From contig JABFRC010000148.1 in NCBI GenBank assembly GCA_013141375.1, forward strand, positions 1-35,760: 35,760 nucleotides of DNA, in the 5' to 3' direction. Shown piece after piece: positions 1 through 35,760 of the stretch. The notes under the pieces are model-generated. The model had not been told where the DNA came from. It did no database searches and saw nothing but the letters and a program-made list of their open reading frames with translations. Each line of letters opens with the position of its first letter. Within the stretch, counting starts at the first letter, position 1. The translations under genes were made by a program, and so were the position numbers. The stretch comes from Methylococcaceae bacterium (GTDB taxonomy: Bacteria > Pseudomonadota > Gammaproteobacteria > Methylococcales > Methylomonadaceae).

Positions 1-67
1 TTTTAAAAGTTTGAAGAATATCAATAGTTATGCATAAATCCGCTTTTGCTATTTACGTTTTTGATAC

Positions 68-80
68 ACTGGAAACCAGT
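68..80. other. Short inverted repeat upstream of the acyltransferase/cNMP gene
   Basis: A perfect 5-bp inverted repeat (ACTGG, 3-nt spacer, CCAGT) lies about 70 nt before the first gene. The surrounding 1-151 stretch is AT-rich and holds no gene. The palindrome could be a regulator site, but it is short and may be chance. It does not resemble the CRP consensus (TGTGA-N6-TCACA). Confidence 0.2.
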
Positions 81-151
81 TTAATTTGTTTTTTCTTTTT
101 CTAATAAAACTAAACCAACTGAACCTTTCCCTTAAGTAATTTAGGACATCT

Positions 152-1285
152 ATGCAAGACGGCGTCAGATTTGCTACAACTGAAGAAGAATTGACAGCGT
201 CTTTTCAACTTCGCTATCGCGTGTATGTCGAATGCATGGGTAGGCTCAAGGATAAGGGTGATCACGAGCTTAAAGAATTGAGGGATGAATACGATGAAAA
301 TGCCCGGGCCGTAATCGCTATCAAGGACAATGAAGCGATTGGCACCCTGAGATTATTCTGGGGAGGAGATAAACCATTTTCACAGACACTTATAGATGCC
401 TACCATTTATCGTCGTTCCTGGATAAATTAGATCAACATCAAATTTGTATTGTTGAGCGCTTGATGGTGGATGATAAACATCGCGGCTCAAGTGCGACTT
501 TACGAATGTATAAAGAAGTTATGCATTTTGTTCTTGAGAATAAAATTGAAGCTGTACTGCTTGATTGCGAGCCCCATCATTTAAATTCTTACTTGAAGCT
601 TGGTTTTAGATCATTTACTCATACCTATTCCTATCCTGGTATCGGCTTGGTGATTCCAATGGTCTTGATATCCGGTGATTACGAACATCTACAAAACGTC
701 GGTTCGCCGTTCGCGTTATTAACCAGTGAAAAAGACCTGGGACATTGTCTTTATGTGAATGAATTGCTTGAGATCATTGGAGGGAGTCAAAATGTGGTAA
801 GTCAGGCGGCTTCAAATCAGACTGATTTTATTAGGCAGATTTACGCTGATAAGTATCTTTGGGAAGACGGTAATCCAAAAATATTTGATGCCTTGAGTGA
901 GGATGAAATTGGTCGAGTTATTGAGAAAAGCCATATCATTGAGTGTAAACAGGGGGATCACATTATTGAAAAAAATAATGCCGCTAAGACAATGTTTGTC
1001 GTGCTCTCGGGGATGGTAGAGGTTTTTCGAAATAAGGATCAATTGGCAGTTATTCCAAAGGGTGGAGTTATTGGTGAAGTTGCTTTTTTTTTACACAGTT
1101 CTCGTTCTGCCAGCATTGTTGCGGCTACGGATGATGTCAGGTTATTAAGTCTTGATGAGCCATCCATGTCGCGATTGTTGAAGTATGAACCTGTGTTGGC
1201 CAACAAGATTTTGACTAATTTGTGTCGAGTATTGTGCTCGAGGTTGATTGGCGGTGTTGAAACATCAGATCTTAGATCGAGTTGA
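152..1285 (+). CDS. GNAT-like acyltransferase fused to a C-terminal cyclic-nucleotide-binding domain
   Basis: Residues about 5-175 look like a GNAT/N-acyl amino acid synthase (autoinducer-synthase-like) fold: an early FQLRYRVYVE strand, a central VERLMVDDKHRG segment (101-112) and a late LKLGFR turn (148-153). Residues about 245-365 form a cyclic-nucleotide-binding domain. Its phosphate-binding cassette is recognisable, with G308-E309 and R318-S319-A320. No helix-turn-helix follows, so this is not a CRP-type regulator. A cyclic nucleotide probably controls acyl transfer, as in the mycobacterial Pat lysine acetyltransferases, although there the cNMP domain is N-terminal. The substrate is unknown. 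The ATG has a Shine-Dalgarno AGGA 5 nt upstream. Base composition is AT-richer than most of the window. The gene is monocistronic in view and ends at a strong terminator. Domain calls are firm; function is inferred. Confidence 0.8.
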   Translation: MQDGVRFATTEEELTASFQLRYRVYVECMGRLKDKGDHELKELRDEYDENARAVIAIKDNEAIGTLRLFWGGDKPFSQTLIDAYHLSSFLDKLDQHQICIVERLMVDDKHRGSSATLRMYKEVMHFVLENKIEAVLLDCEPHHLNSYLKLGFRSFTHTYSYPGIGLVIPMVLISGDYEHLQNVGSPFALLTSEKDLGHCLYVNELLEIIGGSQNVVSQAASNQTDFIRQIYADKYLWEDGNPKIFDALSEDEIGRVIEKSHIIECKQGDHIIEKNNAAKTMFVVLSGMVEVFRNKDQLAVIPKGGVIGEVAFFLHSSRSASIVAATDDVRLLSLDEPSMSRLLKYEPVLANKILTNLCRVLCSRLIGGVETSDLRSS

Positions 1286-1324
1286 TTGCGAGCTATTATT
1301 TGTTGAAAACTGTTATTTCGGCTT

Positions 1325-1362
1325 AAAAAACCGCCCTTCGAATATTCGATGGGCGGTTTTTT
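1325..1362. terminator. Bidirectional rho-independent terminator
   Basis: A perfect 12-bp stem (AAAAAACCGCCC at 1325-1336 pairing with GGGCGGTTTTTT at 1351-1362) has A and T tracts on its flanks, so it can end transcription on both strands. It sits between two convergent genes, 40 nt after the stop of the plus gene and 10 nt before the stop of the minus gene. The loop holds a further small palindrome (CGAATATTCG). Confidence 0.9.
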
Positions 1363-1371
1363 TTCGAAAAA

Positions 1372-3072
1372 TTATTCAGCGTTAAGTTCTTGAAATAGAG
1401 TTAACGCTGCTTTTTTCTCTGAAAATTCTTGTTCGGTTTTAGTGATGTTTGCCAAAATTTCCCGAGCCTTTTGTTTATTACCATTTGCTTTATAAGCTTC
1501 AGCCAAATGGTACTGAATATCGTAAGCTTTGGGTGCCAGGCTGGCCGCCTTTTCCAGTACTTTCAAGCCTTCAGTCAATTGCCCTTGCTTGATCAGAATG
1601 TAGCCGTAGGTGTCGACAATAGCTGCAGATTCAGGAGCTATTTCGAAGGCTTTTTTTCCGTACTCAATGGCTTTGGGATCATTTTGTTGCGAATAGACCC
1701 ATGCCAGATTGTTTAAAGCAAGTACATTTCCCGCTTGTTGAGCCAGTATCGATTCATAATGGACGATGGCTTGTTTGTAGTCGTTTTGCTGTTGAAAAAT
1801 GGTGGCCAATTTGAATTCAATGGCCCGGTTTTTAGGGTTTTTAGCAAGTTCTGCATTCAGTAATTTCAGGGCATCTGCGGATTTATTTTGAGCAATCAAT
1901 AAGTCGGCGATTGTGAATAGGGTTTTGTCTCCTGCTTGCAGTTGATAGGCTTTTTTATAAGAATCGGTGGCTTTGTCCAGTTTCTTATCCGCTATATAGG
2001 CATCTCCTTGCAGGATTTTCCCCAGAGGTTGTTTGGGAAACTGCACATCTAATTTATTCGCTAGCTCCAGTGCTTCTTTAATGCGCCCAAGTTTAATTAA
2101 ATAAGTGGCTTTGAAAATAGTTGCTTCCGGGTTGTTGGAGTCAATTTTTGAGGCTTCGTCAAGCAGTGTGAGTATTTCTTTTTCTTTGCCGGTTTGCCCG
2201 TTAATTACTCGGGCTAGTAGAAGACGATGATTTATGTCTTGTTTATCATTACTGATAATTTTGCGTAGATTGGTTTCAGCCAGATCATTTTTGTTGTTGG
2301 CTAGTTGTGCGGCAATAAGTAAATCCAAAGCTTTTGTGTCATTCGGGTAGCGATTACTTAGGTCTTCCGCAAGAGGCAGGATTTTATCCGCTTGTTTTTG
2401 TGCAGCATAATATCTGCCTAGATTACTGATCACTTCCGCTTCTGTGTTGACGTTACCTCTTACCTTTTGTAAAGCATTAGCGAAGATGCTTTCCACTTCA
2501 GCGTTATTTTTTTGCTTCAACGCTGCGTCGGCCAATAACAGGTAAGCGTTTATTGATTTATCATCGATACCTAATGCCTTGTTTGAGTATTCCTTGACGG
2601 TCTCAAAATTGTTCTCCTCCAGTGCTAACTTGGCTATGCCGAGATAAGCGAGGATGTTTTTTGGGTCCAGACTGATGGCTTTCTGATAACTTTCATTAGC
2701 AGGTCCTGATTCTTTTTTAATAACATGCAATAAGGCTTGCAGATTATGAAACCCTGCTTCGTTTGGTGAGTCTTTTAACAGGTCTGCAATCTTTTTTTCA
2801 GCTTCGACAACTTTATTCTGCTTCAGCAGCCCGAGTACATTCAGATAATCGCTCTTTTTTTTGTCAACTTCAGCTTGTTGGAGTGATTCTAAAACAGACG
2901 AAGATGCTCCGGCTTCATTGGGTGCCGGGGATAGTTGCTCGAGATTGCCGAAGCTGTTTTGTTGTCGATCCTGGAGGTCATAGGTCGCAGCATTCAGCAT
3001 TTGACTGGCGCTTAATAATCCAAGGATGATTGCTGCAAGTTGTTGTTTTTTAGGGTGGCTGCTTAATTTCAT
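1372..3072 (-). CDS. Secreted tetratricopeptide-repeat protein
   Basis: A 566-residue protein with an N-terminal signal peptide (basic start, hydrophobic core about residues 11-22, likely cleavage near residue 28 after LNA). From about residue 75 to 545 it is a continuous array of degenerate 34-residue TPR motifs, with repeated A-x-x-x-Y/A-x-x-A-L and L-D-P-x-N signatures. It is probably a periplasmic or envelope-attached protein-interaction scaffold. It resembles long TPR proteins of exopolysaccharide/PEP-CTERM loci, but no such genes are nearby and it is shorter than PrsT, so that name is not justified. No lipobox cysteine is seen. It lies 98 nt downstream of the amidase gene on the same strand and may be co-transcribed. 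A GAGGG ribosome-binding site precedes the ATG closely. Confidence 0.8.
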   Translation of the reverse strand: MKLSSHPKKQQLAAIILGLLSASQMLNAATYDLQDRQQNSFGNLEQLSPAPNEAGASSSVLESLQQAEVDKKKSDYLNVLGLLKQNKVVEAEKKIADLLKDSPNEAGFHNLQALLHVIKKESGPANESYQKAISLDPKNILAYLGIAKLALEENNFETVKEYSNKALGIDDKSINAYLLLADAALKQKNNAEVESIFANALQKVRGNVNTEAEVISNLGRYYAAQKQADKILPLAEDLSNRYPNDTKALDLLIAAQLANNKNDLAETNLRKIISNDKQDINHRLLLARVINGQTGKEKEILTLLDEASKIDSNNPEATIFKATYLIKLGRIKEALELANKLDVQFPKQPLGKILQGDAYIADKKLDKATDSYKKAYQLQAGDKTLFTIADLLIAQNKSADALKLLNAELAKNPKNRAIEFKLATIFQQQNDYKQAIVHYESILAQQAGNVLALNNLAWVYSQQNDPKAIEYGKKAFEIAPESAAIVDTYGYILIKQGQLTEGLKVLEKAASLAPKAYDIQYHLAEAYKANGNKQKAREILANITKTEQEFSEKKAALTLFQELNAE

Positions 3073-3170
3073 GATGCCCTCTGGAGGTAAGGTTTTTCTA
3101 AATGGTTGGCCGATAAGATCAATCTTAACATTGCCACTCTAGTGCCCACTTAATTATCTGCAATGAGTGT

Positions 3171-4055
3171 TCAGTCAATAAAACGCTTGGTTAAGTCGCC
3201 ATAGGCTTCAATGCGTCGATCGCGTAAATAAGGCCAAATCCGTCTGACACGTTCGGATCGGTTACCGTCAAGCTCACAGGTTAATAGAGTGCTGTCATTT
3301 TTGTTGGCGCGGAGAATGAATTCTCCTTGCGGACCTGCAATAAAGCTGTTGCCCCAGAATTGAATGCCGGCGTCAGAATCCGGTGCTTTTTCGAAACCAA
3401 TACGATTGCATGAAATAACCGGAATGCCGTTTGCCACCGCATGTGCTCGCTGCACAGTAACCCAGGCATCTAATTGGCGTTGTTGTTCTTCCTTGGTATC
3501 TTCAGGATCCCAGCCGATAGCGGTAGGGTAGATCAATATTTCTGCACCGGCCAATGCCATTAGTCGGGCCGCTTCCGGGAACCATTGATCCCAGCAAATT
3601 AAAACACCCAACTTGCCGATTGAGGTTGAAATAGGGGTAAATCCCAAATCACCGGGTGTGAAATAGTATTTTTCGTAAAAGCCGGGGTCGTCGGGAATGT
3701 GCATTTTTCGGTATTTGCCGGCAATGCTGCCGTCTTTGTCAAAAACAACCGCAGTATTGTGATAAAGCCCTGCTGCGCGTTTTTCGAATATGGTCGAGAC
3801 AATGACGATGCCTAGCTTTTCTGCCACGTTCGCCAGAATTTCTGTAGTTGGTCCTGGAATGGCTTGAGCCAGATCAAAATGTTGATGATCTTCATTCTGG
3901 CAAAAATAAGGTCCAAGATGCAGCTCTGGTAACACGACTAAATCAGACTTTGCCGCTGCGGCTTCATGGATTTTTTCTATGGAATAGTCGAGATTGCTTT
4001 GTCGATCTTTGTCGCAGGGTTGTTGGACGGCAGTAACGATGAGATTGCTTTTCAT
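3171..4055 (-). CDS. aguB: N-carbamoylputrescine amidase-like carbon-nitrogen hydrolase
   Basis: A nitrilase-superfamily amidase of 294 residues, the usual length. The Glu-Lys-Cys triad is visible: E44 in LPELH, K117 in YRKMHIPDD and C154 in LICWDQWFPE. The DQWFPE segment and the C-terminal RRIWPYLRDRR are typical of AguB, which hydrolyses N-carbamoylputrescine to putrescine, CO2 and ammonia in the agmatine route. The usual partner agmatine deiminase (aguA) is not adjacent: downstream is a TPR protein and upstream is divergent dapA. The assignment rests on residues close to the active site; another small carbamoyl or amide substrate is possible. The enzyme should be cytoplasmic. Confidence 0.82.
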   Translation of the reverse strand: MKSNLIVTAVQQPCDKDRQSNLDYSIEKIHEAAAAKSDLVVLPELHLGPYFCQNEDHQHFDLAQAIPGPTTEILANVAEKLGIVIVSTIFEKRAAGLYHNTAVVFDKDGSIAGKYRKMHIPDDPGFYEKYYFTPGDLGFTPISTSIGKLGVLICWDQWFPEAARLMALAGAEILIYPTAIGWDPEDTKEEQQRQLDAWVTVQRAHAVANGIPVISCNRIGFEKAPDSDAGIQFWGNSFIAGPQGEFILRANKNDSTLLTCELDGNRSERVRRIWPYLRDRRIEAYGDLTKRFID

Positions 4056-4185
4056 GGCATAGGAACTTAGGTGGTTTTCAATAGCCTCATTTTACAATAG
4101 CTTGGCTTGCATATAGGTATTCATTAAATAAAGTATGGCGATTTTACGCAAATGAATTCGCTAAGCTGGGCTTTGCCTGTTTGCT

Positions 4186-4194
4186 TGTTATAAT
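4186..4194 (+). promoter_or_regulatory. Extended -10 promoter for dapA
   Basis: TG-T-TATAAT (TG at 4186-4187, perfect TATAAT at 4189-4194) forms an extended -10 element about 43 nt before the dapA ATG. No good -35 hexamer lies 16-18 nt upstream, as expected for extended -10 promoters. The 181-nt gap between divergent aguB and dapA holds no gene. Confidence 0.6.
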
Positions 4195-4236
4195 GGCCGC
4201 CAATTTACAAACATACAGTTCTGATCGAGAGATTTC

Positions 4237-5112
4237 ATGATTCAAGGTAGTATCGTAGCATTAGTGACACCGATGGATGAAAGCGGTGCTGTTGATAAGG
4301 AAAGTTTAAAAAAGTTGCTGGAATTTCATATCGAGCAAGGCACTGATGCCATTGTTGCCGTAGGTACGACTGGCGAATCTGCTACGTTGGATGAAGATGA
4401 GCATTGCGATGTCATCAAAACCACGGTTGAAATTGTTGCCGGGAGAATCCCGGTCATAGCCGGAACCGGCGCCAATGCAACTTCTGAAGCGATTAATCTC
4501 ACGCGAAAAGCCAAGCAGGCTGGTGCTGATGCTTGTCTTATCGTCACGCCGTATTACAACAAGCCAACGCAAGAAGGCTTGTATCTTCATTACAAAGCCA
4601 TCGCCGAAGCCGTCGATATTCCGCAGATTTTATACAACGTACCGGGCAGAACCGCTTGCGATATGCTGCCGGAAACCGTTGGCAGACTCTCCCATGTCGA
4701 TAACATTGTCGGTATCAAAGACGCCACCGGCGATTTGTCCAGAGTAAAGAAATTCCTAGAATTGTCAGGCAAAGATTTTGCGTTATACAGTGGCGACGAT
4801 GCCACCAGTCGTGAGTTTTGTTTACTCGGAGGTCATGGCTCTATCACGGTGACCGGCAATGTGGCGCCGCGCTTGGTACATGAGATGATTACTGCTGCAA
4901 TAAAAGGTGACAGCGAAACCGCACTGGCTATTGATAAAAAGTTACAAGCTTTGCACAAAGATCTTTTCATCCAGTCTAACCCTATCCCAGTGAAATGGGC
5001 GGTAGCCGAATTAGGTTTGATAGGCAAGGGTATTCGCTTGCCGTTAACTTGGTTGACCGAAGATTGCTTTGATATTGTTCGCAGCGCAATGCATCAGGCG
5101 GAAGTATTGTGA
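4237..5112 (+). CDS. dapA: 4-hydroxy-tetrahydrodipicolinate synthase
   Basis: DapA condenses pyruvate with aspartate semialdehyde, the first committed step to meso-diaminopimelate and lysine. The 291-residue length is normal. The key residues are all present: Schiff-base K161 (GIKDATGD), the T44-T45, Y107 and Y133 proton relay, and R138 for the substrate carboxylate. The TIM-barrel signature GTTGES lies at 43-48. The ATG at 4237 follows a GAGA ribosome-binding site. The stop overlaps the ATG of bamC by one base (TGATG), so the two are translationally coupled. The same dapA-bamC pair occurs in Escherichia coli. Confidence 0.97.
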
Positions 5113-5807
5113 TGCCCATTTTTCGTCAAAAGCAGTTAACACGATTGTGTATTGCGGTTGTCGTTGTTAATACTTCGGCCTGTAGTTACATTCAATCGCT
5201 GTTTCCTGATAAGGAACGCGATTACCAATTTACTACTGAAATCGCTCCGTTAACGCTACCACCGGAATTGAACAGTTCTTCGGCATTTCCTAAGCCGGTT
5301 GCGGCTTCGCAAGCTAAGGTGGTTGATAATGCGGTCATTGATGCTGAAGCAGCTGTGCCGGAAAATTCACATGCTCCCGCCGATGCAGAGCCAACGGCGG
5401 AACGTAGTTCAATTCAGGCCGAATTGGTGAAAACTCAGCAGGGAGAAAATCGTTTACGAATCGCAGCACCCTCTGCCCAGGCCTGGAGAATGGTTGGTAA
5501 GGCCTTGAGCCGGAAAGCGCTTGAAGTTACGCAACGCAATCAAGACGATAAATCCTATATCGTGCAATACAATCCCAATGAAGAAAAAGTACAAGATGAA
5601 ACGCTATTGGATGAATTGCGCTTTATGTTCGGCGGTTTTGAAACCGGCGACAAAGAATATCTCATTGAGCTGCAGGATATTGATCCGCAGTTGACTGAAA
5701 TCTTGATTACTGACAAAGAACATCAATCGACGGCAGCTGATGGCCCTGGATTGAGTTTACTGACATTGATTAGAGACGCCATAAAAGCCGATGTCGCTGG
5801 CAAGTAG
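5112..5807 (+). CDS. bamC: Outer-membrane assembly lipoprotein BamC (NlpB), short form
   Basis: BamC is a lipoprotein of the BAM complex that inserts beta-barrel proteins in the outer membrane. From the ATG at 5112 the protein is 231 residues. A hydrophobic signal ends at a lipobox-like NTSAC (C24), with Thr rather than Leu at -3. A BamC-like unstructured segment follows (DKERDY, then LTLPPEL), and a helix-grip domain covers about residues 110-230. The E. coli protein is about 344 residues with two helix-grip domains; the second is absent here. A GTG at 5109 is a possible alternative start, but a GGAAG ribosome-binding site 7 nt before the ATG favours 5112. The neighbouring dapA supports the identification. 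Confidence 0.85.
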   Translation: MPIFRQKQLTRLCIAVVVVNTSACSYIQSLFPDKERDYQFTTEIAPLTLPPELNSSSAFPKPVAASQAKVVDNAVIDAEAAVPENSHAPADAEPTAERSSIQAELVKTQQGENRLRIAAPSAQAWRMVGKALSRKALEVTQRNQDDKSYIVQYNPNEEKVQDETLLDELRFMFGGFETGDKEYLIELQDIDPQLTEILITDKEHQSTAADGPGLSLLTLIRDAIKADVAGK

Positions 5808-5899
5808 TATTGTGAATGCAGGTTAAAAACCTTATTCCTTACTGTTAGCAGCGCAGCCTAACTCAACTTAATCGCTACAATTTTTTAGACTGTTCCTGC

Positions 5900-8800
5900 A
5901 TGTTAAAACTATCTGGTCCCTGCGCATTATCCAATTTTCGTATTAATAAATTACTAGCTGAAATACAGCTGGTGGAGCCTTCCATTAAGGCAGTTTCTGC
6001 ACGATTTATCCACTTTATCGATGTAGCTGAAGATCTTGATGATCAGCAACTTAACATTCTTGATCGCTTGCTTTCTTACGGCGATGGACAAGTTCTTTTA
6101 GAAAAAGAAGGCCTCAAGCTTTTGGTGGTGCCACGCGCAGGCAGTATTTCACCTTGGTCAAGCAAGGCGACTGAAATTGCCCAGCGCTGTGGATTGAGTT
6201 TGATCAATCGAATTGAGCGTGGAACGCAATACACGCTGTCGGTGGATGGCGTCTTATCTGCTGAAGTCAAAGCCGGCTTGTCGGCGCTTTTGCATGACCG
6301 GATGACCCAAGCCGTTGTCGAAGCCGATGCAGAATTCGAATTATTTGCACACCATCAAGCATTGCCTCTTGTCCGTGTCGATGTTATTGAGAAAGGCCGC
6401 GATGCCTTGGTTACCGCCAATACTGAATTGGGATTGGCATTGTCAGCCGATGAAATCGATTACTTAACGGAAAGCTTTCAAAAACTCGCTAGAAATCCCA
6501 CTGATGTCGAATTGATGATGTTTGCACAGGCAAACTCGGAGCATTGTCGACACAAGATATTTAATGCCAGTTGGACGATCGATGGCGTAGATCAAGCCCA
6601 GTCCCTGTTTGGGATGATTCGGAATACCGCTCAAAAAAATCCACAGGGTATTTTGTCGGCCTATAGCGATAATGCCTCTGTGATTGAGGGATCTAAGGCA
6701 AAAGTATTGATCCGTAACCCTCAAACCGGCGTTTATGGCTATGTACAGGAAGATGCGCATATTCTGATGAAGGTGGAAACTCACAATCATCCAACAGCCA
6801 TTTCACCTTATCCAGGTGCTGCGACCGGATCCGGCGGAGAAATTCGCGATGAAGGCGCCACCGGTAGAGGTTCGGCACCGAAAGCCGGGTTAACTGGGTT
6901 TTCAGTTTCCCATTTAAAAATTCCTGGATTTGCCCAGCCGTGGGAAACGGAAAATGGCAAGCCGGGCCGTATTGCGTCCGCACTAGATATTATGTTGCAA
7001 GGCCCATTGGGGGGGGCGGCGTTTAATAATGAATTTGGCAGACCCAATCTGGCAGGTTATTTCAGAAGTTTCGAGCAGCCCTCACCGGATAGTAATGGTC
7101 TTGAATTCAGGGGCTATCACAAACCTATCATGATTGCCGGCGGTGTTGGCAATATCCGGCCGATGCTGGTAAAAAAACAGGCGATTCCAGCCGGTTCGTT
7201 GATTATCATCCTCGGTGGTCCGGCGATGCTTATTGGTTTAGGTGGTGGCGCCGCATCGTCGCAAGCGTCCGGCTCAGGATCAGAAGATCTCGATTTTGCC
7301 TCTGTGCAACGGGAAAATCCTGAAATGGAGCGTCGCTGTCAGGAAGTGATAAACCATTGTAATGCGTTGGGCAACGAGACGCCGATTGTGTCGATTCATG
7401 ACATTGGTGCCGGCGGCTTGTCCAATGCCGTCCCTGAAATCATTCATGACTGTGACCGCGGCGGTCGCTTTGAATTGCGTAAAGTGCATAACGCCGATTT
7501 GGGTATGTCACCGATGCAAATCTGGTGCAACGAGGCACAGGAACGCTATGTCGTTGCCATCAAGCCGGAAGCATTGCCGTTGTTTGCGCAATTTTGCGAG
7601 CGCGAGCATTGTCTGTATGCGGTTATCGGGGAAGCGACAGCAGACGAACATTTATTGTTGAATGATGAACTGCTGGGCGATAAGCCGGTTGACATTCCGA
7701 TGTCGGTTTTATTCGGTAAATCACCAAAATTGCATAGAGATGTTCAGCACATTAAGCCCAACCTGAAGGCTCTGGACTTTAGCGGTATCGATTTAGCAGA
7801 AGCTGTTAAGCGAGTGATTTCGTTCCCGGCCGTCGCTGATAAAAGCTTTTTGATTCATATCGGCGATCGCTCGGTCACCGGTCTTGTCGCTCGTGACCAA
7901 ATGGTCGGGCCCTGGCAAGTGCCAGTTGCCGACGTTGCGGTTACTGCCTCTGGGTATTATGCATTGACCGGTGAAGCCATGGCGATGGGTGAGCGTACAC
8001 CGCTTGCTGTTATTGATGCGCCTGCCTCCGGGCGCATGGCCATTGGCGAGGCAATTACCAATTTGGCGGCTGCTCAGATAGACTCGCTCAAGAAAATCAA
8101 ATTATCAGCCAACTGGATGGCTGCCGCAGGTTATCCTGGTGAAGATGCTGCTTTGTTTGATACGGTCAAAACGGTCGGCATGGAGCTTTGTCCGGCATTG
8201 GGCATTGCGATACCGGTAGGAAAGGATTCCTTATCGATGAAAACCGTGTGGCAAGATGGGGATGCTGAAAAAACAATGACAGCGCCATTGTCCTTGATTA
8301 TTACCGCGTTTGCTCCGGTCTCCGATATTACTAAAACCCTGACACCTCAACTGCAACGCGTCGATGATGAAGATACGGCATTGCTCTTGATTGATTTAGG
8401 TGCCGGTAAGCAGCGCTTAGGCGGTTCGGTATTGGCTCAAGTCTTTAATCAGTTGGGCAATGACAGCCCTGATCTGGATCAGCCGGAATTATTGAAAGCC
8501 TTTTTTGATGTTATTCAAACGCTGAGCAGCCAAAATATGCTGCTGGCCTATCATGATCGTTCGGATGGTGGCCTATTGGCAACTGTCACAGAAATGATGT
8601 TTGCCAGCCGCTTAGGCGTTGTTTTAAACCTGGATAACTGGGTTTATGATGAAGGCGACAAGTTGGCTGCGTTGTTTAACGAAGAGCTTGGCGCAGTATT
8701 GCAAGTACGCCAAAGTGATCGCAAGGCTGTGGTCGAGGTGTTAATTCATGCTGGTCTAATAGACTGCGTGCATTTGATCGGTAAAGTGGTCGTTGATGAA

Positions 8801-9796
8801 CAAACGCTGGTTATTCGCCATTCGGGTGAGACTATCTTCGAAGCCCGTCGAGCACAATTGCAAACGTGGTGGTCAGAAGTCAGCTATAGAATGCAAGCGT
8901 TGCGAGACAATCCTGATTGCGCGAAACAACAATTTGAACGCATTGTCGACGATGAAGATCCAGGTCTCAATGCCGTACTGACTTTCTCAGTGGATGACGA
9001 TGTCTCCGCGCCTTTCATTTTGGGGGCTAAGCCTAAAGTGGCTATTTTGCGTGAGCAAGGTGTAAATGGGCATCTGGAAATGGCGGTAGCGTTTGATCGT
9101 GCCGGCTTTACCAGTGTGGATGTGCACATGAGTGACATCATTGAAGGTCGGGTAAGTTTGCGAGATTTTAGCGGGCTGGCAGCTTGCGGTGGATTTTCGT
9201 ACGGTGATGTTTTAGGTGCAGGCGGCGGCTGGGCTAAGTCAATTCTGTTCAATCCGCTGGCCAGGGAAGAGTTTGCAGCATTTTTTAATCGCCCGGATAC
9301 CTTTGGTTTAGGCGTGTGCAACGGTTGTCAGATGATGTCGGGTTTAAAAGAACTTATCCCCGGTGCTGAACATTGGCCGCGGTTTTTGCGCAATAACTCC
9401 GAGCAATTTGAGGCGCGGGTCGCGTTGGTCGAAGTGCAAAAATCACCATCGATTTTGCTGGCCGGTATGGAAGGTTCTCGGTTGCCAGTGGTTATCGCAC
9501 ATGGTGAAGGTCGCGCGGAATTTGATATTGATTCGGCAATGGCCTTGGAGCGTGAAAGCGTCTCCCTGTGTTATGTTGATAACTTTGGTGAGCTAACGAC
9601 AGAATTTCCTGCCAATCCCAATGGATCGCCTTTCGGCATTACCGGTTTAACAACGACCGATGGACGCTTTACCATCATGATGCCGCATCCTGAACGTTGT
9701 GTCAGGACAGTGCAAAACTCCTGGCATCCGGATAATTGGGGCGAATATGGGCCATGGATGCGCCTATTTAGAAATGCCCGGATGTGGGTGGGCTAG
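5900..9796 (+). CDS. purL: Phosphoribosylformylglycinamidine synthase (large fused type)
   Basis: PurL converts FGAR, glutamine and ATP to FGAM in purine synthesis. It is the single-chain proteobacterial form: 1298 residues, against about 1295 in E. coli. Order: PurS-like N-terminal domain (about 1-150), linker, duplicated AIRS-like synthetase domains (about 170-1000), then a class I glutaminase. The glutaminase triad is C1140 (GVCNGC), H1263 and E1265 (MPHPER). Other landmarks are [11 protein letters not shown] and [11 protein letters not shown]. The N-terminus [14 protein letters not shown] matches the family start. The gene lies 92 nt after bamC; that gap shows no clear promoter or terminator, so read-through from dapA-bamC is possible. 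E. coli has purC after bamC instead. Confidence 0.98.
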
Positions 9797-9838
9797 AATA
9801 AAAGACACTTTCAATGACTTTGGATTGAGGCTCTTCAA

Positions 9839-10276
9839 ATGGATGAAAATACTAAGTTTATTGCCATTAACGGTTTTATTCTGGTGGGAGTTTTGTCATT
9901 GCTGGTGTTTCCGGATGTGATATTCGGGCTGTTTTTTCAGATGCTGCATCTGTTATTAGAATTTGCCCACATCATGTTTGAGTTTATTGAGTCGACCCTG
10001 GATCATGTGGTTGAGCATCTGTTACATACAGAGTTGCATCAGACTCAAGTGATCGTGTTTTACATCATTGTATCGGTGGCCTCAGTAGGTATATACGCTT
10101 TATGGCGAACCGTCCCGCGTTATTACTGGCGGGCCAAAAACCAGTTAATAGCTTTCTGGTTCTGGGAAAAATCAACGACCTATCTTTATTGGCAAGGGCT
10201 AACGGTAAGCCAAAAAACAAAATTAGTGACCGTTTCTGCCCTCAGCCTCTATTTGCTTTCATTTCTGGTTTTTTGA
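9839..10276 (+). CDS. Small hypothetical multi-pass membrane protein
   Basis: A 145-residue protein I do not recognise. It has hydrophobic segments at about 7-24, 26-47, 69-89 and 128-145, with an acidic, His-containing amphipathic stretch (48-68) and an aromatic, basic stretch (90-120, rich in Trp and Tyr). It probably has three or four membrane spans and ends directly in the last one. A GAGG ribosome-binding site lies 8 nt before the ATG. It starts 42 nt after purL and a strong terminator follows its stop, so it is the last gene of this transcription unit. No catalytic motif is visible. Confidence 0.65.
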   Translation: MDENTKFIAINGFILVGVLSLLVFPDVIFGLFFQMLHLLLEFAHIMFEFIESTLDHVVEHLLHTELHQTQVIVFYIIVSVASVGIYALWRTVPRYYWRAKNQLIAFWFWEKSTTYLYWQGLTVSQKTKLVTVSALSLYLLSFLVF

Positions 10277-10287
10277 TGGGACATAGG

Positions 10288-10324
10288 ACATAGCCCTGAT
10301 CGAATCGATCAGGGCTATGTTTTT
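10288..10324 (+). terminator. Rho-independent terminator after the purL unit
   Basis: A perfect 16-bp inverted repeat (10288-10303 with 10305-10320; the innermost bases form the loop) is followed by a T run ending at 10324. It lies 11 nt after the membrane-protein stop. It can also serve the convergent minus-strand gene, although the T run is better on the plus side. Confidence 0.9.
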
Positions 10325-10363
10325 ATCGACTTTTGTAATACTGCGGGTTTTGAAACGCGAGTT

Positions 10364-10792
10364 TTAATATCTACCTACGCCATTACCCAAAAAAGATCCG
10401 GCTGCTGCGCCCAAACCTGCAGCAATCGGGTCACCATTGCCAATTTCATACCCTAAGACACTACCGATGACGCCGCCTGCAAGTCCTTGATGCGAGCGTG
10501 GATCAGCATAGCTTGAGTAACGCGGTGGCGGCGCATAGTACTGTGGTTGCTGTTGGTAGTATTGCACTTGTGGTTGTGGTGCGTAATACACTTGCGGCGC
10601 AGGTGCATAGATGACCTGGGCAGGTGGGGCATAGACAACGTGAGGCTGCGGATAGTAACCACCGTGATGGCCATGATGTCCGTGGTGGTGACCATGCCCA
10701 TGCCCACCCCAGTCATCTCTGTCTGCATAGGAAGCAGGGGCAATAAGAAGAGCCGCTGCTGCTAAAGGAAGCAATAAAAACATTTTTTTCAT
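10364..10792 (-). CDS. Secreted His-rich glycine-zipper protein (copy 1)
   Basis: A 142-residue protein in four parts: a signal peptide (cleavage near A23, SYA before DRD); a His/Gly-rich tract at 29-45 that could bind Ni, Zn or Cu; a low-complexity Tyr-Ala-Pro/Gln region (52-92) of YAP-type repeats; and a C-terminal glycine-zipper block (96-137, SVLGYEIGNGDP and GLGAAAGSFLGN). Glycine-zipper 2TM domains occur in envelope proteins that may insert into membranes. An AGGGGA ribosome-binding site precedes the ATG. It lies 29 nt downstream of a paralogue with the same C-terminal block, so the two form a tandem pair, probably one transcript. Function is unknown; an envelope or metal-related role is inference. 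Confidence 0.75.
   Translation of the reverse strand: MKKMFLLLPLAAAALLIAPASYADRDDWGGHGHGHHHGHHGHHGGYYPQPHVVYAPPAQVIYAPAPQVYYAPQPQVQYYQQQPQYYAPPPRYSSYADPRSHQGLAGGVIGSVLGYEIGNGDPIAAGLGAAAGSFLGNGVGRY
10382..10507. repeat. Duplicated glycine-zipper coding block, copy 1
   Basis: This 126-bp segment, encoding the C-terminal 42 residues of the glycine-zipper domain, is closely similar to 10843-10968 in the adjacent gene. The two blocks differ at very few residues (for example I/V and A/T), while the rest of the two genes has diverged. It points to local tandem duplication with constraint on this domain only. Confidence 0.75.
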
Positions 10793-10821
10793 TTGAATTC
10801 CCCTAATTAATATAAAGTAAA

Positions 10822-11136
10822 TTAACGTCTTCCGGCGATGTTGTTGCCCAGGAAAGACCCGGCAGCAGCGCCTAAACCAGTTGCAATTGGATCACCGTTG
10901 CCAATTTCATAGCCTAATACACTGCCGACAACACCACCTGCCAAGCCTTGGTGCGAACGTGGGTCCGCTGGGCGAGGCGGCTGTGGATAATATCCGGGTG
11001 CTTGTTGCGGGTAATAGCCAGCTTCTTCATGATGTCTATGTTTATGGTGACCTCTGCCGTGACCGTCAGCGTGTACATTCGAACTATAAAAGCCAGCTAA
11101 TGCAGCTATCTGAAGTAATAAAAGCCAATTTTTCAT
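10822..11136 (-). CDS. Secreted His-rich glycine-zipper protein (copy 2)
   Basis: A 104-residue paralogue of the next gene downstream. It has a signal peptide (cleavage near A23), a His/Arg/Gly tract at 25-37, a short Tyr-Pro-Gln linker (40-55) and the same glycine-zipper block at 57-98, ending NNIAGRR. It is shorter than its partner because it lacks the YAP-repeat region. It is the first gene of the pair on the minus strand and diverges from rapA across a 287-nt gap. Function is unknown; the shared block suggests a common membrane or envelope target, and the His tracts suggest metal binding. Confidence 0.72.
   Translation of the reverse strand: MKNWLLLLQIAALAGFYSSNVHADGHGRGHHKHRHHEEAGYYPQQAPGYYPQPPRPADPRSHQGLAGGVVGSVLGYEIGNGDPIATGLGAAAGSFLGNNIAGRR
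10843..10968. repeat. Duplicated glycine-zipper coding block, copy 2
   Basis: The partner of the block at 10382-10507, in the same orientation 461 bp away and encoding an almost identical 42-residue domain. Confidence 0.75.
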
Positions 11137-11310
11137 TTGTTTTTCCCTGTTAGATTTTAAGAGTTAATTGGGTTATCGACTTGATTGCGAGAACCTTGGT
11201 ACAGATAGTATGCCGTTGAAGCTGAATGAATTCTTAACCAAATTGTAAAATTTGATGAGATGTTCGGAATTCTGTGAGGTAGTTGGCAAGTGGAAAATCA
11301 AATGCCGACT

Positions 11311-11331
11311 TCAGTGTTTATATGACACTGA
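11311..11331. other. Inverted repeat upstream of rapA
   Basis: A 7-bp inverted repeat (TCAGTGT, 7-nt spacer, ACACTGA) lies about 50 nt before the rapA -10 element, in the gap between the divergent glycine-zipper genes and rapA. No T run follows, so it is more likely a protein-binding site than a terminator. The rest of 11137-11423 shows nothing else I can name. Confidence 0.3.
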
Positions 11332-11379
11332 TTGCCGGCTACTTTGCTAGCCAAATCGCCAATCATGCCTGTCGTCGAT

Positions 11380-11385
11380 TATAAT
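11380..11385 (+). promoter_or_regulatory. Perfect -10 element for rapA
   Basis: TATAAT at 11380-11385 lies 38 nt before the rapA ATG. No convincing -35 box stands 16-18 nt upstream. The sequence around it (TTATAATGGCGC, then AATTTT) closely matches that at the dapA promoter. Confidence 0.5.
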
Positions 11386-11423
11386 GGCGCTAATTTTGAC
11401 CACTCATAACGGCACATCAGTAC

Positions 11424-14279
11424 ATGGAACCATTTATCCCCGGCCAACGCTGGATTAGCAATACCGAGTCAGAACTTGGACTTGGACTCATTCTTGAAGT
11501 CAGTTTTAATCGTGTTACGGTACTTTTTTTGGCCAGCGACGAAAGACGAATGTACGCGCAAGATAACGCCCCATTAACACGGGTAAGGTATTCAGTGGGT
11601 GATGTTGTTGAGTCGATAGACGAAGAAAAAATCACCATTTCCTCTGTGGTTGAGCAAGAAGGTTTACTAACCTACGTTGGCAAGACAGCCGATGGTGAAG
11701 AGCTGGAACTGGAAGAAATCGAGCTAAACCACCACATTCAGTTCAACAAGCCACAAGACCGATTGTTGATTGGTCAGACCGATCCCAGTCCTTGGTTTCT
11801 GTTGCGCTACCAAACTTGGGTGCGCTTACAGCAACATCAGCAATCCCAGGTTAAAGGTCTCTTGGGTGGACGTACCTCGTTAATTCCTCATCAGTTGTTT
11901 ATCGCTCATGAATCAGCCAATCGTTTAGCGCCGCGCATTATGCTTGCCGACGAAGTAGGGCTGGGGAAAACTATTGAAGCAGGTTTGATTCTGCATCATC
12001 GATTAATCAATGGCTTAAGCAAGCGCGTACTGATTATTGTGCCGGAGAGCTTGTTGCACCAGTGGTTAGTGGAAATGCTTAGACGCTTTAATCTGCGCTT
12101 TAGTATCTTTGATGAAGCCCGCTGCCTGGAAGAGTTGGGCGATGACAGCATTTTGGCCGGTGCTCAGGAATACGATGACGAAGAAGCTCAATCGGGTGGG
12201 GCGCATAATCCTTTTCTGAATGAGCAACTCGTACTTTGCAGTCAGAGTTTCTTTGCCAATTACCCGCGCCGCCAACAACAGGCCGTGCAAGCCGGATGGG
12301 ATTTGGTTGTTGTCGATGAGGCGCACCATCTGCAATGGAACGAACAAGCACCAAGTCCAGAATACTTATTTGTCGAGCAACTGGGCCAGATTTCTCCCAG
12401 CTTGATATTGCTTACAGCGACGCCGGAACAGCTTGGTAAGGAAAGCCATTTTGCGCAGTTGAGATTGCTGGATCCTGATCGCTTTTACAGCTTTGCCGCC
12501 TTTGATGAGGAAGAGCGCCAGTTTGAACCCGTCGCTAATGCCGCCAAGGTGTTACTGGCAGACAAGCCGCTTGATCAGGAAGCACGGCAAAATTTAACCC
12601 GCTTACTCAAAGACGACAATGTCGATGGTCTGCTGAAGAATTTGGACGATGCCGAGAAATCTGCATCGGCGCGTTCTACATTGATCTCTATTTTGCTTGA
12701 TCATCATGGCACGGGGCGGATTCTATTTAGAAATTCCCGCCAAACCGTACAAGGTTTTCCTGAGCGCGAACTTCATGGTCATGCGCTGGATGGCGTCATC
12801 CCGGATGGATCGATTCCTCAATCGGAAGCTGATCTACAAAATGATCCCCGCTATCTCTGGCTGGTCAATCAGGTAAAGACATTAGCCGGGCAAAAGGCTT
12901 TATTGATCTGTAAACACGCACAAACGGCAATTGATCTGGAACAAGCCTTGAAAAACCGTGCCGGTATTGCTTCGGCGGTGTTTCATGAAGGTATGAGTAT
13001 CATTGAGCGAGATCGTGCGGCAGCCTATTTTGCCGACCAAGAAAGTGCAGCGCGCCTGCTGATTTGCTCGGAAATCGGCAGTGAAGGCCGCAACTTTCAG
13101 TTTGTGCATCACCTGATTCTCTGGGACTTGCCGACCAATCCGGATTTATTGCAGCAGCGCATTGGCCGTCTCGATCGGATTGGTCAAAAGCACATCATTC
13201 AAATTCATGTGCCCTATATCAACAAAAGCACTGGCCAGAAGTTGTTCCGCTGGTATGACGAAGGCTTGAATGCATTTCGTTGCAATAGTTCGTCTGCACA
13301 ACGCGTGGCGGATATTCTGAACTCTGAATTATTGGATGTGCTTAAAGCGGCGGACTCCTCAGGACTTGATGCGTTTGTTGAAAAAACCCGTTCCTTAAGC
13401 GTTGAGCTGGAGCAGCAAATGCACAATGGTCGTGATCAATTGCTTGAACTCAACTCATGCCGCAAAGAACTGGCTGAAGACTTGATTGATCAGTTGAATG
13501 CTTTTGAAAAAGAAGGCGCACTGTGGCCGTACATGGAAGATTTGTTTGAATGTTATGGCGTCGACACTGAATTTCATTCGCCAGACTGTTTCATTGTTCG
13601 TCCGGGAGACCATTTGCGAATTTCGCATTTTCCAGGATTAAATGAAGACGGTTTGACCGTAACCGGCAATCGTCAAATAGCCCTAGAGCGCGAAGAGTTC
13701 CAGTTTATTACTTGGGAACATCCGCTGGTGACGGCGTCAATGGACTTGGTGCTATCCAGTGAAACCGGCAATGCGGCTATCAGCGTGGTAAAACACGAAC
13801 AGCTAAGAGGCGGGCAGTTTTTATTGGAGTGCCTATTTGTCGTGGAGTGCAGCGCGCCGGCAGAACTGCAAATTGGCCGATTCTTGCCGCATACGCCAAT
13901 TCGGGTTTTGATTGATCAGAACAAAAAAGATCAAACCGAAGCTATAGAGCATCGTGATTTAATCGAGCCCGGCATTAAATTTGATAAGCAAAAAATCACT
14001 GCATTTTTAGGTAACCAACGATTGCATTTGGCAAATATGTTGGTCATCGCAGAGCAGAAAGCGAAAAATGACATGGATGATTTGGTTGCTAATGCGACAG
14101 CTAGAATGCTTGAATCACTAAGTGCGGAAATCAAACGTCTGGTCAGATTACAAAAAGTAAACCCCAGTATTAAAACCGAAGAAATTGAGCAGCTTAAAGA
14201 TGTTGCGATGCTCGCGCATGAAAACATTCAATCTGCACAGTTAAGGCTGGATGCGGTTCGCTTTATTATTACCAGTTGA
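11424..14279 (+). CDS. rapA: RNA polymerase-associated helicase RapA (HepA)
   Basis: RapA is a SWI2/SNF2 ATPase that binds RNA polymerase and helps recycle it after termination. At 951 residues it is close to the E. coli protein (968). Visible parts are Tudor-like N-terminal domains (about 1-110), the Walker A motif LADEVGLGKT (174-183), the DEAH box at 298-301 (VVVDEAHHL), and a second RecA domain with EGRNFQF and QQRIGRLDRIGQ. The C-terminal RapA-specific region follows. The family N-terminus (FIPGQRWISNTE) supports the ATG at 11424, although no strong ribosome-binding site precedes it. The stop lies just before the ribosome-binding site of the downstream S1-domain gene. Confidence 0.96.
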   Translation: MEPFIPGQRWISNTESELGLGLILEVSFNRVTVLFLASDERRMYAQDNAPLTRVRYSVGDVVESIDEEKITISSVVEQEGLLTYVGKTADGEELELEEIELNHHIQFNKPQDRLLIGQTDPSPWFLLRYQTWVRLQQHQQSQVKGLLGGRTSLIPHQLFIAHESANRLAPRIMLADEVGLGKTIEAGLILHHRLINGLSKRVLIIVPESLLHQWLVEMLRRFNLRFSIFDEARCLEELGDDSILAGAQEYDDEEAQSGGAHNPFLNEQLVLCSQSFFANYPRRQQQAVQAGWDLVVVDEAHHLQWNEQAPSPEYLFVEQLGQISPSLILLTATPEQLGKESHFAQLRLLDPDRFYSFAAFDEEERQFEPVANAAKVLLADKPLDQEARQNLTRLLKDDNVDGLLKNLDDAEKSASARSTLISILLDHHGTGRILFRNSRQTVQGFPERELHGHALDGVIPDGSIPQSEADLQNDPRYLWLVNQVKTLAGQKALLICKHAQTAIDLEQALKNRAGIASAVFHEGMSIIERDRAAAYFADQESAARLLICSEIGSEGRNFQFVHHLILWDLPTNPDLLQQRIGRLDRIGQKHIIQIHVPYINKSTGQKLFRWYDEGLNAFRCNSSSAQRVADILNSELLDVLKAADSSGLDAFVEKTRSLSVELEQQMHNGRDQLLELNSCRKELAEDLIDQLNAFEKEGALWPYMEDLFECYGVDTEFHSPDCFIVRPGDHLRISHFPGLNEDGLTVTGNRQIALEREEFQFITWEHPLVTASMDLVLSSETGNAAISVVKHEQLRGGQFLLECLFVVECSAPAELQIGRFLPHTPIRVLIDQNKKDQTEAIEHRDLIEPGIKFDKQKITAFLGNQRLHLANMLVIAEQKAKNDMDDLVANATARMLESLSAEIKRLVRLQKVNPSIKTEEIEQLKDVAMLAHENIQSAQLRLDAVRFIITS

Positions 14280-14290
14280 GGCTCAGCACT

Positions 14291-15115
14291 ATGTTACAGA
14301 TAGGTAAAATCAACACCTTAAAGGTGGTTAAGCTACAAGCGAGCAGCATCTATCTGGGCTCTGAGGCTTCCAATAAAGTCCTGCTGGTGGATAAAGCACC
14401 GGCAGACATCAAATTGGGAGACACGCTGGAGGTCTTCGTGTATGTCGATTCAGAAGGCCATTTGGCGGCAACGACTAAAATACCTTTGGCCCAGGTTGAT
14501 GATATCGCCTGGCTGAAAGTGGCTTCGCTCAATTATGTCGGAGCGTTTCTGGATTGGGGCTTGCCAAAGGAATTACTGCTGCCTTTCAGCGAACAGCATC
14601 ATGAAATGGAAGTCGGCAAATCGTATTTGGTCAGAGTATTTCTGGACGATCAAAACCGCATTGCCGCAACGACCAAAATTGACAGATATTTAAGCGATGA
14701 ATCGGAAGATTTCAAGGCCAGAGAAAAAGTATCGCTAATCATTGCCGACAAAACCGATTTGGGCGTCAAAGCCATCATCAACAACACCCATTGGGGCATG
14801 CTGTACCAGAATGAGTTGTTCCAGCCGGTAAAAAAAGGCCAAAAGATTGACGGCTATATCAAGCATGTCAGGGAAGATTACAAGATTGACCTTGTTTTAC
14901 AGCAACCAGGTTATGGCAAGGTGTTGTCGCTCACGGATAATATTTTGGCTAAGCTAAAACAAAATAACGGCGTGTTGCTGATCAGCGATAAAAGCCCACC
15001 GGAAGTTATTTATTCAACCTTCGGCGTCAGTAAAAAAGTGTTCAAGCAGGCTATTGGGGCCTTGTACAAAAAGCAATTGATTACCATCGATAAAGCAGGG
15101 ATTAAACTTAACTAA
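14291..15115 (+). CDS. cvfB: CvfB-like S1-domain RNA-binding protein
   Basis: This protein resembles the CvfB/YitL family: three S1-like beta-barrels (about residues 1-60, 65-130 and 135-205) followed by a winged helix (about 210-274). Repeated G-D-x-L-E-V-F-V-Y and I-A-A-T-T-K-I segments mark the S1-like units. Members bind RNA; the Staphylococcus protein affects virulence gene expression, and the bacterial role is otherwise little known. The ATG at 14291 is preferred because TGAGG, which overlaps the rapA stop, lies 9 nt upstream. A TTG at 14276 would add five residues. The tight junction implies co-expression with rapA and a possible role near transcription. Confidence 0.85.
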   Translation: MLQIGKINTLKVVKLQASSIYLGSEASNKVLLVDKAPADIKLGDTLEVFVYVDSEGHLAATTKIPLAQVDDIAWLKVASLNYVGAFLDWGLPKELLLPFSEQHHEMEVGKSYLVRVFLDDQNRIAATTKIDRYLSDESEDFKAREKVSLIIADKTDLGVKAIINNTHWGMLYQNELFQPVKKGQKIDGYIKHVREDYKIDLVLQQPGYGKVLSLTDNILAKLKQNNGVLLISDKSPPEVIYSTFGVSKKVFKQAIGALYKKQLITIDKAGIKLN

Positions 15116-15128
15116 ATCCTCATAGCCA

Positions 15129-15152
15129 GGGCTTTTTCAATTCTTAAAGCCC
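15129..15152. terminator. Weak hairpin between convergent cvfB and rimK-like genes
   Basis: A 7-bp stem (GGGCTTT at 15129-15135 with AAAGCCC at 15146-15152) overlaps the stop codon of the minus-strand gene. There is no long T run on either side, so termination is only possible, not shown. Confidence 0.3.
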
Positions 15153-16616
15153 CTTGCTTCGATTCTCCATTCGCCTGAGCAATTCGGTCAAAATCAAACG
15201 ATACAGCTCATCGCCTAAATAACTGTCTTCGATGCCGCTGTCGATATTGGGGTTGTCGTTGACTTCTATCACATAGCCTTTGCCGTTTTTCTCTTTGACA
15301 TCCACGCCGTATAAGCCGTCGCCGATGAACTGCGTGGCTTTTAACGCGGCTTCGAGAACTGCTTTTGGCGCTTCAAAAGTGGGCAAGGTATCGAACTTGC
15401 CGCTGTCGGTGCGTTTGCTGCCGTGACGGTAAATCTGCCAATGGTTTTTCACCATGTAGTAGCGGCAGGCGTATAGGGCCTTGTTGTTAAATACGCCGAT
15501 GCGCCAGTCGAAATCGGTGTAGAGAAATTCCTGCGCCAGCAACAGTGCCGATTGTTCGAATAACTCTGCCACTTTAATATCCAGTTCTTGCCGCGTGTGT
15601 ACTTTGACGATGCCGCGTGAGAAAGAACCGTCGGGAATTTTGATCACGATCGGAAAGCCGGCGTCCACTTCCAGCAAGTCCAGATGCGCAGTATTGCCTT
15701 TATGCAGTATCCAGGTGCGCGGCGAGGGTACTTTGTGGGTACGGAAGAGGTCTGCCAGATAGACTTTATTGGTGCAGCGCAGCATCGAAGTGGGATCGTC
15801 AATGACCACCAAGCCTTCAGCTTCGGCCTTTTTGGCGAAGCGATAGGTGTAGTGGTCGATGGACGTGGTTTCCCGGATAAACAAGCCGTCAAATTCAGGC
15901 AATCGCCCGTAGTGCTGTTGGCTGATCAATTCGACGTCTATGCCTAATTCACGGCCGATTTTGATGAATTTTTTCAGCGCGCCTCGATTGCTGGGCGGCA
16001 GTTGTTCTTCCGGATTGACCAAAATGGCCAGATCATAACGGGCGCTTTTACGGATGCGGCCTTTACGCCAGATTTTTTTACTGAACTTGTCTAGTGCATC
16101 GGCAAATAGCGTTTGTTGCGACTCATCCAGCTCGCGCGGCGATATGGCGTTTAAGTCGGTGATTTCCCATTGCTGACCAAAGTGCAGGGTGATCTCCAAA
16201 ATCGGACAAGTGAAGCGCTCAAATAACAAACGGGCAAGTTCCTGGAAGGCGGGTTCCGGCGCAGTGCCGAAGTAGCTTCGGAACACATATTCGGTGTCTT
16301 TGGCCCGATGTTTAAATGCTTTTGCCAGTGGCCCTGTCAGGTCTTCAAGTTGCAAGCGATACAGGGCATTTTTGCCTAAATCATTCAGTGTTTTAACTGA
16401 CGGAATGACATGGTGGCCTCTGGCTTCGGCAAGCAACGAGCAGTAATAGCCATCGGATAGATAGGAATAGCTGCTGCACAGATTGATCACCCGTACCCGT
16501 TGTTCGGAGTCACCTTGCTCGGTCGCCAGATAGTTTTCGAAGGTGATGACCTGGTTACTGGGGTAATACGGGCTCCAGTCGGAAAGATTGTCAACAACCA
16601 GCAGTGTGCGAGCCAT
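15144..16616 (-). CDS. RimK-like ATP-grasp ligase with an N-terminal RLAN-type domain
   Basis: A 490-residue protein. Residues about 1-150 match the domain found N-terminal to some RimK-like ATP-grasp enzymes; 195-290 is a pre-ATP-grasp region; 290-484 is the ATP-grasp fold. Catalytic landmarks are K326 (IVIKIPDG), the SFSRG loop (331-335), D439 (GVDV), and E451 and N453 (EVNDNPN) for Mg-ATP. RimK-type enzymes join an amino acid, often glutamate, to a carboxyl group of a peptide, protein or small molecule. This one is longer than RimK itself (about 300 residues), so it is not ribosomal S6 modification enzyme by length. It is divergent from a zinc-peptidase-like gene and a GNAT-peptidase fusion, suggesting a joint pathway. 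The acceptor is unknown. Confidence 0.85.
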   Translation of the reverse strand: MARTLLVVDNLSDWSPYYPSNQVITFENYLATEQGDSEQRVRVINLCSSYSYLSDGYYCSLLAEARGHHVIPSVKTLNDLGKNALYRLQLEDLTGPLAKAFKHRAKDTEYVFRSYFGTAPEPAFQELARLLFERFTCPILEITLHFGQQWEITDLNAISPRELDESQQTLFADALDKFSKKIWRKGRIRKSARYDLAILVNPEEQLPPSNRGALKKFIKIGRELGIDVELISQQHYGRLPEFDGLFIRETTSIDHYTYRFAKKAEAEGLVVIDDPTSMLRCTNKVYLADLFRTHKVPSPRTWILHKGNTAHLDLLEVDAGFPIVIKIPDGSFSRGIVKVHTRQELDIKVAELFEQSALLLAQEFLYTDFDWRIGVFNNKALYACRYYMVKNHWQIYRHGSKRTDSGKFDTLPTFEAPKAVLEAALKATQFIGDGLYGVDVKEKNGKGYVIEVNDNPNIDSGIEDSYLGDELYRLILTELLRRMENRSKGL

Positions 16617-16662
16617 AGCTAATAAAATCCTGTAGTAATATCATGGGTAAGGTGTCGGGCGG

Positions 16663-16729
16663 GTTTAACCGTCCGTGGCGAGCAGAATCATGAACGGCTT
16701 AATCTAAACTCAGGATGAACGGTTTAGTC
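16663..16729. promoter_or_regulatory. Repeated ACGGYTTA-like elements in the divergent promoter
   Basis: Two direct copies of a 15-bp element, ATGAACGGCTTAATC (16690-16704) and ATGAACGGTTTAGTC (16715-16729), match at 13 of 15 positions with a 25-bp period. A third, inverted, shorter copy (GACGGTTAAAC on the minus strand) lies at 16663-16673. They fill the 169-nt gap between the RimK-like gene and the DUF2817 gene, so one regulator could act on both directions. No obvious sigma-70 pair could be assigned. Confidence 0.45.
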
Positions 16730-16785
16730 ATCACTTAAGAGCGAAGGGACTGGCACTATGCTAACAAAACATTCGGGTAATCAAT

Positions 16786-17883
16786 ATGAATTACAGCTGC
16801 CCTTCTACCGATATTGATATACAGGTTTTTCCTGCAAGTTATTTGCTTGCTCGGAAGCATTTTCAGCATAAAGTTGAAAAGCTGACTTTGCCTACGCAAA
16901 CAGCATCATATTCTTGTCCCGGTACTACGCCGGATGGTGAGGCGTTGACTACAGATACAGTGTGGATAGGTGATTCTGACGCATCAAAAGTAGTAGTGTT
17001 AATTAGTGCGACTCACGGTATAGAAGGCTTTGCCGGTAGTGCAATAGAGATTGATTTTCTTAACTTGCTGGGGTCAGGGCAAATATCACTCCCACAAAAT
17101 ACGGCGGTATTGCTGATTCACGCTCTGACACCATGGGGTTATGCCTGGCACCGGCGCTGCGATGAGGATGGCGTTGATATTAATCGCAATCTGCTCGATT
17201 TTTCGCGGCCCTTACCTGAAAACATTGGTTATGATTTACTTCGACCTACCTTTTTTTGGGCAGATGCTCAGCAAAGAAAAAAAGTCTGCGCTGAATTTGC
17301 CCAGCAACATGGCCGGGAAGCGTTGGAAAAAGCCATCAGTGCTGGGCAATATAATGACCCTTCCGGGCCTTTTTATGGCGGCAAAGTGCCTGCGCATGGC
17401 CGCTTGGTGACTGAACAACTAATGCGCGAGTATAACTTGCAGGACCGTGATTTGGCGGTGATTGATTTGCATACGGGCCTCGGATCCTACGGTTATGGTG
17501 AGATTATTTGCGACCATCAGCCGGATAGTGCAGGCACCAGGGTCGCGCATGCTTGGTATGGTGATTCAGTGACTTTGCCTTTATTGGGCACGTCCAGTTC
17601 AGTCCCTAAGACCGGTCTGCTGGATTATGCCTGGCATGCGATTATGAGTGAGCGCAGTTGCTACATAACGCTGGAATTCGGCACCTTTAGCACAGATCAA
17701 TTGTTTGAAGTGCTATTGCGAGACCATCAGATCTGGGCGCATGAGACGGACTTGCCAACGCGATTAGCGCAGGCAAAATCCATGCGTCATCACTTTTGCC
17801 CGAATGACCAGGCTTGGCAAGAAATGGTGTTGTTTCGTGCCAGACAAGTAATTAGCCAGGCAATACATGGAGTGTCATCTTGA
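16786..17883 (+). CDS. DUF2817 zinc-carboxypeptidase-like protein (M14 fold)
   Basis: A 365-residue DUF2817 protein related to M14 carboxypeptidases and AstE/aspartoacylase deacylases. The metal-binding residues can be traced: H77 and E80 (ATHGIEG, the HxxE motif) and H229 (DLHTGLG). R134-N135 (DINRN) match the substrate-carboxylate residues and E297 (TLEFGT) the catalytic glutamate. It has no signal peptide, so it should act in the cytoplasm. It may hydrolyse a C-terminal amide or peptide bond, possibly the one made by the neighbouring ATP-grasp enzyme; that link is inference. Its stop overlaps the next gene by 4 nt (TTGA). Confidence 0.85.
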   Translation: MNYSCPSTDIDIQVFPASYLLARKHFQHKVEKLTLPTQTASYSCPGTTPDGEALTTDTVWIGDSDASKVVVLISATHGIEGFAGSAIEIDFLNLLGSGQISLPQNTAVLLIHALTPWGYAWHRRCDEDGVDINRNLLDFSRPLPENIGYDLLRPTFFWADAQQRKKVCAEFAQQHGREALEKAISAGQYNDPSGPFYGGKVPAHGRLVTEQLMREYNLQDRDLAVIDLHTGLGSYGYGEIICDHQPDSAGTRVAHAWYGDSVTLPLLGTSSSVPKTGLLDYAWHAIMSERSCYITLEFGTFSTDQLFEVLLRDHQIWAHETDLPTRLAQAKSMRHHFCPNDQAWQEMVLFRARQVISQAIHGVSS

Positions 17884-18980
17884 GTCTATCAATTCGCGAT
17901 GCTCGCTTAGCCGATCTGGAGGCCTTAGTGGTGCTGGAAAATGCCAGTTTTGATACTGACCGATTAAGTCGGCGCAGTTTTAAACATTGGCTGACGAACG
18001 AGCATCGCGCCTTGCTGGTTGCTGAAGTGGAAAATGTCATCGCCGGTTATATCCTGATCATTTATCACCCCGGCACACGGCTGGCGCGTATTTATTCACT
18101 GGCTGTCAGTCAACAGTCGCGTGGCTTGGGTGTTGCCAAAGCGTTGATGTCTGCCGGTGAACAAGCCGCACGAGAAGATGGACGGCTGTATCTGCGTTTG
18201 GAAGTGAGTGTCGATAATTCGCCCGCCATTAAGTTATACGAAACGCTGGGTTTTCAAAAATTCGGTATCTACCGTGATTATTATGAAGACCACAAAGATG
18301 CCTTACGTTACCAAAAACGCATTCGGCGTTATCCCGATACCCTGCAACATCGCTCAGTCTATTGGTTAAGACAAACTACACCTTTTACCTGCGGTCCGGC
18401 TTCGCTGATGATGGCCATGCACGGACTCAATCGAGCCTATCAACCCTCACAAGAAGAAGAGATCAACTTGTGGCGTGAGGCTACCACTATTTTTATGACA
18501 TCAGGGCATGGCGGTTGCCATCCGATCGGGCTGGCGCTGTCGGCAAAACGTCGACAATTTGCCGTCGAGGTCTGGATCAATCAGACAGGTACTTTGTTTA
18601 TCGACGGTGTTCGCAATGAAGATAACAAACGCATTGTTGAGTTGGTTGATGACAGCTTTAAACGACAGGCAACTGAGCAGGACATTGATGTTCACTACAG
18701 CAATATCTCTCAGGATGATTTGATTGCTGCGTTTAAAGCCGGCGCTATTCCCTTAGTGCTGATCAGCACTTTCAGAATGGATCGCAAAAAAGCGCCGCAC
18801 TGGGTGGTAATGAGCGGGTTTGATGATGATTGCTTATATATGCATGATCCTGATCCCGAAGAGGGGCGTCAAAACGAGCTAGATTGCCAATTTATCCCGA
18901 TTGCCAGGGAAGACTTCGACAGAATGTCTTGCTTTGGGAAAACCAGGTTAAGGACGGCAGTGATTGTTAGTAAGCCATAA
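17880..18980 (+). CDS. GNAT acetyltransferase fused to a C39-like cysteine peptidase
   Basis: A 366-residue two-domain protein. Residues 1-150 are a RimI-like GNAT domain with the acetyl-CoA loop QSRGLGVA (79-86) and the NSPAIKLYETLGF segment (113-125). Residues 155-366 are a C39-like papain-fold peptidase with Q165, C171 (TPFTCGPAS), H307 (APHWVV) and an Asp in HDPDPE (323 or 325). The start is TTG at 17880, backed by GGAG 7 nt upstream and the family-like N-terminus; it overlaps the DUF2817 gene by 4 nt, so the two are coupled. A predicted role is to acetylate and cleave a peptide or tag made by the divergent RimK-like ligase. No export ATPase is present, so it is not a bacteriocin exporter. 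Confidence 0.87.
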   Translation: MSLSIRDARLADLEALVVLENASFDTDRLSRRSFKHWLTNEHRALLVAEVENVIAGYILIIYHPGTRLARIYSLAVSQQSRGLGVAKALMSAGEQAAREDGRLYLRLEVSVDNSPAIKLYETLGFQKFGIYRDYYEDHKDALRYQKRIRRYPDTLQHRSVYWLRQTTPFTCGPASLMMAMHGLNRAYQPSQEEEINLWREATTIFMTSGHGGCHPIGLALSAKRRQFAVEVWINQTGTLFIDGVRNEDNKRIVELVDDSFKRQATEQDIDVHYSNISQDDLIAAFKAGAIPLVLISTFRMDRKKAPHWVVMSGFDDDCLYMHDPDPEEGRQNELDCQFIPIAREDFDRMSCFGKTRLRTAVIVSKP

Positions 18981-19184
18981 AATAAACGTGGCGTTGTATA
19001 CGAGTAAACACCATCAGGTTTTATACAACTCACAGTTAACTTAACACCGTTGGCGGTAGGTATTTGAAGGTTCATATCCTATACTACGCGGCAATTCGTA
19101 ACTTATAAGAGATCGAAATTTAATGATTCATTTATGCTTCAAACCTACTCCGGACAGCGCAGCGTTTCGAGGTTGTAAATAATT

Positions 19185-19781
19185 ATGGAAGAATTATTTA
19201 TTGGCTGGCTTAAGGAATATGGCTATGTGATTTTATTCCTATGGAGCATATTGGAAGGAGAAATGGGCCTGATCATGGGCGGCATCATGTCGCACACCGG
19301 CGATATGCAGGTTTTCATGACCATATTTGTGGCGGGGCTAGGTGGTTTTGCAGGCGACCAAATCTATTTTTACATCGGTCGATTTAACAAGGGGTTTATC
19401 CAGCGCAAGCTGCATACACAACGGCGTAAGTTTGCGATAGCGCATTTGCTGTTAAGAAAATATGGCTGGCCGATTATTTTTATGCAGCGCTATATGTATG
19501 GTCTGCGTACTGTCATTCCGATGTCGATTGGTATCACCAAGTATTCCGGCAAAAAATTTGCGTTTATTAACTTGATGAGTGCCTGGGTCTGGGCCACGGT
19601 GACGGTGACACCTGCTTATATTTATGGAGCGGAGATATTAGGATTATTGGCGTATGCAAAAGAGCATTGGTACTTTGCGCTGCCCATAGCCGGAGGATTT
19701 TTATTCGGCGTGATTACTTATTTTCGTAAGCTAGAACAGCATTTCTTACAGAAAAGAAATGGTCGTAATTCAAAAAGCTGA
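19185..19781 (+). CDS. DedA family membrane protein
   Basis: A 198-residue integral membrane protein of the DedA/VTT superfamily. Signature residues are E24 and E26 (LEGEMG), D58 (GDQIYFYIGR) and R102 and R108 (QRYMYGLRTVIP), which correspond to the conserved acidic and arginine residues of the family. DedA proteins are proton-motive-force-dependent transporters or lipid flippases, with some flipping undecaprenyl phosphate or phosphatidylethanolamine. The substrate cannot be told here. A GAGG lies 12 nt before the ATG. The 204-nt gap upstream shows no gene. A strong hairpin follows the stop, shared with the convergent diiron candidate. Confidence 0.88.
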   Translation: MEELFIGWLKEYGYVILFLWSILEGEMGLIMGGIMSHTGDMQVFMTIFVAGLGGFAGDQIYFYIGRFNKGFIQRKLHTQRRKFAIAHLLLRKYGWPIIFMQRYMYGLRTVIPMSIGITKYSGKKFAFINLMSAWVWATVTVTPAYIYGAEILGLLAYAKEHWYFALPIAGGFLFGVITYFRKLEQHFLQKRNGRNSKS

Positions 19782-19788
19782 TCATCTG

Positions 19789-19821
19789 AATCATCCGGCA
19801 AGTGTAACTTGCCGGATGATT
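19789..19821. terminator. Hairpin between convergent dedA-like and ferritin-like genes
   Basis: A perfect 15-bp stem (19789-19803 with 19807-19821) with a GTA loop sits exactly between two convergent stop codons, 7 nt and 8 nt from them. The flanking T run is short (ATT then TATC), so it is a strong hairpin but a less canonical terminator. Confidence 0.7.
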
Positions 19822-19829
19822 TATCAATC

Positions 19830-20723
19830 TTAAGCTTTACAGTAAGAAGGGATCCAGCTCCTTTCTACCATGTAATCAGGTACTTCATTAAAATCAAAAG
19901 CTTCGCCGTCTTTAATCATCTGGTCAATGTCGAACAGGATGCCCACTTCAGGGATATCGGCAAAGAACAGCTTATAAAAGGGTTTGACTAACATTTTCGA
20001 TACTTTGATGCCCACAGGTCCGATGAAATTACGTCGTTGGCCAACATGGGCGATTTCATCGATGGTGATTTCATCCAGCAACTCTTTTAAGCGAATACGC
20101 ACTTCCGGTTCATCTACCAGTAGTTCATCAATCAGTCTGTCCAGATAGAAATAGTAAGTTACGCCCATCAGTTCGGTAACAAATGCCGGTGAGTCCATCA
20201 AAAAACCCGGTACTTTTGGAAACTGTTCATAAATCCACTCTTTGCCAGGGCTAAGCGGCACCCATTCCACTTTTTCTAGTCCACAAGTGCGCAGCATCTC
20301 GTCAAACAAGCGCCAATGACAAAATTCTTCGGCCAAATGTACCCGACTGATTTTATCTTCCACGGTATGCGAATTGGCCATATTGGGCACAACATCCCAG
20401 GCGCCTTTGATGCCGACCCATTCATGACGGGCAAATTTGTACATGCCGGTCAACATCAGGGTGATTTTATCCAGAGATTGAGGATCGTCCTTCATATCAA
20501 CGCAATTGCGGTAAAACGCATCAGGATCGGCAAGTGGCGTCCGTAAGCTGACAGGATTTGCTTTAAAGTGGGCCAATTTAGCCCGCTTCTTGGCCAAATC
20601 TTTATTGTCTTCGAATAACTGACCGCCGTGTTGCTGAGTAAATTCCCAGTAATTCTCGAAATTATCTTGTCTTTGCTGTTTGCTGGCAGGTGAAAAAACA
20701 GACAAAAATTTAGCTGACCCCAT
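19830..20723 (-). CDS. Ferritin-like diiron protein of unknown function
   Basis: A 297-residue all-helical protein whose acidic and His residues fit a ferritin-like diiron site. Counted from the chosen start they are E101 (HEW), E133 with H136 (EEFCHW), E184 (VTELMG) and E223 with H226 (DEIAHV), giving two ExxH motifs and two further Glu. Such sites occur in oxidases, oxygenases and N-oxygenases; the substrate is unknown. There is no signal peptide. The start at 20723 (MGSAKFL) has a strong ribosome-binding site, GAAGGGAG, 7 nt upstream; an earlier ATG at 20756 would add eleven residues ahead of that site and is less likely. It shares a terminator region with dedA. It is not a recognised ferritin, bacterioferritin or ribonucleotide reductase by motif. 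Confidence 0.7.
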   Translation of the reverse strand: MGSAKFLSVFSPASKQQRQDNFENYWEFTQQHGGQLFEDNKDLAKKRAKLAHFKANPVSLRTPLADPDAFYRNCVDMKDDPQSLDKITLMLTGMYKFARHEWVGIKGAWDVVPNMANSHTVEDKISRVHLAEEFCHWRLFDEMLRTCGLEKVEWVPLSPGKEWIYEQFPKVPGFLMDSPAFVTELMGVTYYFYLDRLIDELLVDEPEVRIRLKELLDEITIDEIAHVGQRRNFIGPVGIKVSKMLVKPFYKLFFADIPEVGILFDIDQMIKDGEAFDFNEVPDYMVERSWIPSYCKA

Positions 20724-20872
20724 AACGCCACTCCCTTCATTTAAATTAGGCGGCATAGTACTTCAAATCAGATATTTAGTACGTTTAATTAATTAACAGA
20801 TGTGAAGCGGCGACAGTGCGAGGCGTAATGTTTTGGCGAAAGCTTTGAGGGGCGCGGTGAAAACTTTAAAAA

Positions 20873-20959
20873 ACCACGAAGAATTCAAGCTTTAGATTGA
20901 GTCTTGGTGCCTTCGCGTTCTTCGTGGTGAATAGGCTTGGCACTATTCGCCACGAAGAG
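20873..20959. repeat. CCACGAAGA repeat cluster in an intergenic gap
   Basis: Three copies of a CCACGAAGA-type element occur within 87 bp: direct at 20873-20883, inverted at 20918-20928 and direct at 20950-20959. The first two pair as an 11-bp stem (ACCACGAAGAA with TTCTTCGTGGT). A similar CTTCGTG motif is common as a dispersed intergenic repeat in many bacteria. The 211-nt gap between two minus-strand genes holds no other feature. Confidence 0.55.
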
Positions 20960-20967
20960 GCTGACGA

Positions 20968-21354
20968 TTAGTTCTTGGTGAAATAGTAATAGCCGCCAAA
21001 TTTTCCTTTCAGCGTCATATTCTTATCGTCTTTTTCTACTAAGGAAAAGTAGTCAAAGCGGCTATTTCCGACCAGAGCAATTTTCAATTTGCCCTCTTCT
21101 ACGTCGTAATTAACCGGCGGTTGGTCGAAGTATTTTCCTTCGCGTGGAATATGTAATATTGTGAGTTTTCCACCTTTAAAAACCCAAGTATCTTCACGAG
21201 TGACAGGATCTTTATCGGTTAAAGTATTTTTGCTGTATTGAAGTTTCCAGCTGCCTTCAACTTCTTCTTTGGATTGCAGATCAACATCAGCAAACGCTGT
21301 GCCGGCAACCGTGGACAGTAACAATAATGCAGCTGCAAGATTTATTTTTTTCAT
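20968..21354 (-). CDS. Small secreted lipocalin-like hypothetical protein
   Basis: A 128-residue protein with a clear signal peptide (basic KK, hydrophobic core, cleavage near A22, TAFA before DVD). The mature part is beta-strand rich: EGSWKL, TWVFKGGKLTI, GKLKIAL and MTLKGKFGGYYYF alternate with turns, like a small lipocalin or a 'lipocalin-like' domain. It may be periplasmic and bind a small hydrophobic molecule, which is inference only. AGGAAGG stands just before the ATG. No close partner gene can be named; upstream is a 224-nt gap before a divergent PLP enzyme. Confidence 0.65.
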   Translation of the reverse strand: MKKINLAAALLLLSTVAGTAFADVDLQSKEEVEGSWKLQYSKNTLTDKDPVTREDTWVFKGGKLTILHIPREGKYFDQPPVNYDVEEGKLKIALVGNSRFDYFSLVEKDDKNMTLKGKFGGYYYFTKN

Positions 21355-21578
21355 GTTCCTTCCTAAATATGTGGAAAAGTGAGCGTCATGCTTGGCTTAC
21401 TTGAGTTGGATAAAAAGGCATCAAAAATTTGAAGACAACGATCCAAAAACAACCGGAACACAGCAAATTAAGAGTTTTGCAGAGGTTTTGGCCTCAGGTC
21501 GATTATGCGCCGTTACTGGCTGGACAAATAGTCTTTTATTGTGAATAGTCGGCATTCTAATCAGTTAAATAGTTACTT

Positions 21579-22505
21579 ATGCCAATGGCAAACCCTTCAA
21601 TAAAACCTGAACTACTCGCCTTGCAAAGTCTTTTTAGCCCATTAACACTGAGTAAAATTACGCTGCCGCTGCTGGAACAACAGCAAATAGACTTATGGCT
21701 AAAACGTGATGATTTGCTCCATCCGGTTGTTTCCGGCAATAAATGGCGCAAGCTGAAGTATTTGCTGAATGATGTCCTGTCGATTGGTGCAGATACCGTA
21801 ATCAGTATGGGCGGAGCTTATTCGAATCATCTGCATGCGCTGGCATTCGTTGGACAGAGATTGGGCTTGAAAACGATCGGATTGATTCGTAGCGAACCGG
21901 GGCTTGAATTGACGCCGACATTATTGGATGTCCAGCAGTGGGGGATGGAACTACGCTATGTTTCCCGCTCGGAATATCGCTTGTTACGGCAATATCGCGA
22001 CTGGCAATCACTACCTGGCATTAAGCCGGGACAATATTGGATTCCCGAGGGTGGGGCGCAATCGCTTGCATTGCAGGGCGTGGCGGAACTAGCGGCTGAA
22101 ATCACTATACCTTATGACCTGCTTTGCCTACCTTGCGGCACGGCAACGACCTTGGCCGGGCTGGTGAATGCTGTGCCATCACAAGTGTCTGTGCTTGGCT
22201 TTGCGGCCTTGAAAAATGCCGGTTTCTTAAGTGATGATGTGAAAGCCGTGTTGCCGGAGCAACGCAATAATTGGCAGATCAACCTGGACTACCATTTTGG
22301 CGGATTTGCGAAGACCAGTGCCGAGTTGATGGCGTTTATCGACAGCTTCGAGCAACAAACCGCTATAGAGTTGGATCCGGTCTACACCGGAAAGATGATG
22401 TTTGCGATATGTGATTTAATCGACAAACAGCAGATCAAGCCAGGTCAACGTATCATTGCACTTCATACCGGCGGCTTGCAGGGTAAACGCGGTTTTATCC
22501 TGTGA
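21579..22505 (+). CDS. PLP enzyme of the ACC deaminase/D-cysteine desulfhydrase family
   Basis: A 308-residue fold-type II PLP enzyme. The Schiff-base lysine is K55 (SGNKWRKLK), S82-N83-H84 (GGAYSNHLHA) form the substrate loop, CGTATTLAG binds the cofactor phosphate, and PVYTGKM holds the conserved Tyr near the ring. The family contains 1-aminocyclopropane-1-carboxylate deaminase, D-cysteine desulfhydrase and L-cysteate lyase-like enzymes, and sequence alone cannot choose. No strong ribosome-binding site is seen; the ATG at 21585 is an alternative. Its 3' end overlaps the convergent pgpA by 11 bp. Confidence 0.85.
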   Translation: MPMANPSIKPELLALQSLFSPLTLSKITLPLLEQQQIDLWLKRDDLLHPVVSGNKWRKLKYLLNDVLSIGADTVISMGGAYSNHLHALAFVGQRLGLKTIGLIRSEPGLELTPTLLDVQQWGMELRYVSRSEYRLLRQYRDWQSLPGIKPGQYWIPEGGAQSLALQGVAELAAEITIPYDLLCLPCGTATTLAGLVNAVPSQVSVLGFAALKNAGFLSDDVKAVLPEQRNNWQINLDYHFGGFAKTSAELMAFIDSFEQQTAIELDPVYTGKMMFAICDLIDKQQIKPGQRIIALHTGGLQGKRGFIL

Positions 22506-23010
22506 AGTAGCCTTGCCAAAGCAGCAACAATACTCCCGCGAAAATTGCGGCCAATACATCATCAAGCATAATTCCCAAGCCACCGTGAATTTTGCGATCA
22601 ATCCAGCGAATGGGCCAGGGTTTGATGATATCAAACAACCTGAACAGCACAAAGCCGATGACGGTCGCTTGCCAGCTGAAGGGGACAAACCACAGGGTGA
22701 TTAATAAACCGGCGATTTCATCCCATACGATGCCGCCAAAATCATGCTCCCCCAGTTTTTCAGCGGCCAGCCCGCAGATCGGGATGCCGACCAAGGTAAT
22801 CAGTAGCGTGATGACGCTGTAGACAATAAGGCTGTTGGCTTGAGCCAAAGCCAAATAAATGGGCACTGCGGCCAAGGTGCCAAAAGTGCCGGGAGCTTTT
22901 TTGGCAAGGCCGGAACCAAAACCGAAGGCCAGAAATAATATCGGATCGGAGACTATCTGCTTGGGCGTTAGTTGGTTTTTACCCAAGCGGGTGTTAAGAA
23001 AAATGCTCAA
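22495..23010 (-). CDS. pgpA: Phosphatidylglycerophosphatase A
   Basis: PgpA removes the phosphate from phosphatidylglycerophosphate to make phosphatidylglycerol in the inner membrane. At 171 residues it has the family length. It carries the acid-phosphatase-like motifs KKAPGTFGTLAAVP (37-50) and WDEIAG (96-101), and the late LDDVLAA (148-154), with several membrane spans. It is the last gene of the nrdR-to-pgpA operon, overlapping thiL by 17 nt, a pairing seen in many gammaproteobacteria. It overlaps the convergent PLP gene by 11 bp. Confidence 0.95.
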   Translation of the reverse strand: MSIFLNTRLGKNQLTPKQIVSDPILFLAFGFGSGLAKKAPGTFGTLAAVPIYLALAQANSLIVYSVITLLITLVGIPICGLAAEKLGEHDFGGIVWDEIAGLLITLWFVPFSWQATVIGFVLFRLFDIIKPWPIRWIDRKIHGGLGIMLDDVLAAIFAGVLLLLWQGYFTG

Positions 23011-23929
23011 AGCCTTTGACCTCCAAAAACTCTATGATGCCTGACTTATTCAACCGCAAGCCCGGTTCGGATTCAATCACGCCAATCTTTACGCAATCAA
23101 TGGTTAATTGCCCGATATGATCAGGGCTGACGGTAAAGCAAAGCTGGTAATCATCCCCCGCCACCAGCGGCATGCGCCAGTCACCGGTTTCTTCAATATA
23201 GGTTTGAACTGCATCGGACAGTGGCAATGCCTGCCAGTAGATACAGGCACCTACCTGGCTTTGTTTCAGAATATGCCCCAGATCACTGGTGAGACCATCT
23301 GAAATATCAATGCAGGCATTGGCGCATTCTCTAATCGCCAAACCGGCGTCAATTTGCGGTTCCGGTTTATTGAACTGCCGTAAGGCTGGTTCGGGATCAG
23401 CACAGCCATAACCCTCGTTTATTTTTAAGCCAAGTCCTGCATCGCCGATGGGGCCGGTCAGGCAGATGAAGTCGCCGACTTTTGCGGCAGAACGGCGTAA
23501 GGCTTGACCTTGCGGCACAACGCCCAAGGCCTGGACGGTTAATGTCAGTGGGCCGGAAGTCGTATCGCCGCCAACCAGATCTACTTCATAGCGTTCTGCC
23601 AAGTCCATAAACCCTTTAGCAAAGGCACTTAGCCAGGGTTCATTTACGTTAGGTATCGTCAGCGCCAGTAACACGGATACCGGTTTGGCACCCATGCTGG
23701 CCAGATCACTCAAATTGACTGTCAGTAATTTATGCCCGAGTTGCTCCGGATCGGTATCCGCAAAAAAGTGGACGTTTTCCACCATGGTATCGGTGGTAAT
23801 CGCCAACTCATGTCCGGCGGGTATTGACAGTAAGGCGCAATCATCGCCAACGCCCAGACGGGTACAGGCATTTCGTGATTTTTTCTGGGTAAAAAAACGC
23901 TGTATTAAAGAGAACTCGGAAAGGGACAC
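22994..23929 (-). CDS. thiL: Thiamine-monophosphate kinase
   Basis: ThiL phosphorylates thiamine monophosphate to the active diphosphate. It is PurM-like. Motifs are GVGDDCA near residue 26, VNLSDLASMGA, VGGDTTSG and DISDGL, all Mg-ATP or substrate elements. I prefer the GTG at 23929 (giving MSLSEFSLI, 311 residues, like E. coli MACGEFSLI), since an AGG lies 8 nt upstream; an ATG at 23947 would add six residues. The gene is linked to nusB and pgpA as in E. coli. A 64-nt gap before it contains an imperfect hairpin, not a clear terminator. Confidence 0.95.
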   Translation of the reverse strand: MSLSEFSLIQRFFTQKKSRNACTRLGVGDDCALLSIPAGHELAITTDTMVENVHFFADTDPEQLGHKLLTVNLSDLASMGAKPVSVLLALTIPNVNEPWLSAFAKGFMDLAERYEVDLVGGDTTSGPLTLTVQALGVVPQGQALRRSAAKVGDFICLTGPIGDAGLGLKINEGYGCADPEPALRQFNKPEPQIDAGLAIRECANACIDISDGLTSDLGHILKQSQVGACIYWQALPLSDAVQTYIEETGDWRMPLVAGDDYQLCFTVSPDHIGQLTIDCVKIGVIESEPGLRLNKSGIIEFLEVKGFEHFS

Positions 23930-24011
23930 AATGACTACCTGATGCACACAGTTTTTATAGCGGAAGGCGGGATAAGCAGGATATGCCGAGGCACATCCTG
24001 CGAGTTTCAGG

Positions 24012-24452
24012 CTATTTTTTGCCGGCTAGTTTGGCTTGAATTTCGACTGTTCGCTTTTGTTGTGCGACTTTATCCAAAATACCGTTAATGTATTTATGGC
24101 TGCCATCGGCACCAAAATCTTTGGCTAGATTGATGCTTTCATTTAGCACCACACGGTAAGGCATATCCAATCGCAGTAGCAATTCATAGGCTCCGATCCT
24201 TAAAATGGCCCGTTCAACCGGATCAACTGCCTCTACCGGACGATCGACAAATTCGGCCAAGGCGTCGTCGATGGCTCCCAGGTTTTTCGGGATGCCATAA
24301 AAAAGCTCAATAAAATAGCTTTTTTGCACGTCTTTGAGGCGCTGTTCTTCCAGAAATTGGCGTTCAATTTCGCTCAAATTCTGGCCGGTCATTTGCCATT
24401 GATACAACGCCTGAACGGCTACCCGGCGGGCATTGGTGCGTGCTGAACTCAT
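24012..24452 (-). CDS. nusB: Transcription antitermination factor NusB
   Basis: NusB, with NusE (ribosomal protein S10), binds boxA RNA for rRNA antitermination. The 146-residue all-helical protein starts with the typical RTNARRVAVQALYQWQM and has the late IGAYELL and VVLNESINLAKDFG segments. Its ATG overlaps the ribH stop by one base (TAATG), so the two are translationally coupled. Within the riboflavin operon this is the standard ribH-nusB-thiL order. Confidence 0.97.
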   Translation of the reverse strand: MSSARTNARRVAVQALYQWQMTGQNLSEIERQFLEEQRLKDVQKSYFIELFYGIPKNLGAIDDALAEFVDRPVEAVDPVERAILRIGAYELLLRLDMPYRVVLNESINLAKDFGADGSHKYINGILDKVAQQKRTVEIQAKLAGKK

Positions 24453-24928
24453 TAAATTTCCAGGTTTTTGAATAGGCTTACAGTTTCGATGGCTGATAAG
24501 GCTGCTTCTGCGCCTTTATTGCCTGCTTTGGTGCCGGCACGTTCTATGGCTTGCTCAATACTGTCAACAGTCAATACGCCAAAGCTGACCGGAATGCTGT
24601 ATTGCAAGGAAACTTGCGCCAAGCCTTTAACGCATTCACCGGCTACATATTCAAAATGCGGTGTGCCGCCACGGATTACCGCGCCGAGTGCGATGATGGC
24701 GTCATATTTTTTGCTTGCCGCTATACGTTGCACGACGATTGGCAATTCGAATGCACCTGGTGCTTTCACTAAATGGATGTCATCTCTTTTGGCGCCGTGA
24801 CGAACTAAAGCGTCAATGGCGCCGGCTTCCAGCTGCTCGACGATGAAGCTGTTGAAGCGGGAGGCAACGAGGCAGAATTTAGCCCCTTGTGCGTTAAAAA
24901 TGCCTTCATAGGTTTTGATGTCTGACAT
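24452..24928 (-). CDS. ribH: 6,7-dimethyl-8-ribityllumazine synthase
   Basis: RibH condenses the ribityl pyrimidine with 3,4-dihydroxy-2-butanone 4-phosphate to give the lumazine precursor of riboflavin. It is 158 residues, the normal length, and self-assembles into a shell. Landmarks are SRFN (23-26), PGAFELP (57-63) and the catalytic H91 in GGTPHFEYV. It lies 81 nt after ribBA, with a hairpin in that gap, and overlaps nusB by one base. Confidence 0.97.
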
Positions 24929-24983
24929 GTGATTTCTCTTTTTGTGGAATTGGATTTGGCGAATTACGCATTCACTATTTTAA

Positions 24984-25023
24984 AGCACGTTGGGTTCATC
25001 GTGATGTTTTTAACCAACGTGCT
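24984..25023 (-). terminator. Hairpin between ribBA and ribH
   Basis: A perfect 10-bp stem (AGCACGTTGG at 24984-24993 with CCAACGTGCT at 25014-25023) begins inside the last codons of ribBA and includes its stop in the loop. On the minus strand it is followed by TTAAAA, a weak T run. It may be a partial terminator or an mRNA stability element tuning ribH and downstream genes. Confidence 0.4.
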
Positions 25024-26107
25024 CAGACACTTCCAGGTCAAAACCGGAAAGTGCGATGTATTTTTTATGCGCGCCAAGCACTTTTAATTTGCGTACGCCC
25101 AGATCAGCCAGAATTCTTGCGCCGGTACCGGTAGTGCGCCAATCGACTTCAGACGAAAGGTTGGAAACGCAACCGTTATCTTCTAATTGATAACGATGAA
25201 TCAACTCAGCCAGCGATTTGTTGTCTTCATTTTGACGAATCAGCACCAGCACACCCCGGCCTGCGGCAGCAATTTTTTCCAGAGCCAGTCGAATGGGCAT
25301 GACACTGTCACTGCGCTTGGAAGCCAAGACTTCATCCAGCCAATTGCGCGCATGAACCCTGACCAGTACCGGGTCGTCACCGGCAACTTGGCCCATTACC
25401 AGAGCAAGGTGCAGATTGTTGTCGTTGCGGTCTTGATAGGCATAGAGTCTGAAATCGCCAAATTCAGTTGGATAAGCGCATTCGCTGATGCGTTCCAGGG
25501 TATTTTCGTTCTGTATACGGTAGTGAATCAAATCGGCGATGGTGCCGATTTTTAGATTGTGTTGCTCAGCAAAAACTTCCAAATCCGGTCTTCTTGCCAT
25601 ACTGCCGTCTTCGTTGAGAATTTCGACAATGACGGCTGCAGGTTCGGTGCCTGCCAGGCGAGCCAAGTCGCAACCTGCTTCGGTATGGCCGGCGCGATTG
25701 AGTACACCACCCGATTGCGCCATTAACGGAAAAATGTGCCCAGGTTGAACGACATCTTCCGGGCGAGCATTCGGAGCTACTGCACTCAGGACAGTGTGCG
25801 CCCGGTCGGCCGCAGAAATGCCGGTAGTTACGCCACTAGCCGCTTCAATTGACACAGTAAAGTTGGTGGAATGGGAGGATTTGTTTTCGTTGACCATTAA
25901 GGGCAGTCGCAATTGCTGGCAACGTTCGCTGGTTAATGTCAGGCAAATCAGGCCGCGTCCGTAACGCGCCATAAAATTAATGTCTTCAGGACGAGTAAAT
26001 GCAGCGGCCATGACCAGATCGCCTTCATTTTCGCGGTCTTCATCATCCATAATGATGACCATTTTGCCCTGCCGCAAGTCTTCGATGATTTCTTCTGTCG
26101 TATTCAT
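25010..26107 (-). CDS. ribBA: DHBP synthase with a degenerate GTP cyclohydrolase II domain (RibBX type)
   Basis: The N-terminal half (about 1-200) is 3,4-dihydroxy-2-butanone-4-phosphate synthase, with [10 protein letters not shown] (21-30) and the loop [16 protein letters not shown] (138-153). The C-terminal half (about 208-360) is built like GTP cyclohydrolase II but lacks its zinc site. The HSEC and RCDC motifs read HARN (252-255) and RSDS (265-268), so the three Cys are N255, S266 and S268. The RQEGRNIG motif reads RQNEDNKS. It should therefore make the butanone phosphate but not hydrolyse GTP. This matches the RibBX variant known in Proteobacteria. It lies 13 nt after ribE; a separate ribA is expected elsewhere. 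Confidence 0.93.
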
Positions 26108-26120
26108 TGTGTCCTTGGTG

Positions 26121-26777
26121 TTAGCGCAAAAAGCCGCTTTTTTGGAGTAATTCTTCAGTAATACCGCTGTGATCTTTGGCAGCGGCTTCGCCTTGCATCA
26201 GTCGTTCCATATACCTTGCCAACAAGTCCACTTCCAGATTGACTTCAGTACCGACGACTGCGTCATTCAGCGTGGTTTCTTTTAAAGTGTGAGGAACAAT
26301 GTTGACGGTAAATGTGGCGCCATTAACTTCATTGACGGTCAGGCTAATGCCGTTGATACAGATTGAGCCTTTCTCGGCAATATATTTAGCGAGATTGTCC
26401 GGTGTTTTAAATTTAAATCGCACGGAACGCGCATCCGGTTTTTTTTCAATGACTTTACCGAGGCCGTCAACATGGCCGCTGACGATGTGGCCGCCCATCC
26501 GGGTATTTGGCGTCAAGGCTAATTCAAGGTTAACCGGTGTGCCGACAACGGCCTTTTTTAAGGTCGTTCTGGATAGCGTTTCATTGGATACATCGGCAAT
26601 AAAATGATGTGCGCCTAGTTCTACCGCGGTCAGACAAACACCGTTTACGGCGATGCTGTCGCCGAGCGCCGCATCGCTAAGCGGCAGTTTTCCGGTTTCT
26701 ATTTTTAATCGACAGTCGCCGGCTCTGGCTTCGATGCCTGCTATTTTGCCCACCGCCAAGATGATGCCTGTAAACAT
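26121..26777 (-). CDS. ribE: Riboflavin synthase alpha chain
   Basis: RibE (also called RibC) dismutates two lumazine molecules to riboflavin and the pyrimidine. It is 218 residues with two homologous lumazine-binding repeats: MFTGII, NGVCLTA and SGHVDGLG in the first, and GISLTVN with PHTLKETTL in the second. The N-terminal MFTG is the family hallmark and fixes the start. It is followed 13 nt later by ribBA and preceded by ribD with a 2-nt gap, so it is part of one operon. Confidence 0.97.
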
Positions 26778-26779
26778 GG

Positions 26780-27865
26780 TTAGCCACTCGCTGAGGTATA
26801 GGTAAGTTTTAAATCCGGACCAACGATATTGACATTGGTGAGGTTCAGGTTCTTTTTATCCGCCATGGAGTCCATGCCCGGTAAGGTAAATAAGCCACGT
26901 CCCTGGTCCCCTAATACGCAGGGGGCAATATAGAGAGTCCATTCGTCGACCAGATTTTCTGCCAGCAGTGCGCCATTTAATGTGGGGCCGGCTTCAATCA
27001 GTAGCTCGTTGATTTGTTGTTCGGCGAGAAAGCTCAGGACGTGTTGTAAATCAACGCGGCTCTGTTTCTCGGGAAGTCGATAGACTTCAAAACCGGCTTG
27101 CTGCAATGCCTGTTGTTTTAATGCATCGTCTGAACAAGTCAAAATCAGGCAGCGTCCGGGCAGCATGCCCACTTGCGCGCTTACCGGCATGGCAAGTTTT
27201 GAATCCAGTACCACACGGATAGGTTGTAAGACATCATCTTCTATGCGCGCAGTCAATGCTGGATCATCCGCCAACACGGTGTTGATGCCGGTCAATATGG
27301 CCGAGCTTTCAGCTCTTAGTCGCTGTACGTCTGCCCTGGCCTGGGGTGATGTAATCCATTTGCTTTCGCCGGAAGCCATTGCAGTACGACCATCCAGACT
27401 CATTGCCAATTTGCTGCGTACAAACGGACGTTGAGCTGTCATTCGCTTAATAAAGCCCCGATTTAACAGTTGGGCATCCTCTTCCAGTACGCCGCAAACG
27501 ACTTCAATACCGGCTATTTTTAAGCGTTGCAGGCCTTGACCTGCAACTAATGGGTTAGGATCCTGCATTGCGACGACTACCCGGCTGACACCGACGCTAA
27601 TCAATGCATCACAGCAGGGTGGCGTGCGTCCGTAATGACTGCAAGGCTCCAAGGTGACGTAAGCGGTCGCGCCTCGGGGATTCGGGGTGTTATTAATGGC
27701 TTCAATTTCAGCATGGCCTAAGCCTGCCTGTTGATGCCAACCCTCGCCAATGATCACATCGTCTCTGACTAAAACACAACCGACCCTGGGATTGGGATCG
27801 GTCGTATAAAGTCCACGACGGGCCAGTTGCAGGGCACGGGCCATGTAGCTTGCGTCTGAGTTCAA
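26780..27865 (-). CDS. ribD: Bifunctional riboflavin deaminase/reductase RibD
   Basis: RibD carries out the second and third steps of riboflavin synthesis. The N-terminal deaminase domain binds zinc through H51-A52-E53 (GHAEIEAI) and C75 and C84 ([13 protein letters not shown]). The C-terminal NADPH reductase begins near [12 protein letters not shown]. It is 361 residues, near the E. coli length. The start is a TTG at 27865, which overlaps the nrdR stop by 4 nt (TTGA) and gives seven residues before MARAL, as in E. coli; the ATG at codon 8 would cut into the conserved N-terminus. Confidence 0.95.
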
Positions 27866-28314
27866 TTTTTTTGCAACGTATTGATCATGTCAGTAAATTC
27901 GCTGACATCCTGAAAGCTTCGATAGACTGACGCAAAACGTACAAAGGCGACATGGTCCAAGCCACTGAGTTCCTTCATGACTCTTTCGCCCAATTCTTGT
28001 GCAGGTATTTCACGCTCACCCTTGTCTACTAATTGTTTTTTAATTCGACTGATTGCCGCCTCAATCGCGTCACTGCTGACCGGGCGTTTTTCCAGTGCTC
28101 TAAGCATCCCGGAACGCAGTTTGGCTTCGTCAAAAGGCTCGCGCGTCCCATCGCGTTTGACTATTCTCGGCAGTGATAACTCGGCCATTTCATAAGTCGT
28201 AAATCTTTCTTTACACACGTTACATTCGCGACGTCGGCGTACTTGATCCCCTTCATTGGCTAATCTGGAATCAACAACGCGCGTATCTTGTGCCGCACAA
28301 AATGGACAACGCAT
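27862..28314 (-). CDS. nrdR: Transcriptional repressor NrdR
   Basis: NrdR represses ribonucleotide reductase genes according to the nucleotide bound to its ATP-cone. It is 150 residues from the ATG at 28314. A zinc ribbon uses C3, C6, C31 and C34, followed by an ATP-cone (about 49-139) that begins [15 protein letters not shown] longer reading from 28332 would place six residues ahead of MRCPFC, which is not the family form; AGGG lies 5 nt before the chosen ATG. It heads the riboflavin operon, as in many Proteobacteria. No NrdR box was seen in this window. Confidence 0.95.
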
Positions 28315-28443
28315 AAACACCCTATCAATCATGCCGAAAACAACGGCTTACTCATATAAAGGCCGCGATTCTATAACACTACGAATGACGACTGTATTTT
28401 TTTTAGTAATCCACTTTGAAACACTGGCTTAAAAATACGGGCA

Positions 28444-28472
28444 TTGCTCAAGCGCATAAATGTGCATAGAAT
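28444..28472 (+). promoter_or_regulatory. Sigma-70-like promoter for grxC
   Basis: TTGCTC at 28444-28449 and TAGAAT at 28467-28472 are separated by the optimal 17 bp. Transcription would start near 28479, about 24 nt before the GTG of grxC. The 170-nt gap is shared with divergent nrdR, where TGTTATAGA on the minus strand may be its -10. Confidence 0.55.
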
Positions 28473-28502
28473 GCAGTCACAATATTAGCAATTGGTGATG
28501 CC

Positions 28503-28760
28503 GTGCCCGAAATCCTTATTTATTCTTCCACCATCTGCCCTTACTGCATTATGGCTAAACGCTTACTTGACAGAAAAGGCGCAAAATACAGCGAGATCAA
28601 TGTCGATGGCAACCCGGAGTTAAGGGAAGCAATGATGCAAAAAACCAAGCGCCGCACTGTGCCGCAGATTTATATTGGTGATTACCATGTCGGCGGTTTT
28701 GATGATTTACAGGCCCTGGATCGCCAACAGAAGCTAGACCCTCTGCTGGCAGCAAGCTAG
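28503..28760 (+). CDS. grxC: Glutaredoxin 3
   Basis: An 85-residue dithiol glutaredoxin that reduces disulfides using glutathione. The C12-P-Y-C15 active site, the cis-proline motif T52-V53-P54 and GGFDD near residue 64 are all present. The start is GTG at 28503; the upstream ATG at 28498 is out of frame. It has its own likely promoter, lies divergent from nrdR and is convergent with metZ, leaving only 9 nt between the stops. Confidence 0.95.
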   Translation: MPEILIYSSTICPYCIMAKRLLDRKGAKYSEINVDGNPELREAMMQKTKRRTVPQIYIGDYHVGGFDDLQALDRQQKLDPLLAAS

Positions 28761-28769
28761 CCGCTTCAA

Positions 28770-29957
28770 TTAAAGATGCAGGCCTCTGGCTAAATCTTTT
28801 TTAATATCTTCAATATTTTCCAAACCGACTGAGACCCGGACTAATCCGTCTTTGATGCCTGCTGTTGCTCTGGCTTCCGGCGTTAATCTGCCATGTGTGG
28901 TCGTAGCCGGGTGGGTGATGGTGGTTTTTACATCGCCCAGGTTCGCGGTGATAGACAGCATTTCGGTGGCATCAATGACTTTCCAGGCATGATCCTTACC
29001 CCCGGTTAATTCAAAACTGACGACACCGCCAAAATGGCTTTGTTGACGTTTGGCTAACTCGTGTTGCGGATGGTTCGGCAAGCCGGGATAGTTGACTTTG
29101 GCAACACCGGGTTGCTGCTCTAACCAAAGGCTCAGGGCCAATGCGCTATCGCAATGGGCTTTCATGCGCACGCCCAAGGTTTCCAGGCCGGAGGTAAATA
29201 CCCAGGCATTAAACGGGCTCATGGTAGCGCCGCCGGTGCGTAAATAGGGGTATATGTACTTTTCAATGATTTCTTCGTTGGCCACTACCGCACCACCGAC
29301 ACAGCGGCCCTGGCCGTCAATGAATTTGGTTGCCGAATGAACGACGATATCCGCACCTAGCTCCAGCGGCCTTTGCAGTGCCGGTGTGCAGAAGCAGTTA
29401 TCGACAATCAACAAGCTGTTATGGCTATGCGCAATTTCCGCCAGCCGTGTGATGTCTGCTACTTCCATTAATGGATTGGAGGGCGTCTCCAGAAACAGAA
29501 AGCGGGTATTGGGCTTGATGGCTGATTCCCATGCGGTCGGATCGACTAAGTCAACAAAGTCAGTAGTGACGCCAAATTTTGAAAAATAGTTCTGAAACAG
29601 CATGACGGTATTGCCGAATACGCCACGCGAGCACAGCACATGGTCACCGGCTTTTAACAAACCCATGCCGACAGCCATAATTGCGGCCATTCCGGATGAA
29701 AATGCCAGACAGCGTTCGCCTTTTTCCATCAATGCCAGGCGTTCTTGAAATGCATTGACCGTTGGATTGGTGAAGCGCGAATAGATGTTGCCCGGCTGTT
29801 GACCGGTGAAACGCAGCCAGGCTTCTTCGGCACTGCCAAATACATAACTGGAGGTGGCAAAAATAGGCAGACTATGTTCGTCTTCATGCGAGCGTCGGAC
29901 GCCTGCTCTGATTGCCTGAGTTTCCAAAGAGTAATCTTGCCAGTTAATTTCTTTCAT
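28770..29957 (-). CDS. metZ: O-succinylhomoserine sulfhydrylase
   Basis: MetZ makes homocysteine directly from O-succinylhomoserine and sulfide in methionine synthesis. It is a 395-residue Cys/Met-metabolism PLP enzyme. The PLP lysine is K211 (HSATKFIDGQGR); YSRFTNPT (59-66) and SSGMAAI are typical. The purF-metZ order is the same as in Pseudomonas, which favours metZ over metB or metC. It lies 38 nt downstream of purF, on the same strand. A cystathionine gamma-synthase role cannot be excluded by sequence alone. Confidence 0.93.
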   Translation of the reverse strand: MKEINWQDYSLETQAIRAGVRRSHEDEHSLPIFATSSYVFGSAEEAWLRFTGQQPGNIYSRFTNPTVNAFQERLALMEKGERCLAFSSGMAAIMAVGMGLLKAGDHVLCSRGVFGNTVMLFQNYFSKFGVTTDFVDLVDPTAWESAIKPNTRFLFLETPSNPLMEVADITRLAEIAHSHNSLLIVDNCFCTPALQRPLELGADIVVHSATKFIDGQGRCVGGAVVANEEIIEKYIYPYLRTGGATMSPFNAWVFTSGLETLGVRMKAHCDSALALSLWLEQQPGVAKVNYPGLPNHPQHELAKRQQSHFGGVVSFELTGGKDHAWKVIDATEMLSITANLGDVKTTITHPATTTHGRLTPEARATAGIKDGLVRVSVGLENIEDIKKDLARGLHL

Positions 29958-29995
29958 CGTTTGTCTTTTGTGTTATGCCTTCAATACTGTCGTTG

Positions 29996-31504
29996 TTAAG
30001 CGCAGTTTTGCATTTCAATAATAAAGTTTTCAGAATTGCGTTCTGTTTGAGCGCTGTCATTTCGCAGTTTTTCAGTGCGTTTCAGATAGGCATCGTCGAT
30101 GTCACCGGTGACATATTGATTGCTGAAGCATGAGGTATCAAAGTGCTCGATGGTTGGATTACCCTTGCGCACGGCTTCAATCAAGTCATCCAGATCTTGA
30201 TAAATAATATGATCGGCACCTATGGCTTCGCAGACTTCCTGTTCGGTACGGTCATGCGCAATTAACTCATGAGCTGCAGGCATATCGATGCCGTAGACAT
30301 TAGGGTAGCGAACCGGCGGCGCAGCAGAGGCAAAATACACTTTTTTAGCGCCGGCATCTCGTGCCATTTGGATGATTTGTGCGGAAGTTGTGCCTCTGAC
30401 GATTGAGTCATCTACCAGCAAGACATTTTTGTTTTCAAATTCCAGGCTAATGGCATTGAGCTTTTGCCGAACTGATTTCTCGCGCATTTTTTGACCAGGC
30501 ATTATAAAGGTGCGGCCAATATAGCGATTCTTGATAAAACCTTCGCGATATTTAACGCCCAGTTTGTTGGCCAATTGTAAGGAAGACGTTCTACTGGTAT
30601 CCGGAATAGGAATCACGACATCAATGTCGTGATCCGGCCATTCTCTGATGATTTTGTCTGCCAGCTTTTCGCCCATACGCAGACGCGCCTTGTAAACTGA
30701 TATGCGATCAATAATGGAATCAGGCCGTGCAAAATACACATATTCAAAAATACACGGACTGTGGTCAGTGTGTTCGGCACATTGCCGGGTATGTAATTTG
30801 CCGTTCTGCTCGACAAACACCGCTTCGCCGGGCTGGATATCGCGATCCAGGGTAAAGCCTAATACGTCCAGCGCCACGCTTTCGGAAGCAATCATGATTT
30901 CGCTGCCTGCTTCAGTTTTCCGGGTGCCGTAGACGATAGGCCGGATACCATGTGGATCTCTAAAACCCAGAATTCCGAAGCCTGCAATCATGATTACGAC
31001 AGCATAAGCTCCGCGGCATCGACGGTGTACGCCGGCAACAGCTTGAAAGACATCATCAACGGTCAACTGCAATTTACCCAGTGTCTGCAATTCATGGGCA
31101 AATACGTTTAAGAGGACTTCCGAATCAGAGTCGGTATTGATATGGCGTTGGTCTTCAACAAACAAGGCTTTTTTGAGCTCTTCGGTGTTGGTCAGGTTGC
31201 CATTGTGTGCGAGTGTTAATCCGAATGGGGAGTTGACATAAAAAGGCTGAGCCTCCGCCGAGCTGGTGCAACCTGCAGTCGGGTAGCGTACATGGGCAAT
31301 ACCCATGTTGCCGCGCAATTTCAGCATTTGTGCGTTGGTGAAAACATCGCGAGCCAACCCGTTTTCTTTGCGAAGATGCAAGCGATTGCCTTCGCAAGTG
31401 ACAATGCCGGCGGCGTCTTGACCGCGGTGTTGTAAAACGGTGAGGGCATCAAAAAGATCCTGATTAACAGCCTGATGTGAAACGATTGCAGCAATACCAC
31501 ACAT
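29996..31504 (-). CDS. purF: Amidophosphoribosyltransferase
   Basis: PurF transfers the glutamine amide to PRPP, the first committed step of purine synthesis. It is 502 residues. The N-terminal nucleophile is C2 (MCGIAA), directly after the initiator Met, so no propeptide is present. The PRPP loop is [13 protein letters not shown] (361-373). An AGG lies 8 nt before the ATG. It follows cvpA as in E. coli and precedes metZ. Confidence 0.97.
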
Positions 31505-31533
31505 TACAATTACCTGATCCTAAAAAAGAGTCT

Positions 31534-32022
31534 TTATCGATAGTTTATGTATTCGGCAATGCCGGATGACACATGATCTCGCAAACCAACAGCGAGTAAT
31601 TGAAAAGGTGGCAATAGTTTGGACTCTTGCCACCAGGGGTCTTTTGGCAAAGAAGTTAGTCCCGCCAGCATTACCAATATTGTGATTGTTATTAAGCTTC
31701 TTACGCCGCCCATTATCAAGCCGCCAAGTCGACTGAAAAAGCCAACAGATTTGTCATTCCCTTGTCTTAGTAGAAAGCCAATCGCTGCTGCTAATGCCAG
31801 AGAAATCAGGCATAAGGCAATAAATGACCCGGCCAGTTGGGTTGCAGGTTTATCTCCAATTGAGGGTGCAAACCTGACAAAATCCTTGTCGAAATTAAGG
31901 CCTATAGTTATTGCCGATATCCAGCTGAATATGGCAAAGATCTCGTGACTGAAGCCGCGCCATGCCCCCATTAGAACGCACAAAAGCGCTAGTCCGGTAA
32001 TCACAAAATCTATCCAAATCAT
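31534..32022 (-). CDS. cvpA: CvpA family membrane protein
   Basis: CvpA is an inner-membrane protein needed for colicin V production and envelope stress tolerance in enteric bacteria. It is 162 residues with about four hydrophobic segments, the early IDFVITGLALLCVLMGAWRGFSHEIFAI being split here into helix and the WRGF motif (22-25). SRLGGLIMGGVRSL also fits the family. It sits between the SPOR gene and purF, the usual place. Confidence 0.93.
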   Translation of the reverse strand: MIWIDFVITGLALLCVLMGAWRGFSHEIFAIFSWISAITIGLNFDKDFVRFAPSIGDKPATQLAGSFIALCLISLALAAAIGFLLRQGNDKSVGFFSRLGGLIMGGVRSLITITILVMLAGLTSLPKDPWWQESKLLPPFQLLAVGLRDHVSSGIAEYINYR

Positions 32023-32059
32023 CTGTGTTTAGCTGCTGGTCGTGCCAATGTCGGATGAA

Positions 32060-32977
32060 TTAGGGTTGTTGCTCTGATACTAAAATGGCGCTGATGTTTT
32101 GTTTATCAAGCTTTGATTTCATCGCCGCCGCTTTTTTTCCATCCAGCTCCGGGCCAACACGGAGTCTGTACGTTGCACCCTTGCTGGTTTGCACGGCATC
32201 AAGCGATGCAGGTAAGCCTTGCGCCTTTAAGGCTTCTAGCAGGGAGGTGGCATTTTCTTTCTTGCTGAAACTGCCCACCTGAATATACCAACGTACCGGG
32301 GCGGCTGGCTTTGCCGGCGCTTCAGGTTTTTTCCCATCGGCTAATGCTTCGGCTACAGCTTTGGCCGGGTTGACTGCTTTGGTTGGGGCAACTACTGGTG
32401 GATCAATCTTTTTGGGCGGGAGTGCTTTTGCAGGGGCTGTGTCCTGGTTTAAGTGGGCAGATTCTAATTTCTTTAAAAGTTCTTGTTCAGGAGCGCTGAC
32501 TGGTGTTTTAGGTTTAATGGTCTTCTTTGCCGCTTGGTCTTGCGTGGATGCATTGGTTGGGGCGGTATTATTAATTACAGCTGCTGCAGGTTTGTTGATG
32601 GCGGCTGGTTTCTTAGTGGCGGCTACCGGTTCTTCGCCTGTGGGTTCGGCATTGTCATCAAATCCTGGTGTTTCTGCATACAGACCGTCCTGAGTGTTAT
32701 CCGGCTTGACATGATTATCGTCAATTTCATCGCTGAGAACGGCACCTTCGTCCGTGGCAACTTGCACTTGGTCAGGTGTATTTAGAACCTGCTCGCTATT
32801 TGCCGGGACCTTAGCCGCCAGGTTGTCAGTCGTGCCTGCTGGTGTAGGAATGGTTTGTTGTGCAATTAGTTCCGAGCTGTTATTTACCGGATCGTCAAAC
32901 AGCATAGGAACAAAAATAGCGGCAAGCGCAGTGACGACAACGGCGCCAATTAATCGTTGTTTTAATTCGTGGTCCAT
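32060..32977 (-). CDS. DedD-like SPOR-domain protein
   Basis: A 305-residue bitopic membrane protein: a short cytoplasmic start, one transmembrane helix (about 9-26), a long Pro/Ala/Lys-rich flexible region (about 30-225), and a C-terminal SPOR domain (about 228-302, WYIQVGSFSKKENA to RVGPELDGKKAA). SPOR domains bind denuded peptidoglycan at the division septum. In E. coli the gene in this position is dedD, so this is the positional counterpart. It starts 5 nt after the folC stop. Confidence 0.9.
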   Translation of the reverse strand: MDHELKQRLIGAVVVTALAAIFVPMLFDDPVNNSSELIAQQTIPTPAGTTDNLAAKVPANSEQVLNTPDQVQVATDEGAVLSDEIDDNHVKPDNTQDGLYAETPGFDDNAEPTGEEPVAATKKPAAINKPAAAVINNTAPTNASTQDQAAKKTIKPKTPVSAPEQELLKKLESAHLNQDTAPAKALPPKKIDPPVVAPTKAVNPAKAVAEALADGKKPEAPAKPAAPVRWYIQVGSFSKKENATSLLEALKAQGLPASLDAVQTSKGATYRLRVGPELDGKKAAAMKSKLDKQNISAILVSEQQP

Positions 32978-32982
32978 AATCT

Positions 32983-34257
32983 TTAACTCACTTTTTCAAA
33001 TTCAGCCAAGCAATCAGATACCAAAAAGAAAGAACCGAAAACCAGCAGCAGATCGCCTTTTTGCGACTGGTTTTTTGCAGCAGAAAAAGCTTCGGCAAAT
33101 CCTGAATAACCAAACGATACATTGGTTAATGATTTTTGCGAAAAAATCTCACGCATCGCCAATTCACTGACAGCCCTGGGGGTGGTCAATGGGGCAAAGA
33201 ACCACTGACTAATCACAGGTTTCATAATATCAATCACGCCGGCAATATCTTTGTCTTTCATCATCGAAAAAATTGCATGCACGCGATTATTAGGGAAGTA
33301 TTCATGGAGATATTCTACTAGGGTTCTGACCGCTTGGGGATTATGTCCAACATCTAATAGCACGGGGACGTCATCATCAATCAGTTGAAATCTACCTGGC
33401 AGTGTAACGTTTTGCAGGCCTTGGCGGATAGCATCATCACTTACAGGCAAGGTTTCAGACAACAGCTGTGTTGCCAATATGGCTGAAGAGGCATTGCGAT
33501 ATTGGTGTTCGCCTTTGAGTGCCGGTTCAGGCAGGTTATCGATTTGCCGATTGCCGCCAGACCATTGCCAACCGTTAGTCAGCTTTTGGTAATTAAATTC
33601 TTTGCCCAAACAGAAAAGGCGGGCTTGTTGGTCTTTGGCTTTTGCCAATAATGACTGTGGCGGGTCTAAATCGCCGACAACTGCGGGAGTTTTGGCGCGG
33701 AAAATCCCCGCTTTTTCGCCGCCTATGGCTTCTCTGGTGCCGCCCAGCCATTCTACATGGTCGATGCAAATGCTAGAAATCAGCGCGATATCCGGATCAA
33801 TGATGTTGACGGCATCTAATCGACCGCCCAGGCCAACTTCAAGTAATTGCACATCAACGCCGGCGCGCCAAAAAATATCCAGCGCGGCTAAGGTGCCAAA
33901 TTCAAAGTAACTCAAGGATGTGCCGCTGCGAACGGCTTCTATTCGTGCGAAAGCCGCGCAAATAACCTCATCAGACACCGATTTGCCATCAATTTTTATT
34001 CTTTCGTTGTACTTTAAAATATGCGGCGAGGTATATGCACCTACTCGATAGCCTTGTGCTCTATAAATGGTATCCAGGTAAGCCACGCAAGAGCCCTTGC
34101 CGTTAGTGCCGGCCACCGTAATGGTCGGAGGCTTGACGGCTTGAGGATTAAGGCTTTTAAAAACGCGAGCAGCGCGTTCCAGGCCTAAGTCGATGGTCAA
34201 TGGATGTAAGCTTTCTTGCCAATTGAGCCATCCCTGCAGCGTATCAAAATGCATCAT
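32983..34257 (-). CDS. folC: Folylpolyglutamate/dihydrofolate synthase
   Basis: FolC adds L-glutamate to dihydropteroate and extends folate polyglutamates. It is 424 residues with the Mur-ligase fold. The P-loop GTNGKGS lies at 50-56, followed by YTSPHILKYNERI and the C-terminal GHNPQAV. It starts 8 nt after accD. The start has two Met codons (34257 and 34254), with no clear ribosome-binding site, so translation may be coupled to accD. Confidence 0.97.
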   Translation of the reverse strand: MMHFDTLQGWLNWQESLHPLTIDLGLERAARVFKSLNPQAVKPPTITVAGTNGKGSCVAYLDTIYRAQGYRVGAYTSPHILKYNERIKIDGKSVSDEVICAAFARIEAVRSGTSLSYFEFGTLAALDIFWRAGVDVQLLEVGLGGRLDAVNIIDPDIALISSICIDHVEWLGGTREAIGGEKAGIFRAKTPAVVGDLDPPQSLLAKAKDQQARLFCLGKEFNYQKLTNGWQWSGGNRQIDNLPEPALKGEHQYRNASSAILATQLLSETLPVSDDAIRQGLQNVTLPGRFQLIDDDVPVLLDVGHNPQAVRTLVEYLHEYFPNNRVHAIFSMMKDKDIAGVIDIMKPVISQWFFAPLTTPRAVSELAMREIFSQKSLTNVSFGYSGFAEAFSAAKNQSQKGDLLLVFGSFFLVSDCLAEFEKVS

Positions 34258-34265
34258 CAGCAGGA

Positions 34266-35207
34266 TTAAAGAGTCGAATCCTGTTCGGCAACTGTATTGG
34301 GCTGGATTTTCACTGCAGGAAATTCAGTTTTATAGGGCCTGAGAGGGCGTCTATTGCCGGCCATCAACATCGCTAAAACACTGGCGATAGTTTCGCGCAT
34401 TTGGCGTCTGTCAACAATCATGTCAATCGCACCATGCTCTTGTAAAAACTCACTGCGCTGAAAGCCTTCAGGCAATTTTTCGCGAACAGTTTGTTCAATG
34501 ACTCGGGGGCCGGCAAAGCCTATCAATGCATTAGGTTCTGCCACATTCAGATCGCCCAGCATGGCTAAACTGGCTGAGACACCTCCCATAGTCGGGTCGG
34601 TCATGAAAGAGATGTAGGGCAGTCCAGCCTCTGACAACTTGGTCAAGGCGGCGCTGGTTTTAGCCATTTGAAACAAAGAAAACAATGACTCCTGCATCCG
34701 CGCCCCGCCGCTGGCGGTAAAGACCACAAAAGGTGCGCCTATCTCAAGGCTTTTGTTAACGCCGCGGACAAATTTTTCGCCGACAACAGAGCCCATTGAT
34801 CCGCCCATAAAGCCAAAATCGAATGCGGCGACGACAATGTCATGTCCTTTCAATTGACCTTTCATTACAACCAAAGCATCGTTTTCCTTGGTTTGTTTTT
34901 GCGCCTGAACGATACGGTCTTTATATTTTTTGCTGTCTTTAAATTTTAATGGATCGATCGGTTTGACTTGCTTGCCGATTTCTTCGCGGCCGGCCTCATC
35001 CAAAAACATATTCAAGCGCGTTCTGGCTGAAATGCGCATGTGATGCTCGCATTTAGGGCAGACATTGAAATTCTTTTCCAACTCGCTGTTGTAAAGAATG
35101 GCATTGCAACTTGGGCATTTGTTCCACAAACCTTCAGGGACCGCGCCTTTTTTATTGGAGGCTTCGGTTCTGATTGTCGACGGCAGTAATTTTTCAAACC
35201 AACTCAT
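34266..35207 (-). CDS. accD: Acetyl-CoA carboxylase carboxyltransferase beta subunit
   Basis: AccD, with AccA, moves the carboxyl group from biotin to acetyl-CoA to make malonyl-CoA. It is 313 residues. A four-cysteine zinc ribbon is formed by C31, C34, C50 and C53. The carboxyltransferase core includes [12 protein letters not shown] and [13 protein letters not shown] lies 8 nt before the ATG. It follows trpA by 19 nt and precedes folC. Confidence 0.97.
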
Positions 35208-35226
35208 AAATTAGGCTCCGCGTGTC

Positions 35227-35760
35227 TTAACTGTCCATGGCTTGGCGCATGGCCGCCAATAATTCAACGATTTGTTGTTGTGCTGTAGCCAGGTCATCTT
35301 GATTAGCTTCGATTTTGCTAATCAATGCACTGCCAATCACTACGCCATCACCTAATGCAGAAATGGTTTTGGCTGTTTCCGCATCTTTTACGCCGAAACC
35401 GATCGCTATTGGCAAATTGGTGCTGGCCCGGATTTGTTTCAGCTTGGTTTCTACGTCAGCGATATTCAAATGGCCGGCCCCGGTAACACCTTTCAACGAT
35501 ACATAATAAAGATAACCGCTGCCGGCTTTGTCCATCATTTTGATGCGGTCATCAATGCTGTTTGGTGCTAATAAAAAAATTGGATCTATGCCGCGCGCTT
35601 TTAATAAAGCGACACATTCTTCGGCTTCATCAGGTGGAAGATCGACGGTTAATACCCCATCAACATCAGCTTCTTGAGCCGCATTGGCAAAATTTTCGTA
35701 GCCGAATGCTTCAATCGGGTTGACATAGCCCATCAATACGACCGGTGTTGCTTGATTTGT
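35227..35760 (-). CDS. trpA: Tryptophan synthase alpha subunit (partial, 5' end cut by the window)
   Basis: TrpA cleaves indole-3-glycerol phosphate to indole and glyceraldehyde 3-phosphate. Only the C-terminal about 177 residues are in the window; the reading frame is open to base 35760 (TPVVLMGYVNP), so the true start lies outside. GVLTVDLPPDE, KGVTG and PIAIGFGVKD (the phosphate-binding region) are typical. The catalytic Glu and Asp near the N-terminus are not visible. The order trpA-accD-folC is common in gammaproteobacteria. Confidence 0.95.
   Translation of the reverse strand, partial: TNQATPVVLMGYVNPIEAFGYENFANAAQEADVDGVLTVDLPPDEAEECVALLKARGIDPIFLLAPNSIDDRIKMMDKAGSGYLYYVSLKGVTGAGHLNIADVETKLKQIRASTNLPIAIGFGVKDAETAKTISALGDGVVIGSALISKIEANQDDLATAQQQIVELLAAMRQAMDS

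What the first reader, a model, noticed from the sequence alone, without database searches (positions are those of the whole stretch)
15144..18980. Candidate peptide-ligation and peptide-release cluster
A RimK-like ATP-grasp ligase with an N-terminal accessory domain is divergent from a DUF2817 zinc-peptidase-like protein and a GNAT-C39 peptidase fusion; the last two overlap by 4 nt. ATP-grasp residues, the M14-type zinc residues and the Cys-His pair are all intact. The ligase would form a peptide or amide bond, the GNAT could acetylate the product, and two peptidases of different type could cleave it. Genome surveys of ATP-grasp amidoligases have predicted peptide-making systems of this general type, but I know of no substrate or phenotype for this set. 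No precursor peptide gene or exporter is visible.
Basis: partly seen in the sequence, partly recalled or inferred. Interest (0 to 1): 0.75.

Follow-up and report, generated by a model that had tools for sequence, protein, structure and literature searches.

The report
Peptide ligase, acetyltransferase, peptidase gene set
A methane-eating bacterium carries three neighbouring genes (an amino-acid ligase, an acetyltransferase joined to a protein-cutting domain, and a zinc carboxypeptidase) that travel together across many bacteria and probably make, cap and take apart a small peptide or peptide tag whose identity nobody knows.

Summary
Window 15144-18980 holds an RLAN/RimK-like ATP-grasp ligase, a DUF2817 protein and a GNAT-DUF3335 (C39-like) fusion, with the catalytic residues invariant across the relatives aligned. 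The fold of the DUF2817 model is an M14 carboxypeptidase (Z 25).

The set is a real functional unit but not an equal trio. In 249 Pseudomonadota genomes the ligase and DUF3335 co-occur almost perfectly (45 of 54 and 46; Fisher 3e-39). Of 136 ligase loci, 107 have GNAT-C39 beside them, 13 a bare GNAT, 6 end at a contig edge and 10 have neither. Solo ligases usually come from genomes with GNAT-C39 elsewhere. So the core is ligase plus GNAT, and the C39 domain and DUF2817 are accessories. DUF2817 lies beside 14 of 57 ligases in the phylum sample. Two more partners recur: DUF155 (RMND1 family) and, more weakly, MATCAP.

It is neither the S6 ligase nor RimI; both true enzymes lie elsewhere in this genome. 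Most likely the ligase and GNAT make an N-acetylated short peptide, as the fused Ngg enzyme does for the osmolyte NAGGN, and the peptidases recycle it. A protein-tail modification with erasers is nearly as likely. The substrate is unknown.

The parts
15144..16616 (-). RLAN + RimK-like ATP-grasp ligase, 490 aa (core)
   Evidence: Pfam RLAN 175 bits, RimK 33 bits. AlphaFold model residues 194-490 match LysX/RimK/ArgX at Z 26. Nucleotide/Mg residues invariant in 35 relatives. dN/dS 0.016.
16786..17883 (+). DUF2817, M14 carboxypeptidase-like, 365 aa (accessory)
   Evidence: Pfam 298 bits. Model pLDDT 92.5, pTM 0.92. Best structural match insect carboxypeptidase 2c1c, Z 25.0, 263 residues, 2.6 A. 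H77/E80/H229/E297 and N133-R134 invariant.
17880..18314 (+). GNAT domain of the fusion protein, about residues 1-145 (core)
   Evidence: PF00583 67 bits. Nearest solved structures are N-alpha-acetyltransferases (SSO0209, Ard1, RimI). RimI model 80 bits, cut-off 86.4. Occurs alone beside the ligase in 13 loci.
18360..18980 (+). C39-like cysteine peptidase domain (DUF3335), residues 161-366 (accessory)
   Evidence: PF11814 300 bits. C171-H307-D315 and Q165 invariant in 18 relatives.
16617..16785 (.). 169-bp divergent promoter region with tandem ATGAACGG-type repeats (16690-16702 and 16715-16727), candidate operator
   Evidence: Conserved in four same-genus genomes. Repeat read by eye; no binding protein known.

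Best explanation
The ligase and the GNAT domain are the two synthetic halves of one pathway. The RLAN ATP-grasp enzyme activates a carboxylate with ATP and joins an amino acid to it (chemistry inferred from the LysX/RimK/ArgX fold and invariant residues). The GNAT, of the RimI/Ard1 N-alpha-acetyltransferase type, acetylates the free alpha-amino group. The result is a short, N-terminally blocked cytosolic peptide that ordinary aminopeptidases cannot recycle. The same pairing is known from Ngg, in which one enzyme does both steps for the osmolyte N-acetylglutaminylglutamine amide. The C39-like domain and the M14-type DUF2817 enzyme are the dedicated cytosolic hydrolases that shorten or recycle the product (one endo-type thiol enzyme, one carboxypeptidase-type zinc enzyme); some lineages have a MATCAP carboxypeptidase in the neighbourhood instead. 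Shown here: domains, fold, intact residues, linkage, co-inheritance, and absence of a precursor gene or exporter beside the set. Inferred: substrate, order of steps, that the product is free rather than protein-bound, and that the peptidases act on it.
For: Near-perfect co-occurrence of ligase and DUF3335 (45 of 54 and 46) and adjacency in 43 of 57 ligase genes in four different arrangements. A GNAT lies beside 120 of 136 ligases, with or without the C39 domain. Five of six genomes with a solo ligase keep GNAT-C39 elsewhere. Distances co-vary beyond ribosomal protein S3 (partial r 0.76 in 22 genomes, none of 2000 permutations). Ligase fold LysX/RimK/ArgX Z 26. GNAT nearest to N-alpha-acetyltransferases, with some similarity to the GNAT of Ngg (TIGR03103, 29.5 bits). 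DUF2817 is an M14 fold. The NAGGN operon pairs GNAT/ligase with an aminopeptidase (PMC8070244).
Against: No metabolite is known. The ligase itself has no TIGR03103 match among the best 25 of the 29 families found, and no amidotransferase gene lies beside the set in the window. The nearest ligases by fold include RimK, LysX and ArgX, which act on proteins. Phage-type contigs carry the ligase/GNAT pair, which is odd for an osmolyte. DUF155, a membrane-anchored relative of mitochondrial RMND1, fits a translation or membrane role better than a solute.
Confidence: 0.42

Rival explanations
1. Reversible protein-tail modification. The ligase adds one or more amino acids to the C-terminus or a side chain of a protein (as RimK does to ribosomal protein S6, and LysX/ArgX to the carrier LysW), the RimI-type GNAT acetylates the same target or the added residue, and C39, M14 and MATCAP-type peptidases are erasers, comparable in logic to RimK/RimB or to tubulin ligases with CCP and MATCAP carboxypeptidases.
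For: Top structural matches are LysX, RimK and ArgX. GNAT resembles protein N-alpha-acetyltransferases. DUF2817 model is M14, with CCP5 among its Foldseek hits. MATCAP lies beside the set in 5 gammaproteobacterial loci, in two arrangements. DUF155/RMND1 linked in 12 genomes of the phylum sample (my count). Phage-type contigs carry the pair. RimB removes the glutamates that RimK adds (PMC11957791).
Against: No target gene travels with the set. True RimK and RimI occur separately in the genome, so at least the classical targets are served. Enrichment of MATCAP in ligase genomes is weak (Fisher p 0.026).
Confidence: 0.35
2. The ligase/GNAT pair is a writer, but DUF2817 and the C39 domain are salvage or scavenging peptidases with unrelated substrates that sit there through lineage history.
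For: DUF2817 occurs without the ligase in 14 genomes and lies near it in only 14 of 57 ligase genes. DUF2817 changes much faster than the ligase (78% against 97% identity within the genus).
Against: 14 of 32 DUF2817 genes in ligase genomes lie within 6 kb of the ligase, against an expectation near zero (p about 5e-26, ignoring phylogeny), and in at least three gene orders. DUF3335 occurs outside ligase genomes in only 1 of 249 genomes.
Confidence: 0.13
3. The C39-like domain is not a hydrolase but a transpeptidase or acyl carrier-type transferase (its relatives by fold include phytochelatin synthase and BtrH), so the set extends peptides rather than releasing them.
For: Weak phytochelatin synthase similarity (E 0.09). 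A classification of papain-like enzymes treats DUF3335, C39, BtrH and phytochelatin synthase in one group (PMC10318531).
Against: Similarity is weak. The catalytic triad arrangement is also that of a plain peptidase.
Confidence: 0.1

Closest known systems
Predicted RLAN/ATP-grasp peptide-synthesis neighbourhoods (Iyer et al. 2009, doi 10.1039/b917682a; Pfam RLAN)
   Same: Same ligase family; GNAT-DUF3335 fusions are credited to that survey as possible peptide ligases or acetylating enzymes (PMC10318531).
   Different: The paper itself was not held, so whether it lists the M14/DUF2817, DUF155 or MATCAP partners could not be checked; the RLAN attribution is from memory.
NAGGN system (asnO, ngg, peptidase)
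   Same: GNAT plus ATP-grasp ligase plus a peptidase in one locus (PMC8070244).
   Different: In Ngg the two domains are fused; NAGGN needs an amidotransferase (one ligase locus, L099, has an asparagine synthetase-type neighbour, but below the NAGGN cut-off); peptidases are of other families.
RimK/RimB ribosome modification
   Same: RimK-type ligase with a peptidase that undoes its work (PMC11957791).
   Different: RLAN domain added; peptidases are C39 and M14, not retropepsin; no GNAT in the Rim system as described; true RimK is separate here.
RloABC of Pseudomonas aeruginosa
   Same: ATP-grasp protein plus peptidase in an operon (PMC12239564).
   Different: Secreted retropepsin and membrane transglutaminase-like protein; no RLAN, GNAT or M14.
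Tubulin-code enzymes (TTL/TTLL ligases, CCP and MATCAP carboxypeptidases)
   Same: ATP-grasp ligase against M14 and MATCAP carboxypeptidases (working logic only).
   Different: Eukaryotic, different ATP-grasp families, no GNAT-C39; analogy, not membership.

Membership tests
RLAN-type ATP-grasp ligase (PF14401) | RLAN domain above gathering score, followed by ATP-grasp | tested here: met
   175 bits against 25; RimK 33 against 21
RLAN-type ATP-grasp ligase (PF14401) | Intact nucleotide and metal residues | tested here: met
   K284, K326, D439, E451, N453 invariant in 35 relatives
RLAN-type ATP-grasp ligase (PF14401) | Amide or peptide bond formation | not testable with these tools
   No assay; chemistry inferred from fold
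Ribosomal protein S6 glutamate ligase (RimK, NF007764) | Score above equivalog cut-off | tested here: not met
   40.8 against 331 bits; another gene in the genome scores 469
RimI S18 acetyltransferase (TIGR01575) | Score above equivalog cut-off | tested here: not met
   80.1 against 86.4; true RimI elsewhere, 139 bits
NAGGN synthetase (TIGR03103) | Fused GNAT and ATP-grasp, score above cut-off | tested here: not met
   Separate proteins; 29.5 against 569 bits
M14 metallocarboxypeptidase | M14 fold | tested here: met
   Z 25.0 over 263 residues at 2.6 A, on a model with pLDDT 92.5
M14 metallocarboxypeptidase | HxxE...H zinc ligands, catalytic Glu, Asn-Arg pair for the substrate carboxylate | tested here: met
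   H77, E80, H229, E297, N133-R134 invariant in 25 relatives; equivalence to carboxypeptidase A residues assigned by motif, from general knowledge
M14 metallocarboxypeptidase | Carboxypeptidase activity and zinc binding | not testable with these tools
   No assay
DUF3335 C39-like cysteine peptidase | Domain above cut-off with Cys-His-Asp | tested here: met
   300 bits; C171, H307, D315 invariant
C39 bacteriocin-processing exporter | Fusion to ABC transporter and double-glycine leader substrate | tested here: not met
   Fused to GNAT instead; no transporter or precursor beside it
Graspetide or other RiPP cluster | Precursor peptide gene beside the ligase | tested here: not met
   No conserved small ORF in the spacers; a precursor elsewhere in the genome was not sought

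The most novel reading that the evidence does not exclude
A previously unrecognised reversible modification of bacterial proteins: an ATP-grasp writer and an N-terminal-acetyltransferase cap, with C39, M14 and MATCAP-type erasers and a membrane-anchored RMND1-family partner, i.e. a bacterial counterpart of the tubulin code that touches translation, with minimal writer pairs also carried by phages.
Probability: 0.25. Interest if true: 0.8.

Novelty: new variant of a known kind. Interest (0 to 1): 0.5.

Why it matters
RLAN genes occur in about a fifth of sampled Pseudomonadota genomes (54 of 249) and no function for the set was found in the papers held. Showing which parts are constant (ligase and GNAT) and which are optional (C39, M14, DUF155, MATCAP) turns a vague cluster into a testable pathway: delete ligase or GNAT and look for one missing product. 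If the product is a metabolite it is a widespread unknown one; if a protein tag, a new kind of bacterial protein modification with dedicated erasers. The link to DUF155 could give a bacterial handle on RMND1, a human mitochondrial disease protein.

Tried and rejected
Ordinary S6 modification: rejected. RiPP or graspetide cluster: no precursor. Anti-phage defence: no PADLOC match for any of the three. NAGGN synthesis proper: below cut-offs. Literature: the 2009 amidoligase survey is not held; searches for RLAN, DUF2817 and DUF3335 found only one classification remark and none on function. A phage YerA41 hit (H12) that looked like a virion-borne member proved to be a RimK-RimB-type hybrid, not of this clade. 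Other recurrent neighbours (for example the conserved block around the set in Marinobacter) are shared synteny of close relatives. MATCAP is reported but its genome-level enrichment is weak. Co-inheritance of DUF2817 rests on 8 genomes only. The Fisher and binomial values ignore phylogeny.
Full report
WHERE IT IS. The window belongs to a Methylobacter-like methanotroph: the ligase is 96% identical to that of Methylobacter sp. STB_140 and about 80-83% to most other Methylococcaceae. The genome held is 3.9 Mb in 373 contigs, 96% complete. Neighbours of the set are housekeeping or unrelated: RapA and CvfB upstream, a DedA-family protein downstream. They differ between relatives even within the family, so the set moves as a unit.

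THE OBSERVATION. All three genes are as described. Catalytic residues are invariant in wide alignments, and within the genus all three are under purifying selection, the ligase extremely so (dN/dS 0.016). The 4-nt overlap of DUF2817 and GNAT-C39 recurs in the same-genus loci L013 and L014. The divergent spacer holds a conserved block with tandem ATGAACGG-type repeats 25 bp apart, a candidate operator.

WHAT THE PROTEINS ARE. The ligase model (pLDDT 85.5) matches LysX, RimK and ArgX over residues 194-490 (Z 25-27); these join amino acids to a carboxylate of a peptide or protein (general knowledge of these families). Its N-terminal RLAN domain could not be placed. By NCBI's models it is not RimK (40.8 bits, cut-off 331), and a true S6 ligase gene lies on another contig. 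The GNAT domain is closest to N-alpha-acetyltransferases (SSO0209/Ard1, RimI) and falls just short of the RimI cut-off; a true RimI lies elsewhere. DUF2817, unknown in Pfam, gives a confident model (pLDDT 92.5, pTM 0.92) with the carboxypeptidase fold (Z 25, 263 residues, 2.6 A). By motif it keeps the zinc ligands, the catalytic Glu and the Asn-Arg pair that holds a substrate's C-terminal carboxylate. Succinylglutamate desuccinylases, murein amidase MpaA, cyanophycin dipeptide hydrolase CphZ and tubulin deglutamylase CCP5 are among its weaker Foldseek matches. The C39-like domain keeps its Cys-His-Asp and Gln. None of the three protein starts looks like a signal peptide (read by eye; no predictor was run).

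WHO TRAVELS WITH WHOM. In 249 Pseudomonadota genomes: ligase 54, DUF3335 46, both 45 (Fisher 3e-39); DUF2817 (strong hits) 39, of which 25 with the ligase; all three in 22. Among 57 ligase genes, 43 have DUF3335 within 6 kb, in divergent, co-directional (both orders) and convergent arrangements; 14 have DUF2817. In 136 ligase loci examined gene by gene, 107 have full GNAT-C39 next to them, 13 a bare GNAT, 6 end at a contig edge, and 10 have neither. Of six genomes with a solo ligase that were searched, five carry GNAT-C39 elsewhere. There are exceptions the other way: two same-family genomes (G007, G010) have DUF3335 but no ligase was found. Three genomes of genus g31 have two ligase loci each, one with GNAT-C39; the other has a bare GNAT in two of the three. 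Pairwise distances of ligase and GNAT-C39 correlate beyond those of ribosomal protein S3 (partial r 0.76). The conclusion is that ligase plus GNAT is the core, the C39 domain is a frequent fusion, and DUF2817 is a lineage-dependent third part.

FURTHER PARTNERS. DUF155, the RMND1 family with a C-terminal membrane anchor (anchor read from sequence), is in 19 of 54 ligase genomes against 11 of 195 others (p 1e-7). By my count it lies beside the set in 12 genomes, mostly in family f40, plus in three named gammaproteobacterial loci. In the window's genome it is present but unlinked. In G026, GNAT-C39, DUF2817 and DUF155 stand together while the ligase with a bare GNAT is elsewhere, so these behave as two modules. 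MATCAP (PF08014) lies beside the set in five gammaproteobacterial loci; its genome-level enrichment is weak (p 0.026).

VIRAL COPIES. Nine viral-collection contigs encode relatives of this ligase clade. The seven compared score far higher to this ligase than to RimK (172-297 against at most 54 bits for any other ATP-grasp tested). In four, a bare GNAT overlaps the ligase gene; no peptidase of the set is nearby and the RLAN domain is missing. This independently points to the same core pair. They are rare: a second scan added no new contigs.

MECHANISM. I commit to a pathway in which ligase and GNAT build an N-acetyl-capped short peptide and the two peptidases recycle it (0.42). The precedent is Ngg, which both acetylates and ligates, with an aminopeptidase in its operon. 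Reversible modification of a protein is close behind (0.35): the RimK/LysX fold, the protein-type GNAT, M14 and MATCAP relatives, DUF155 and phage carriage all fit it. Nothing here tells the two apart. The measurements that would are listed under next steps.

NOVELTY. ATP-grasp peptide systems with GNAT and peptidase partners were predicted in 2009 (paper not held; cited for GNAT-DUF3335). The family-level idea is therefore known. What I have not seen described in the papers I could search is the M14 nature of DUF2817 as a partner, the reduction of the core to ligase plus GNAT, and the DUF155 and MATCAP links. I rate it a new variant of a known kind, of middling interest, because the substrate remains open.

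Noticed in passing
L200, L202, L204, L205 (about 3490-4900 in each): Viral contigs with a bare GNAT overlapping a ligase of this clade that lacks the RLAN domain; no peptidases of the set nearby.
   Followed up: partly
L198:2469-7396: Ligase of this clade directly upstream of an SU10-type portal gene and downstream of a terminase-like gene (one search confirms the portal only).
   Followed up: no
L105, L107, L141, L142, L144, L146-L148, L151, L152, L161, L054, L068, L076: DUF155/RMND1-family gene within 4.5 kb of the ligase, in two or more classes.
   Followed up: partly
L067:5896-7200, L069:3769-5055, L076:4241-5578, L078:5325-6737, L085:1186-2703: MATCAP (tubulin tyrosine carboxypeptidase family) gene beside the set, in two arrangements.
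   Followed up: partly
window 16690-16727: Two ATGAACGG-type repeats 25 bp apart in the divergent spacer, conserved in four same-genus genomes.
   Followed up: no
window 152-1285: FeeM-like N-acyl amino acid synthase/GNAT domain fused to a cyclic-nucleotide-binding domain.
   Followed up: no
L207:4638-6059 (Yersinia phage YerA41): RimK-like ligase with a C-terminal retropepsin-type (Zn_protease) domain, annotated as structural protein; looks like the known RimK-RimB hybrid.
   Followed up: partly
L197:5911-7500 (Pseudomonas aeruginosa plasmid): RLAN ligase without GNAT, near a glutamate/aspartate transporter and gamma-glutamyltransferase genes.
   Followed up: no
L163 4133-5194 and 13189-14397; L164 6245-7339: Distant GNAT-DUF3335 copies without a ligase, in genomes that also hold the linked set.
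   Followed up: no
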